The notes under the pieces: generated by a model | Seen by the model: the letters and a program-made list of their open reading frames with translations, nothing else | Told to the model about the DNA's origin: nothing | The model's database searches: none | NCBI GenBank assembly: GCA_016185465.1 | Contig: JACPNO010000036.1 | Coordinates: forward strand, 1-64,000 | From: Candidatus Solibacter usitatus | GTDB taxonomy: Bacteria > Acidobacteriota > Terriglobia > Bryobacterales > Bryobacteraceae | Direction: 5' to 3' | Length of the DNA stretch: 64,000 bases | Shown: piece after piece, positions 1 to 64,000 of the stretch | Position numbering within the stretch: the first letter of the stretch is position 1 | How the letters are laid out: each line of letters opens with the position of its first letter | Position numbers and translations under genes: made by a program

Positions 1-819
1 GCGGCCCAGAACTTCCGGCAAGGGCTCCGGCCCAATCTGCGCGATCAGCGCATCGAGCTCGGCGCTTTGCAAACCGGCTTCGACTAAGACTGGTGCCATC
101 TTCCAGGCATCGGGAACATGGTGCGTTTCCAGAAGCGTGGCCAGTTGCTCTTCGCGATCGCTTTGATCGAGTGAATTCAACTTGACAGGCGAGGCAGCCG
201 CGCGCTCGCCGGTGGTGCGCTCGAATCTGGCGATGTACTCGCGCTGTTGCGGCGAGAATGGGAAGCGGTTGAGATTGACGTTATTTTCACGGGCCGCCGC
301 AAGAATCTGGCCCAGCGCGGACGCTGCCCGCCGCGCCGCCGCCGCGGGATTGTTCAGCTCATGCGCAAGCCCGGCCGAGAGTTTGCCCAGGGCCGCCAGT
401 TTCTCGCGCTGCTCGCCCATTCTGGTAACTTCCCGGACGCGGTCGGACATCAAGCCAACCATGCGCGCAATCACCTGCGGCATCCGCTGCGACATCTCCG
501 GGAAAATCTGGGAGCTGAAAGCAGCCAGACGAGTTGGCGAGACCGCGTAGGAGGTGGCGAAGAAATGCGTCATGCGGGAAAACGGAAGCAGCCCGGAGAC
601 TTCGCCGGCGCCGATGTAGACCATGGAATAGCCGTCGCGGCGCAGCTCCAGCTCGCCTTCAAAGAACACAAACATCCGGTCGGCCGGAGCTCCCATTTCG
701 AAAAGGCTCTCGCCTGTTTCCAGCCGAATCTCTGTGCCTTGTTGCGCCAGCCATGCAAGCTGCTCCTCCGGCTGATCCTTGAAGATTTCGATCTTCCGCA
801 AGTCTTCGAGCATGCTCAT
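1..819 (-). CDS. Sensor histidine kinase with N-terminal cyclic-nucleotide-binding-like domain (3' end outside window)
   Basis: Minus-strand reading from ATG at 819 gives MSMLEDLRKIEIFKDQPEEQLAWLAQQGTEIRLETGESLFEMGAPADRMFVFFEGELEL...LGKLSAGLAHELNNPAAAARRAA (cNMP-binding fold plus HisKA H-box AHELNNP). ATGA overlap with the upstream gene. Confidence 0.85.
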   Translation of the reverse strand, partial: MSMLEDLRKIEIFKDQPEEQLAWLAQQGTEIRLETGESLFEMGAPADRMFVFFEGELELRRDGYSMVYIGAGEVSGLLPFSRMTHFFATSYAVSPTRLAAFSSQIFPEMSQRMPQVIARMVGLMSDRVREVTRMGEQREKLAALGKLSAGLAHELNNPAAAARRAASALGQILAAARENNVNLNRFPFSPQQREYIARFERTTGERAAASPVKLNSLDQSDREEQLATLLETHHVPDAWKMAPVLVEAGLQSAELDALIAQIGPEPLPEVLGR

Positions 820-2480
820 ACTTTGGCCAGGTATTGATGAATGAACTGCACGGCGATTGAGCCTTCGCCCACGCCCGATGCTACGCGCTTCACCGATCCG
901 CGGCGCACATCGCCGACGACGAACACGCCGGGAACATTGGTTTCGAGCAGGCCCGGATCGCGGTCGAGCGTCCAGCCTTTAGGCCGCCGGCCGCCATGCA
1001 CCAGCTCCTCGCCCGACAAAATGAAGCCGCGCTCGTCGCGCTCCACGATGCCCTCGACCCAGTCGGTCCTCGGCACCGCGCCGATAAAAATGAACAGCGC
1101 CGAAGCTGCCACCCGGTCGACCTGCCCGCTCTCGCCGCAACGGATCGAGATGGCGTCGAGACGGTTTTCACCATGCACCTCGACCACCTCGGTGCGATAT
1201 TCCACGGCGATGTTCGCGGTCTGAAGAATCTGGTCGATCAAGTAGCGCGACATCGAGTTGGCCAGCGAATCGCCCCTCACCAGCATGACCACGCGGCGCG
1301 CGTACTTGGAAAAATACATGGCCGCCTGGCCGGCGGAGTTGGCGCCGCCCACAATGTATACGTCCTCGCCTTTGCAGGCAAGGGCTTCGGCGGGTCCGGC
1401 GCCATAATAGACGCCCGCGCCTTGCAGCTGCTTGATGCCGGGAATTTCCAAGCTGCGCCATTGCACGCCCGTGGCAATCAGGAGCGCATGACAGGAAATT
1501 TCGCTGCCATCGGCCAGCTTCAGCACGCGGTACGGACCTTCGATGCGCAACCCCACGGCTTCCTGCGGAGCAATGATTTCGACCCCGAAGCGCTGTGCCT
1601 GCGTGACCGCCCGGCGCGCCAGATCGGCGCCGCTCAAGCCCGAGGGAAATCCAAGATAGTTCTCGATGCGGGAGCTCAGACCCGCCTGGCCGCCGGGCGC
1701 TTCCCGCTCGACGATGATGGTCTTCAAGCCTTCCGAGGCTCCGTAAACCCCCGCCGCCAGGCCCGCCGGACCGCCGCCCACGATTGCCAAATCGTAGAAC
1801 GGCATTTCGGCGCGCATGCGCAAGCCAACTCTGCCGGCAAGCTCGATGTTGGAAGGCGCGGCGAGCCGCGTGCCATCCGTGAACAGAACCAGCGGCAGCT
1901 TCGACGCCTCTTCGCCCAGCGAATCGACCAACTGGCGAGTCTCCGGCTCACCCGATTCGACATCCAGCCACTGGTAGGGAATCTGGTTGCGGGCCAGGAA
2001 CTCACGGATTTCGTAAGATCGCGGCGACCAGCGATTCCCCAGCACGCGCAGGCCTTCGAAGGGAGGGCGGTAATGCGCCAGCCACTCGTCCAGCAGGTCG
2101 TCAATCACCGGGTAAAGCTGTTCTTCCGGCGGGTCCCAGGGCTTCAGAAGATAGTGATGGATTTTGACTTCGTTGATAGCGCGGATGGCGGCATCGGTAT
2201 CGGCATAGGCGGTGAGCAGGGCGCGTTTGGAATCCGGATAAAGATCCATCGCTTCGCTCAGGAAGCCGACGCCATCCAATTGCGGCATGCGCTGATCGGC
2301 CAGCAGCAGCGCTACCGGATCGTTGCGGGTTTTCAATTGCCGTAGCGTGTCGAGCGCGGCTTGTCCCGAATCGGCGCGCAACACGCGGTAACGATCGCCA
2401 TACTGGCGGCGAAGATCGCGTTCGATGGAGCGCAACACTTCGGGATCGTCATCTACGGTCAACAGTACCGGCTTGGCCAT
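816..2480 (-). CDS. Response regulator receiver fused to FAD-dependent (thioredoxin-reductase-like) oxidoreductase
   Basis: N-term LLTVDDDPEVLRSIERDL...LLLADQRMPQLDG...LLKPW receiver domain; C-term AIVGGGPAGLAAGVYGASEGL...VFVVGDVRRGSVKRVASGVGEGS FAD/NAD(P) fold. Confidence 0.9.
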   Translation of the reverse strand: MAKPVLLTVDDDPEVLRSIERDLRRQYGDRYRVLRADSGQAALDTLRQLKTRNDPVALLLADQRMPQLDGVGFLSEAMDLYPDSKRALLTAYADTDAAIRAINEVKIHHYLLKPWDPPEEQLYPVIDDLLDEWLAHYRPPFEGLRVLGNRWSPRSYEIREFLARNQIPYQWLDVESGEPETRQLVDSLGEEASKLPLVLFTDGTRLAAPSNIELAGRVGLRMRAEMPFYDLAIVGGGPAGLAAGVYGASEGLKTIIVEREAPGGQAGLSSRIENYLGFPSGLSGADLARRAVTQAQRFGVEIIAPQEAVGLRIEGPYRVLKLADGSEISCHALLIATGVQWRSLEIPGIKQLQGAGVYYGAGPAEALACKGEDVYIVGGANSAGQAAMYFSKYARRVVMLVRGDSLANSMSRYLIDQILQTANIAVEYRTEVVEVHGENRLDAISIRCGESGQVDRVAASALFIFIGAVPRTDWVEGIVERDERGFILSGEELVHGGRRPKGWTLDRDPGLLETNVPGVFVVGDVRRGSVKRVASGVGEGSIAVQFIHQYLAKV

Positions 2481-2588
2481 TGTTCCAGACTACTCCTGTT
2501 GGGGTTAGAGCTATTGGATGCCCGAGCGGGAGGTGGAGTTTCAGCAACGTTTTGCAGCCTATAATGGCGCGAAGGAGTTGCCTGCGCG

Positions 2589-3008
2589 ATGCGGCCCGGT
2601 GAAGCCACATTTCTTCTATGGTTTCTGTTGCCTCAGCTCAAGACGGAGCAAGCCATAACGAAGAAGATTCTGTCTTTGGTTCCGCCGGACCAAGGCGGCT
2701 ACAAGCCTCACGCAAAGAGCATGAGTGCGTTGCAACTGGCCTGGCACATCGCCGTCGTTTTGGAGGCGTTGTCCGGCGAGGAACTTGCCATGCCCGTTGA
2801 CTTCATCGGTCTACGGAATGATCCGGCGGTCTGCTACTTGAACATTGCAAACCGCCATTCGGTCCATCATCGGGGACAGCTCTCGGCCTATCTCCGGCCG
2901 ATGGGCGCAAACGTACCCGCGATTTATGTGGAAAGCGCCGACGAAACATTTCCTCCTGACCCGGGAGGCGCCGCGTTAGAAGGGCAGATGCAGCCTCCTG
3001 CCTTCTAA
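2589..3008 (+). CDS. DinB-family (DUF664-like) protein, apparently internally deleted
   Basis: EATFLLWFLLPQLKTEQAITKKILSLVPPDQGGYKPHAKSM...LAWHIA joined directly to ALSGEELAMPVDF...HSVHHRGQLSAYLRPMGANVP; the usual middle segment is missing. Confidence 0.65.
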   Translation: MRPGEATFLLWFLLPQLKTEQAITKKILSLVPPDQGGYKPHAKSMSALQLAWHIAVVLEALSGEELAMPVDFIGLRNDPAVCYLNIANRHSVHHRGQLSAYLRPMGANVPAIYVESADETFPPDPGGAALEGQMQPPAF

Positions 3009-3094
3009 TACGCCTGGCGTGCAATGGCTAGGCGGCTGACAGTCGTGGGGTCGGACTTCTAGGGAAGCTACCGGTTGACGGCGGGGGAAACACT

Positions 3095-3126
3095 CCGGCA
3101 CGGAGTATCAGTAAACTCCGTGCCGG
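3095..3126 (-). terminator. Strong hairpin downstream of PEP-CTERM gene
   Basis: CCGGCACGGAGT-atcagtaa-ACTCCGTGCCGG, perfect 12-bp stem, 15 nt beyond the stop codon of the minus-strand CDS. Only a weak U-tract. Confidence 0.55.
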
Positions 3127-3140
3127 TCAGGCTGACAGAC

Positions 3141-3875
3141 CTACGAAACCCTGAGACGCTTCCAGAGACCTAATGTGACCAAAGCCGTACCGAGTAATAC
3201 GACCGTACCAGGCTCCGGTACCGTTGTCGTGGTGGAGGAACCGCCGAACGTAAAGTCGTCGATAGTGAACCCTGCGGTCCCTGCAAGCGCGATGATCTTG
3301 AAGCCGCCAATATCGGCCGTCGGCCGTGAAATGCCAACAAAGTTGCCGGCAGTGACGTTATTCGCTGACTCCAGGGTGCTCTCGGGAAGCTTGCTAAAAG
3401 CGAAATTTGTGTCTAATGCAATGATGTTAACGTTGCCAAGCGAGGGATTCAGCCAGAAACCCACTTTGGACACCTTGGTGGGGAAAAAAATCTCAATCAG
3501 CGCGCTTGAGCTGAATAAGGTGGTGCCGTCGAAATCCACGGGTCCAAGAACCGTCGTGGCCGACTTCGCGTCACCGGCAATTCCTCCTGAGAGGTTGTAC
3601 AAGGCCGGCTTGTTGGTGCCCGGTGCGCCGCCGACGGAAAATTGGACGCCAGTGATCTCATCGAAGATAAACGCAGTCGCCTCCGAAATTGGACTACCCG
3701 CGGTGTAGGCGATGATGGTCTCGGGTGTGTGCCCGGATATGCTCTCGAAATTCTGCACGGTTGCGCCGGTTTGAAATGCGGCTATCTGCCCGGGGTCCGT
3801 GGTGTTGATGATGTCGCCAAAAAGCAGGTTCGTGAATGCAACCAAAATGAAACAAAAAGCGGCCTTCCGAATCAT
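3141..3875 (-). CDS. PEP-CTERM sorting domain-containing secreted protein
   Basis: Signal peptide MIRKAAFCFILVAFTNLLFG; C-terminal VPEPGTVVLLGTALVTLGLWKRLRVS motif. Start set at the internal Met. Confidence 0.85.
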   Translation of the reverse strand: MIRKAAFCFILVAFTNLLFGDIINTTDPGQIAAFQTGATVQNFESISGHTPETIIAYTAGSPISEATAFIFDEITGVQFSVGGAPGTNKPALYNLSGGIAGDAKSATTVLGPVDFDGTTLFSSSALIEIFFPTKVSKVGFWLNPSLGNVNIIALDTNFAFSKLPESTLESANNVTAGNFVGISRPTADIGGFKIIALAGTAGFTIDDFTFGGSSTTTTVPEPGTVVLLGTALVTLGLWKRLRVS

Positions 3876-4211
3876 GTTTTCCTCCAGGTGACGGAGTTTA
3901 TCCCACGCCAGTCCGGTCGTCAAGGGCTCATTTCTATTGGTTTGGATGACATTTGAGCGAAAAGAGCCGAGTTTCTCAAGTCCTTGACAGACAAAGAGAT
4001 CCTTGACGACATCCGGCGGGCCACCTGCTTGCAGGATCCTCTGATTTCGAGAGTGGTGAGCGCGGCAAGCGGCTGACTGTCGTAGGATCGAACTTCTACG
4101 AAGACCATCACGTCCAACGCCAGGGGGCGATTACCGTCGCATTCGGGTGGCTGACAAGTTGCTGAGGCAAGATATGTTCATCGCAGTAAAGAGTTAGGAT
4201 TAGGTTCGCCA

Positions 4212-4763
4212 ATGGGAATTCTCACCGATGGAGAATACAATCCGGGCGAAGACTTGCTGGCGAGAGGAGTATCCCTGGCGATGTCCATCTGGGGGATTCC
4301 CATTTTGTTGGCGTTCGCGTGGGGAGCGTTTTTTGCCTGCAATCGTTTCTTGAGTCCCAGGACTTCAGAAATGCACTTTGCGATTACGGCGCTCCTGACA
4401 TTGATTGCAATTTTGGTCTTCACCGGTCAGTGCGTCTACGTGTCTTTAACAAGCCTCATCCGGCGCGAGGAATACAGTTCCCCAGGGTCTGGATTGGTCC
4501 TCACACTGACCATTGCTTTCGGAGCAGGCGGGTTGCCGTTGATCGCCCGGTTGTTTGGCCCACTCTTTGTAGAGCCGTGGCTTTTCTGGCCATGCGGTTT
4601 CCTCCTTTCGTGTTGCTGGCTGGCGATGGCAGCGCTATTCATCAGGCAGAATGGAACTCGAGGCGCGCGGCTACTAGTGGGAGCCCCCATGGCGCTCTTC
4701 TGGCCGGTCTTGATATTTGCACGGGATTGGGCATGTGCGTTGCGCCCGGGATGTTGGATTTGA
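4212..4763 (+). CDS. Hypothetical multi-pass membrane protein
   Basis: 183-aa ORF with several hydrophobic segments; no family recognised. Confidence 0.5.
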   Translation: MGILTDGEYNPGEDLLARGVSLAMSIWGIPILLAFAWGAFFACNRFLSPRTSEMHFAITALLTLIAILVFTGQCVYVSLTSLIRREEYSSPGSGLVLTLTIAFGAGGLPLIARLFGPLFVEPWLFWPCGFLLSCCWLAMAALFIRQNGTRGARLLVGAPMALFWPVLIFARDWACALRPGCWI

Positions 4764-4826
4764 GAATGGTGGGCGTGGAATCGGCACCTGACGGACCAAG
4801 GCGCACCGTGATGCAAACTCTGTCGG

Positions 4827-5321
4827 CTACTTTGTGAAGTCTCGAAGCGCTTTTGCCTGACCGAGCGGCCTCGCCTCCAATCGTTCCTTAATTGCCGCGA
4901 GAGCGCTCTTTGGGTGGCTAACGTCGGGCAAGAGGAAAACTTCTCCGCCTCGTAAAACTACTTCGAGACCCTCGATCAGCGTTTCAAATTCAAACGTCGT
5001 CGCCTCTCTTACCACTACGACATCGGAAAGTGCTATCCGTCTCGCCCGGCCAAAGGAGGGTCTAATAATCAAGTGATTTTTTGCAACAAATAGTGCCTTC
5101 CGCACGTTTCCCAATGCGTACACGGCGGCAGCTATGGACATAGCCAACGCAGGAAAAAATAACCGTAACGGCCACAGAAAACCGCCAAGAACCGCAAATA
5201 CAAGTACCGAGATTAGGAACGCGGGCCCGGCGGTCGGTATTCGCCACACCTCACCACCAGGCATGTCGGCCTCACCATCATGCCACCAATCGTGGATTTT
5301 TGAGTACAGCCACACAAACAC
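4827..5321 (-). CDS. Hypothetical membrane protein, possible PH-like (bPH) domain
   Basis: Two TM segments then a beta-rich C-terminus (ALFVAKNHLIIRPSFGRARRIALSDVVVVRE). Confidence 0.5.
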   Translation of the reverse strand: MFVWLYSKIHDWWHDGEADMPGGEVWRIPTAGPAFLISVLVFAVLGGFLWPLRLFFPALAMSIAAAVYALGNVRKALFVAKNHLIIRPSFGRARRIALSDVVVVREATTFEFETLIEGLEVVLRGGEVFLLPDVSHPKSALAAIKERLEARPLGQAKALRDFTK

Positions 5322-5356
5322 TCCCTATGCAATATCACTCCGTCCCTCGAATTAAA

Positions 5357-5433
5357 TGGTGGGCGCGGCAGGACTCGAACCTGCGACCTCCTGCGTGTGA
5401 AGCAGGCGCTCTAACCAACTGAGCTACGCGCCC
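5357..5433 (-). tRNA. tRNA-Val(CAC)
   Basis: Reverse complement GGGCGCGTAGCTCAGTTGGTTAGAGCGCCTGCTTCACACGCAGGAGGTCGCAGGTTCGAGTCCTGCCGCGCCCACCA: 7-bp acceptor stem, TTCGAGTC T-loop, anticodon loop TTCACAC, encoded CCA. Confidence 0.95.
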
Positions 5434-5473
5434 CGAAATCGGCGCTGGCGGCGAATTTAGTATTATAGCGTTA

Positions 5474-6454
5474 ATGCCCCAGCGGGAAACATTGGAAGCC
5501 CCGCCGGTTGCCCCTCCCGTCGCTTTCGCGAAATTGGCGGAGCTTGAAGCGGCTCTGGAATCGGCAATTCGCGGTAAGCCGGAAGTAGTGCGGCTTTCGC
5601 TGGTGTGCCTGCTTGCCCGCGGACATCTGCTCATCGAAGACGTACCGGGCGTCGGCAAAACCACGCTCGCGCACGCGCTTGCTCATGCGGTCGATGGCCG
5701 CTTTCATCGGCTGCAATTCACCAGCGACATGCTGCCCAGCGACGTGCTCGGCGTCACCATCTACAACGCCCACGCCGGCGCTTTCGAATTCAAGCCCGGG
5801 CCGATCTTCACCAATTTTCTGCTGGCGGATGAAATCAACCGCACCACGCCCAAGACGCAGTCGGCGCTGCTGGAGGCCATGAACGAACGGCAAGTCACCA
5901 TCGACGGCCGTTCCCAGCCGCTGCCTACCCCGTTCATGGTGATCGCGACGCAGAATCCGGTGGAGCATCACGGCACCTATCCGCTGCCGGAATCCCAGCT
6001 CGACCGCTTCTTCATGCGGCTGCGCATCGGTTATCCGGACGCCGCAAGCGAACGCGAGATCGTGCGCAATCACGCCGCGGTGAACGGCATGCCCATCGAG
6101 CGCGTGCTCACGGCCGAGGAAGTGGTCCATGTCCAGGATATGGTGCACCGCGTGAACGTGGATGAATCGCTGGTAGGTTACATGCTGGCCATCGTCGAGA
6201 AAACGCGCGCGCATGAATCGCTTGCGCTCGGAGTAAGCCCGCGCGGCTCGCAGGCGCTGTTCCGCGCCACCCAGGCCTTGGCGCTGGTCGAAGGCCGCGA
6301 TTACGCCATCCCCGACGACGTGAAGCGGTTGGCCGGGCCGGTCTTCGCGCATCGCATCGTTGTGAATGCGCGCGCCGCAATGGCTCAGCGGCGCGGCGAT
6401 CTGGGCGATCGCGTGGTCGAAGAGATTTTGAGCCAGATTGACGTTCCTTTGTAG
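5474..6454 (+). CDS. MoxR-family AAA ATPase
   Basis: GHLLIEDVPGVGKTTLAHALA Walker A; FLLADEINRTTPKTQSALLEAMNERQVTIDG; NPVEHHGTYPLPESQLDRFFMR. Confidence 0.93.
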   Translation: MPQRETLEAPPVAPPVAFAKLAELEAALESAIRGKPEVVRLSLVCLLARGHLLIEDVPGVGKTTLAHALAHAVDGRFHRLQFTSDMLPSDVLGVTIYNAHAGAFEFKPGPIFTNFLLADEINRTTPKTQSALLEAMNERQVTIDGRSQPLPTPFMVIATQNPVEHHGTYPLPESQLDRFFMRLRIGYPDAASEREIVRNHAAVNGMPIERVLTAEEVVHVQDMVHRVNVDESLVGYMLAIVEKTRAHESLALGVSPRGSQALFRATQALALVEGRDYAIPDDVKRLAGPVFAHRIVVNARAAMAQRRGDLGDRVVEEILSQIDVPL

Positions 6455-6469
6455 GTTCCGTTCCCAAAC

Positions 6470-7543
6470 ATGAAAACTGCCATAATCGGTCTGCCCATGG
6501 TGGGCAAGACCTCTCTATTTACGATCATGACCGGCGTCCACCAGGAGACGCGCATCGGCCAGACGGCGGCCCGCACCGGCGTTGCCAAAGTTCCCGACGC
6601 GCGCCTGGATGCGCTGGCCAAGCTTTTCGATCCGCCCAAGATCACGCACGCCGCCGTCGAGTTCGTGGACTTGCCGGCGATTTCCAAAGAAACGCTGCGC
6701 GACCCCGGCTACCTGGCCGGACTGCGCGTGGTGGACGCATTCGCGCAGGTGCTGCGCCTTTTTGCGAGCGATACCATACCTCACGAGAAAGGCTCGGTCG
6801 ATCCGCTGCGCGACATGGAAGACGTCGAGATGGAACTCGTGCTCAGCGATCTGGTGGTGGTGGAAAAGCGCCTGGAGCGTCTGGAAAAAGAGCGCAAGAA
6901 AATCAAGAATCCGGAGAACGACCGCGAATTCGAACTGCTGGAAAAATGCAAAACTACGCTCGAAGCCAATCGTCCGCTGCGCGAGATGGTGCTCGATGCC
7001 GATAACGAAAAGCGCATTCGCGGCTTTCAGTTTCTCTCGCAAAAGCCCATGCTGTACGTGCTGAACATCGGCGAGGCGGATGTGCCGCGGCTGCACGAAA
7101 TCGAAGAGGAATATCGCGCCGGAGCGCTAAAGGGCCGCGCGCAGACGGAGGTCACGGCGGTCTGCGGCAAGATCGAAGCCGAGCTGGCTGAGCTGGCTGC
7201 CGCCGACGCGCTGGAATATCTGGCCAGCTACGGGCTGAAGGAATCCGGCATGCAGCGCCTGATCACGGCCAGTTACCGGCTGCTGGGGCTGATGTCGTTT
7301 CTCACCGCCGGAGAGACGGAAGTGCGCGCCTGGACGGTTCCTATCGGCAGCACGGCGGTGAAGGCGGCGGGCGCGATTCATTCCGATTTTGAAAAGAAAT
7401 TCATTCGCGCCGAAGTTGTGAACTGGCAGGCGCTCATCGATCATGGCGGATATCCGGGCGTGAAGGAGAAAGGTTTGCTGCGCCTGGAGGGCAAGGAATA
7501 CATTGTGAAGGATGGAGACGTGCTGGTGATCCGGCACGGGTGA
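6470..7543 (+). CDS. ychF: YchF/Obg-like GTPase/ATPase (DUF933)
   Basis: MKTAIIGLPMVGKTSLFTIMTG; C-terminal TGETEVRAWTVPIGSTAVKAAGAIHSDFEKKFIRAEVVNW...GKEYIVKDGDVLVIRH. Confidence 0.88.
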   Translation: MKTAIIGLPMVGKTSLFTIMTGVHQETRIGQTAARTGVAKVPDARLDALAKLFDPPKITHAAVEFVDLPAISKETLRDPGYLAGLRVVDAFAQVLRLFASDTIPHEKGSVDPLRDMEDVEMELVLSDLVVVEKRLERLEKERKKIKNPENDREFELLEKCKTTLEANRPLREMVLDADNEKRIRGFQFLSQKPMLYVLNIGEADVPRLHEIEEEYRAGALKGRAQTEVTAVCGKIEAELAELAAADALEYLASYGLKESGMQRLITASYRLLGLMSFLTAGETEVRAWTVPIGSTAVKAAGAIHSDFEKKFIRAEVVNWQALIDHGGYPGVKEKGLLRLEGKEYIVKDGDVLVIRHG

Positions 7544-7550
7544 GGTTTTC

Positions 7551-8444
7551 ATGCAATTGATTTCGCGTCGCGGATTTCTGGCCGGCGCGGCAGCAGCGGC
7601 CGCGGCAATGGCCGCCGACGCCAAGCCCTATGACGGACGCACCATGGCCGTCATCACCGCCCATGCCGACGACTTTACGATCTTTGCCGGCGGTACGATC
7701 GCCAAAATGATCGCCGAAGGATATACGGCGCACCTGATCCGCATCACCAACGACGAGAAAGATTCCTACGACCTCTCCGCCGGTGAGACCAGCCATCGCA
7801 ACACCACCGAACTGCGCGCCGCCGCCGATATCATCGGCATCAAGGACATCTATTCGCTCGATTTTCGCAACGACGAAATGGACGCGCTTTCCGAGACCGA
7901 AGTGCGCGCGCGCCTGATTCTGCTTTTCCGCAAGCTCAAGCCGTGGACCATTTTTACTTTTGATCCGTCCGCGAAGTACGAAGAGAATCCCGATCACAAG
8001 AAGACGGCGCGAGCCGCTGAAGACGCGGCCTGGACGGCGTCGGGGCATTTGTTTTTGGAAGAGCAGTTCTCACTCGGCCTGGGGCGCTGGGCTGTGCTCG
8101 ATCGCTACTACTGGGCGCGCCAGCTGGATGATTCCGATGTCAATAAAGTGGTGGACATCGGCGCGACCATCGATCAGAAAATCCGCGCCGTGCAAGCCCA
8201 AGAGACTATGATGCGGCACACGGCGCTGGCGACGAAAGAAAAGCTGGCGCAGGCCAATCTCCGCCTGCCGCTGCTCGATAACGTTGATGAGGCGGCGGTG
8301 AATCGCCTGGTGGATATTCAAATTCGTGAGCGCGCAAAAGCGCTGGGCGCGAAACAAGGCATCGAATATGCCGAAGTATTCCACTACATTCCGATTGCCG
8401 GCGAAGGCAGCTACGTCATGAAGAACGCCGTGCCTCTGAAGTAG
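7551..8444 (+). CDS. PIG-L family deacetylase with Tat-type signal
   Basis: SRRGFLAGAAAAAAA signal; AVITAHADDFTIFAGGTIAKMIAEG (PIG-L AHPDD-like motif). Confidence 0.88.
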   Translation: MQLISRRGFLAGAAAAAAAMAADAKPYDGRTMAVITAHADDFTIFAGGTIAKMIAEGYTAHLIRITNDEKDSYDLSAGETSHRNTTELRAAADIIGIKDIYSLDFRNDEMDALSETEVRARLILLFRKLKPWTIFTFDPSAKYEENPDHKKTARAAEDAAWTASGHLFLEEQFSLGLGRWAVLDRYYWARQLDDSDVNKVVDIGATIDQKIRAVQAQETMMRHTALATKEKLAQANLRLPLLDNVDEAAVNRLVDIQIRERAKALGAKQGIEYAEVFHYIPIAGEGSYVMKNAVPLK

Positions 8445-9897
8445 CCGCGCGCCGAGTTCGCCATTCCCAGCCCAGCATCAACGCGCTCGCGAGCGCGCAG
8501 AGCAGCGGAAACCAGTCCCCCCAGCGCGTGTAGAGCGTGGTCTGCGCGATGTAAGAAAAACCCGTACGTGAAGCGGCTTCGGTGAAATTTGGCAGCGTGC
8601 CCAGGACGCGCCCCGCCGGATCGATGGTGGCGGTGATGCCGTCGTTGGTAGCACGCAGCAGCCAGCGCCGGTTTTCCGCCGCCCGCATGCGGACAATTTT
8701 TAGATGCTGCCAGCGAGCGGAGCTGGCGCCATACCAGCCGTCGTTGGAAATATTGATCAGCAATTCCGCGCCGCCGGCGGCAAAGCGCCGCACGAAATCC
8801 GGGAACACGGATTCGTAGCAGATGAACGCGGCGACGGTGTGTCCCTCGACGGGGAAAATGACAATCTTGCTGCCGGGTTGAAAATCGCCCGCCTCGCTCG
8901 AAATCTTGCGGATGAATCCAAACGGCCACGGCACAAATTCGCCGAATGGCACCAGATTCACTTTGTCGTAGCGCCCCAGAGGCTCGCCGGCGGGCCCCAC
9001 CATCATGGCCGAGTTCAGCGGCTCGCCTTTCGGGGTGTGCCCTACGACGCCCGCCAGCAGATACGTCTTGGCCTCGCGCGCCAGCGTTGCGGCAACTTCG
9101 CGGAAGCGCGGATCGTCGTCGTAGAGCGGCGCGGGCGCTTCGGGCCAAACGACCAGATCGGGCGGCTGCTTCTCCGTCAACACGGCCTGCATGGAAAGAT
9201 ACACCAGGCCGCGCTGCACTTTGTTCACAAACGCGGGAGTCCACGTTTCCGCTTCCGAGATGCGCGGCTGCACCAGGACCGCGGTTCGCTCCCCGCGCTG
9301 CGCATCGGGAAGACGCGGCAGCACAGCGATAGGCGCGAGCAGAATCAGCCAAAGCAATTGCCGCCGCGGCCGCCGCAGAATGGATACCGCCAGCGCCGCC
9401 GAAAGCATCGCGAAACAAAACGAGATGCCGTAGACGCCGGTGTAAGGCGCAAGACGCATCGGCACGCTCATGCCAATGCCGGCGTTGCCCAGCGTCAGCC
9501 AGGCGAATCCGAGCGAGCCATGCGTGACTTCAATCGCGACCCACACCGCCGCGACGCCGGCTACCGCCCACGGGCGCCGAATCAATAATCCCGCTGCGCA
9601 CGCGAACAATCCCAGATGAATGGCTTTGGTCACACAGAACAGCGCGAACGCCGCCCAGGCAACGCCCGCCGTGATGCCGGCGTGATCCGCCAGCACGCTC
9701 TGAATCCAGTAGCAAACGCCGCCCCAATAAATGATTCCGCAGAACTCTCCCAGCAGAAACCAGTGCAGCGGGCGCCTCTCCCGCGCCAGCGCGATCAACA
9801 GCGGCGTGAGGGCGAGCGGCGCCAACCAGGCGAAATCGAATCGTGGAAACGAGAGGATGAGCAGGACGGCCGTGGCCGCGGCGAGCAGGAAATTCAA
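8416..9897 (-). CDS. lnt: Apolipoprotein N-acyltransferase
   Basis: TTG start overlapping lipA stop (TTGA); N-terminal TM bundle; VVWPEAPAPLYDDDPRF..., YDKVNLVPFGEFVPWPF, AAFICYESVFPDFVRRFAAGGAELLINISNDGWYG. Confidence 0.92.
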   Translation of the reverse strand: MNFLLAAATAVLLILSFPRFDFAWLAPLALTPLLIALARERRPLHWFLLGEFCGIIYWGGVCYWIQSVLADHAGITAGVAWAAFALFCVTKAIHLGLFACAAGLLIRRPWAVAGVAAVWVAIEVTHGSLGFAWLTLGNAGIGMSVPMRLAPYTGVYGISFCFAMLSAALAVSILRRPRRQLLWLILLAPIAVLPRLPDAQRGERTAVLVQPRISEAETWTPAFVNKVQRGLVYLSMQAVLTEKQPPDLVVWPEAPAPLYDDDPRFREVAATLAREAKTYLLAGVVGHTPKGEPLNSAMMVGPAGEPLGRYDKVNLVPFGEFVPWPFGFIRKISSEAGDFQPGSKIVIFPVEGHTVAAFICYESVFPDFVRRFAAGGAELLINISNDGWYGASSARWQHLKIVRMRAAENRRWLLRATNDGITATIDPAGRVLGTLPNFTEAASRTGFSYIAQTTLYTRWGDWFPLLCALASALMLGWEWRTRRAATSEARRSS

Positions 9898-10817
9898 TGC
9901 CTGGCCCGCTCCGCCTGCTCGCTCACCAGGTCCGCCATGTAAGAGCTGCGAACCAGCGGACCGCTGAAGACCATTTTGAAACCGAGCGACAGCCCGTACT
10001 CGCGGTAATCCTCGAATTGCCGCGGCTCGACGTAAGCGGTGACGGGGAGATGCCGCCGCGTCGGCTGCAGATATTGGCCGATGGTCGCGACGTCGGTGCC
10101 CTGCTGGCGCAGGTGCTGCAGCAGCTCCCGCACTTCGCCCGCGCTCTCGCCCAGGCCCACCATGAATCCGGATTTCGTCATCACGTCCGGACGATATTTT
10201 CGCGCGAACTCGAGCACTCGCAGCGATTGTGCGTAATCGGCTTGCGGCCGCACGCGCCGGTAGAGCCGCGCGACGGTCTCCATATTGTGATTGAAAATGT
10301 GCGGGCCGGCGTCCAGCACGCGCGCGACTGCCGTGAGATCGCCGCAAAAATCCGGCGTGAGCACTTCGACGCGGGCATCGGGCAGTGCGCGCGTCACTTC
10401 GCCCACAGTTTCGGCAAAGTGCCGCGAACCGCCATCGGCCAGGTCGTCGCGATTCACGCTGGTGATCACTACGTGCCGCAGCTTCATTTGCGCCGCCACG
10501 CGCGCCACGTTGGCGGGCTCGGCGGGGTCGAGACGCATGTCCTGCTTGGCCGGCGAGCCCTTCGGCACCGAACAAAAGCCGCAGCCGCGCGTGCAATAAT
10601 TCCCCAAAATCATGAATGTCGCCGAGCCGCGGTGAAAGCACTCGTGAATATTGGGGCAGCGCGCCGACTCGCAAACCGTATGCAGGTTGAACCGGCGCAA
10701 TTCGGATTTCAAGCGGTTCAAAGATTCAAAGTGGGTAGAGCTTTTCCGCGCCCACGCTGGCAGACGCGGACCCCTTGCCGAAGAGGTTTCCGCAATCTGG
10801 ACGAAGCCGTCGCTCAC
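9894..10817 (-). CDS. lipA: Lipoyl synthase
   Basis: CESARCPNIHECF...ATFMILGNYCTRGCGFCSVPKG (radical SAM CxxxCxxC and auxiliary cluster motifs); GTG start (VSDGFVQ). Confidence 0.95.
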   Translation of the reverse strand: MSDGFVQIAETSSARGPRLPAWARKSSTHFESLNRLKSELRRFNLHTVCESARCPNIHECFHRGSATFMILGNYCTRGCGFCSVPKGSPAKQDMRLDPAEPANVARVAAQMKLRHVVITSVNRDDLADGGSRHFAETVGEVTRALPDARVEVLTPDFCGDLTAVARVLDAGPHIFNHNMETVARLYRRVRPQADYAQSLRVLEFARKYRPDVMTKSGFMVGLGESAGEVRELLQHLRQQGTDVATIGQYLQPTRRHLPVTAYVEPRQFEDYREYGLSLGFKMVFSGPLVRSSYMADLVSEQAERARH

Positions 10818-10821
10818 CGGC

Positions 10822-11493
10822 CTATCTTCGCATGATGGGACGGAAGCCTGCGTTTTCCAACTCGGCTTTGGCCTTGCCGAGCGATGCGGCATCGCCGTAC
10901 GGCCCCACCACAACACGGAAAACAGTGCTGTTCGGGCCCGGAATCAAGCGCGCGGGGAACCCCTTCGCCTTCAGCGTGTCGACCACAGCGCTGGCTTGCG
11001 GCTGCGCCACCGCCACCACTTGCAGGAACGTTTGTCCGGGACGCGGCTCGATCGGGGCAACAACAGCAGCAGGAGGAGTTTCACGCACTGCCGCCTTTTT
11101 TTCGGGCGCCGCCTTCTTCTCAGGCGGAGCCTTTTTTTCTGTCGCCTTTTTCTCTGGCGCAACCTTTTCTGGCGCTTCCGTTATCGGGCGGGTGATTGGC
11201 GGGTCAAGCGGGCGGTCATAGGCGAAGGCGTCGGCAGTCTCAGCCGGCTTGGGAGATTCGCTCGCGCTCTCTGCCGGCGCCGTACTGCTTGCACTTGTCG
11301 CGGACGGCCGCGCGTTTGCTGCACTCGGCGCAGGCAACGTCGCCGACGCCATGCTCGGCGCGGGCGATGAATTGCGGCCTACAATGTATCCCATCGTAAA
11401 AAACAGCGCAAATAAAATTACCACGATAAAAAACGCGCTGAGCAATTGCCGGTTGCCCAGTACCAGTTCGTATTCGCCGTCAGTCTTGGCCAT
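10822..11493 (-). CDS. SPOR-domain protein with one TM and an A/P/E/K-rich linker
   Basis: Single TM; repetitive APEKKATEKKAPPEKKAAPEKKA linker; C-term TFLQVVAVAQPQASAVVDTLKAKGFPARLI...FRVVVGPYGDAASLGKAKAELENAGF. Confidence 0.85.
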   Translation of the reverse strand: MAKTDGEYELVLGNRQLLSAFFIVVILFALFFTMGYIVGRNSSPAPSMASATLPAPSAANARPSATSASSTAPAESASESPKPAETADAFAYDRPLDPPITRPITEAPEKVAPEKKATEKKAPPEKKAAPEKKAAVRETPPAAVVAPIEPRPGQTFLQVVAVAQPQASAVVDTLKAKGFPARLIPGPNSTVFRVVVGPYGDAASLGKAKAELENAGFRPIMRR

Positions 11494-11499
11494 AATCCT

Positions 11500-12273
11500 C
11501 TATCTGTTGCGCTCGCCCATTCGCTCCAGGGCATTCTGCAGCGTGCTGATCACGTCGATGGGCAGCGGAAACACGATGGTGGTGTTTTTCTCGGTGCCGA
11601 TTTCGACCAATGTCTGAAGATATCGCAATTGAATCGCCGCCGGCTGCTTCTGGATCACTTCGGCGGCCATGGCCAGCTTCTCGGCGGCGCTGTATTCGCC
11701 CTCGGCGTGGATAATCTTGGCGCGGCGCTCGCGCTCAGCTTCGGCTTGCTTGGCGATAGCGCGGATCATCTGTTCAGCCAAATCCACCTGCTTCACTTCC
11801 ACCATGCTGACCTTCACGCCCCAGGGCGCCGTGTGCGTATCGAGAATGGATTGCAGGCGCACGTTCAGCTTTTCCCGCTGGCTTAGCAGCTCGTCGAGTT
11901 CCACTTCGCCCAGCACGCTGCGCAATGTCGTTTGCGCCAGCTGCGAGGTGGCATAGAGAAAATTCGTAACTTCGATCACGGCCAAAATCGGATCGACGAC
12001 GCGGAAATAAATTACGGCGTTCACCTTCACGGTCACGTTGTCGCGCGTGACGACATCCTGCGCGGGCACTTCCAGCGTGTCGATGCGCAGTGAAATCCGC
12101 ACGATGCGGTCGAGTGGCGCAAAAACCAACGCGATGCCGGGGCCCTTGGGATGCTTCAGCACGCGGCCCAGGCGGAAAATCACGCCGCGCTCATATTCCC
12201 TCAGAATCTTGATCGAGGAAAGCATGTAAATGATCACGATGATTACGGCGATCGTTGGTAACTCGAAGAACAT
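11500..12273 (-). CDS. SPFH/Band 7 slipin (stomatin-like)
   Basis: [62 protein letters not shown]; paired with an NfeD-like protease gene. Confidence 0.92.
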
Positions 12274-12274
12274 A

Positions 12275-13579
12275 TCAGCCTCGCGTTGAATCGGCCGCCG
12301 GCTCGACCGTGAGTTTGAGCCGGTCCAAGGCCGTGACCCGGACCCGCGCTCCCGTTTTCAGTGGCACCGGCGAGACCGCATTCCAGTACTCTCCCCGGAC
12401 CAGGATTTGACCTTCCGGCGCAAGGTCTTCCACGGCGACGCCGATCTCGCCGATCATTCCCTCGCTTCCGGTGATGACTTTGCTGGCGCGCGCCCGCACC
12501 GCGAGCGTGACCAGAAAAAGCGTGATGGCCGAAAAAGGAATGGCCAGCGCCACCGCCGTCGAAAGGCGTATGCGCATTTCCGGCAGCGGACTGTTCACCA
12601 GCATCACCGCGCCCAGAATCATCGCCACCGTGCCGCCCAAACCCAGGACGCCGTGCGAATTGAACTTGGCTTCCAGGATAAAAAACGTAAATGACAGCAC
12701 CAGCAGCGCTGCTCCCAGCCAGTTGATGGGTAGCATGGCCAGCGCCGAAAGACCCAGCAGCACCATGATGGCGCCGGCGACTCCGGGCAGAATCAGGCTG
12801 GGCGTCGAGAACTCGACGTAAATTCCCAGCGCGCCCACCACCAGCAGCACCAGCGCGATGTTGGGATCGCTGATCGATGAGAGCACTCTCTGCCGCCAGG
12901 TTTTTTCGTAGGCGACCACGGTTGCGCCGGCCAGGTGCAGCGTCTGCTTTCGTCCGTCGAAGCGGGTGATCTCGCGGCCGTCCAGCTTGGCGAACAAATC
13001 TTCGTCGTTGGCGGCGATCAGTTCGATCAGGTGATTAGCCAGCGCTTCTTTTTCCGTGAAAGATTTGCTTTCGAGCACGGCCTTCTGCGCCAGGTCACTA
13101 TTGCGGCCGCGCTTGTCGGCCAGACTGCGCAGCGAGGCAGCGGCGTCGTTTTCCACTTTCTGCTTCATCACCGCATCCATCTGGCCGCCCATCAGCACGG
13201 GATGCGCCGCGCCGGTATTGGTGCCGGGTGCCATGGCGGCAATGTCACCGGCTTCGAGCAGAAAGAATCCCGCCGACGCAGCGCGGCCGCCGCTCGGTGC
13301 GACGAACATCGCGACAGGAACCGGAGACGCCACGATCTTTTCAATCGACTGCCGCATCGCGTCCATCAGGCCGCCGGGCGTGTTCAGGCGAATGAGTACC
13401 AGCTCAAAATGTCCTTGTTGGGCTTGATCCAAGGCGCGCGCGACAATTTCCGTGGTGACCGGATGCACCACGCCATCCAGATTGACGGCCAGTACGCGCG
13501 GCCCGGCGTTTCCAATCCCCGCCAGCACCGTGGCGAACACGAAAATGGCAAAACGCAGTGGCAACAACGGTATAACCAC
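12275..13579 (-). CDS. NfeD-family membrane-bound serine protease (ClpP-class)
   Basis: [68 protein letters not shown]-terminal NfeD domain [32 protein letters not shown]. Confidence 0.92.
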
Positions 13580-13603
13580 TATACAACGCTTGCCTGGCGC
13601 GGA

Positions 13604-14221
13604 TTATTTGTATTTGCGCAGAACCGCCAGCAGGCGGCCCTGCACCTGAACATCGGCGGCCGCGACATAAATCGGCTGGAGCGCGGAATTGGCGGGTTGC
13701 AGACGAATGCGGCCGCCTGCTTCGCGATAAATGCGCTTCAGAGTAGTCTCCATGCCGGCCACCAGCGCGACTACAATTTCACCGTCGCGAACATCAGAAG
13801 TGCGTTCGAGCAGAATCATGTCGCCGTCGCAAATGTGATCTTCGATCATGGAATCGCCGCGCACTTCGAGCGCGTAGGTGTTGGACCCGCCGGCGAAATC
13901 GGCGAAGTTCAGCGTCTCGCGCTGCTCGACGGATTCGACCGGTGAGCCGGCGGCAATCCGGCCCAGCAGCGGCACTTCGAGCGAGCGCGACTGCCGGTGT
14001 TCCTGTAAGTACTTCGGACCCAGATCGAGCGACCGGCTGCGGTTGAAACCGCGCTTCAAGTAGTTCTTCGTGTCCAACGCCGCGATGTGTTTGTGAACCG
14101 TGGCCAGCGACGCCAGGTTCAAGCCGCGCGCGATCTCTTCGTAGCTAGGACTGTAGCCGTTCTCCTGCACGAACCCGGCAACGAAATCCAGCACCTGCTT
14201 CTGCCGTTTGGTCAGCGCCAT
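13604..14221 (-). CDS. lexA: LexA repressor
   Basis: MALTKRQKQVLDFVAGFVQENGYSPSYEEIARGLNLASLATVHKHIAALDTKNYL; LGRIAAGSPVE; LEVRGDSMIEDHICDGDMILLER. Confidence 0.95.
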   Translation of the reverse strand: MALTKRQKQVLDFVAGFVQENGYSPSYEEIARGLNLASLATVHKHIAALDTKNYLKRGFNRSRSLDLGPKYLQEHRQSRSLEVPLLGRIAAGSPVESVEQRETLNFADFAGGSNTYALEVRGDSMIEDHICDGDMILLERTSDVRDGEIVVALVAGMETTLKRIYREAGGRIRLQPANSALQPIYVAAADVQVQGRLLAVLRKYK

Positions 14222-14281
14222 CGGTCCATTGTAGGCGAACAAAAAGGGAAATGCCAGGGAAAAGTTTGATAAGATTGCGCC

Positions 14282-14689
14282 ATGAACCGACGACATATTT
14301 TTCAAATGGCGGCTGCGGCGCTGGGCGCACGGCTCGCCGCCAATGCGCAGACCAAGGCTGCGCCGTCGCGCGCGGCGCTCATTCAGCAGGATCTACCGAA
14401 GATGGATGGCAAGAATTGGACCGTCAGCCTGGTCGAGGTCACGTACCCTCCAGGCGGCGGCTCCGAATCCCACCGCCACCCGGGGCCGGTGTGTGTCTAC
14501 GTGCTCGAAGGCGCGCTCGAAAACAAATTGGACGACGGCGAGATCATCACTTACAAGCCTGGCGGGACGTTTTACGAGCAGCCCATGCACCTGCATACCA
14601 TTGCGAGAAATGCCAGCAAGACCGAGCCGGTAAAATTTCTGGCGTTTCTGATTACGGAAAAAGGCAAGCCGCTGACGGTGCCGAAATAG
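14282..14689 (+). CDS. Cupin domain-containing protein
   Basis: VEVTYPPGGGSESHRHPGPVCVYVLEGALENKLDDGEIITYKPGGTFYEQPMHLHTIARNAS. Confidence 0.88.
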   Translation: MNRRHIFQMAAAALGARLAANAQTKAAPSRAALIQQDLPKMDGKNWTVSLVEVTYPPGGGSESHRHPGPVCVYVLEGALENKLDDGEIITYKPGGTFYEQPMHLHTIARNASKTEPVKFLAFLITEKGKPLTVPK

Positions 14690-14692
14690 CGA

Positions 14693-14763
14693 AAGTGGGG
14701 CAGGTCCCCGACCTGCCGGTGTTTCTTGATGCCAAAACGGCAGGTCGGGGACCTGCCCCACTT
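14693..14763. repeat. REP-like inverted pair, copy 1
   Basis: AAGTGGGGCAGGTCCCCGACCTGCC ... GGCAGGTCGGGGACCTGCCCCACTT; two 25-bp units in inverted orientation, each itself palindromic. Confidence 0.9.
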
Positions 14764-15175
14764 AATCCGATTCTTTCACGGGATCCGGCAGCGCCGGCTC
14801 GCCGGCGAGCCCGGCCCGCTTGCGCGCCGAGAACATCGGGCCGCGCGCAGGTGAGAGCGGCGCGAATCCGCCCAACCCTAGCGGCGTTTTCAAATCGTCG
14901 TAAACGGCTTCCATTCCGCCCTTCATAAAATACGTCTCGTGCCAAAAACCGGTGCCTCCGGAATCGCGCAGGAAATCTTTCCACCACTGCTGATGGGGCA
15001 GCGAGCGCGACCAATTTTCGAGCGATTGGAAATCGCGCCAGTACTGCCGCATCCCGGCGTGCGGCGGAAATAGCGACATCAGCAGGCTTTCATGGAGCAG
15101 CAGGCCATCGGGTTTGGCCGCAACCGCCGCCGCGATGCGCGGTCCGAACTTCGCCAGCGTCGCAATTCCGCGCAA
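14762..15175 (-). pseudogene. DUF4188 family protein, 5'-truncated
   Basis: KPDGLLLHESLLMSLFPPHAGMRQYWRDFQSLENWSRSLPHQQWWKDFLRDSGGTGFWHETYFMKGGMEAVYDD matches the DUF4188 C-terminal half; the GMR-type N-terminus is absent and the reading runs into priA. Confidence 0.6.
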
Positions 15176-17483
15176 TGAATTCGAACTGGTAGCGAAATTC
15201 GTTTTTCAGACGGTTCACGGGAGCCTCGGCCGGCCCCAAAATTTTCAACTTCTCCGGCGCCGGCGTCAAGTGATGGCCGAGATCGGTGCTCAGCCGGAGC
15301 GCTTCCGCCTGTTTTTCACTGCGCACCAGCAGATTGGCCATGGCGCTGAACGGCGGATAGTGCATCATGCGGCGGAATCCCAGCTCCTTCTGATAAAACG
15401 CGGGATAGTCCTGCGCGGCCGCCAGGCGAATCGCGTAGTGATCCGGATTTACGGTCTGCACCAGCACGATGCCGTGGAGATCGCCGCGCCCCGCGCGCCC
15501 CGCGACTTGAGTGAGCAGTTGAAACGTGCGTTCGGCGGCGCGGAAATCGGGCAGGCCAAGTCCGACGTCGGCTGAGACCGCGCCCACCAGCGTCACATTG
15601 GGAATATCGTGGCCCTTGGCGATCATCTGCGTGCCTACCAGAATGTCAAAGCGGCGCTCGCGAAACCCGTCGAGAATGGCTTCGTAGTGGCGCTTGCCGG
15701 TAACACTGTCGCGATCCAGACGGGCGATGCGGGCTTTTGGAAAATCGCGATGCAGCTCTTCCTCCACTTTCTCCGAGCCCGTGCCGAGAAAGTAAATGTG
15801 ATCGCTCTGGCAAGCCGGACATTTCGTCGGGACTCTCTCCGCGTAGTTGCAATAGTGGCAGAGCAGGCGGTGATCGCGGCGATGAAACGTCATGGTGATC
15901 GCGCAGTTGCGGCATTCGACGCGCTTGCCACAAGCACGGCACGCGACGGCGCTGGAAAATCCGCGCCGATTGAGAAACAGCATGGTCTGCTCGCCGTTCT
16001 CCAGGCGCTGGCCGATCGCCTCCAGCAGACGCCGCGAAAAAGTCGCCACCTTGCGCGTCTCCACAAATTCCACGCGCATGTCGATCAATTCCACCTCGGG
16101 CATGGGCCGCGCTTCAATGCGCCCCGGCAATTCCAGCAGTGTGTACTTGCCGCGCTCGACGTTGTAGCGGCTTTCGAGACTAGGCGTCGCCGAACCCAGA
16201 ATCACGCACGCGCCGGCGGCTTGCGCACGCACGACGGCCACATCGCGCCCGTGATAACGCGGCGTCTCTTCCTGTTTGTAGCTCTGGTCGTGTTCCTCAT
16301 CGACGACGATCAGGCCGAGATTTTCCACTGGCGCAAATACTCCAGAGCGCGTGCCGACAACTACGCACGAGCCTCCGGAGCGGATCTTGCGCCACTCGGC
16401 GGCGCGCTCGCTATCGGCGAAAGCGCTATGCAGGATGGCCACGCGATCTCCGAATCGCCCAAAAAACTGCCCGGCTACGGCCGGTGTGAGCGCGATCTCC
16501 GGCACCAGCAGCAGCGCGCTGCGGCCCGCCGCGAGCGTGGCGTCAATGGCGTTCAGGTAGACTTCGGTTTTTCCCGAGCCGGTGACGCCGTGCAACAGAA
16601 AAGTATGAAACTGTTTCGCGTTAACGGTCTTGCGGATGGCGTCGAACGCCGCTTGCTGGGCCGGATTCAAATTGTGCGGTGCGCGCACCGCCCCACCGGA
16701 GATGCCGCCTAGGGGCTCGCGCGTAAGCTCCACGTATTTTTTGCGCGCGAGCGATCGCGCCGCCGTGCTGGCGTTGCGCACAATGCTTTCCAGCTCTTTC
16801 AAATTGTGCGAGCCCGGATGCATTTCGAGAAACGCGTGCAGCTCCCGCTCAGCCTTGGGCAGTTTGCCTTCCACCGCCCGCCCGGAAAGCTCGACGCGCA
16901 ATTTTTCCGACGCCGCGCGCAGCGGGTCACGGTCGGTCTGCACCTGCTCGGCCATGATGAAGCCTTTGCGCTCGAGCGAGCGAATAGCTTTGTCGGCGAG
17001 AGGCAGCTTCTTTGTCAAATAGGCAGCCGACAGCGGACGGCTATCGAGCGCATGCAGCACTGCGGCCACGGGATCTTCGGGCGAGGCGTCTAGCAGCAAC
17101 TGGCGCGCGGCATCGCGTCCGGCATCGGTGAGGGAATAAATTTTCCCCGACCGGATATCCGCCGCCAGCGGCAGCATGCCGCGCAGCACTTCGCCCAGCG
17201 GCGCGCAATAATAATTCGCAATCCAACGGGCGAGCGAAAGCAGCGCGGCATCGAGCACCGGCGCGGTATCGATCAAGCGCAGCACGTCGCGCGCGGCCAT
17301 CGAGGGAGCTTCATCGTGGCAACGCAACACCACGCCAGTCATTTTGCGCGGGCCGAATGGCACCAGCACGCGGCAGCCGGGCAGCACGCGGTGGCGCAGC
17401 GTTAGGGGCAGCGCGTAGGTGAACGCCTGGTCGAGCGGCACGGGCAAACTGACATCGCAGTAAAGAAATGCGCCGGGCGGCAT
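15090..17483 (-). CDS. priA: Primosomal protein N' (replication restart helicase), C-terminus apparently replaced
   Basis: LLHGVTGSGKTEVYLNAI; VDEEHDQSYKQEETPRYHGRDVAVVRA; zinc-binding CRACGKRVECRNC...CHYCNY...CPACQSDH. C-term after NRLKNEFRYQF is not PriA-like. Confidence 0.93.
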   Translation of the reverse strand: MPPGAFLYCDVSLPVPLDQAFTYALPLTLRHRVLPGCRVLVPFGPRKMTGVVLRCHDEAPSMAARDVLRLIDTAPVLDAALLSLARWIANYYCAPLGEVLRGMLPLAADIRSGKIYSLTDAGRDAARQLLLDASPEDPVAAVLHALDSRPLSAAYLTKKLPLADKAIRSLERKGFIMAEQVQTDRDPLRAASEKLRVELSGRAVEGKLPKAERELHAFLEMHPGSHNLKELESIVRNASTAARSLARKKYVELTREPLGGISGGAVRAPHNLNPAQQAAFDAIRKTVNAKQFHTFLLHGVTGSGKTEVYLNAIDATLAAGRSALLLVPEIALTPAVAGQFFGRFGDRVAILHSAFADSERAAEWRKIRSGGSCVVVGTRSGVFAPVENLGLIVVDEEHDQSYKQEETPRYHGRDVAVVRAQAAGACVILGSATPSLESRYNVERGKYTLLELPGRIEARPMPEVELIDMRVEFVETRKVATFSRRLLEAIGQRLENGEQTMLFLNRRGFSSAVACRACGKRVECRNCAITMTFHRRDHRLLCHYCNYAERVPTKCPACQSDHIYFLGTGSEKVEEELHRDFPKARIARLDRDSVTGKRHYEAILDGFRERRFDILVGTQMIAKGHDIPNVTLVGAVSADVGLGLPDFRAAERTFQLLTQVAGRAGRGDLHGIVLVQTVNPDHYAIRLAAAQDYPAFYQKELGFRRMMHYPPFSAMANLLVRSEKQAEALRLSTDLGHHLTPAPEKLKILGPAEAPVNRLKNEFRYQFEFIARNCDAGEVRTAHRGGGCGQTRWPAAP

Positions 17484-17486
17484 TCG

Positions 17487-18640
17487 CTAGTCGCTGCTTC
17501 CCGAGGGACGTTTGCCCGGCAAATCAGCCGGATTCTCATGCACGCGCTCGCGAAATCGCGCCTTCATCCCCGTGGCCAGCGAAACAGCGGATTCGCCGTA
17601 TTTGTCGCGCAGGCGATCGGCGGCTGCGAGCGCGTGCTTCCACCGGTCGTGCTGATCTTCGGGCAGCAGATCGAGCTGCGCGCCCTCATCGACGAACGAC
17701 GATGCCTGCACGCCGAGCAGGCGCACGGTCGAGCCGGCTTTCCAGTTCTTGCGGAAAAGCGCCCGGATGTTTTCGAAGATTTCCGTGTCGATCTGCGTGG
17801 GCCGCTCGAGCGAATGCGCGCGCGTGATCGTGGTGAAATCCGAGTAGCGCAGCTTGAGCTGAACCGTTCGCGCGTGCAAATGACCCTCTCGCAAGCGGCG
17901 CCCCACCATCTCGGAAAGGCGCGCCAGCGTGGCTTCGAGCGCGCTCTGTACGGCAGTGTCCTGGTTGTAGGTGTGCTCATGGCTGACGGATTTCGCCTCG
18001 CTCGATGCGCCGATTTCGCCGTCGTACCAGCCGCCCGCGTCCAGGCCGCGCGCTTTACCGGCGAGCGCCAGGCCCCACTTGCCGAAGCGGCTTTTCAGAA
18101 ATTGCTCGTCGTACTTTGCGAGATCGCCGATCTTGCGGATTCCCAGCGCGTGCAGATTTTGTTCGGTGACTTTGCCCACGCCGGGAATTTTGCGCACGTC
18201 GAGCGGGGCGAGATACGCGACCTCGGCGCCGGGGATAATCCACAGCACGCCGTTAGGCTTGGCTTGATCAGACGCGATCTTGGCCATCAGACGCGACGCC
18301 GCAATTCCTACCGAGCAATTCAATACGCTTCATCGATCGACGCCATTTCCACCAGCGGGGAAAACTGATTCAGGACCTCGAACGCCTTGGCGGAATATTC
18401 GCGATAGCGCTCAGGATGCCCGTCGACGAAAATGGCGTGCGGGCATAGTTTGTACGCGGTGCGCAGCGGCAGCGCCGAGTGCACGCCGAACTTGCGGGCC
18501 TCATAGGACGCAGCCGAAACTACGCCGCGCTCATTGGGCCGCCCGCCCACGACAACGGCTTTGCCTTTGAGCGACGGATCGAACAAGTCCTCGACGGAGA
18601 CGAAGAACGCGTCCATGTCGACGTGGAAGTAAGTGCGCAT
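17487..18640 (-). pseudogene. dinB: DNA polymerase IV, split by internal deletion and frameshift
   Basis: 18320..18640 encodes MRTYFHVDMDAFFVSVEDLF...LVEMASIDEAY*; 17487..18323 encodes (TTG)NCSVGIAASRLMAKIASDQAKPNGV...IPGVGKVTEQNL. About 30 aa between SIDEAY and NCSVGIA are missing and the frame is broken. Confidence 0.85.
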
Positions 18641-18675
18641 CTCAATACGAAAACGCAGAAATCAGTTGCCGGGCT

Positions 18676-19107
18676 TCAAACCGGGTCTGCTGTTCTGAGC
18701 CATGTGGCAATGGCCGGAAGTTCAGTCTGATCCATCTCCAGCCGAAACACTAGATATGTCCCGCTCGACGGTGAATCTTGTGCTTCGCCTTTCAAAATAA
18801 TCGCTCCCCTACCATTGCCACACAGGCGCAACTCTAAGTATGGCTCCATCGGATGGAGTTCGGCGGGACCCACGAGATCAGAGTAGAGCCTTTCGATCTG
18901 AGATGCGAAGCGATTCAACTCGCCTTGATAGAACAAGACTCGAATCGTTCCGCTCCACGGTCCCACCCGAACATCCAGATTTCCTTCTAGCCAACTATCC
19001 TGGTTGAGGGGTTCCGTAATCTCGAGCGTGACGTGATCGGCTCCGCTCTTGCCGATGAGGATCCGATTGGCGGTGTCGAACTCACGCATTCGATCCGAGG
19101 ATAGCAT
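18676..19107 (-). CDS. WapI-like immunity family protein (tentative)
   Basis: VTLEITEP...WLEGNLDVRVGPWSGTIRVLFYQGELNRFASQIERLY...YLELRLCGNGRGAIILKGEAQ pattern. Confidence 0.4.
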   Translation of the reverse strand: MLSSDRMREFDTANRILIGKSGADHVTLEITEPLNQDSWLEGNLDVRVGPWSGTIRVLFYQGELNRFASQIERLYSDLVGPAELHPMEPYLELRLCGNGRGAIILKGEAQDSPSSGTYLVFRLEMDQTELPAIATWLRTADPV

Positions 19108-19137
19108 TCAGAAGTGTCTTCAACGATGGACCCAGCT

Positions 19138-19959
19138 TCACGCGAGCCGAGCCGCGATCACGCGCGGGATGCCGGCCAGGTCCGGTACGATCTTCACTTC
19201 TCTCCAGCCGCGCAGCATCGCCGCCACGCCGTCCCTGCTTTGAAAACCGAGCTCCATGATGAGCCAGCCGCCGGGACGCAGCACGCGCGCAGCGTCTTCC
19301 ACAAGCCGCGCGTACACATCCAACCCGGATTCCCCGCCATAGAGCGCCAGCTCCGGCTCCCAATCGCGCACCTCGCGCTGCAGTCCCACTTGGTCCGTGC
19401 GCGGGACGTAGGGCGGATTGGAAACGATCAGGTCCATCGACCGGCTTGCCACCGCGCTCAGCAGATCGCCGCGCACGAATGCGACCGGCGCTTTCAATCG
19501 GCGCGCATTCTCCGCGGCAACGGCCAGTGCATCACCTGAAATATCAAGAGCAAAAACCTGCGTTCCCGTTTCAAGCGCCAGCGTAACCGCCAACGCGCCC
19601 GATCCCGTGCCGACGTCTAGGATGCGCCGCGCACCGACCGCCAGCGCAGCCTGCACCACGCCTTCCGTCTCCGGCCGGGGAATAAACACCGCTGGCGTGA
19701 CGCGGAATTCGCGTCCATAAAATTCCTGCCGCCCGGTGATGTACTGCGTAGGTTTGCCCTGCATCCGTTCATGCAGGTATCGACCGTAGTGAATCCACTC
19801 CACTTCTTCCAACTCGCGATCGGAATGCGCGAACAAATACGGCCGCTCGCAATCCAGCGCGTGGCACAGCAGCACCTCAGCCGTCAGGCGCGGCGCAATG
19901 ACAGCGGCATCTTCGAGAAGTTTTGAGCCTTGCAGGAGAGCAGTCTGGACGGTCATCAC
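19138..19959 (-). CDS. prmC: Peptide chain release factor N(5)-glutamine methyltransferase
   Basis: GRQEFYGREFRVTPAVFIPRPETE; ILDVGTGSGALAVTLALE; DLIVSNPPYVP. Confidence 0.95.
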   Translation of the reverse strand: MMTVQTALLQGSKLLEDAAVIAPRLTAEVLLCHALDCERPYLFAHSDRELEEVEWIHYGRYLHERMQGKPTQYITGRQEFYGREFRVTPAVFIPRPETEGVVQAALAVGARRILDVGTGSGALAVTLALETGTQVFALDISGDALAVAAENARRLKAPVAFVRGDLLSAVASRSMDLIVSNPPYVPRTDQVGLQREVRDWEPELALYGGESGLDVYARLVEDAARVLRPGGWLIMELGFQSRDGVAAMLRGWREVKIVPDLAGIPRVIAARLA

Positions 19960-19965
19960 GGCGCG

Positions 19966-21045
19966 TCAGGCCGCTTCGCCGTCTTCTTTCAGCTTCTCGG
20001 TCTGATAGTAAGAAATCAGGGCGTCGATCAGTGGATCGAGCTTGCCTTCCATCACCTGGTCGAGCTGATGCAGGGTGAGATGAATGCGATGATCGGTCAC
20101 GCGGTTCTGGGGAAAATTATACGTGCGGATTTTTTCGCTGCGGTCGCCGGTGCCGACCATCGTGCGCCGCTCGGCGCCTAGCGCCGCCTGCTGCTTCTCC
20201 AGCTCCATCTCATAAAGACGGGAGCGCAGCACGCGCTCGGCCTTGGCGCGGTTCTTGATCTGCGATTTCTCATCCTGACAGGAAACTACCAGCCCCGTGG
20301 GCAGGTGCGTGATGCGCACCGCGGAGTAAGTGGTGTTCACCGATTGTCCACCGGGACCGGAGGAACAGAACGTATCGATGCGGACGTCCTTGGCTTCGAG
20401 CTTTACTTCGACTTCGTCAGCTTCGGGCAGCACGGCGACGGTGATGGCCGAAGTATGCACTCGCCCCTGCTGCTCAGTCTGCGGAACACGCTGCACGCGA
20501 TGCACGCCGCTTTCGTACTTCAGCTTGCTATAAACTTTCTGGCCGTTCACCAGGGCGATGACTTCCTTGAGACCGCCCACCGACGACTCGCTCGACGACG
20601 TCACGTCGATCTTCCAGCCCTGCGCCTCGGCGTAGCGCGAGTACATGCGGAAAACTTCGGCGGCGAACAGCGTGGCTTCGTCGCCGCCGGTGCCGGCGCG
20701 AATTTCGAGCACCACGTTTTTTTCGTCGTTAGGATCTTTGGGAAGCAGCAGGACCTTCAGCTCTTCCTCGATGCGCGCCTGTTCCGGCTCGATGCGCGTC
20801 ACTTCGTCGGCGGCCATCTGCTGCAGCTCGGCGTCGGCCTCGTTCATCATGGAGCGGGCTTGCCCCAGATCGGCCGCCAGCTTTTTCCACTCGCGGTAGA
20901 GACTGACGATTTCGGAGATTTCGCTGTGCGCCTTGGCGGCTTTGCGGTACTGATCGCTATCGCCGATCACGACGGGGTCGGCGAGCTGGCGCGTCAACTC
21001 CTCGAAGCGCACCTCGGTCTGGTCCAGCCGGTCTCTAAATTGCAT
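19966..21045 (-). CDS. prfA: Peptide chain release factor 1
   Basis: [52 protein letters not shown] (GGQ); [20 protein letters not shown]. Confidence 0.96.
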
Positions 21046-21054
21046 GGCCGTTAG

Positions 21055-22044
21055 TTAGGCGATCACCAGCTCGCCGCCCTGCTTGGCTTCGAGCATCATC
21101 GCGTGATCCAGAGCGGAGATCGCCACCGCGGCCTGGTCGTCGGAAGGCGGCTGCGTAGTCACGCGCTGCAGCCAGAGCCCGGGCGCCGTCAGCAGCGCCA
21201 TGAACGAGCCGCGCCGCTTGGCCGCGAACCGGATCAGCTCATAACTCAGCCCGGCAATTACCGGCAGCAGCACCACGCGCGCCAGCAGCCGCATGGCAAA
21301 AGTGTTGACCGGCACCAGCGCGTACACGATCATCGAAATCACCATCACCACCAGCAGAAAGCTGGTGCCGCAGCGGGGATGAAACGTGCTGAACAATTGC
21401 GCGTTGGCGATATTTACCGGCTTTCCCGATTCGTAATTGAAGACCACCTTGTGCTCCGCGCCGTGATATTCGAACACGCGGTGGATGTCCTTGGAACGGG
21501 AAACCAGCAGCAGAAAAACCAGGAAAATGCCCATGCGCAACAGGCCGTCGGCAAGATTGAACGCCAGGCGACCGTTGAGCGCCGGATACCATTTGCCTAG
21601 CGACGTCACCAGGTACAGCGGAACAAATTTGTACAGAAAAAGGAAAAAACCGAGAGACAGAATCACGTTGAGCGTCAGCGCCCAGGAAGAAATCTCGGCC
21701 GGCTTTTCGGTGGATTCGGGAGTTTGCAGGGCCACATTCGCCGAATACCGCAAGGCTTTGATACCGAGCGACATAGCCTGGCCCAGCGTGCCCAGGCCGC
21801 GCAGGATGGGGTACTTGAAAATCGGATACTTCTCCGACATGCGCGCCACCGGCATTTCTTCGGTGACGATTTCGCCCGATGGCCGGCGCACGGCCACGCA
21901 GTAGCTGTGGGGCGCGCGCATCATGACGCCCTCCATCACCGCCTGCCCGCCCACCAGGGTTTCTTCCCCGCTCTCAAGCACCGGCATCATCTGGATGTGC
22001 GCGGCAAGCCGCAAGTAGGTTCGCAAGGACACAGTATTCCTCAA
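21055..22044 (-). CDS. DUF1385 membrane protein
   Basis: LVGGQAVMEGVMMRAPHSYCVAVRRPSGEIV; HGAEHKVVFNYESGKPVN; FHPRCGTSFLL. Confidence 0.92.
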   Translation of the reverse strand: MRNTVSLRTYLRLAAHIQMMPVLESGEETLVGGQAVMEGVMMRAPHSYCVAVRRPSGEIVTEEMPVARMSEKYPIFKYPILRGLGTLGQAMSLGIKALRYSANVALQTPESTEKPAEISSWALTLNVILSLGFFLFLYKFVPLYLVTSLGKWYPALNGRLAFNLADGLLRMGIFLVFLLLVSRSKDIHRVFEYHGAEHKVVFNYESGKPVNIANAQLFSTFHPRCGTSFLLVVMVISMIVYALVPVNTFAMRLLARVVLLPVIAGLSYELIRFAAKRRGSFMALLTAPGLWLQRVTTQPPSDDQAAVAISALDHAMMLEAKQGGELVIA

Positions 22045-22113
22045 ACACCTATTATAAGGCGAAATACCGTGCGGCGCTGACCTGGGTAGTTCCTAAGTCT
22101 GCGGTGCTTTTGG

Positions 22114-22142
22114 TGGCGGCCTTGAAAGGGCAGGCCGCCAGA
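22114..22142. repeat. Palindromic intergenic element
   Basis: ggTGGCGGCCttgaaagggcaGGCCGCCAgag inverted repeat beside the IS remnant. Confidence 0.5.
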
Positions 22143-22264
22143 GGTTCACGCGTCCTCTTCCGTGAAAGCAAAACTTTTTGGAGTGGACTCCTGCTGAAAA
22201 CCTTTTCAAACTTCTTTTTGAAATCTTCATGTCATTGCAGAGCTTCATCACAGTGGTGACGCGC

Positions 22265-22735
22265 TGGACCACGGACATTTTCGTTGAAGGCCTTCGGCAC
22301 GCCACGGCAGCCACGCCCTACCAGGTCCCGGCTGATGGTTTCAATACCTATCCGAGTGCAATCAACAGCACGCTGAGCGACCGTGTGGACTTCGCGCAGC
22401 TCATCAAGGTCTATCGCGCCTCGGTTGCCGGTGAAGCGCGGTACAGCCCGGCAGAAGTAGTTTCCAGGGAGCGAGTCCCAGTCATCGGCAATCCTGGTCC
22501 AAAGCGCGTTTGCGCTAGCCACATCGAGCGCCAAAATCTCACCATGCGAACTCAGATTCGCCGACTGACGCGGTTAACAAATGGCTTTAGTAAGAAATGG
22601 GAGAATCTATGGGCGGCATTGTGCCTTCATTTCGCGTGGTCCAACTTTTGCCGAATTCACCGCACGCTTTGTTTCACCCCTGCAATGCAGGCCGGAATCA
22701 CTGACCGTGTCTGGGCACATCGCCGAATTTTTAGC
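22265..22735 (+). mobile_element. IS1-like transposase remnant (N-terminus lost)
   Basis: DIFVEGLRHATAATPYQVPADGFNTYPSAI...DFAQLIKVYRASVAGEARYSPAEVV...VIGNPGPKRVCASHIERQNLTMRTQIRRLTRLTNGFSKKWENL...FAWSNFCRIHRTL...TPAMQAGITDRVW. Confidence 0.8.
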
Positions 22736-22768
22736 TCAAAGGATAGCGGCTGCGTTACGATTAGTTTC

Positions 22769-22984
22769 ATGCCAATAGAGCCTGAGTCGTCGGAAGAGCA
22801 GCGACTAATTGCTGAATATCACATCGCTACCGAGCGGTATACGGCTGCCGTTGGCGAACTAGCACAACATCGGGCAACCATGAGCACGGAAGACTACACT
22901 AAAATCCTGCATATGGTCGAGGATTCGCGGAATGAGTGCGAACGTGTTCGGAATGCCCTCGCCCGTCTACATGAGAAGAAATAG
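22769..22984 (+). CDS. Small hypothetical protein (71 aa), in frame downstream of IS remnant
   Basis: MPIEPESSEEQRLIAEYHIATERYTAAVGELAQHRATMSTEDYTKILHMVEDSRNECERVRNALARLHEKK; helical, own ATG. Confidence 0.5.
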   Translation: MPIEPESSEEQRLIAEYHIATERYTAAVGELAQHRATMSTEDYTKILHMVEDSRNECERVRNALARLHEKK

Positions 22985-23033
22985 CGTCAACGCACTTTTA
23001 GGACACTACTCTGATCTGTCTTAAGCTCCGGCC

Positions 23034-23990
23034 TTAGCGCGGTCTGAGGTCCACCGAGCGCACCGTGCCCCTTCGCAGGTCGACAGAACAGGAGAATTCA
23101 AAGCGGTCCTCTTGTCCCCTCCGGCGAGCAGTGGCGACGCCGCCAATCCAGTCGTCGGTGCCGGGGCGATTGTCCGCTTGTATCTGGCCAACGCTTACGC
23201 GCCGGTAGCCCTCCCGCTGCAGACGCTTCTGGACCATAGCCGCACAGGCTGGAATCGCCGGGTTGTTGGGAGACAACGCAGCCCGGTTTGGCATTGGGGG
23301 CGGGGCGCCCTGTATCGTGGCTGACCGCAGCACACCGGTCGTCAGGTCTATCGAGCACGAGAAACGATGCACCTCCGCAGGCCGGCCGCCCGGATGAACT
23401 TCCAGTTCGCCAATCACCCAATCGTTGCGGCCCGGATTGTCATCCAGACGGGTGTTGCGAAAATCCACCACCGGCACGTGAAAGCGCTCTACTCCCTGAT
23501 GCCGGATGTTGTCCACACAAATCTTTATCGCCTCTTCGGTGTCCACTCTTCGCTCGCGGTACGCGCGCGGTGGCGGTCCCATGCGGCCGTTCCAGGTGAT
23601 ATCGAACCTGTAGCCTTCCGCGCCGCCTCTGGAATCTTCGATGTGCACGACGGCAAAACCGCCGTCGCGAGGCTCGCGAATCAAATCCTGCCGGCCGCGC
23701 CCATCCACTCCCATGAAGCGGAAGTTGGCGGGATTGCGCGGCAGGTAGCCGTTGCACTCGAAGCTGCGCCATTGCGCGGGCTGTCCGCGCAGCGTGCGCA
23801 ATACCGCGATGTCTCCCCGAATCTCGACCTCGGCGGCGCCATCGACAATCACTTCGACGGTGCACCTGCCCTCTTCGGGATTGCCGTCGCCTCGCAGGTA
23901 AGCCTGGCGTTCAGAGACTTCGATCTGGGCGCACAGTGACCCGGCGATCATGGCGAAAGCGGCGCTGGCGACAACGAAACGTCGATACAT
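23034..23990 (-). CDS. Secreted hypothetical protein
   Basis: MYRRFVVASAAFAMIAGSLCAQIEVSERQ signal peptide; repeated C-terminal units ending in SCSIDLTTGVLRSATIQG / SCSVDLRRGTVRSVDLRPR. Confidence 0.7.
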   Translation of the reverse strand: MYRRFVVASAAFAMIAGSLCAQIEVSERQAYLRGDGNPEEGRCTVEVIVDGAAEVEIRGDIAVLRTLRGQPAQWRSFECNGYLPRNPANFRFMGVDGRGRQDLIREPRDGGFAVVHIEDSRGGAEGYRFDITWNGRMGPPPRAYRERRVDTEEAIKICVDNIRHQGVERFHVPVVDFRNTRLDDNPGRNDWVIGELEVHPGGRPAEVHRFSCSIDLTTGVLRSATIQGAPPPMPNRAALSPNNPAIPACAAMVQKRLQREGYRRVSVGQIQADNRPGTDDWIGGVATARRRGQEDRFEFSCSVDLRRGTVRSVDLRPR

Positions 23991-24128
23991 TGGAGTTCTC
24001 CTCAGATAACGTAGCATTTCACATGCCGAAGATCTCACATTATTTTTCAAGGCGATACGGGGTAAGTCAAGGCCAAGGCGGCATTCGGCTGCGCAGATTC
24101 TGCACGGAGAACCGAAAACAGTCCTGCG

Positions 24129-26633
24129 TTATTCTTCGCGAAGGGCGGCCATGGGCTCGAGACTCGCCGCGCGCCGTGCCGGCAGGAAACTGGCGGCTAG
24201 CGCGACCGCGCCCAGTAGAGCAGCCGCGATAAGCAGCGTGGGCGGGTCGTGCGGCTTCAGCCCAAACAACAGCGAGCCCGCCGCGCGGCCGGCGGCCAGG
24301 GCCAGCGCCGTTCCGGCGATCAGTCCGACTCCCAGCAGCAGGGCGGCTTCGCGGAGGATCATTCGCAAAACATCGCCGCTGTTGGCTCCCAGAGCCATGC
24401 GAATGCCGATTTCGTTCTGCCGCTGCGCCACCATGTACGACATCACGCCGTACAGCCCGACCGTGGCCAGCAGCGCCGCCAGAAATCCGAAAAAGCTGGA
24501 CAGCGTGGCCATCAACCGCTCCCGCAGCAGCGAGTCCAGAATCTGACTCTTGAATACCTGAAAGTCGATGCTGATCTCGGGGCTGACCTCGGCGATCGAC
24601 CGCTTCAACGCCGTTACGAGAGTAGTCAGCGGCAGGCTGGAACGGACCAGAATTTGCGCGCCCTCATCGGGCGAAGCATCCTGCGCCGCGGGAAAGAACG
24701 CGATGGCTCTCTGCTCTTCACGCAGCTCGCCGTATTTGGTGTCCTTCACTTCGCCGATGACTTGATATTCCGGATCGGGTTCACCAGGTCCCTGCTCCAG
24801 GTGAAACGTCTTGCCAATGGGATTGGCGCCGCCCAGATATTTGCGCGTGAACGTCTGGTTTACCACCGCGACCTTGGGCGAGGTGAGGGTATCGTGATCG
24901 TTAAAATCGCGCCCCGCCGTGAGCGGCGTGCCGATGGTCTTGAAATAGCCGGGCGTGATGCGCGCCAGCCACGAATTGCCTTTGGACTGCCCTTGAATCC
25001 AGACATGCTGGTTCCAGCCGTTGCCGCTGATCGGCACGATGGTGGTATCGGCGGCGGCCTCCACGCCAGGAATGGCTTCCATGCGCGCGATCAGGTCGTG
25101 CTTAAAAACCTGGCGGCGTTCTTTGGGAAGATGCAGGCGGGTGAGGTCCGTTTGCATGATCAGAATGCCATCCTGGCGGAAGCCGGCATCCAACGTGGCG
25201 AGTTTGCGGAGGCTGCGAACAAACAGCAGCGCGCCCACCAGCAGCACCAGCGAGAGCGCGACTTGGGAAACTACCAAAATACGGCGCAGTCCGAAGCGCT
25301 CGCGGCTGGCGGTCATGCTGCGTCCGGAGGCTTTCAAGACTGCGCCCGGAGCGGTGTTGGTGGCGCGCAGCGCCGGCGCCAGCCCAAAGAGCACGCACGT
25401 GAATACGGCAAGCCCCGCGGTGAATCCGAGCACGCGCCAGTCGGGCTGCAAATCCACAAACAGCCGGTTGCCTTGCGTGCTGATAAACGAAACCAGAAAA
25501 CGGCTCAGGACCGATGCCAGCACTGCGCCAAAAGCCGCGCCCACGATAGCCAGCAGCAGGCTCTCGGCCAGCAACTGGCGGATAAGCCGGCCGCGCGATG
25601 CGCCCATGGCCAGCCGCACGGCGATTTCCCGCTCGCGGGCGGAGGCGCGCGCCAGCATCAAGTTGGCAAGATTGGCGCAGGCAATCAGCAGCACCAGGCC
25701 GGCGATCGACAGCAGCAGCCACAGCGGGTTCTCATAGCTCTCACGGAGCTGGGAAAGCCCCGTGCCGCCGGGAAACGCGCCCAGTTTGTAAGCCAGATAG
25801 TACTTCACCATGTCCGGGCGATACGTGGGCGGCACGGTTGGGTCGAACACGGCCGGTGAGAGGGCGGCCAGCTGAGCCGAGGCGCGCGTCAGCGTTACGC
25901 CGGGCTTGAGGCGAGCCACCAGAGCCAGCCACCAACCATCGCGCCGATCGAGCCGCGAGTATTCGGCTTTGACGGCCGCCTCTGAGCAAATCGGCACGGC
26001 GACGTCGAAGCTTTTCCCCACTTCGATGCCATTGAAACCTTCTCGCGTGACGCCGATCACCGCGAACGGATACGCGTTCAGCGTTAGCGTTTTCCCCAGC
26101 GCCGAAGGCTGACCGCCGAATTCACGCTGCCAGAACGAATAGCTGATGACGACGCCGGGAGAGCCGCAGCCGCGGCGATCGTCGGCAGCGTTGAAAACCC
26201 GGCCCAGCACCGGCGGCACACCCAGCACGTTGAAAAAATCGCCGCTCACCCAGATTCCCTGCGCGTTGCGCACCTGCCCGCCGCGCGCCAGGTTGAACGT
26301 TTCGTTGCTCCAGGCGGCGATCCCGGAAAACGCCTGCTGATGCTCGCGAATCTGCTCCCACATCGGATTGGTGATGTCCGGATGTTCACTGCTGAAGGAG
26401 CCGGATGCGCGGTCGCGGTTGGCAATTTTCACGGTGGCCAGCTGCTGCGGGTCTTGCACCGGGAGCGTACGCAAGCGAACCGTGTCCAAGAGCTGAAAAA
26501 TCGCGGTATTGGCGCCAATGCCGAGACCCAGCGACGCCACCGCGACGATAGTGAAGGCGGGGTTCAGGCGGAGAAGGCGCGCGCCGTAGCGCACATCCTG
26601 CCAAAGCGTGGATAGAAAGCGAGCGCTGGTCAT
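24129..26633 (-). CDS. ADOP-type ABC transporter permease (MacB/FtsX-like)
   Basis: LWQDVRYGARLLRLNPAFTIVAVASLGLGIGANTAIFQLLDTV; ACANLANLMLARASAREREIAVRLAMGASRGRLIRQLLAES; duplicated FtsX C-terminal domain. Confidence 0.95.
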   Translation of the reverse strand: MTSARFLSTLWQDVRYGARLLRLNPAFTIVAVASLGLGIGANTAIFQLLDTVRLRTLPVQDPQQLATVKIANRDRASGSFSSEHPDITNPMWEQIREHQQAFSGIAAWSNETFNLARGGQVRNAQGIWVSGDFFNVLGVPPVLGRVFNAADDRRGCGSPGVVISYSFWQREFGGQPSALGKTLTLNAYPFAVIGVTREGFNGIEVGKSFDVAVPICSEAAVKAEYSRLDRRDGWWLALVARLKPGVTLTRASAQLAALSPAVFDPTVPPTYRPDMVKYYLAYKLGAFPGGTGLSQLRESYENPLWLLLSIAGLVLLIACANLANLMLARASAREREIAVRLAMGASRGRLIRQLLAESLLLAIVGAAFGAVLASVLSRFLVSFISTQGNRLFVDLQPDWRVLGFTAGLAVFTCVLFGLAPALRATNTAPGAVLKASGRSMTASRERFGLRRILVVSQVALSLVLLVGALLFVRSLRKLATLDAGFRQDGILIMQTDLTRLHLPKERRQVFKHDLIARMEAIPGVEAAADTTIVPISGNGWNQHVWIQGQSKGNSWLARITPGYFKTIGTPLTAGRDFNDHDTLTSPKVAVVNQTFTRKYLGGANPIGKTFHLEQGPGEPDPEYQVIGEVKDTKYGELREEQRAIAFFPAAQDASPDEGAQILVRSSLPLTTLVTALKRSIAEVSPEISIDFQVFKSQILDSLLRERLMATLSSFFGFLAALLATVGLYGVMSYMVAQRQNEIGIRMALGANSGDVLRMILREAALLLGVGLIAGTALALAAGRAAGSLLFGLKPHDPPTLLIAAALLGAVALAASFLPARRAASLEPMAALREE

Positions 26634-26707
26634 ATTTTCCTCTTGGACGCCTCGCCGGGCTTGCGGTTAGCCTCTAACGTAGCAAATCATCTGAGCGGGC
26701 AAACCTG

Positions 26708-26725
26708 GCCAGATCTGGCTATAAT
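26708..26725 (+). promoter_or_regulatory. 12-bp palindrome abutting a perfect -10 hexamer upstream of the phd/vapC pair
   Basis: GCCAGATCTGGC (26708-26719, perfect palindrome) directly followed by TATAAT (26720-26725); GTG start at 26733. Confidence 0.6.
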
Positions 26726-26732
26726 TGGCTAT

Positions 26733-27017
26733 GTGAAGACCGAAGTGAAAATCGCGGAACTCAAAGACAAGCTGAGCGCCTACCTGCGGCTGGTGCGCGA
26801 GGGCCATGAAGTGATCATCAAGGATCGCGACACGCCAATTGCCCGGCTGACGCCCTACCGGGAGAGGCCAATGCGGCTGATTCTTCGCCCCGCCATCGGG
26901 TCACTCAAAGACATCGATAAGATGCGCTTCCGAAGACCCAAGGGACTGAAGCCTGGGGATGTTGAGCGCGCTCTCAAGTGGTCTAAACGCGACGTCTGGG
27001 ACAAGGGTTTGGTGTGA
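26733..27017 (+). CDS. Phd/YefM-type antitoxin
   Basis: VKTEVKIAELKDKLSAYLRLVREGHEVIIKDRDTPIARLTPY; overlaps the downstream PIN toxin (GTGA). Confidence 0.85.
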   Translation: MKTEVKIAELKDKLSAYLRLVREGHEVIIKDRDTPIARLTPYRERPMRLILRPAIGSLKDIDKMRFRRPKGLKPGDVERALKWSKRDVWDKGLV

Positions 27018-27445
27018 AAGCCTACCTGGACTCATCGGTTATCTTGCGAAGAGTCCTCGATCAGCCTGAAGCCCTCGGCAATTGGGACCAATGGGACTTG
27101 GCAATTGCGAGCGAACTGGCGCGCGTGGAAACGTCTCGCGCCATGGACCGGCTGCGCTTAAGCGGTCGAATGACTGACGACGATTTGGCTGAAATGCGGG
27201 ACTTACTGCGCTCCTTGATGAACCGTTTGTATCTGGCGCCGATTGCGCCCGAGGTGCTGGAGCGGGCGGCGGCACCGCTTCCCGTTGTGGTGGGGTCGCT
27301 CGACGCAATTCACCTTGCCACCGCCTTGCTTTGGATGGACGACCACCGCGAGACGCTGCTGTTCGTCACTCATGATGCGCGCCTTGCCGTGGCAGCGCGC
27401 CTTTGCGGATTGGAAGTGAGTGGGGCAGGTCTCCGACCTGCCTAG
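27014..27445 (+). CDS. vapC: PIN-domain VapC-type toxin
   Basis: MKAYLDSSVILRRVL...ASELARVETSRAM...LDAIHLATAL...FVTHDARLAVAARLCGLEV (PIN acidic residues conserved). Confidence 0.88.
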   Translation: MKAYLDSSVILRRVLDQPEALGNWDQWDLAIASELARVETSRAMDRLRLSGRMTDDDLAEMRDLLRSLMNRLYLAPIAPEVLERAAAPLPVVVGSLDAIHLATALLWMDDHRETLLFVTHDARLAVAARLCGLEVSGAGLRPA

Positions 27446-27484
27446 TGAGGAAATCTACGACAGCGGGTCGGGGACCTGCCCCAC

Positions 27485-27487
<3 letters not shown>
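27419..27487. repeat. REP-like inverted pair, copy 2
   Basis: AGTGGGGCAGGTCTCCGACCTGCC ... GCGGGTCGGGGACCTGCCCCACTTA; contains the stop codons of both convergent genes. Confidence 0.9.
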
Positions 27488-30422
<2,935 letters not shown>

Positions 30423-33400
30423 CGGGATCGAGCGATGGCGAAGCGAACGCCGCGCGCTTTTCGATCACTGCATACATAGCAGGCAGCACCAGCAGCGTCG
30501 CTAGAGTGGCGGCCGCCAGTCCTCCAATCACCGCGCGTCCCAGCGGAGCGGTTTGGCCGCCGCTCTCGCCCAGGCCCAGCGCCATGGGCGTCATGCCGGC
30601 GATCATGGCGGCAGCGGTCATCAGAATCGCGCGCACACGTCCGCGGCCGCCTTCGAGCGCCGCGTCCACATTGGACGTTCCTTCGGCCCTATGCATCCGC
30701 GAGAACGTGATGAGCAGAATGGCGTTGGCGACCGCCACGCCGATCGCCATGATAGCCCCCATGAACGATTGCACGTTGAGCGTAGTGCCGGTCACAAGCA
30801 GCATCAGCGCCACGCCGCACAACACTGCCGGAACTGTGGAAAGGACTGCCAGCGCCATCCGGAACGACTGAAAATTTGCGGCCAGCAGCAGGAAAATCAC
30901 CGCGATCGAAAGCAGCAGGCCGACGCGCAAACCCGCGACCGTTTCGTTGAGCGGTGGAATCTGGCCGCGGACGTTCACCGTGACTCCGCGCGGCGGCGCG
31001 CCGGCGCGCTCGATCGCCGAACGCACTTCCTGGGCCACCTCGCTCAGCACTTTGCCGTGAATATTCGCTGTCAGGCTGATCAAACGCTGCATGTTGTAGC
31101 GGTCGATTTCTCCCATCATCGATCCATAGCGTACTTGTGCGACGTCGCCCAGCAACGCCCCAGCCCCGCCGCTCTTTGTGACCGGCAACTGTTCCACATC
31201 CGCGATGGAGGCAATGCGATTCTGCGGAATTTCCACCTGTATCTGAAACGCGTTGCCGCTCGCCGGATCGCGCCAATAATTGGGATCGACAAAGCGGCTG
31301 GATGACGTGGCTGCTACCAGCGACTTGCCGACGTCCGCCATCGTGAGTCCAAACTGTCCGGCGCGGTCGCGATCTACGGCCACGTTCACTGTCGGGTAGT
31401 CCAGAGGCTGGGCGTATTGCAAATCCCGCAGCGAAGCGATCTTGACCATTTCCAGACGAAGCTTTTCCGCATACGGGCGGCTGGCAGCCAGGCTGGGGCC
31501 TTGCACGGCAACTTCGATAGGAGCCGGCGAACCAAAGCTCATTACCTGGCTCACGATGTCGCCCGCCTCGAAGGCAAATGTGCTGCCGGGCAGGAGCTGA
31601 GGAAGTTTTTCGCGCAGCCGTTCCTTCAACGCTTCCCCGCTGAGCCTGGCAGTTGGCTTGAGTGAGACCAGCAGCACGGCTTCGTGCGGCCCGCTGGTGA
31701 ACAGGTAGATCGTGTTCACCGGATAGCTGGCCGGCTGCACGCCGATGAACCCCATGCTGATGGCGACGTCATCCGCGCCCACTTCCTGGCGGATTCCGTC
31801 CATGGCCTTGAGCGCAATCAACTCCGTCCGTTCGATGCGCGTTCCGGTCGGAGCGCGCAGGCGGAGCTGGAATTGCCCGGTATTTACAGTGGGAAAAATC
31901 TCGGTCGCCAAGTGGGGGATGAGCACCCACAGCAGTACTCCGGCAGCCACTAGGTAAATCGCCACCACCGGCCAGCGAAACCGCAGTAAAGGCCGAAGCA
32001 GCGCGGCGTATAGGTTGCGAAGTGTTTCCCCGTCCTTCGCGCTTTCGCCCGAACGCATCACCCAGGTTGCCATCACCGGAACCAGCGTACTGGAGAGCAA
32101 ATAGGACGACACCATAGCAAAGCCCACGGCGAGCGAAAGCGGCACAAACAATTGGCGGCCCACGCCCACCATAAAAAACGAAGGCACGAAAACAGCCAGC
32201 ACCGAGAGCATGGCGAGGAAACGCGGAACAGCGGTCTTGCGGCACGCATCGAGGACCGAACGGGCTCGCGACAAACCGCCTGCCATGTGGGTGTGAATGT
32301 TCTCGATCTCAACGGTGGCTTCGTCGACCAGCACGCCCACCGCCAGCGCAAGGCCACCGAGCGTCATGATGTTGATGGTTTGGCCCGCGCCCCACAGCCA
32401 GACCACCGCCGAGAGTAGTGCAAACGGAATGGTCGTGATCACGATGAATGAGCTGCGCCAGTCGCGTAGAAACAGCAGCACCATGATTCCCGTGAGCGCC
32501 GCGCCCAGAAGACCTTCGATGATCAGGCCGCGAATGGCATTCACCACGTAGCCGGACTGGTCGAATTCGATTCGTATATCGACATCCTCCGGTGACGCGT
32601 TCTTCATAGCGGGAAGCGCGGCGCGCACCCGGCGAATCACGTCCAAAGTGGAGGCGTCGGCGCGCTTGGTGATGGGAATGTAAACCGTGCGCCGCCCATT
32701 GACATGCGCGTAGCCGGTGACGATGTCGGTGCCATTCTCGACCACCGCGATGTCGCGCAAATAGACCGCCGGACCGCTGCCGCTGCGCACCGGCGTAACG
32801 GCCAGCTCTTGCAAATTCGCGCCGATCACGGAATTGGAGGTCGCGATGCGCAATAAATTCTCCGTGCGCACGTTGCCGGCCGGCATCACCGCCGTACCGC
32901 GATTCACGGCGGCGATCGCCTCCTCCGGAGAAATCTTGTAGGCGCTGAGCCGCTCCGGATTCAGGCGCACCACGATCGTTCGCTGATTCCCGCCAAAGGG
33001 CGGCGGCGCGGAAACGCCGGGCAGCGTCGCGAAGAGCGGGCGCACGCGGTTGAGCGCGATATCCTGCATCTCCGCCGGGCTGCGAATGGGGCTGGAAAAA
33101 ACCAATTGGCCAACCGGCACGCTGCCGGCGTCGTAGCGCACGATAAATGGCGGAACCGCGCCAGGCGGCATGAAAGCGCGCGCCCGGTTCACATAGCCAA
33201 CTACTTGCGCAGCCGCTTCGCTCATGTCGGTACCCGGCTGGAAAACCAATTTCATCAGCGCCGCGCCCTGTATGCTTTTGGATTCTACGTGCTCAATACC
33301 GGTGATGTAGAGGAAGTGATACTCGTAGTAATACGTGAGAAACCCTTCCATCTGCGCCGGATCCATTCCGCCATACGGCTGGGCCACGAAAATGGCCGGC

Positions 33401-33527
33401 GCGCCCAGATTCGGAAAAATGTCCACGCGCATCCGCAGTATGGCGAGGTACGAACAAAGCGCGACGGAAAACACCGCCACCAGAATGGTGATCGGCCGCC
33501 GCATTGCTGTCAGCACCAGCCACATAA

Positions 33528-34898
33528 CTAGCTCCCCTGCCTCGCCAGCGCGAGGAGCGGCTCCAGATCGCCCAGCGCCGCCGTGAGATGCAGAATGGCT
33601 CGCCATACGCTGAGCTTGGCCAGGGCGTCGTCGATCTCCGACTGTGTGAGTATGCGCTCGGCCTCGGCCACTTCCACAATGGTTGCGAGCCCCGCTTTGT
33701 AGCGCGCCGCGGCCTGCTGCTCGGTCGCGCGCGCGGCTTCAAGCTGCACCGGAGTGTTTTGCGCAATGCGCTCGGCGCCGCGCAACTCGGCTTTGGCTTT
33801 TTCGATTTCGCCTGTCAGGTCTTGGACAATCTGCGCATAGCGCGCGGCTTCAGCGCGTTCATGAAAATGTTCGACTTCCTTGCGCGCGCGCAGCGAGGGC
33901 AGATCGAGTGCTGGAAACGTCACGCTCATGGCCACCGCCCAGTTCTGTATGTTGGGTCCGAGTCCACTGGCCGCGCCTCCGGTCGACCCGTCGGGCTGAA
34001 TGCCGGTGCCGCGTGCGAAGGTAGTCCCCTGCAAATTGAAGCGTGGAAAGTACGACCGGTCAAGCGCTTTTTCCCGCGCCTTTACTTCGTCGACTGCCGC
34101 GTTCTGGGCAACCGCCAGCGGATGCCGGGAAAGATTCGCCGCCGTGGTGTCGGGCTCACGCGGCAGCTCCAGCCAAGGTCCGCGAGCAACGTCGGCGTCG
34201 GCGGGCGGTACGCCCAACAGTTGCGCCAGCGCGGCGCGCCCTACTTCCACGGCTTGCTCAGCCTGAATGAGCTGGGTCTGCGCCAGTGCCAGTTCTGCCT
34301 TGGCTCGCGAGGCTTCGGCGCCGGGGCGCAATTCGTTTTTCACCAGCACATTGACGGATTCGGACAGCGTACGAGCGCGTTCCACCCCCGCGCGGGCGGC
34401 GATCACGGTTTGCTGGGCTGCGTGAATCGTGAGAAAAGCGTCGGCTGCGCCCACGCCCGCTTGTAATCGCGAGACAGCGACCGTCGAGCTGGCGCGGTCG
34501 CGGGCCGATTGCGCCGCCTCCACATTGGCTCGGCGCAATCCAAAATCGAATGGCTCCCAGGAGACCAGCACGCCTACCGCGGTTCCCCACACATTGTCCA
34601 GTGAATTGGTGCGAAGCACCGGTCCGGAAATGGAGGAAATGACGGGCTGCGGCAGCAGCAATCCAAAAACGTTGTTATGGGTGCCGCGATTCACCTGCGC
34701 CGCAAAATCCACGCGCGGCAGGTAGCTGGTGCGAGCCAGGTTAATTCCCGCTGCCGCGGCAGACACCTGCTCGAGAGATGCACGGACCCCCGGATACTGG
34801 TTCATCGCCTGGCTGACGGCCTGTTCGAGAGTAAGCTGCGCGCACGAAGGCAGCGCCAAAGCCGTCATCGCGATACTGATCACCAAGAGTTTGTTCAC
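33528..34898 (-). CDS. TolC-family outer membrane protein
   Basis: [57 protein letters not shown]; coiled-coil OEP repeats. Confidence 0.93.
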
Positions 34899-34900
34899 GC

Positions 34901-35206
34901 CTATTTTCCTTCCACGACTTCTCGAAACAGCTCGCGCACTTTGCTCTTCGCCGCCAGCAGCGCCCTGCGCCCCAGAGGCGTAGCGCGATAAACCTTGCGC
35001 CGCGATTTTCCGTTGTGCTGCTCAGTCGACCGCAGGTAGCCTTTTTTCTCCAGCCCGTGAAGTAACGGATAGAGCGTGCCTGGACTGATGCGGTAGCCGT
35101 GCCGGGCGAGCTCTTCCACCATGCCTAACCCGAAGATCGGCTCTTCGACCGCGTGATGCAGCACATGCAGCCGAATCAAGCCCGAGTAAAGGTCGCGGTC
35201 GTCCAC
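34901..35206 (-). CDS. PadR-family transcriptional regulator
   Basis: LHVLHHAVEEPIFGLGMVEELARHGYRISPGTLYPLLHGLEKKGYLRSTEQHNGKSRRKVYRATPLG. Confidence 0.93.
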   Translation of the reverse strand: MDDRDLYSGLIRLHVLHHAVEEPIFGLGMVEELARHGYRISPGTLYPLLHGLEKKGYLRSTEQHNGKSRRKVYRATPLGRRALLAAKSKVRELFREVVEGK

Positions 35207-35210
35207 TTCG

Positions 35211-36388
35211 CTATGATAATCGATTTTCGTTTTCGATGTTAGAGTATCTACGGCCCCAGCGCCAATAGACGATGGTCCCGATCAGACCCAGCGCGCTCGC
35301 GCTCAGCAAATTGGCTTCCGGGGAAACTTTCCACAGCAGCGCCCCGCCCAGCGACCCAGCGCTGACTACGGTGTCGCGAATCAGATAGTATGCGCCGATC
35401 ATGCGCCCGCGCATTTCCGGCCGTGCGTAGCTGACGATCAGGGCTTTGCGTGCCGGATCGCCAAACTCCTTCAAGCCCTATGCGCCGTCATGAGCGCCAG
35501 CGGAAACACGGTGAAGAAAAAAAACGTCGCCACTACATACGGCTCGCGCCCGTGCCGGTCGGCATAATGCGCCACGGGAATGTAGCAGGCCATGGCCACC
35601 ACCATTTCGACGGCGGTGAGAATTCCCACCTGCGTCGCGGTGGCGTGGACGTTGTCCATCGCGTAAATGACGACCCAGGCGTAGGGGATGCGCTCGCAGA
35701 AACGCACCATGATGTCGCTCGCCAGCAGCCATTTGAGGCGATGATCGAAGCCGCGCACCACGCTCGTGAAACTGCCGCCGGTCGAGGCCACAGTGGGCGG
35801 CGCCTCATCCATACGCCACACCAGAAGCAGGCTGAGCGCGCCCATGGCGATCGAAATTGCCAGGCCGGCGCGCACGCCCTGTACGATTCCCAGCCGGTCG
35901 ATCAGCACGCCGCCGATGATGGGACCGGCGATGATCGGAATGCGCTTCACCAGCGATTGCACACCGATGCCCATGGTGTGTTTGTCGCGCGAGAGGCTCG
36001 CCGCCACCAGTGAAAACATTGCCGGCAGCGAGAGCGTGCTCCAGGCGAGGAACAGGAACATGCCGCCGATCACCGCCGTCCAGTGGGGAATGAACAGCAC
36101 CAGGGCGTAGCCGGCAATCGAAATGGCGTTGAAAGCCGCCAGCGCGCGGCGGTGCCCCCAGCGATCGGTGAGCACGCCTCCCGGCCATGCGTAAAGCGCT
36201 CCCAGCAGCGTTTTCAGACCGTCATAGAGGCCGATGATCAGGGCCGTCGCGCCCAGGGTTTCAAGATATTTGGGGACAAAGCGGGACCAGGTTTCCTCGC
36301 CCGCGCCGATGAGAACCACGGCGGCCAGCAGCAGCACCAGATTGCGCCGCAGGCCGAAGTACTCGGCGAATCTCAGGCGCGTCCCCAC
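35211..36388 (-). pseudogene. MFS transporter, split by small deletion and frameshift
   Basis: 35471..36388 ends ...LALMTAHRA*; 35211..35474 resumes as (RGL)KEFGDPARKALIVSYARPEMRGRMIGAYYLIRDTVV. Together they make one MFS protein missing roughly a dozen residues. Confidence 0.8.
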
Positions 36389-37938
36389 CCGCCACCGCCG
36401 GGAGTTTCGACACGCAGAACGTCTCCGGGCGCTACTTGAAAATTGGCCTTGCTCCCGACGGCCGAAACGCGGCCTGCGTGAGTGAGCGAATTTCGACCCG
36501 GCTTTCCTGGCTTGCCGCCCGCCAGTCCGTAGGGTCGGCGGCGGCGGCGGTCGGAAAGAATCGTGACATCGGCAGCGGTGAGAAATTCGATTTCGCGCAC
36601 GATGCCGTCGCCGCCCGCGTTGGCGCCGCGCCCGCCCGAACCGCGCCGCACTTCGTAACGCACCACTCGCAGCGGATACTGATGCTCGAAAGCTTCGATG
36701 GGCGTGTTCCAGCTATTGGTCATGTGGGTGTGAACGGCGCTCTCGCCCGGCGCGCTGGACGCCGCGCCCATGCCGCCCGCAATGGTTTCGTAATACGCGA
36801 AAGTTTTCCTGCGCCTGGCATCCCATCCGCCGAAGCTCAGGTTGTTCATGGTCCCGGAGCTGGCTGCGGGGATGGCGCGCGGCGCGGCTTTTGAGAGCGC
36901 GCCCAGCAGCGTATCGGTGATTCGCTGGGAAGTCTCGACGTTGCCGGCCGCCATGGCCGCGGGCGCGCCGGCATTCACTACCGAGCGCTCCGGAGTGATG
37001 ACGCGAATGGGCCGCAGCAATCCCGCCGTATAGGGAACATCTTCCGCAAGCAGGCAGCGGAAGACATACATGGTCGCCGAAACAGCCACGGCATAGTTGG
37101 CGTTGACGGGTCCGGCAACTTGCGGAGATGAGCCCGCGAAATCCACGCTGGCCGAATCGCCGCGAATGGCGATCGCGACCTGGATGCGGACGGGCTCAGC
37201 GGAAATTCCGTCGTCGTCCAGATGATCGGTGAACCGGTACACGCCGTCGGGCAGCTTGCGAATCGCGGCGCGCATCATGCGCTCGCTGTAGTCCTGCAGC
37301 TCGCGCACGTTGCGCTGGACGCGAACCAGGCCGTACTTGCCGGTGACTTCGGCGAGGCGGTCGGCGCCGCGCCGGTTGGCCATCATCTGGGCTAGCAGAT
37401 CACCCTGGCGTTCGTCAGGCGTGCGGACGTTGGCCAGAATCAGACGCAGCAAGCCTTCGTCCATCTTGCCGCCCCGGGCCAATAACACCGGCGGAATGCG
37501 AATGCCTTCCTGATAAATTTCACGCGCCAGCGGCATCGACCCCGGGCTCATGCCGCCGACGTCGGCGTGATGTGCGCGATTGGCCACATAAAAATCCGGG
37601 CGCCGTTTGCCCTGCAGAAAGACTCCCGAGACGGCAGTGATATCGGGCAGGTGGGTTCCGCCCTGAAACGGATCGTTGAGGATGACTACGTCGCCCGGAG
37701 CCAGCGTGAAGGCATCGATGGCATGACGCACCGAAAGCGGCATGGCTCCCAGATGCACCGGCATATGATCGCCCATCGCAATGGTCTCGCCGGCGGCATC
37801 GTAGACCGCGCACGAATAATCGCGGCGTTCCTTGATGTTGGCGGAAAACGCAGTCTTGCGAAGCACGGCGCCCATTTCCTCGGCGATGGAAACGAATATA
37901 TTGCGAAATAGCTCCAGCTCAATCGGGTCGGGCTTCAT
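36373..37938 (-). CDS. Hydantoinase B / oxoprolinase family protein
   Basis: MKPDPIELELFRNIFVSIAEEMGAVLRKTAFSANIKERRDYSCAVYDAAGETIAMGDHMPVHLGAMP...DVVILNDPFQGGTHLPDITAVSGVF. Confidence 0.94.
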   Translation of the reverse strand: MKPDPIELELFRNIFVSIAEEMGAVLRKTAFSANIKERRDYSCAVYDAAGETIAMGDHMPVHLGAMPLSVRHAIDAFTLAPGDVVILNDPFQGGTHLPDITAVSGVFLQGKRRPDFYVANRAHHADVGGMSPGSMPLAREIYQEGIRIPPVLLARGGKMDEGLLRLILANVRTPDERQGDLLAQMMANRRGADRLAEVTGKYGLVRVQRNVRELQDYSERMMRAAIRKLPDGVYRFTDHLDDDGISAEPVRIQVAIAIRGDSASVDFAGSSPQVAGPVNANYAVAVSATMYVFRCLLAEDVPYTAGLLRPIRVITPERSVVNAGAPAAMAAGNVETSQRITDTLLGALSKAAPRAIPAASSGTMNNLSFGGWDARRRKTFAYYETIAGGMGAASSAPGESAVHTHMTNSWNTPIEAFEHQYPLRVVRYEVRRGSGGRGANAGGDGIVREIEFLTAADVTILSDRRRRRPYGLAGGKPGKPGRNSLTHAGRVSAVGSKANFQVAPGDVLRVETPGGGGWGRA

Positions 37939-38795
37939 TGGGGCGCCGGCGGGACGGACGGCTCTTCCGCCGGCTCGGGCTGCGGTACCAATGCCGGAGG
38001 CCGGCAACCCCCCAGCGGTACCAGGAAACTGGCTACGCGCTTCCAACGCTCGGATTCCATTTTCTCGATGAGGAACGACTTGCTGGCGGAATCCGCGCGC
38101 ACTCGCCAATTCGGGGGGGCAGGACGGCTCTTAATGGGGATAGGCCGATTGCCCGCTTGCCTGATGTTCCACGTCTCGCCGCCGTTGGGCGATTCGTACA
38201 ACTCGTAACGCGCGGCATCGGCGGACTGCATGCGATCGACCAGCACGGTGCCTGACCCGGGTGCTTCGAACCAGAATTGCAGTATCGACCCTCCGCTGCC
38301 CTCGCTAAGAATGGGCCGCTCATGCCAGCTCTTGCCGCCATCGGTGGTGGTCAGCAGAAAAGGGTCGCGGGGCAAGGGGCTGAGCAGACCGCCGCTGATC
38401 CAGCCATGCTGGAAATCCAGAAGCTGGATGTGATCCAGACCCGAGCCGCGCATGCGTGGATAGGGCTCGCGCCAGGTGCCGCCGCCATCTTCGCTCGTCA
38501 AAAGAACCGAATACAGGGTGGTCTCGGCGGAATGAATAGTCCCGGCTAAAACGATCCGGTTCGCCACAGCGCCTACCGAGGAAATTTCCAGATAAACAGG
38601 GCACGGTTCGTCTTCCGAACAGGTCATGCCGGCCCACTGGATGTCTTCGAGAGTGCACTGGAACGGGAGCAGCATGGGGCGCCCGGTGTTTTCGATGACG
38701 GGCATCGCTGGCGCTGCGGAGGCCGGGGCGCTGGCAGATTCTTGCGCGCCAGCGCACCTGATCGATAGCAGCAGAATGAAACAAGCGGCTCTCAT
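37935..38795 (-). CDS. Secreted hypothetical protein, BNR/sortilin-like photosystem-stability fold
   Basis: Signal peptide MRAACFILLLSIRCAGAQ; SEDGGGTWREPYPRM, TTDGGKSWHERP, SPNGGETWNIRQ BNR-like motifs. Confidence 0.75.
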   Translation of the reverse strand: MRAACFILLLSIRCAGAQESASAPASAAPAMPVIENTGRPMLLPFQCTLEDIQWAGMTCSEDEPCPVYLEISSVGAVANRIVLAGTIHSAETTLYSVLLTSEDGGGTWREPYPRMRGSGLDHIQLLDFQHGWISGGLLSPLPRDPFLLTTTDGGKSWHERPILSEGSGGSILQFWFEAPGSGTVLVDRMQSADAARYELYESPNGGETWNIRQAGNRPIPIKSRPAPPNWRVRADSASKSFLIEKMESERWKRVASFLVPLGGCRPPALVPQPEPAEEPSVPPAPQ

Positions 38796-38942
38796 TGCTG
38801 CCGACGATTTTAGCTTGTTTGGGTGCTCGTTTTTGCGACTGGCGGGATTACGCAGAGACTCCATTTGTAACAATAAAATGTTCCCTGAAAATGTAACAGC
38901 AGGGGTAGTTACATCGTCTATGCTTACAAATCCCCGTTACAA

Positions 38943-38993
38943 CAGCGGGCGCGACTCACCCCTATCACCCAATTGCGCGCCCGCTGCTTTTTT
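38943..38993 (+). terminator. Plus-strand intrinsic terminator in an otherwise minus-strand region
   Basis: CAGCGGGCGCG (38943-38953) ... CGCGCCCGCTG (38976-38986) followed by cTTTTTT. Confidence 0.7.
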
Positions 38994-38995
38994 AC

Positions 38996-39952
38996 TTAAT
39001 CGCCGAACATTCCTTCAAATAAAGGGCTGCTCAAGTAGCGCTCGCCGGAATCGGGAAGAATCACGACAATGGTTTTGCCTTTAAGTGCAGGCTCATGAGC
39101 CAGACGGACAGCCACCGATGCGGCGGCGCCGCAGGAGATTCCCGACAGGATGCCTTCTTCCTTGGCCAGGCGGCGGGCCATCTCAATCGACTCTTCGTTG
39201 GTCACCATTTCGACGCGGTCCAGCATGGCGAGATCGAGGGTATCGGGAATAAAGCCGGCGCCAATTCCCTGGACCCCGTGGGAACCCGGTCGTATAGGCT
39301 GCCGGGCCAGGGTCTGGGTAATTACGGCGCTGTTTTTGGGCTCGACACCGACGGAAAGAATTTGTTTCTTCTTTTCCTTTTTGATGTAGCGCGAGACTCC
39401 GGAAATGGTGCCGCCGGTGCCGACGCCGGCCACCAGGACATCGATGGCTCCGGCGGTGTCGTCCCAAATTTCAGGTCCTGTGGTCTTGAAATGAATCTCC
39501 GGGTTGGCGGGGTTCTTGAACTGCTGCAGCAGCACATAGCGGTCGGGCCCGGAAGCCACGATTTGCTCGGCCTTCTGAATCGATCCATTCATGCCTTGCG
39601 CGCCGTCGGTAAGCAGCAGCTTGGCGCCAAGCGCCACCAGCACCTTGCGGCGTTCGATCGACATGGTCTCGGGCATGGCGAGGGTGATGGGATATCCGCG
39701 GGCAGCGGCGACAAAGGCCAGCGCGATTCCGGTATTGCCGCTGGTGGGCTCGATCAGCTCTTTGCCGGGTTTCAGAATTCCGCGGCGCTCGGCGTCCCAG
39801 ATCATGGACGCGCCAATGCGGCATTTCACCGAATACGCCGGGTTGCGGCCCTCGATCTTCGCTAACACGGTAGCGCCTGCGCCCTCGGTAATGCGGTTCA
39901 GGCGCACGAGCGGCGTGCGGCCAATGCTGAGTGAATTGTCGTCGAATATCAC
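38996..39952 (-). CDS. cysK: Cysteine synthase A
   Basis: [86 protein letters not shown]. Confidence 0.95.
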
Positions 39953-39957
39953 GCTTG

Positions 39958-40386
39958 TCAGATCTCCCAGTTGGGCACAAATTTGGAGTTCTTATCGGTC
40001 CAGGTGCGGCGCAAGTCGGCGAAGGTCGTTTGATCCAGCACGTCTGAAATACCGCTGTTCACGCGCTCCCACAATTCGCGAAAGGGGGAATCGTAATTCC
40101 TGCGCGCGCGCGATTTCTCATCGCGAGTTCCCTCGACAAAGCGCAGAACCTCTCCGACCTTGATGGATTCGGGCGGCCGCGCCAGCAGATACCCGCCGTC
40201 GGCGCCGCGCCGCGACTCGACGAAACCGCCTTGCTTGAGGCTGGCCAGGATTAACTCCAGAAATTTTTGCGGAATCTTCTGCCTCTGGGCGATACCGGCG
40301 ATCTTCACCGGCTGGCGGCTGGGAGCCTGCAGCGTCAAGTCGAAGACCGCCTGCAATGCGTATTCGCCCTTGACGGATATGTACAT
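39958..40386 (-). CDS. Rrf2-family transcriptional regulator
   Basis: [86 protein letters not shown]. Confidence 0.93.
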
Positions 40387-40548
40387 TTTTGGGGAAGCGG
40401 GAATCTCCTAATTCAACTAGAGATTATGCGAAACGGGGGAGACAGTCAAGATCGGGAAGGAAAGAATACTGTGGACAGCCGCACAGTGCTTAGGAGCAAC
40501 TGCGCGGCTATCCCCGAAAACAAAGGCGGCCGGGCCGCCATGCAGCAG

Positions 40549-40698
40549 TTACTTACCGTCGGTCTTCTTGTCGGCTTTCTTCTTCTTGCCCTTCTTTTCC
40601 TTCTTTTCCATCTTCTTGTCGTCGTCGCGGCCGAAAGAAACGCTGGCCAGACCGGTCAGGAGCGACAAGCTGAGCATCGCGATCATCAATTTCTTCAT
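40549..40698 (-). CDS. Small secreted lysine-rich protein (49 aa)
   Basis: MKKLMIAMLSLSLLTGLASVSFGRDDDKKMEKKEKKGKKKKADKKTDGK; AGGAG ribosome-binding site upstream. Confidence 0.65.
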   Translation of the reverse strand: MKKLMIAMLSLSLLTGLASVSFGRDDDKKMEKKEKKGKKKKADKKTDGK

Positions 40699-40721
40699 TT
40701 GTTGGAGTTCTCCTTGTGATA

Positions 40722-40739
40722 GTGACGAACGTTCGTCAC
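40722..40739. promoter_or_regulatory. 18-bp perfect palindrome in the leader of the Lys-rich protein gene
   Basis: GTGACGAACGTTCGTCAC. Confidence 0.6.
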
Positions 40740-40933
40740 CCGGTATCATAGCGGAGCTTGCATGAACCTACCCTTAAGGTGGTATTAAAATCCTTTCATT
40801 TGATACAGTTCCGGGTCACAGCGTCCGATATTGTGTTTCTATGCCCGTAAGTGTATGAAATAAAAAGAAAACAAGCTCTCATCGACTTTCTGGCTGGCCA
40901 ATTCGGGAGATGCCGGATGCTAGGCTGGAATCG

Positions 40934-41146
40934 ATGAAAAAAGCAGATCTGGCCAAGCGGCTGGCAAAGCGTTCGGGCGTGTCTCCGGCTGAGGCGGCCG
41001 ACCAACTGGACCGCGTCGTCAACGGGATCCTCACGCATCTCCGCAGGGGACAGAAGGCGCTGCTGCCGGGCCTTGGCACCTTCACCGCCGGCCGGAGCGT
41101 GCGCTTCACGTTCGAACCTAAGATTGGCAAAACCCGTGGCAAGTGA
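40934..41146 (+). CDS. HU/IHF-like DNA-binding protein, short, apparently lacking the beta-arm
   Basis: MKKADLAKRLAKRSGVSPAEAADQLDRVVNGILTHLRRGQKALLPGLGTFTAGRSVRFTFEPKIGKTRGK. Confidence 0.85.
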   Translation: MKKADLAKRLAKRSGVSPAEAADQLDRVVNGILTHLRRGQKALLPGLGTFTAGRSVRFTFEPKIGKTRGK

Positions 41147-41771
41147 ATGGGCCTCGTCGGAAAGCGTGGCGGTGATGGTGCGGCAGTGTCTGAAAGAAGG
41201 CAAGCCGGTGGAGATCGACGGCCTGGGCCGCTTCGTGCCGAGCCCGCGCAAGGGGGCGCGCTTCGTCCCGCGCACCCAGCCCAAGATATTTCTGGCTTAC
41301 GTGCAGGAGGATGCCAGCGCGGCGGACCGCATTTTCGACGGACTTTGGGCGCGCGGGTTCGATCCGTGGCTGGATCGCCGCAAGCTGCTGCCGGGCCAGA
41401 ACTGGCCGCGGTCGATTGAGCAAGCCATCGAGACTTCGAAGTTTGTGATTGCCTGCTTTTCGCAGAACTCGGTGAGCAAGAAAGGCGGATTTCAGGCCGA
41501 GATACGCTATGCGCTGGACTGCGCGCGCCGCATCCCGCTGGACGATATTTTTCTGATTCCGGTGCGTCTGGATGCCTGCCGGGTGCCGCCCAGCATCCAG
41601 CGCGAGACGCAATACATCGATTTATTTCCCGGCTGGGATCGCGGGTTTGCGCGCGTGCTAAGCGTGATTCGCAAACAGATTAAACCGCGGGAGCGTGCGT
41701 GGCTGCGGGGAAAAACCTGGGGAAAAACCTGGGACAGTCTGCGCGTTTCCCGGAAGATTCGGGAAATTTAG
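41136..41771 (+). CDS. TIR-domain protein with N-terminal HU-like half-module
   Basis: GTG start (alternative ATG 41175) overlapping the HU gene. VAVMVRQCLKEGKPVEIDGLGRFVPSPRKGARFVPR aligns by eye with HU; PKIFLAYVQEDASAADRIFDGLWARGFDPWLDRRKLLPGQNWPRSIEQAIETSKFVIACFSQNSVSKKGGFQAEIRYALD...IFLIPVRLDACRVPPSIQ is a TIR domain with the conserved Glu. Confidence 0.85.
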   Translation: MASEWASSESVAVMVRQCLKEGKPVEIDGLGRFVPSPRKGARFVPRTQPKIFLAYVQEDASAADRIFDGLWARGFDPWLDRRKLLPGQNWPRSIEQAIETSKFVIACFSQNSVSKKGGFQAEIRYALDCARRIPLDDIFLIPVRLDACRVPPSIQRETQYIDLFPGWDRGFARVLSVIRKQIKPRERAWLRGKTWGKTWDSLRVSRKIREI

Positions 41772-41937
41772 GAGTAACCCGTTTGTTTTTAACAAACCGC
41801 TATTGTGGAGAAATACGCGGCCTATCGGTTCTTGCGGAAGTACTCGGTAACATGCGTGCTGTCTAGCACTTGGTGAACGTCTCCGGCAATTTCAGAATGG
41901 TGGAAACCAGGAAACACGCAGACTGTCCCAGGTTTTT
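41723..41937. repeat. 28-bp inverted repeat (27/28) bounding a 215-bp segment
   Basis: 41723-41750 AAAAACCTGGGACAGTCTGCGCGTTTCC; 41910-41937 GGAAACACGCAGACTGTCCCAGGTTTTT. Confidence 0.9.
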
Positions 41938-41952
41938 GAAGTAGGTTTTGAA

Positions 41953-42360
41953 TTACCGTTTGGCTAGATGGGCTACTTTTTTCTGAATCTCGGCGCGGTT
42001 CTTGGCTTCCGGCGCCAGCTCAAGATATTTTTCGTAAGCTTCGCGCGCGGCTTTCAGGTCCTTTTGCTTTTCTTCGGCTTCACCCAGCCGCAGAAACGCT
42101 TCGGCGGATTGGGCGTTCCACTGGGTGGCCTCGCGGAAGCGCTGCACGGCGGCGCGATAACTTCCCTTCCGGAAATAGTAGTTGCCGATGCGCAATTCTT
42201 TTTCGGCCTGGATGGGATTGAAGGTGTATTCCTTGGGTTTGAGCGCCTCGTCCTCTTCGGCGGGCGCTTGTTCAGGACGCGCGGGGTCGGGCGCGGGCGG
42301 CTTCTGTTGAGCTAACAGGCCGCAGGCGAGAACGGCGGAGACCCACCAGGCGCGTGACAT
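41953..42360 (-). CDS. TPR-repeat protein with signal peptide
   Basis: AEKELRIGNYYFRKGSYRAAVQRFREATQWNAQSAEAFLRLGEAEEKQKDLKAAREAYEKYLELAPEA. Confidence 0.88.
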   Translation of the reverse strand: MSRAWWVSAVLACGLLAQQKPPAPDPARPEQAPAEEDEALKPKEYTFNPIQAEKELRIGNYYFRKGSYRAAVQRFREATQWNAQSAEAFLRLGEAEEKQKDLKAAREAYEKYLELAPEAKNRAEIQKKVAHLAKR

Positions 42361-42372
42361 AATTTAATTATA

Positions 42373-44196
42373 TTGCCTGGACCGCCGGAACTCCGTAACA
42401 AGGCAGCGCAGCTTCCTTTGGCGCCCGGGGTGTATCTCTACAAAGACGCATCCGGGCGCGTGATTTATGTCGGCAAGGCCAAGAGCCTGCGCCTGCGGGT
42501 GCGCAGCTATTTTTCCGACGACAACATGGCCAACGCCAAAACCGGCACGCTGCTGTCGGAAGCCACCGACGTGGATTACATTCTGGTCGACAACGAGAAA
42601 GAGGCGCTGGCGCTCGAAAACAATCTGATCAAACAGTGGAAGCCGCGCTTCAATTTCCTGCTGCGCGACGACAAGACCTATCCGTACATCAAGCTGACAC
42701 AGGAAAAATATCCGCGCGTGTATGTGACGCGGCGGCTGCGCAAAGACGGCGCTACCTATTTTGGGCCGTACTTTCCGGCGAATCTGGCGCACCGGCTGGT
42801 GAACTTCATTCACCGCCACTTTCTGGTGCCTTCCTGCAAAGTGGATCTGACGCGATTTCATCCCAAGCCCTGCCTGCAGTACCACATTCATCGCTGCCTG
42901 GGGCCTTGCGCCGAAGGGCTGACGACGGAGGGAACGTATGCCACCGCGGTGGCGAACGTCCGGCTGTTTCTGGAAGGCCGGTATTCCGACGTCGCGGGCG
43001 GGTTGCGCACGCGCATGCGCCTGGCGTCCGAGGATACGCGCTTCGAGGAAGCGGCGGCGTTGCGCGATCTGCTGTCGACTGTCGAGGAAATGGACGAACG
43101 GCAAAAGATGGCGGCGGCGTCGGGCGACGACATCGACATATTCGCCTACTACGCCGAGCCGCCATTGGTCGCCGTCAATCTGTTTCATCTGCGCAACGGC
43201 CGCATTGTGGACCGGCGCGAATTTTTCTGGGAGGACCAGAAGGAGCTTGACTCTTCGCAGCTATTTGCCGCGCTGCTAAAGCAGATTTATCTGGACCAGC
43301 AATATGTCCCAGCGGTGATTCATGTGCCGGCGGATTTCGAGGATCGCGAGGCGCTGGAAGAGCTGCTATCGGAAAAACGCAATCGCAAAGTGGAAATCCG
43401 TACGCCGCAGCGCGGACAGAAAAAAGCCATGCTGGATTTGGTCGAGACCAACGCCAAGCACAGCTTCGATTCGCGTTTCCGGGTCATGAAGCCGTCGTCG
43501 AAGGTGATTCAGGAGGCGCTGGCGGACACGCTGGGACTGACGGAGCCGCCATCACGCATTGAGTGCTTCGACGTTTCGCACATTCAGGGCACCAACAAAG
43601 TGGCCAGCATGGTGGTGTGGGAACAGGGCCGCATGAAGAAAGCGGATTACCGCAAGTTCATCGTCCGCACGGTCATCGGCAACGACGATTTCGCCAGCAT
43701 TCACGAAGTGGTGACGCGGCGCTATGGGCGGCTGCAGGCGGAGAACCAGTCGCTGCCGGGGCTGGTGCTGATCGATGGCGGACTGGGGCAATTGCACGCG
43801 GCGGCGGCCGCGCTCGAATCGCTGGGGATTATCAACCAGCCGCTGGCGTCGATTGCCAAGCGCGAGGAGATTGTCTACGTGTACGGGCAGGAGGACGAGC
43901 CGATTGCGCTGGACCGGTTCTCGCCGATCTTGCATCTGATCCAAACTATTCGCGATGAGGCGCACCGGTTTGCGGTGACCTTTCATCGCACGCGGCGCAA
44001 TGCGGAGAGTTTGACTTCGGAGCTCGAGCAAATACGCGGCGTTGGGGAGCGCACGGTGCAGAAACTGCTGCGGTATTTTGGGAGTTCGGAGCGGGTGCGG
44101 GCGGCTAGCGAAGAGGAATTGGCGAAGATGGCGGGGCCGGCGGCGGCAAAGCGGATACGGGAGTATTATGCCGGCGAACGCGAAGGGCGGGTTTGA
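42373..44196 (+). CDS. uvrC: Excinuclease ABC subunit C
   Basis: TTG start; LPLAPGVYLYKDASGRVIYVGKAKSLRLRVRSYF (GIY-YIG); IECFDVSHIQGTNKVASMVVWEQGRMKKADYRKF; HhH C-terminus. Confidence 0.96.
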   Translation: MPGPPELRNKAAQLPLAPGVYLYKDASGRVIYVGKAKSLRLRVRSYFSDDNMANAKTGTLLSEATDVDYILVDNEKEALALENNLIKQWKPRFNFLLRDDKTYPYIKLTQEKYPRVYVTRRLRKDGATYFGPYFPANLAHRLVNFIHRHFLVPSCKVDLTRFHPKPCLQYHIHRCLGPCAEGLTTEGTYATAVANVRLFLEGRYSDVAGGLRTRMRLASEDTRFEEAAALRDLLSTVEEMDERQKMAAASGDDIDIFAYYAEPPLVAVNLFHLRNGRIVDRREFFWEDQKELDSSQLFAALLKQIYLDQQYVPAVIHVPADFEDREALEELLSEKRNRKVEIRTPQRGQKKAMLDLVETNAKHSFDSRFRVMKPSSKVIQEALADTLGLTEPPSRIECFDVSHIQGTNKVASMVVWEQGRMKKADYRKFIVRTVIGNDDFASIHEVVTRRYGRLQAENQSLPGLVLIDGGLGQLHAAAAALESLGIINQPLASIAKREEIVYVYGQEDEPIALDRFSPILHLIQTIRDEAHRFAVTFHRTRRNAESLTSELEQIRGVGERTVQKLLRYFGSSERVRAASEEELAKMAGPAAAKRIREYYAGEREGRV

Positions 44197-44205
44197 AACC
44201 CGCCC
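44185..44205. repeat. Palindrome containing the uvrC stop codon
   Basis: GGGCGGGTTT-G-AAACCCGCCC; TGA stop at 44194-44196. Confidence 0.85.
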
Positions 44206-44217
44206 CTACATGTCCAT

Positions 44218-44346
44218 TGCGGCACGAACAGCGTGCCAACGAAGAAGCGATGCGCCGGTAGCTCGAAGACGCGCACTTCGCCTTCCTGATCGGTCGCGGA
44301 GTTTCCATTTGGTCCCGGTGGGCCGGATTGAATCCAAAATTGCAAT
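44218..44346 (-). pseudogene. Partial duplicate of the glutamine-amidotransferase-like gene (copy of 44454..44598 with 16-nt deletion)
   Basis: TGCGGCACGAACAGCGTGCCAACGAAGAAGCGATGCGCCGGTAGCTC...GGCCGGATTGAATCCAAAATTGCAAT present in both places; copy A lacks the aaacgtgcgccgccttt region. Confidence 0.9.
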
Positions 44347-44356
44347 TCATGTCCAG

Positions 44357-45064
44357 TTACGCGGCCGTCGGCGATCGTTCAGCGCCGAATTGCTGAGCGG
44401 CTGCGGCGAATCCTGCGATGATGGGATGCGGTTTTGCGGAACTCGAGGACGTCTGCGGCACGAACAGCGTGCCAACGAAGAAGCGATGCGCCGGTAGCTC
44501 AAAGACGCGCACTTCGCCTTCCTGGTCGGTCGCGGAGAAACGTGCGCCGCCTTTTTCCATTTGGTCCCGGTAGGCCGGATTGAATCCAAAATTGCAATAG
44601 TAGCGCTCTTCGGCCTGATCGCTGCTGTAAAGCCGGTGGGCTAGCGTGCCAGGCAGTATGCGGACTTTCATCCGCGAGCCGCCGCGAAGCGAACACGCCA
44701 GGCGAGAGACAAACAGACAGGAGGCGGTGGCATCATATTCTTCGCTTACGGCCGCGCTTAATCCCAGGACGTTGCGGGCGAACTCGATGATGGCATGCTG
44801 AAAGCCGGCGCAGGTGCCCAGAAACGGCACACCGTTTTCACGCGCGTAGCGAATACCCTGGAGCGCGCCTTCTAAACTGCGATACGGGCTGGCGGGGGCG
44901 CACCACACGGCGGCGGAGCTGGAGAGAACGGACAAATCCATTGCGTCGGTGCGGACCCAGTGGGCCTGCAGGGCGCCTGGTGCGGCGTGATCGAGAGAGT
45001 CTTGAATCGTGGTGTGTGTATCGTTGGCGGGATCGAAATCGCCAATGACGCTTACGCGCAGCAT
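44357..45064 (-). CDS. CTP-synthase-like class I glutamine amidotransferase
   Basis: RVSVIGDFDPANDTHTTIQDSLDHAA...VWCAPASPYRSLEGALQGIRYARENGVPFLGTCAGFQHAIIEFARNVLG. Confidence 0.88.
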   Translation of the reverse strand: MLRVSVIGDFDPANDTHTTIQDSLDHAAPGALQAHWVRTDAMDLSVLSSSAAVWCAPASPYRSLEGALQGIRYARENGVPFLGTCAGFQHAIIEFARNVLGLSAAVSEEYDATASCLFVSRLACSLRGGSRMKVRILPGTLAHRLYSSDQAEERYYCNFGFNPAYRDQMEKGGARFSATDQEGEVRVFELPAHRFFVGTLFVPQTSSSSAKPHPIIAGFAAAAQQFGAERSPTAA

Positions 45065-45087
45065 CGTTTCATCGTAACGCGGAGGAA

Positions 45088-45116
45088 GCAGGCAGGTCGG
45101 GGACCTGCCCCACTTA
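45088..45116. repeat. REP-like element, copy 3 (single unit)
   Basis: GCAGGCAGGTCGGGGACCTGCCCCACTTA. Confidence 0.88.
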
Positions 45117-45776
45117 CTTTTTCACGGCTAGGGTTAGGCCGTCGCCTACTGGGACCATGGTCTGCCAGACGCGCTTGTCGGTGCGCATTGTGGCGTTGAA
45201 GGCGCGGATGGCGCGGGTGTCGGCATCGTTGGCTGCCGGGTCGATGACGCGGCCGTGCCACAGCACGTTGTCGACGGCAATCAAACCGCCGGGGCGCAGC
45301 AGCACCAGCGCGCGCTCGTAATAGTTGGCGTAGTTTTCTTTGTCGGCATCGATAAAGGCGAAGTCGAAAGTGCCGCTGCGGCCTTGGGCGATCAGCGCAT
45401 CGAGCGTTTGGATAGCCGGGGCCAGGCGCAGGTCGATTTTTTGTTCGACGCCGGCTTCGCGCCAGTACTTGCGGGCGATCGCGGTAAACTCGCTCGAAAT
45501 ATCGCAAGCGATGATCTTGCCCGCGGCGGGCAGCGCCAGCGCGACGGCGAGCGAACTATAGCCCGTAAACACGCCCACTTCGAGCGTGAGGCGGGCGTTG
45601 AGCAGATGCACCAGCAGCGCCATGAATTGCCCTTGCTCCGGGGTGATCTGCATTCCAGCCTGGGGATGGGCGGCGGTTTCTTCGCGCAGGCGCTGGAGTA
45701 TTTCCGGCTCCTGCAGGGAGACGCTGCGAAGGTAGTCCGCCAGCTCAGCGGTCATCGTAATTTTTATATGGGGCAT
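45114..45776 (-). CDS. Class I SAM O-methyltransferase (catechol/caffeoyl-CoA type)
   Basis: LTLEVGVFTGYSSLAVALALPAAGKIIACDIS; FDFAFIDADKENYANYYERALVLLRPGGLIAVDNVLWHGRV. Confidence 0.94.
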   Translation of the reverse strand: MPHIKITMTAELADYLRSVSLQEPEILQRLREETAAHPQAGMQITPEQGQFMALLVHLLNARLTLEVGVFTGYSSLAVALALPAAGKIIACDISSEFTAIARKYWREAGVEQKIDLRLAPAIQTLDALIAQGRSGTFDFAFIDADKENYANYYERALVLLRPGGLIAVDNVLWHGRVIDPAANDADTRAIRAFNATMRTDKRVWQTMVPVGDGLTLAVKK

Positions 45777-45783
45777 GCGGAGG

Positions 45784-46512
45784 TTACCTTCCTACGGCGA
45801 GCCGGTCGGCCAGAACTTGCGGCAGGCCCGCGCGGCGAATTTTGTTTTGGGCGGTGGCCACGTCGTAGGGCACGCGATGGAACTGAACGATTCGTTCTTC
45901 GGGATTGTAGACGATGTAAGCGGCGCGCGGGTCACCGTCACGAGGCTGTCCGACCGATCCGGGATTGAGAAGATACGCGCACTCCGGGTCCAGCTCCACC
46001 AGACCGTCGGCGGGAATGCGCAGCAGGCGGGCGCGCTGGCGAATCCACACGAAGCCGCCTTGTAGATGGGTGTGTCCGAAGAAGGCCACCGGCGCTTCGA
46101 GATAAGAAAACACGGGCGCGGCGTCGCGTGCTTCGACGACGTACTGATCTTCGTCCATGGGCGAGCCGTGCATCAGGGCAAAACCGCCGGCCATGAGAGG
46201 GCCTTTGGGCAGGGCGCGGACATAGTCGGCATTTTCCGGGCCGAGCGCCTGCAGGGTCCAGGTGGCGGCGGCGCGCGCGACGGGATTGAACCATTCGAGA
46301 TCGTCGAGACCGGTGCAGGCGCGGTCGTGATTGCCGCGAACTACCATGGCAATATTGGCGCGAGTCCAATCGACAACCGGGTTCGGGTCGGCGCCATAGC
46401 CGATCAGGTCGCCGCAGCAAACGATGCGATCGTAGAGGCCGGCGGCTGATTCCAATACGGCCGCGAGCCCTTCCCAATTCGCATGGATGTCGCTGAGAAT
46501 GAGGTAGCGCAA
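45784..46512 (-). CDS. Metallophosphoesterase family protein
   Basis: MRYLILSDIHANWEGLAAVLESAAGLYDRIVCCGDLIGYGADPNPVVDW...VVRGNHDRA...FFGHTHLQ. Confidence 0.93.
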   Translation of the reverse strand: MRYLILSDIHANWEGLAAVLESAAGLYDRIVCCGDLIGYGADPNPVVDWTRANIAMVVRGNHDRACTGLDDLEWFNPVARAAATWTLQALGPENADYVRALPKGPLMAGGFALMHGSPMDEDQYVVEARDAAPVFSYLEAPVAFFGHTHLQGGFVWIRQRARLLRIPADGLVELDPECAYLLNPGSVGQPRDGDPRAAYIVYNPEERIVQFHRVPYDVATAQNKIRRAGLPQVLADRLAVGR

Positions 46513-46521
46513 TTCGCGTTC

Positions 46522-47709
46522 CTAGGCCTTCCTCAAGCGCAACAACGCAGTCTCAGGCGGCGCGCCGATACGGGTGGGCATGGCGATGGTGCCAATGCCG
46601 CGCGTGACGTAAATCGACGAACGGCCGGAGCGGTAGGAGCCGTACACAAACGGCGTGAAGAATTTTGCCACGTTGAGAGAGCGGTGGAGAATTTCGACCG
46701 TCACTTGTCCGCCATGAGTGTGTCCGGCGAGGGTCAAGTCCCAACCCTGCTGCGCGGCAACCGGAAACACGTCGGGATTGTGGGACAGCAGGACATTCAC
46801 AGCGCCGGGGACTAGCAGTTTCCCGGCGCCGCGCAGATATTTTCCGGTCGTAGACATTTTCTGATAGTCCACACCACCGATGTTGAGGGTTGCGCTGCCA
46901 AAGCGCAATTGCCGGGCCCGGGAGCGGAGAAACCAGATGCCCAGGCGCGCGCCTTGCAGGGTGGTGTAGTCTTCGGCGTCGGTGTAGAGCTCGTGGTTGC
47001 CGAGGCATCCCAGGACGCCGGCCTCGGCGCGCAGGCGGGCGAGCTGATCGAGACAGGCGTCGAGCGGGTCGCCATGCATGGAGATGAGGTCGCCGGTGAC
47101 TACGGCGACGTGCGGGCGCAATTCATTGGCGGCGTCGATGACGCGGGCAAATTCGGCGGCGCTGAGAAACGCGCTCAGATGAATATCACTGAGCTGGACC
47201 AGGCGGAGGCCGGCAAGATCATCGGGCAATCCGGCGATGGTGACGTCAATTTCGCGAATTCTAAAATTGGTGCGCTCGAGGAATGTTCCCCAGCCCAGCA
47301 CGGCGAACGGCGAGGCAATGGCCGCGCTGCCAGCGGCAAGCAACAAGCGGCGGCGCGCCGGATTCTGAGGAGCCGGCGGAATTTCGTCCGGCCAAACTTT
47401 GGTGAGGCGCAGGAACTGGTAGATGACCCAGCCACCGGTCGAGCCGCAGCCCCAAAGGTACACGGCTGCCCGCACGCCGCCGCCAATCTTGTAATCCAGG
47501 GGATTCCAGGCGGCAATGGTGTGATAGCTGATCAGAATGCCAAAGAGGATGATGGCGGCGCAGGCGATCAACACGCGGCGCACCACATTTACTGGTACCC
47601 AGCCCGACTTCGCCGTCCAGTCTAAAATGGCGCGGCCCATGCGCCATTGCGCGAAGGCCATGATCAGGTAGACGATCGTTTCCGCGGTGCGTCCGAAGAA
47701 GAATCCCAT
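46522..47709 (-). CDS. Membrane-anchored metallophosphoesterase (YkuE-like)
   Basis: TM N-terminus; LVQLSDIHLSAFLS...VAVVTGDLISMHGDPLDACLDQLARLRAEAGVLGCLGNHEL...LTLAGHTHGGQV. Confidence 0.93.
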   Translation of the reverse strand: MGFFFGRTAETIVYLIMAFAQWRMGRAILDWTAKSGWVPVNVVRRVLIACAAIILFGILISYHTIAAWNPLDYKIGGGVRAAVYLWGCGSTGGWVIYQFLRLTKVWPDEIPPAPQNPARRRLLLAAGSAAIASPFAVLGWGTFLERTNFRIREIDVTIAGLPDDLAGLRLVQLSDIHLSAFLSAAEFARVIDAANELRPHVAVVTGDLISMHGDPLDACLDQLARLRAEAGVLGCLGNHELYTDAEDYTTLQGARLGIWFLRSRARQLRFGSATLNIGGVDYQKMSTTGKYLRGAGKLLVPGAVNVLLSHNPDVFPVAAQQGWDLTLAGHTHGGQVTVEILHRSLNVAKFFTPFVYGSYRSGRSSIYVTRGIGTIAMPTRIGAPPETALLRLRKA

Positions 47710-47716
47710 TCACTCC

Positions 47717-48460
47717 CTATCCTTCTATTCTAATCGGCGCAAGCCACGCGTTCGTGAGCACGGCCATCGCGGCAATGGCGGCGGTCTCGGCGCGCATGAT
47801 CTGAAAGCCGGCGGACACGGCTGTGAAACCGGCGGCTGGGAGGAGGGCTCGCTCGTCCTCGGTCCAGCCGCCTTCCGGGCCTACGGCCAGCGCTACCGTG
47901 TCACCGTGACGGCGCTCGATCGACATTGCGGCGGTCAGCAGCGGCGGCGCACCCGGATTTTCTTCCAGCGCGAAGCGATACTTTGCCGGCTGGGTAGTGG
48001 CTTGCTTCAACGTGGCAGGTTCGGCGATTTCCGGAAGATGCACTCGGCGCGACTGCTGGCTGGCTTCCCGCGCCACGCGCTGCCAGCGCTCCCGGCGCTT
48101 CTCAGCCGCCTTGGCCAAGCCCTTCTCGCTGCGCTCGCAATCCATCGGGACGATTTTGGCGACGCCGAGCTCGGTAGCTTTTTCCACGATCCACTCGAAG
48201 CGGTCGAACTTGATGAGCGCGGCCAGCAGCGTGATTTCTACCGGCGGAGCGGTGAAGTCCAGCGGCTCGACGATGCGAAACAGCACGCGCTGGGCGGAGA
48301 CCTCGGCGATTTCGGCGAGATACAACGCGTGGCCGTCGGAAACTTCGTAGCGCTGGCCGGGGGTGGCGCGCAGAACGCGGGACAAATGGCGGGCTTCGTC
48401 GCCGGCGAGTTCGGCGCGGCCGTCATGCACACGGTCTACAAAGAAGCGTCGACGCGCCAT
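47717..48460 (-). CDS. rsmE: 16S rRNA (uracil(1498)-N(3))-methyltransferase
   Basis: ARRRFFVDRVHDGRAELAGDEARHLSRVLRATPGQ; KFDRFEWIVEKATELGVAKIVPM; LAVGPEGGWTEDE. Confidence 0.94.
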   Translation of the reverse strand: MARRRFFVDRVHDGRAELAGDEARHLSRVLRATPGQRYEVSDGHALYLAEIAEVSAQRVLFRIVEPLDFTAPPVEITLLAALIKFDRFEWIVEKATELGVAKIVPMDCERSEKGLAKAAEKRRERWQRVAREASQQSRRVHLPEIAEPATLKQATTQPAKYRFALEENPGAPPLLTAAMSIERRHGDTVALAVGPEGGWTEDERALLPAAGFTAVSAGFQIMRAETAAIAAMAVLTNAWLAPIRIEG

Positions 48461-48516
48461 GGATTATTTCGCCGCTACCGCTTGCGTGGCATACTGTTGT
48501 GGCACGGCCTTTCCCT

Positions 48517-49107
48517 ATGATCGCAATTTTGCGCGGAGTGTTGACGGAAAAGAGCCCTAACCAGGCGATCGTCGACGTCGGCGGAGTTGGCTACGAAGTG
48601 AACATTCCGGTCTCCACCTACACCGGGCTGCCGGAAGCGGGCCGCGAAGTGCGGCTGCGCATCCACACCCACGTGCGCGAGGATTTGCTGGCGCTTTACG
48701 GTTTTCTTTCGGAAGACGAAAAGAACCTGTTCGAAAAGCTGATTAGCGTGAGCGGCATCGGGCCGTCGCTTGCGATCAAAGTGCTCTCGGGTCTGGCGGC
48801 GGTGGAATTGATTGGCGCTATTCGTAAGGGAGAAGTGGAGCGGTTGGTGAGGATTCCCGGCGTCGGCAAGAAGACGGCCGAGCGCATGATCCTGGAGCTG
48901 CGTGACAAACTGCCGCTTCCGGTTGGAGACGGCGGGGGAACGGCGGCGCCGGCGCTGGGATCGATCGAGCAGGATGTGATGTCGGCGCTGCTGAACCTGG
49001 GCTGCGCGCGGCCGGCCGCTGAAACGGCGGTGCGCAAAGCACGAGCGGCCGGAGTTCCGGTGGAGTTCGAACCGTTATTTCGCCGCGCCCTGGAACTGGT
49101 AAGGTAA
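48517..49107 (+). CDS. ruvA: Holliday junction branch migration protein RuvA
   Basis: MIAILRGVLTEKSPNQAIVDVGGVGYEVNIPVSTYTGLP; VSGIGPSLAIKVLSGL; IPGVGKKTAERMILELRDK. Confidence 0.96.
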   Translation: MIAILRGVLTEKSPNQAIVDVGGVGYEVNIPVSTYTGLPEAGREVRLRIHTHVREDLLALYGFLSEDEKNLFEKLISVSGIGPSLAIKVLSGLAAVELIGAIRKGEVERLVRIPGVGKKTAERMILELRDKLPLPVGDGGGTAAPALGSIEQDVMSALLNLGCARPAAETAVRKARAAGVPVEFEPLFRRALELVR

Positions 49108-49117
49108 GCTGACAACG

Positions 49118-50146
49118 ATGGCCGATCCCCGCATCGTTTCCGCGGCCCCCCTGGAAGATGAGGCGCAATTTGAAGTTGGATTGCGGCCACGGCGGCTGGC
49201 GGATTTCACCGGACAAACCAAGCTCAAGGAAAATCTGGCGATCGCCATCGCGGCGGCCAAGCAGCGCGGCGAAGCCATGGACCACGTGCTGCTCTACGGA
49301 CCGCCGGGCCTAGGCAAGACCACGCTCGCGGCCATTATCGCCGAGGAGCTGGGCGTGGAATTCGAGCAGACCGCCGGGCCCATTCTGCAAAAGAAGCTCG
49401 ACCTGACCGGGGTGCTGAGCAACATCCGCGAACGGCAGGTTTTTTTCATCGACGAAATCCATCGCCTGCTGCCGGATGTGGAGGAAATGCTGTACTCGGC
49501 GATTGAGGATTTTCGGGTGGATATTCTGGTGGGAGCCGGACCCGGGGCGCGCACGCATTCGCTGTCAATTCCGCGCTTCACGGCCATCGGGGCCACGACG
49601 CGGCAGGGTCTGGTAAGCGCGCCGCTGCGCGGACGTTTCGGCTTAGTGCTGCGGCTGAACCATTACGGCGTCGATGAGCTGAAGCAGATCGTGAAGCGAT
49701 CGGCGCGGCTGTTGAGCGTGGATGTGGATGATGAAGGCGGGGCGGAAATTGCGCGCCGCAGCCGGGGGACGCCGCGCATTGCGAATCGTTTATTGCGCCG
49801 TGTGCGGGATTACGCGCAGGTGCGGGCCGACGGGCGTGTGACCCGCGAGACGGCGGAGACGGCGCTCGACCTGCTGGAAGTGGATCGCTTCGGGCTGGAC
49901 GAAATCGATCAGAAGATCATGTTGACGGTATTGAAAAATTACAGCGGCGGGCCGGTGGGGTTGAATACCATCGGGGCATCGATCGGCGAAGAGCCGGAGA
50001 CGATCGAGGAAGTTTACGAGCCGTATTTGATCCAGCTGGGATTTCTGCATCGCACGCCGCGCGGGCGCGTGGCTACCGAGAGTGCGTTTGATTATTTCAA
50101 GGTGCAGCGGAAGCTTCGGATTGGGGATCAGCCGGGACTATTGTAA
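49118..50146 (+). CDS. ruvB: Holliday junction branch migration DNA helicase RuvB
   Basis: LRPRRLADFTGQTKLKENLAIAIAAAKQRGEAMDHVLLYGPPGLGKTTLAAIIAEELG; DEIHRLLPDVEEMLY. Confidence 0.97.
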   Translation: MADPRIVSAAPLEDEAQFEVGLRPRRLADFTGQTKLKENLAIAIAAAKQRGEAMDHVLLYGPPGLGKTTLAAIIAEELGVEFEQTAGPILQKKLDLTGVLSNIRERQVFFIDEIHRLLPDVEEMLYSAIEDFRVDILVGAGPGARTHSLSIPRFTAIGATTRQGLVSAPLRGRFGLVLRLNHYGVDELKQIVKRSARLLSVDVDDEGGAEIARRSRGTPRIANRLLRRVRDYAQVRADGRVTRETAETALDLLEVDRFGLDEIDQKIMLTVLKNYSGGPVGLNTIGASIGEEPETIEEVYEPYLIQLGFLHRTPRGRVATESAFDYFKVQRKLRIGDQPGLL

Positions 50147-50183
50147 GGCAATTTTCTCGCAGAGGCGCAGAGAACGCAGAGTT

Positions 50184-50690
50184 TTGAAGATCGTTTATTT
50201 GGGATTGGGATCGAACGTCGGTGATCGGGAAGTCTGGCTGCGGAAGGCTGTCGATTTGCTCGAATCGCGCGAGCTGCGCATTCTGCGAATTTCGCCCGCT
50301 TATGAAACTGAGCCGCAGGGACGCCGCAACCAGCGCTGGTTTCTGAACGCCGTCGCCGAAGCGGAGACGGAATTGTTTCCTCTGCAATTGCTGCGCAGGA
50401 TCGGCAAGATCGAAAAGGAGCTGGGTCGCAAGCGGCTGGCGGAGAACGCCCCGCGCACTATCGATATCGATATTTTGTTCTACGGGAATGCCGTGGTGTC
50501 GACGGCTGCGCTCGAAATTCCTCATCCGCGGTTGCGGGAGCGGCGTTTCGTGCTGGCGCCGCTGGCCGATCTGGCGCCTGAGCTGCGCGACCCGGTGACG
50601 CGCCGGACCATTCGCGAGCTGCTGGCGGCGACAGCGGGACAGAACGTCCGCAGGGCGGATGTTATAATCGCTGCAAGGAACTTGCCGTGA
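50184..50690 (+). CDS. folK: 2-amino-4-hydroxy-6-hydroxymethyldihydropteridine diphosphokinase
   Basis: TTG start; [22 protein letters not shown]...[24 protein letters not shown]...[11 protein letters not shown]...[21 protein letters not shown]. Confidence 0.95.
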
Positions 50691-51349
50691 AATTCTTTTT
50701 AGACACTGCGAATCTTGATGAACTGAAAAAAGGCGCCTCCTGGGGCATTGTGGATGGCGTCACCACCAATCCCTCGCTGATCGCCAAAGAGGGCAAGCCC
50801 ATCGCTGAGCAGATTCGCGCTATTTGCGATATCGTCGACGGCGACATCAGCGCAGAGGTAGTCGCCACCGAAGCCCAGGCCATGATTCGCGAAGGCCGCG
50901 AGCTGGCGCGCATCCACAAGAATGTCGTGGTGAAATGTCCGCTGACACGGGACGGCATCAAAGCGACGTCCGCGTTGAGCAAGGACGGGCTGCGCGTCAA
51001 CGTGACGCTTTGCTTCTCGGCCGGGCAGGCGCTCATCGCCGCCAAAGCCGGGGCGTATATCATCAGCCCGTTTGTGGGACGCCTGGATGACATCGGCTGG
51101 ACCGGCATGGAGCTGATCCGCAGCATCATGACGATTTACAAGAACTACGGCTTCAAGACCCAGGTGCTGGCCGCTTCGCTGCGGTCGCCAACGCATGTGA
51201 TCGACGCCGGCCTGGCGGGCGCGCATATCGGCACGCTGCCTTTCAAGGTGCTGGACATGCTGTTCAATCATCCGTTGACCGACAAAGGCCTGGAGCAGTT
51301 CCTCAAGGACTACGCCAAGGTCTTCCAGGAGACTCCGGTAGCCGGCTAG
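50687..51349 (+). CDS. fsa: Fructose-6-phosphate aldolase / transaldolase-like protein
   Basis: [37 protein letters not shown]...[13 protein letters not shown]...[30 protein letters not shown]. Confidence 0.93.
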
Positions 51350-51732
51350 TGACCAGCGGTACGGTAGGACTGTTGGCGGGACTGGCGCTGCTGGGCGCAG
51401 GTGGCGCTTTTGGCATTCGCGCCTATTTGCGCAGCCGCCCCTCCGCGTCTGAACTGGAGCGCCGCCGCCGGGCGATGCTGCACGCCAACGGCAAGATGGG
51501 CGACGCCAATCTCATCGAACTGAGGGACGGCGTGATGTTTTATTCCTACGCGGTACGCGGTGTGGAGTACCACGCCACTCAGGATGTCAGCGACGTGGCG
51601 CACATTCTGCCTGCGGATGCATGGACGTCGATTGGACCCATTTCTGTGAAGTACGACGGGCGCAATCCCGCCAACTCTATCGTGCTGTGCGAGGAATGGA
51701 GCGGTTTGCGCGTGACCCAGCCGCGGGGATAA
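51349..51732 (+). CDS. Hypothetical single-TM protein
   Basis: 127-aa ORF with N-terminal TM (GLLAGLALLGAGGAFGIRAYL); overlaps the fsa stop. Confidence 0.7.
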   Translation: MTSGTVGLLAGLALLGAGGAFGIRAYLRSRPSASELERRRRAMLHANGKMGDANLIELRDGVMFYSYAVRGVEYHATQDVSDVAHILPADAWTSIGPISVKYDGRNPANSIVLCEEWSGLRVTQPRG

Positions 51733-51781
51733 GTTGCGTTACTATTGAAGTATTCAGTTTCCACTTCCAGGAGAGCACCGC

Positions 51782-52174
51782 ATGATTGCTTCACACCGTT
51801 GGAAATCGGCAGTTGTCTTTGTGTCCGCGATTGCTTTGTTCGGAGCCGGGTTGGTGTTGGGCGCCAACAAGTATGGGCGGCCTACTTCCATCATTCACTT
51901 ATCCACGGGAGAATGGACGTCTGACTCGACGCCGGAGCAGCGGCAGGCGGCGATCGACGGCGTCAAGACCATGGCGGCGGAAATCCCGGGCATCAAGAAT
52001 ATCTGGATCAAAGCCATTCGCGTGCAGCCGCGTGAATTTCATTACGCCTTCGTCATCGAGTTCGAGGATAAGGCCGCGGCCGATCGCTACATCGATCATC
52101 CGGCGCACAAGGAGTGGATGAAAATTTACGAGCCGATTCGCAAGGACAGCCGGTCGACGCAGGTCACCAACTAG
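51782..52174 (+). CDS. Dabb-family (stress-responsive alpha/beta-barrel) secreted protein
   Basis: N-terminal signal/TM; IIHLSTGEWTSDSTPEQRQAAIDGVKTMAAEIPGIKNIWIKAIRVQPREFHYAFVIEFEDKAAADRYIDHPAHKEW. Confidence 0.85.
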   Translation: MIASHRWKSAVVFVSAIALFGAGLVLGANKYGRPTSIIHLSTGEWTSDSTPEQRQAAIDGVKTMAAEIPGIKNIWIKAIRVQPREFHYAFVIEFEDKAAADRYIDHPAHKEWMKIYEPIRKDSRSTQVTN

Positions 52175-52205
52175 CGGCTCGCCGCGCATACGCTATGATG
52201 CATAG

Positions 52206-53668
<1,463 letters not shown>

Positions 53669-53669
<1 letters not shown>

Positions 53670-55165
53670 TGTTCCAAAAAATTCTCATTGCCAATCGAGG
53701 GGAAATCGCCGTGCGCATCATGCGTACGCTGCGCGAGATGGGGATCCGCACGGTCGCCGTGTATTCCGATGCGGACCGCGCCGCGGCCCACGTACGCTGG
53801 GCGGATGAAGCGTTCCATCTGGGACCTGCGCCGTCGAGAGAGAGCTATCTGCGCATCGACCGCATCCTGGAAGCGGCGTGCGCGCATGGCGCCGAAGCCA
53901 TTCATCCCGGCTACGGATTTCTGAGCGAAAATGCGGAATTCGCCGCGGCTTGCGAAAGCGCAGGGTTCGTGTTCATCGGCCCGCCGGCGGATTCCATTCG
54001 CAAGATGGGATCGAAAACCGCTGCGCGCGAGCTGGCGATTGCAGCGGGAGTTCCGGTGGTGCCGGGCATGCGTGATGGGGCGAAATCGCCTGCCGAAGCC
54101 GGCGTTTTTGCGCGAACCTGCGGCTATCCGGTCCTGTTGAAAGCGGTGGCGGGCGGCGGCGGCAAAGGCATGCGCCGCGTGGATCGCGATGAGGACTTGG
54201 AAGGAGCTTTTCGCGATGCGTCGAGCGAGGCCGGGCGCGCGTTCGGCGATGCTTCAGTTTACATCGAGAAGCTGATCGAAAATCCGCGCCACATCGAGAT
54301 TCAACTGCTCGGCGACAAGCACGGGCACATGATTCACCTGGGCGAGCGCGAATGCTCCATCCAGCGGCGGCATCAAAAAATTCTGGAAGAGTGCCCTTCG
54401 CCGCTGCTGGCGTCGAAGCCGGAGATGCGCCAAAAAATGGGCGAAGCGGCCATACGCGCGGCGCGCGCCGCCGGCTACTACAACGCGGGCACGGTCGAAT
54501 TTCTGGTCGAGCGCAACGAAAACTTCTACTTCCTGGAAATGAACACGCGCTTGCAGGTGGAGCATCCGGTGACCGAGCTGGTGACCGGCCTCGATCTGGT
54601 TCGCTGGCAGGTGGAAATTGCCGCGGGGGAAAAACTCACCATCGCGCAGGAAGACTTGGCCTGGCAGGGCGCGGCCATCGAATGCCGCGTATATGCGGAA
54701 GATCCCGACAACCAGTTTTTCCCGTCGGCGGGGAAAATCACTGGGCTGCATGAACCTGCTGGGCCAGGCGTGCGCCTGGATTCGGGAATTTATGACGGAT
54801 GGAACGTGCCTCTGGAGTACGATCCCATGCTGGCGAAACTGGCGGTGTGGGCGGGCACGCGCAACCACGCCATTGCACGCATGCGGCGCGCGATCGAGGA
54901 GTATCATGTTGCGGGCGTGCAGACGAATTTGAGTTTGTTTGCCGACTTGGTGAGCGACGAAGCGTTCGTGAGCGGCGACTTGCATACGGGATTCCTGGAA
55001 GAGTTTTTCCAACGGCGCAAGGCGTACGCCGCGGATGCGGATATCGAAGCGGTGGCTGCATTGGCGGCTCATGCGGCACGTCCCTTGACGAGGATAGAGA
55101 ATGGCCCGGCTGCCGCGCCTGCGTCGCGGTGGAAAGCGGCGGGCCGCGACGGATTGCTGCGATGA
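53669..55165 (+). CDS. accC: Biotin carboxylase (acetyl-CoA carboxylase subunit or homologue)
   Basis: MFQKILIANRGEIAVRIMRTLREMGIRTVAVYSDADRAAAHVRWADEAFHLGPAPSRESYL; LKAVAGGGGKGMRRV; FLEMNTRLQVEHPVTE. Confidence 0.92.
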
Positions 55166-55659
55166 GTTTCAACGTGCAAATCGATGGCCGCGAAACAACC
55201 CTCGACGTGCGCGAGAACGGAGCGGGGCGTGAGTTTCGCCTGGGCTCGGGGGAATGGCGGCGCGCGCAGGTGCTCGAAGTCGAGCCGGGCGTGTTTTCGA
55301 TTTTGCTCGATGGACGCAGCTACGAAGCTCGCGTGGAGAACGCGCAGGACGGCGCCGGGGTGACGATCGGCGGACGCCGGATGCGCGTCGAGCTGCAGGA
55401 TCCGCGCCGTGCCAATCGCCAGTCCGCGGGTCGTCGAACGGATGGGCCGCTGCAAGTGGCCGCGCCGATGCCGGGGAAAATCGTCCGATTCTTAGTTGCG
55501 CGGGGCGATGAGGTAGTCGCCGGCCAAGGCCTGGTGGTAATCGAAGCCATGAAGATGCAAAACGAGCTGAAGGCGGCGCGTCCGGGACTGGTGGCTGCCA
55601 TTCCCGTGCGCGAAGGTGAGACGGTAAGCGCGGGCGCGGTACTGGTAGTGATTGAGTAA
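55162..55659 (+). CDS. Biotin carboxyl carrier (biotin/lipoyl attachment) protein
   Basis: ATGA overlap with accC; APMPGKIVRFLVARGDEVVAGQGLVVIEAMKMQNELKAARPG (AMKM biotinylation motif). Confidence 0.92.
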   Translation: MSFNVQIDGRETTLDVRENGAGREFRLGSGEWRRAQVLEVEPGVFSILLDGRSYEARVENAQDGAGVTIGGRRMRVELQDPRRANRQSAGRRTDGPLQVAAPMPGKIVRFLVARGDEVVAGQGLVVIEAMKMQNELKAARPGLVAAIPVREGETVSAGAVLVVIE

Positions 55660-55674
55660 AGGATAATAGAGGGC

Positions 55675-56448
55675 ATGGCACAGGACATCTGCCCGCTCTG
55701 CAATGGTATCGGCTTTAAGATCCTGCTGCGCGACGGCATTTCCGGCGCAGAGCGTTGCGAGTGCGCGCTCGAAAGCCGCGCCGCGCGCCTGGAAGAGCAG
55801 GCAGGTATTCCGCTGCTGTATCAGAAAGCGTCGTTCGACAACTTCTCGACAACGTCTAAGGACAACGAGATGGCGCGGCGTGAGCTTTCCGAGATCCGCA
55901 TGATGGTGATGACGTACGCCAACAAATTTCCATCGGAAAGCCAGCCTGGATTGCTGCTCATCGGAGAGCCCGGAACCGGCAAGACGCACCTGGCCGTAGC
56001 AGCGCTGCGCCGCATCATCGACAAAGGTTTCCCCGGCCTGTTCTTCGATTACCAGAATCTGCTGGATCGCATCCGTTCCGGATACAACGCCGCGTCAGGC
56101 GCAAGCGACCGCGAAGCGTATCGTTTTGCCATGGACGCCGAAGTGCTGCTGCTCGACGATTTGGGCGCGCACCGGGTTACGGAGTGGGTGGAGGACACGA
56201 TCACGTCCATCATCACCTATCGATGCAATAACAAGAAGCCGCTTATCGCCACCACGAATCTGCCGGATGCGGATGCCGGTGACGCGATCGTGCGGCGGTC
56301 GCCGGATACCGCCGGGCAGATCGAATACCGCACGACGCTGGCCGATCGCATCGGCGGGCGCGCCCGTTCCCGCCTGTTTGAAATGTGCCGGGTGGTGAAA
56401 ATGCCGCTGGTGGAAGATTACCGGCTCCGCAAAAGCGCCGCGATGTGA
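55675..56448 (+). CDS. DnaC/IstB-like ATP-binding protein
   Basis: CPLCNGIGFKILLRDGISGAERCECALESR zinc motif; GLLLIGEPGTGKTHLAVAALRRII; EVLLLDDLGAHRVTEW. Confidence 0.85.
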   Translation: MAQDICPLCNGIGFKILLRDGISGAERCECALESRAARLEEQAGIPLLYQKASFDNFSTTSKDNEMARRELSEIRMMVMTYANKFPSESQPGLLLIGEPGTGKTHLAVAALRRIIDKGFPGLFFDYQNLLDRIRSGYNAASGASDREAYRFAMDAEVLLLDDLGAHRVTEWVEDTITSIITYRCNNKKPLIATTNLPDADAGDAIVRRSPDTAGQIEYRTTLADRIGGRARSRLFEMCRVVKMPLVEDYRLRKSAAM

Positions 56449-58724
56449 TGCGCCTCCTGGCCTTGCTCCTGGCGGTCTCGGGCTTGGCAGTGGCGGCGGA
56501 AGCCCCGGCGTTCGTCGAGGCCGCCGAATTTCCCTACTATCAATTCCCCCAGCCGCTGTGGGAGCGCGAGCTGGTGTGGCTCAAGAATCTTGGCATCGAT
56601 ACCGTGGTGTTTTCCATCCCGTGGAACTGGCATCGGATGGAAGGCGGCGAGTTGGATTTGACGGGGCGCACCAGTCCGCGGCGGGACCTCATCGGTTTCG
56701 TCAGGCTGCTTAAGCGAGTGGGGCTGCATGCGTGGATCCGGCCGCTGGGCCCGGTGAAGGGCTGGGTGAACGACGGCTTTCCGCCGGGCGCCGGGCCGGA
56801 TCGTCAAGCATGGCTCCAGCCTTTGCAACAAGCCTTGGCTTCGCAGCTCTCGGTTCACGGCGGCCCAATTTCTTTGGTGGAAGGCGGCGCGGGTTTCGAC
56901 GTGCCCATGCCACCGGCGCCCATCACGCGCGTTTCAATAACGGACCCCGCCGCGCTGGTGCGCAGCCGGGATGCGATGGCGCTGGGGCGCGGGGCGTTGA
57001 TTTGGGAGAACATCGAAGACTCGCTGACTCCCCCAGGATGGGAAATTCCTGGTGGCCAGCTGTTCCAGCGCGGCGCGATTTCCTTTGCCGGCGACGAACG
57101 CGCGAATGTGGCAGCGCTGCGAAGCGGCGCGTTGCTGGCGAGATATTGGCGGCCGGTTCTGGGGACTGAACCGCACGCCGTTCGGCCAGCCGAGGGGCAC
57201 CTGCCGGCGGGCGTCAGCGCACACCAGTTGATTTCGCCCGAAGGCGCAACCGTGGTGAGCGTGGTGAATCAAAGCGGCACGCCATTTCACGGACAACTGC
57301 GCGCGTATTATCCACCGTTGAAGCGCGCCATCATGCTGCCGATGGTGACCGTGCCCACCGGCGCCGCGCTGTGGATTCCGGTAGCGCTGCCGCTCTCCGA
57401 AGCCGCTTTTTGCCGCGATTGCAGCACCTTTAGCAAGAGCGACCAAATCGTTTACGCCACCGCGGAACTGACTGCGGTCGAGTATGAAAACGGGATTCTC
57501 GCTATGGAATTTGAAGCGATCTCGCCCGGCGAAGTAGTGCTGCAGCTGGCGCGGCAGCCGAACGGGCCGCTGCTCGCGGCTGGGCGTCCGGTGAAATTCG
57601 ACTGGGACGAAAAAACTTCGCGCGCGCGTTTGCCGGTGCCCGCCGGCAAGGCCCCGCTCTACCGGGTGCGCATCGGTCTGGCCATTCAGGCGCCGGAGGC
57701 ATCCGGATTTTTCGTGAATGCCACCCGTCTGATACTGGGGAAAAACAATCACGTTGCGGCGTCGTATTCCTCCGAAGAAGTAGCCCAGCGATCCCGGCTG
57801 CGCGTTCCGGAAAATTTTCAAGCCACAGCCGATCCCAAAGCTTCCACGGAAATCGACTATCAGGTGCGCGTGCCCGCCACCATGCTGCACGGCGAGTGGG
57901 CGGATTTCGCGCTGGAGGCCGACGGCGTTCTGCTGAGCCGGGCCCACTTGCAAGTGCTGCGGCCCGCTTCGCTGCGCGTGCGCGAAGCGATGAGTCTGCA
58001 TTTCGGCGGGCAAGCCGAGCTGGCGGTGGCGCCGCCCATCGTGCCCGTCGACGCGGGCGCAGGCCGGAATCTCACAGTGACCATCCGCAATAACTTTCCG
58101 GAAATCCGCAACTATGTTTTGGAGGCCCAGGGCGAAGGCTTCCAATTCTTCCCGCCGCGTTCGGAAATTTCCATCGGCGCCAGCATGGAGCGCGACATTG
58201 ACGTGCGAGTCTTCGCCAACGACAAGACGGCCGGACTTCGTCCCTGGCGGCTGCGCTTGAGCGGCTCGGCGGACGTGGATCTCCCGGTGCGCTTCGTGGT
58301 GATCCCGCGCAATGAGGCGGTGGCGTATTCCACCGATCTGGATGGCGATGGCTCCCCCGAATGGATTCTGGAAAATCAGCGTGTGCGCGCCGTGTTCAGC
58401 GAGCAGAACGGCGGACGCTGGCTGGAGTTTGTCTGGAAAGATTCCGGGCTCAATGTGCTTCCCGAAGATGGCGCGATGGCGGGGAGCGGGCCGGTTGAGA
58501 TCACGTTCGAAAACAATCACAGCGAAGCGCGGCTGGTGATGCGCGGGAAAGACTGGCGGCGAGTGGTGCGCATTGCGGGCGCGCGTCCGGAGGTGGTGTT
58601 TGAACAATCGACAGCCCTGCCGGCGGATGCGGCGCGCGCCGAGAAGCGCAACGAAGTGATCTTCCGCGTGACACGCGATTCCACCGAGCGCGCCGTGTAT
58701 TCGCTCGAGCCGGCCGAGCGGTAA
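56448..58724 (+). CDS. Secreted glycosidase-like protein (GH35/42-type barrel N-terminus) lacking the usual catalytic NE motif
   Basis: Signal peptide; FPYYQFPQPLWERELVWLKNLGIDTVVFSIPWNWHRMEGGELDLTGRTSPRRDLIGFVRLLKRVGLHAWIRPLGPVKGWVNDGFPPG. Confidence 0.65.
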   Translation: MRLLALLLAVSGLAVAAEAPAFVEAAEFPYYQFPQPLWERELVWLKNLGIDTVVFSIPWNWHRMEGGELDLTGRTSPRRDLIGFVRLLKRVGLHAWIRPLGPVKGWVNDGFPPGAGPDRQAWLQPLQQALASQLSVHGGPISLVEGGAGFDVPMPPAPITRVSITDPAALVRSRDAMALGRGALIWENIEDSLTPPGWEIPGGQLFQRGAISFAGDERANVAALRSGALLARYWRPVLGTEPHAVRPAEGHLPAGVSAHQLISPEGATVVSVVNQSGTPFHGQLRAYYPPLKRAIMLPMVTVPTGAALWIPVALPLSEAAFCRDCSTFSKSDQIVYATAELTAVEYENGILAMEFEAISPGEVVLQLARQPNGPLLAAGRPVKFDWDEKTSRARLPVPAGKAPLYRVRIGLAIQAPEASGFFVNATRLILGKNNHVAASYSSEEVAQRSRLRVPENFQATADPKASTEIDYQVRVPATMLHGEWADFALEADGVLLSRAHLQVLRPASLRVREAMSLHFGGQAELAVAPPIVPVDAGAGRNLTVTIRNNFPEIRNYVLEAQGEGFQFFPPRSEISIGASMERDIDVRVFANDKTAGLRPWRLRLSGSADVDLPVRFVVIPRNEAVAYSTDLDGDGSPEWILENQRVRAVFSEQNGGRWLEFVWKDSGLNVLPEDGAMAGSGPVEITFENNHSEARLVMRGKDWRRVVRIAGARPEVVFEQSTALPADAARAEKRNEVIFRVTRDSTERAVYSLEPAER

Positions 58725-58754
58725 ACTCCGCTATACTGAAATCGTACCCGCCTC

Positions 58755-60275
58755 ATGGCGCTGTTCAAGACCCGCAGCGCCGCCGTTTATGGCATCGATG
58801 CTCATCTGATCGATGTCGAAGTCGACATGTACAAGTCTGGCGCGGCGCGCGATTTCATTACCGTCGGCATGCCCGATACCGCTGTGCGCGAGAGCCGCGA
58901 GCGCATCAAGAGCGCGCTCATCAACTCCGGTTTCGGCTATCCCAACAAAGCTGTCACCATCAATCTGGCGCCAGCCAACGTGCGCAAAGAGGGCGCGGGA
59001 TTTGATTTGCCGATGGCGATCGGCATTCTGGGCGCGATGGGCGCGGTCTCTGGCGTGGATCAGCATCTGCTGGTGGGCGAGTTGTCGCTCGATGGCTCCA
59101 TCCGCCCCGTGCGCGGCGCGCTCTCGGTCGCGGTGTGCGCTGCGCGGCAAGGGATCGCGAATCTGATCCTGCCCTGGGACAATGCGGCCGAGGCTGCGGT
59201 GGTGGAGGGTGTGCGCGTGTTTGGTGTGCGGCATCTGGCGGAAGTTGTCGCATTGATTGCCCGGCCGGAAACATTTTCGCCCGCCGTGCCGCCCGATGTG
59301 TCCGACGCCACGCGCGAAGCTTCCGCTTTCGATTTCCAGGACGTGAAAGGCCAGGGCACGGCCAAGCGCGCGCTGCAGGTGGCGGCGGCCGGCGGGCACA
59401 ACGTGCTGATGATCGGGCCGCCGGGATCGGGCAAGACCATGTTGGCCAAGCGGCTGGCGGGCGTTTTGCCGGCGCTCACGTTCGCGGAAGGGATCGAGAC
59501 CACTAAGATTCACAGCATTGCCGGATTGCTGCCGGCGGGCTCGGGGCTGCTGCGCGAGCGCCCGTTCCGCGAGCCGCACCACACCATCTCGGACGCCGCG
59601 TTGATCGGCGGCGGGTCGGGCGCGCCGCGGCCGGGCGAGGTCAGTCTGGCTCATAACGGGCTGCTCTTTCTGGACGAATTTCCCGAATTTCCCCGCAACG
59701 TGCTGGAGCTGCTGCGCCAGCCGCTGGAGGATTCTTCGGTCACCATCGCTCGCGCCAATATGACGCTTTCGTTTCCGTCGAACTTCATGCTGGTGGCGGC
59801 CATGAACCCGTGCCCGTGCGGATTCTACGGCGATACCACACGCGAGTGCCGCTGCACGCCGGCGATTATTCAGCGCTACCTGGCCAAGATCAGCGGCCCG
59901 CTGCTGGACCGCATCGATATTCATATCGAGGTGCCCGCCGTGCCGTACCGCGAGCTGCGCTCGAATGGCGCGACCGAATCGTCGGCGGCGATCCGGGTTC
60001 GCGTGGACCGGGCAAGGGCAGTGCAGCAGGCACGCGGACACTACAACGCGCGCATGCCGGCGCGGCTGATCCGCAAGCAGTGCGCCCTCGATGAGGCCGG
60101 CGAGCGCACGCTCGAAATGGCAGTGCGCAAGATGGGCCTGAGCGCCCGCGCGCATGACCGCATTCTGAAAGTGGCGCGCACGATTGCCGATCTGGACGAA
60201 TCCGCATGTGTCACGGCGAAGCATTTGGCGGAGGCGGTGCAATACAGGAGCCTGGACCGGAATTACTGGACGTGA
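58755..60275 (+). CDS. comM: YifB/ComM-family Mg-chelatase-like AAA ATPase
   Basis: VEVDMYKSGAARDFITVGMPDTAVRESRERIKSALINSGFGYP; NVLMIGPPGSGKTMLAKRLAGVLP; AAMNPCPCGFYGD. Confidence 0.95.
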   Translation: MALFKTRSAAVYGIDAHLIDVEVDMYKSGAARDFITVGMPDTAVRESRERIKSALINSGFGYPNKAVTINLAPANVRKEGAGFDLPMAIGILGAMGAVSGVDQHLLVGELSLDGSIRPVRGALSVAVCAARQGIANLILPWDNAAEAAVVEGVRVFGVRHLAEVVALIARPETFSPAVPPDVSDATREASAFDFQDVKGQGTAKRALQVAAAGGHNVLMIGPPGSGKTMLAKRLAGVLPALTFAEGIETTKIHSIAGLLPAGSGLLRERPFREPHHTISDAALIGGGSGAPRPGEVSLAHNGLLFLDEFPEFPRNVLELLRQPLEDSSVTIARANMTLSFPSNFMLVAAMNPCPCGFYGDTTRECRCTPAIIQRYLAKISGPLLDRIDIHIEVPAVPYRELRSNGATESSAAIRVRVDRARAVQQARGHYNARMPARLIRKQCALDEAGERTLEMAVRKMGLSARAHDRILKVARTIADLDESACVTAKHLAEAVQYRSLDRNYWT

Positions 60276-60390
60276 GTGCCCGAATGGTCGCTATTACGAT
60301 CAGAAGAAGGTCGTCGTCTATCTAGGCGGAAGTGCTATCGTAACAGTAACGGTATACGCATTCTACGGCCGTTGGATGGCTGAGTCATGA
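60276..60390 (+). pseudogene. C-terminal remnant of DUF4258-type protein
   Basis: PNGRYYDQKKVVVYLGGSAIVTVTVYAFYGRWMAES* resembles the end of DUF4258; N-terminal half missing directly after the comM stop; ATGA overlap with DUF2283 gene. Confidence 0.6.
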
Positions 60391-60593
60391 AGATCACATA
60401 CCATGAAAAGCACGACCTGCTTTATATTCGCCTGGACGAGACGCCTCAGCAGGTCACGAATCGGCAGGCGAATGAAGATGTCGTGCTCGATTTGGGAGCC
60501 GATGACCGAATTGTCGGCATTGAGATTTTAGACGCATCCAAACGGCTGCGGCTGGATCAGCTTCTCACGCTCGAATATCAGCAAACAGCATAG
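60387..60593 (+). CDS. DUF2283 domain protein
   Basis: MKITYHEKHDLLYIRLDETPQQVTNRQANEDVVLDLGADDRIVGIEILDASKRL. Confidence 0.9.
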   Translation: MKITYHEKHDLLYIRLDETPQQVTNRQANEDVVLDLGADDRIVGIEILDASKRLRLDQLLTLEYQQTA

Positions 60594-60607
60594 CCTGTTC
60601 CAGCATC

Positions 60608-61243
60608 TTGATTCAATCTCCCGCAACCCTGCTACCCGCCCTCCTCCAGGGCTTTGGCATAGGCGCCGGCCTGATCATCGCCATCGGCGCGCAAAACGCA
60701 TTCGTGCTCCGCCAAGGCCTTGAGCGGCGTCACGTCTTCGCCACTGCGGCCATCTGCACGTTGTGCGACATGACGCTGATCGCTTTAGGCGTGGGCGGGA
60801 TGGGCTCGCTGGTGACGCGGCTGCCGGCGCTCTCGGCGGCTGCGTCCTGGGGAGGCGCGGCGTTTCTGCTGCTCTATGGCGCGCGCTCGTTCCGCGCGGC
60901 GTGGGCTCCGGGCGCGCTGTCCACTGCCGGCGCAGCCGACCCGCCCGCGCTCGGGGCCACGCTGCTGGCGGCGCTGGGATTCAGCCTTCTCAATCCGCAC
61001 GTCTATCTGGACACGGTGGTGCTGATCGGCAGTGTGGGCGCGCGGTTTCCTCCGGATCAGCGCATTGGCTTTGCAGCCGGCGCCATGCTGGCTTCCACGG
61101 TTTGGTTTTTCGGATTGGCGTATGGCGCGGCGCAGCTGGCTCCGCTGTTCCGTCGCCCGGCGGCGTGGCGCGTGCTCGACGTCGTGATCGGCGTGACCAT
61201 GTGGGCCATTGCAATCTCGCTCATCCGCCATGCCCTGCGCTGA
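60608..61243 (+). CDS. LysE/ArgO-family amino acid exporter
   Basis: GFGIGAGLIIAIGAQNAFVLRQGLERRHVFATAAICTLCDMTLIALGVGGMGSLV; FSLLNPHVYLDTVVLIGSVGA. Confidence 0.94.
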   Translation: MIQSPATLLPALLQGFGIGAGLIIAIGAQNAFVLRQGLERRHVFATAAICTLCDMTLIALGVGGMGSLVTRLPALSAAASWGGAAFLLLYGARSFRAAWAPGALSTAGAADPPALGATLLAALGFSLLNPHVYLDTVVLIGSVGARFPPDQRIGFAAGAMLASTVWFFGLAYGAAQLAPLFRRPAAWRVLDVVIGVTMWAIAISLIRHALR

Positions 61244-61263
61244 CATTTGCTATTCTTGCTCCC

Positions 61264-61920
61264 ATGCGATGGACACTGGCAGCTCTACTTTTCGCGGCGG
61301 GCGCGCTTCCGGCTCAGGACACACCGGTCAAAATCGACAACGACCAGGTGCGCGTGCTCTTCGCAACCTCCAAGCCGCACGTGAAGGGACCGATGCACGA
61401 GCATAAGGACAATCGCGTGATGATTTATCTCGACGCCGGGAGCCAGACGCTGACCGATCCGGCGGGCAAAGCCACGCCATCGCACTGGAAAGCCGGTGAA
61501 GTTTTGTGGAGCCCCGGCGGCGGGCTGCATACTAGCGAAAATACCAGCGATAAAGCGTATCGAATTGTCGAAATCGAATTGAAAAAGCAGCCAACTGGCG
61601 AGGCCGCGCCAGCATCGGCCCTCGATCCCGTCAAATTGGACCCGACGCATTATCGCGTGGAACTGGAGAATGCCCAGGTCCGGGTGGTGCGCGCCCGTTA
61701 TGGACCACACGAAAAAGGGCCGATGCACGAGCATGGCGCCAATCGCGTGGTGGTATTTCTGACCGACCAGAACGTCCATGCCACGCTGCCCGGCGGCGGG
61801 ACCCAGGAAGTGCGTGGATCGGCCGGTGAAGTCCGCTGGGCAGGCGCCGCGAAACATCAGGAAGTGAACCTGAGCGACCAGGCTTTTGAAGTCATCTCGG
61901 TTGAGCTAAAAACGCGATAG
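61264..61920 (+). CDS. Double-cupin secreted protein
   Basis: Signal MRWTLAALLFAAGALPAQD; duplicated cupin motif KGPMHEHKDNRVMIYLD... and KGPMHEHGANRVVVFLT.... Confidence 0.85.
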   Translation: MRWTLAALLFAAGALPAQDTPVKIDNDQVRVLFATSKPHVKGPMHEHKDNRVMIYLDAGSQTLTDPAGKATPSHWKAGEVLWSPGGGLHTSENTSDKAYRIVEIELKKQPTGEAAPASALDPVKLDPTHYRVELENAQVRVVRARYGPHEKGPMHEHGANRVVVFLTDQNVHATLPGGGTQEVRGSAGEVRWAGAAKHQEVNLSDQAFEVISVELKTR

Positions 61921-62004
61921 CGCGGCAGGCCTTCCCAGAGTTAACAAAACGCTGCTTTCTGTCGTAAATCATCTTTAAATCCAAAGCTTATTTACTGATT
62001 TTTG

Positions 62005-62026
62005 GTGGATTTACGCGTAAATCCAC
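62005..62026. promoter_or_regulatory. 22-bp perfect palindrome upstream of the TonB-domain gene
   Basis: GTGGATTTACGCGTAAATCCAC, 2 bp upstream of a TATTAT -10-like hexamer (62029-62034). Confidence 0.65.
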
Positions 62027-62063
62027 GATATTATGGGCCAAATGCTGAGGAGGATATAGATTC

Positions 62064-63782
62064 ATGCATTCGGGCGTCCAGCTCAGCGGCCGATCGCATT
62101 CCCCGCACTCGGATTATTATGCGTGGGAATTTCCAGGCGCGCCGGCGCGAGTCCACCTGCATCTCGGAGTGGTCGCTGACCTAGAACGGCAGCTTCTCTG
62201 GCAGTATCAATACAATCCTGAAGCTCAGTTATTTGGAGTTCTGCTGGGCCGGGTGATTCCGCACGGCGCGATCATCGTCGATGACTTTGAGCGCGTGGAG
62301 GGCGGCGAGAACGAAGAGAAACTGAAGCCGGTCCTTGCCAAATGGGCGGAAAAAGCGGATCCGGAACTGGGCGTAGTGGGCTATTATCGCAGCCAGTCGC
62401 GAGACGGGTTCGCGCTGACGCAGGACGACCTGCTGACGATTCACTCGCACTTCACGCAATCGCTGTCGCTCGTGATGCTGATCAAGCCGAGCGCCACCAG
62501 CGTGGCCACGGCGGGCTTCTTTTTCGCGCTGGGCGGCGAGGCCAAATCCCGATTCAGTTTTGGACGGTTCCCCTTCGATCGCGAGCAACTTGCGGCCGAG
62601 CGCCCCTCTTTGACCGACTTGGCGGGAGCTTCGGCGCACCAGCCTGCGCCGGCAGCCGTGCCGCGAGTCCCTATTGCGCCCCGTAAGACTCTGGCAGAGT
62701 CGATTGCGGAAGACACCGTGCCGGCGATGAAGCCGAGCCATGCCGCCGCTCCCGAAGCCAGAGCCCACGTCCAAATTCGCCAGACACAGACTCCGGCCCG
62801 CGACTACCAATGGCTTTGGTTTGCCGCCGGGGCCGCTCTGGCCGTGCTGGCGCTGGGCGTCGAGCTATTCCAGTGGTTCGGACAAACCGCGGACTCCGCC
62901 GTTGCTCTTCAAGCCACCAGGCTCAGCCAGGGATTGGAAGTAAGCTGGAACCAGGACGCGCGCATATTCAATGGCGATGGCGCGCTGCTGTTTATTCAGG
63001 AAGGTGAGTCGCGCAAGCAGTTTTACCTGGACCTGCCCAAACTTCGCAAAGGACATTTGCTCTACTACCCCTACTCGAAGGGCGAAGTGCAGATTCGGAT
63101 GGAAGTGCTGCTTCGCGGCGGACAGGGTTCGGCCACTGTAGATACCGTGGTGGCTGCTATCGGCGGCGCGCCTGGCAATGCAGGGTTGGCCGCATCGAGC
63201 CGTGGCGTACAAAACCCGAATGTCGCGGGCGATCGTGAATTTCAAGCTGTTGTCCCGCCCTCGACCGACCCCGGCGCCAGTTCGAGCGCCAACTCGAGCG
63301 CTGGTTCGGCGGTGGTCATGCTCGAGCCGCCGGATCCGAATGCGGTCCGGAATCTGCCTGCCGTGCAGAAAGTTGCCGTTCCTTCGGCTACTCATGCCGT
63401 GTCTCTGCCGATGTCGGCGCAGCCGCGCGAAACGGGAGAGGCTTCGCCGGCCAGTTCCGTTTCCGGGCAATCAACAAATCCGTCGGTGGTCAAGCTGGAC
63501 GCCGGCAATACTTTGGTTGAGCCGCGGGTGGCGCATAGCGTCATGCCCCAGGTGCCCGCTGACAGCAAGATTTGGCAAGGTCAGGCGGTGCTCATCGATG
63601 TGCTGGTCCAAATCGACGCGGAAGGCAAAGTGGTGAGCGCGGTTCCTCGCAGTCCCAAGACTCAGGCGGGCGCGTTGCTGGGAAAGCTGGCCGTGGACGC
63701 CGCACAGCAGTGGACTTTCGAGCCTGCCTACATCGGCAGCAAGAAAGTGCCGAGCGAAATGTTTCTGCGCTTTCAGTTCTGA
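62064..63782 (+). CDS. TonB C-terminal domain protein with N-terminal JAB/MPN-like (metal-ligand-less) domain
   Basis: EAQLFGVLLGRVIPHGAIIVDDFERV...GVVGYYRSQSRDGFALTQDDLLTIHSHF; central TM LWFAAGAALAVLALGVELF; C-term GQAVLIDVLVQIDAEGKVVSAVPRSPKTQAGALLGKLAVDAAQQWTFEPAYIGSKKVPSEMFLRFQF. Confidence 0.75.
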   Translation: MHSGVQLSGRSHSPHSDYYAWEFPGAPARVHLHLGVVADLERQLLWQYQYNPEAQLFGVLLGRVIPHGAIIVDDFERVEGGENEEKLKPVLAKWAEKADPELGVVGYYRSQSRDGFALTQDDLLTIHSHFTQSLSLVMLIKPSATSVATAGFFFALGGEAKSRFSFGRFPFDREQLAAERPSLTDLAGASAHQPAPAAVPRVPIAPRKTLAESIAEDTVPAMKPSHAAAPEARAHVQIRQTQTPARDYQWLWFAAGAALAVLALGVELFQWFGQTADSAVALQATRLSQGLEVSWNQDARIFNGDGALLFIQEGESRKQFYLDLPKLRKGHLLYYPYSKGEVQIRMEVLLRGGQGSATVDTVVAAIGGAPGNAGLAASSRGVQNPNVAGDREFQAVVPPSTDPGASSSANSSAGSAVVMLEPPDPNAVRNLPAVQKVAVPSATHAVSLPMSAQPRETGEASPASSVSGQSTNPSVVKLDAGNTLVEPRVAHSVMPQVPADSKIWQGQAVLIDVLVQIDAEGKVVSAVPRSPKTQAGALLGKLAVDAAQQWTFEPAYIGSKKVPSEMFLRFQF

Positions 63783-63825
63783 AGCCGGGCGCTGGCGCGG
63801 CGGACGTCTACTCTGGTACCAATGA

Positions 63826-64000
<175 letters not shown>

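Follow-up and report, generated by a model that had tools for sequence, protein, structure and literature searches.

Most of what is known about TIR enzymes of bacteria comes from anti-phage cassettes with a patchy distribution. In SPARTA, a TIR-APAZ protein is combined with a short Argonaute, and in Thoeris the TIR protein ThsB is encoded next to a ThsA-type effector. HU and its relatives are nucleoid proteins, the DNA-bending members of which carry a β-arm and a C-terminal helix; a paper of 2017 that deals with new clades of HU reportedly considers roles in conflict for HU domains without an arm. A two-gene NAD-depleting system is known from Pseudomonas aeruginosa, where NatR–NatT forms a toxin–antitoxin pair located in the core genome (PMC11535050). 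The window analysed here, a stretch of 64,000 nucleotides from Candidatus Solibacter usitatus, a member of the Bryobacteraceae, contains an armless HU gene that overlaps a TIR gene whose product itself starts with half of an HU fold. Our analysis suggests that this pair is an inherited, apparently undescribed way to restrain a likely NAD-cleaving TIR enzyme. The features of the two genes are as follows.

40934–41146, + strand: partner gene for an armless HU-family protein of 70 aa (coding 40934–41143, then stop)
41136–41771, + strand: HU-half/TIR protein, 211 aa from GTG 41136, with an 11-nt overlap with the HU gene
41157–41276, + strand: HU half-module, TIR protein residues 8–47 (second helix and three strands, without the first helix and the arm), placed by hhalign, HU profile match and model
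41280–41710, + strand: TIR domain (PF13676; best Foldseek matches are SPARTA TIR-APAZ chains, E = 7e-8)
41499–41501, + strand: codon for Glu122 of the FQAE motif, the putative catalytic residue, placed by phmmer alignment with SPARTA TIR

The upstream gene encodes a member of the HU family, matching PF00216 in a Pfam profile search with E = 7.2e-9 and 36.2 bits (curated cut-off 22.4). The CCDC81-like HU family PF18175 is matched slightly below its curated cut-off (E = 1.3e-7), and solved HU structures are matched in a profile search, with 1hue the best (E = 1.2e-9). The structure matches end at position 51–57 and the protein itself ends in ...LPGLGTFTAGRSVRFTFEPKIGKTRGK, so that the DNA-gripping arm of approximately 20 residues and the C-terminal helix of ordinary HU are both missing; a reading of the sequence alone had already described a 70-aa HU-like gene without the usual arm, and it was right. 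Ordinary HU proteins in Bryobacteraceae have 99–110 aa, as opposed to 70 aa in the partner, and the stretch from the PGLG turn to the end is too short to hold the β-arm and C-terminal helix of a DNA-bending HU or IHF. The missing arm argues against ordinary DNA bending by the partner, although some contact with DNA is possible because the protein is still basic, with a median net charge of +7 across loci. Modelled by itself with AlphaFold2, the partner gives a poor structure (pLDDT 58) that cannot be used for structure searching, in which H18–37, E42–44, E48–52 and E58–61 follow the same order of elements as the half-module of the TIR protein. A low-quality monomer model might be expected of a subunit that requires a partner, which is a weak hint in that direction.

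The frame of the TIR gene is open from TTG 41073, but its best start is GTG 41136, which reproduces exactly the 11-nt overlap proposed in the sequence-only reading. The N terminus of the TIR protein is a genuine HU half-module. Its match to PF00216 in Pfam is weak (E = 0.25); aligned with an HU profile by hhalign, the family's 48-residue N terminus scores 97.3% probability over 38 columns, from helix 2 through strand 3, and the best of 60 column-shuffled controls reaches 16%. In genome-wide searches, a profile built from 35 partner HUs finds the half-module at window positions 41181–41276 (E = 3.7e-4), as well as in genomes G001, G002, G006, G013 and G014. Six-frame searches connect the two proteins in both directions, the partner HU matching the TIR N terminus of relatives L004, L031 and L039, and the TIR N terminus matching the partner HU in L009, L010 and L043. 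The AlphaFold2 model of the TIR protein has a mean pLDDT of 85.5 and shows H8–20, E25–27, E31–36 and E40–45, followed by the TIR fold. An α-β-β-β HU fold is thus predicted for residues 8–45, and the earlier idea of a second armless HU half-module holds. Lacking the first HU helix, this half-module may fail to make an HU-type dimer.

The two genes are strictly linked. An HU gene lies directly upstream of the TIR gene in 121 of 124 distinct loci, and in 87 of these 121 the start of the TIR gene and the stop of the HU gene overlap; with a wider start limit, 19 of the 121 have no clear TIR start near the HU stop. One of the three exceptions is at a contig edge, and the other two, L182 and L202, have a degenerate HU upstream, a 79-aa ORF that, judged by eye, keeps the second HU half (VSLPGVGDLLPG and VRLPGIGSLLPG). 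In the genus of these two loci (g12), the HU partner has lost a recognisable first half but still shows the motif of the second half, which the TIR fusion keeps as well, and this suggests that the second HU half is the essential part. Median dN/dS is 0.17 for the HU gene and 0.13 for the TIR gene. HU and TIR form a conserved operon under purifying selection, bearing out the two-gene linkage proposed earlier. Chance or a mis-called ORF is excluded by the low dN/dS and by conservation across the 124 loci, and a frameshift fusion of HU and TIR is not supported for loci without an evident TIR start, the inspected cases mostly having ATG or GTG at −4, −8, −11 or −14.

Upstream of the HU gene we identified a further element.

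40918–40926, + strand: extended −10 promoter-like element TGCTAGGCT (hexamer 40921–40926, 7 nt before the HU ATG)

The pattern TGnTAnnnT, ending 4–14 nt (mostly 8–10) before the HU start, is present at 57 of 120 loci, whereas shuffled sequences give 0.7 on average. The looser TAnnnT at 6–12 nt occurs in 91 of 120 loci, compared with 6.8 after shuffling; among 43 control genes from the window, 8 have it. When eight upstream regions are aligned, the positions of TGnTAnnnTG directly before the HU start show no variation, and Shine–Dalgarno-like sequences are found at 19 of 120 loci. A −10 element whose spacing from the start codon, about 9 nt, hardly varies and the scarcity of Shine–Dalgarno sites point to a leaderless or nearly leaderless mRNA, and the operon probably uses a dedicated leaderless promoter. 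This arrangement offers a useful promoter model for Bryobacteraceae.

A small upstream gene overlapping a larger one is the layout of type II toxin–antitoxin pairs, and the order, sizes and overlap of the HU and TIR genes all agree with it. In a strict toxin–antitoxin pair, the basic HU protein would act as antitoxin and as operon repressor at its own promoter, the TIR protein would be an NAD-depleting toxin, and the role would be comparable to that of NatR–NatT. The charge of the HU protein and the precedent of NAD-depleting pairs in core genomes (PMC11535050) favour this explanation, but no operator palindrome is conserved beyond the −10 element in eight upstream sequences inspected by eye, the HU arms are missing, and the pair is inherited vertically as a single copy in 82% of Bryobacteraceae genomes. 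Such inheritance across most of a family is unusual for type II pairs. We regard a strict toxin–antitoxin function as unlikely, if worth keeping in mind.

The downstream ORF carries a TIR domain (PF13676, TIR_2; E = 9.6e-26, 91.1 bits, cut-off 28). In a phmmer alignment, Glu122 falls on residue 77 of Maribacter SPARTA TIR-APAZ, the residue changed in the catalytic mutant E77A (PMC10474274), so by alignment the protein has the catalytic Glu that NADase-type TIRs carry in αC. A Glu occupies this column in all 122 of the 122 sequences having a letter there, and the conserved Glu of the earlier reading is thereby upheld; the invariant TIR positions are F52, E58, D59, W78, D80, G87, W90, S109 and E122. 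The NAD-hydrolysing AbTir and SARM1 are also matched by profile. Just before the Glu, where a Trp is common in other TIRs, the Bryobacteraceae TIR has a Gly-Phe segment instead. The conserved motifs and the matches to NAD-hydrolysing TIRs make the protein a likely NAD-cleaving enzyme, although conservation of the Glu is no proof that it acts as an NADase, and several known TIR proteins serve as scaffolds. If the TIR were such a scaffold, the pair could be a lineage-specific regulator of the nucleoid or of transcription, in keeping with the nucleoid role of HU relatives and with a near-core status that suits a housekeeping function. Against this, the invariant positions include the Glu and the TIR motifs around it, and the HU arm is absent, and we consider a non-enzymatic role very improbable.

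Full-length relatives of the TIR protein are present in 163 of 200 Bryobacteraceae genomes (approximately 82%), including 117 of 140 good ones, and in 64 of 76 genera, nearly always as one copy per carrier. At the level of the order, 190 of 257 genomes have matches and, among the matches listed, all are in Bryobacteraceae; of 41 relatives, 23 were matched at a loose cut-off, with the full-length ones all in Bryobacteraceae. Across 396 genomes of the phylum, no match to the N-terminal columns was found outside Bryobacteraceae, and what matches elsewhere is essentially the TIR part. Two genomes of another family in the same phylum, G314 and G330, each have six TIR genes that match the TIR part without the HU half, some of them strongly (E down to 7e-43). 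Three genera have no full-length TIR in either of their sampled genomes (g9, g24 and g286; genomes G008, G489, G023, G497, G480 and G518), and absence thus looks clade-wise. Trees were scored by genus labels rather than against a species tree. For 104 TIRs sampled from 52 genera, the label changes 52 times along the tree, where the minimum is 51 and shuffled labels give a mean of 91 and a lowest value of 85; the HU tree has 52 changes against 89 when shuffled. The gene trees follow genera almost perfectly, which indicates vertical inheritance. The HU/TIR pair is near-core, vertically inherited and restricted to Bryobacteraceae. It was not found in phage records or IMG/VR, and plasmid matches, among those listed, cover the TIR part alone, starting at query residue 33 or later.

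The surroundings of the pair consist of housekeeping genes. Of 25 loci, the window among them, 12 have an Rrf2 gene near the pair, a cysteine-synthase-like gene (PALP, cysK) is beside it in at least 9, and TPR and uvrC genes follow downstream in 8 loci; the window locus carries both sides, Rrf2 with the cysteine-synthase-like PALP and TPR with UvrC. Rrf2, PALP and UvrC are also the most repeated Pfam families among 122 mechanically chosen neighbour ORFs, in which no PADLOC family has more than two members and the repeated PADLOC matches are mostly to kinase-type models. Among 60 other ORFs of the window, mad2 is the sole PADLOC family; two proteins match it (best E = 1.4e-22), which may be a generic match. 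Between Rrf2 and the HU gene, on the − strand at 40549–40749, lies a lysine-rich ORF of 66 aa with a signal-peptide-like start, for which no Pfam match was found, and the HU/TIR locus has no Rfam match. The setting is an ordinary chromosomal one, not a defence island, and a mobile or defence-island gene finds no support in synteny, tree, neighbour scan or the absence from phage collections.

These observations bear directly on the suggestion in the sequence-only reading of a Thoeris-like or Argonaute-like anti-phage system. In one form of such a defence function, DNA of the phage or one of its nucleoid proteins would be sensed by the HU partner and the half-module, which would free the TIR activity. 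Comparable bacterial TIRs are known mostly from defence, the best fold matches are the defence proteins of SPARTA, and PADLOC models of Argonaute-associated TIRs match the TIR part at 1e-20. However, near-core status and vertical descent speak against a cassette that moves between genomes for phage defence: almost all of the family has the pair, its neighbours are Rrf2/cysK or uvrC instead of recurrent defence genes, and no copy was found in phage or viral contigs. The distribution does not support the anti-phage suggestion as first stated, and we think such a function distinctly unlikely. 'DNA or nucleoid state' as the trigger was a guess, given that the arms used by HU to bend DNA are missing.

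The occurrence of an HU element in cis as well as in trans, strict linkage and overlapping starts are most simply explained by a physical complex, with the armless HU as the proposed control subunit of the TIR enzyme. We propose that translation of the two genes is coupled within one operon that has its own leaderless promoter, and that the armless HU would pair, through the HU dimer fold, with the N-terminal half-HU module of the TIR protein. The partner would separate the TIR subunits or fix them in a particular arrangement, keeping the NAD-consuming activity off, until a signal alters the HU–HU contact. The TIR domains would then come together and NAD would be cleaved or cyclised by them, which would stop growth or produce a messenger. 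On this view, the system would be a near-core switch for stress or abortive responses that Bryobacteraceae inherit, as opposed to a mobile defence cassette. The heterodimer and the restraint of the TIR by the HU partner are plausible elements of this mechanism, and promoter use, NADase activity and the trigger are putative ones. Taken as a whole, the proposal seems to us nearly an even call, falling a little on the doubtful side. More tentatively still, the pair could represent a hitherto undescribed class of TIR enzymes, controlled when an armless HU devoted to this task completes their split HU fold, and serving as a near-core switch of NAD metabolism maintained by vertical descent. A TIR gene in approximately 82% of sampled Bryobacteraceae genomes raises the question of what everyday use a host makes of a potentially self-harming NAD-consuming enzyme. 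A split HU fold would be a compact and testable means of controlling TIR assembly and, if true, would add the control of enzymes to the nucleoid packing for which the HU family is known.

NCBIfam and PADLOC contain no specific family for the pair, the best matches being the Argonaute-associated TIR models, and no mention of it was found in the literature searched, in agreement with the earlier view of an undescribed system. Similar to Thoeris ThsB, the TIR protein is short, stands alone and could produce a signal; the ThsB models match weakly (3e-4), however, and no ThsA-type effector gene adjoins the TIR gene, whose neighbours are Rrf2, PALP, TPR and UvrC. A search for STALD (ThsA) in 25 genomes gave no match, with the control likewise silent. 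NatR–NatT is alike in role only, as a two-gene NAD-depleting pair of the core genome; instead of a TIR its toxin is an NAD phosphorylase, and it has no HU half-fold. With HU/IHF (PF00216, TIGR01201) and the armless CCDC81-like HU proteins (PF18175, PF18291), the partner shares the helix–helix–β core and the PGLG turn, but it lacks the arm and C-terminal helix and is coupled to a TIR gene, and, unlike in those families, an HU half-module is fused to an enzyme-type domain. SPARTA TIR-APAZ is the closest TIR by fold and among the closest by sequence, with the position of the catalytic Glu (E77) in common. Whereas SPARTA has APAZ and a short Argonaute, the Bryobacteraceae protein ends after its TIR domain with no adjacent Argonaute gene, and the regulatory place appears to be taken by the N-terminal HU half and its HU partner.
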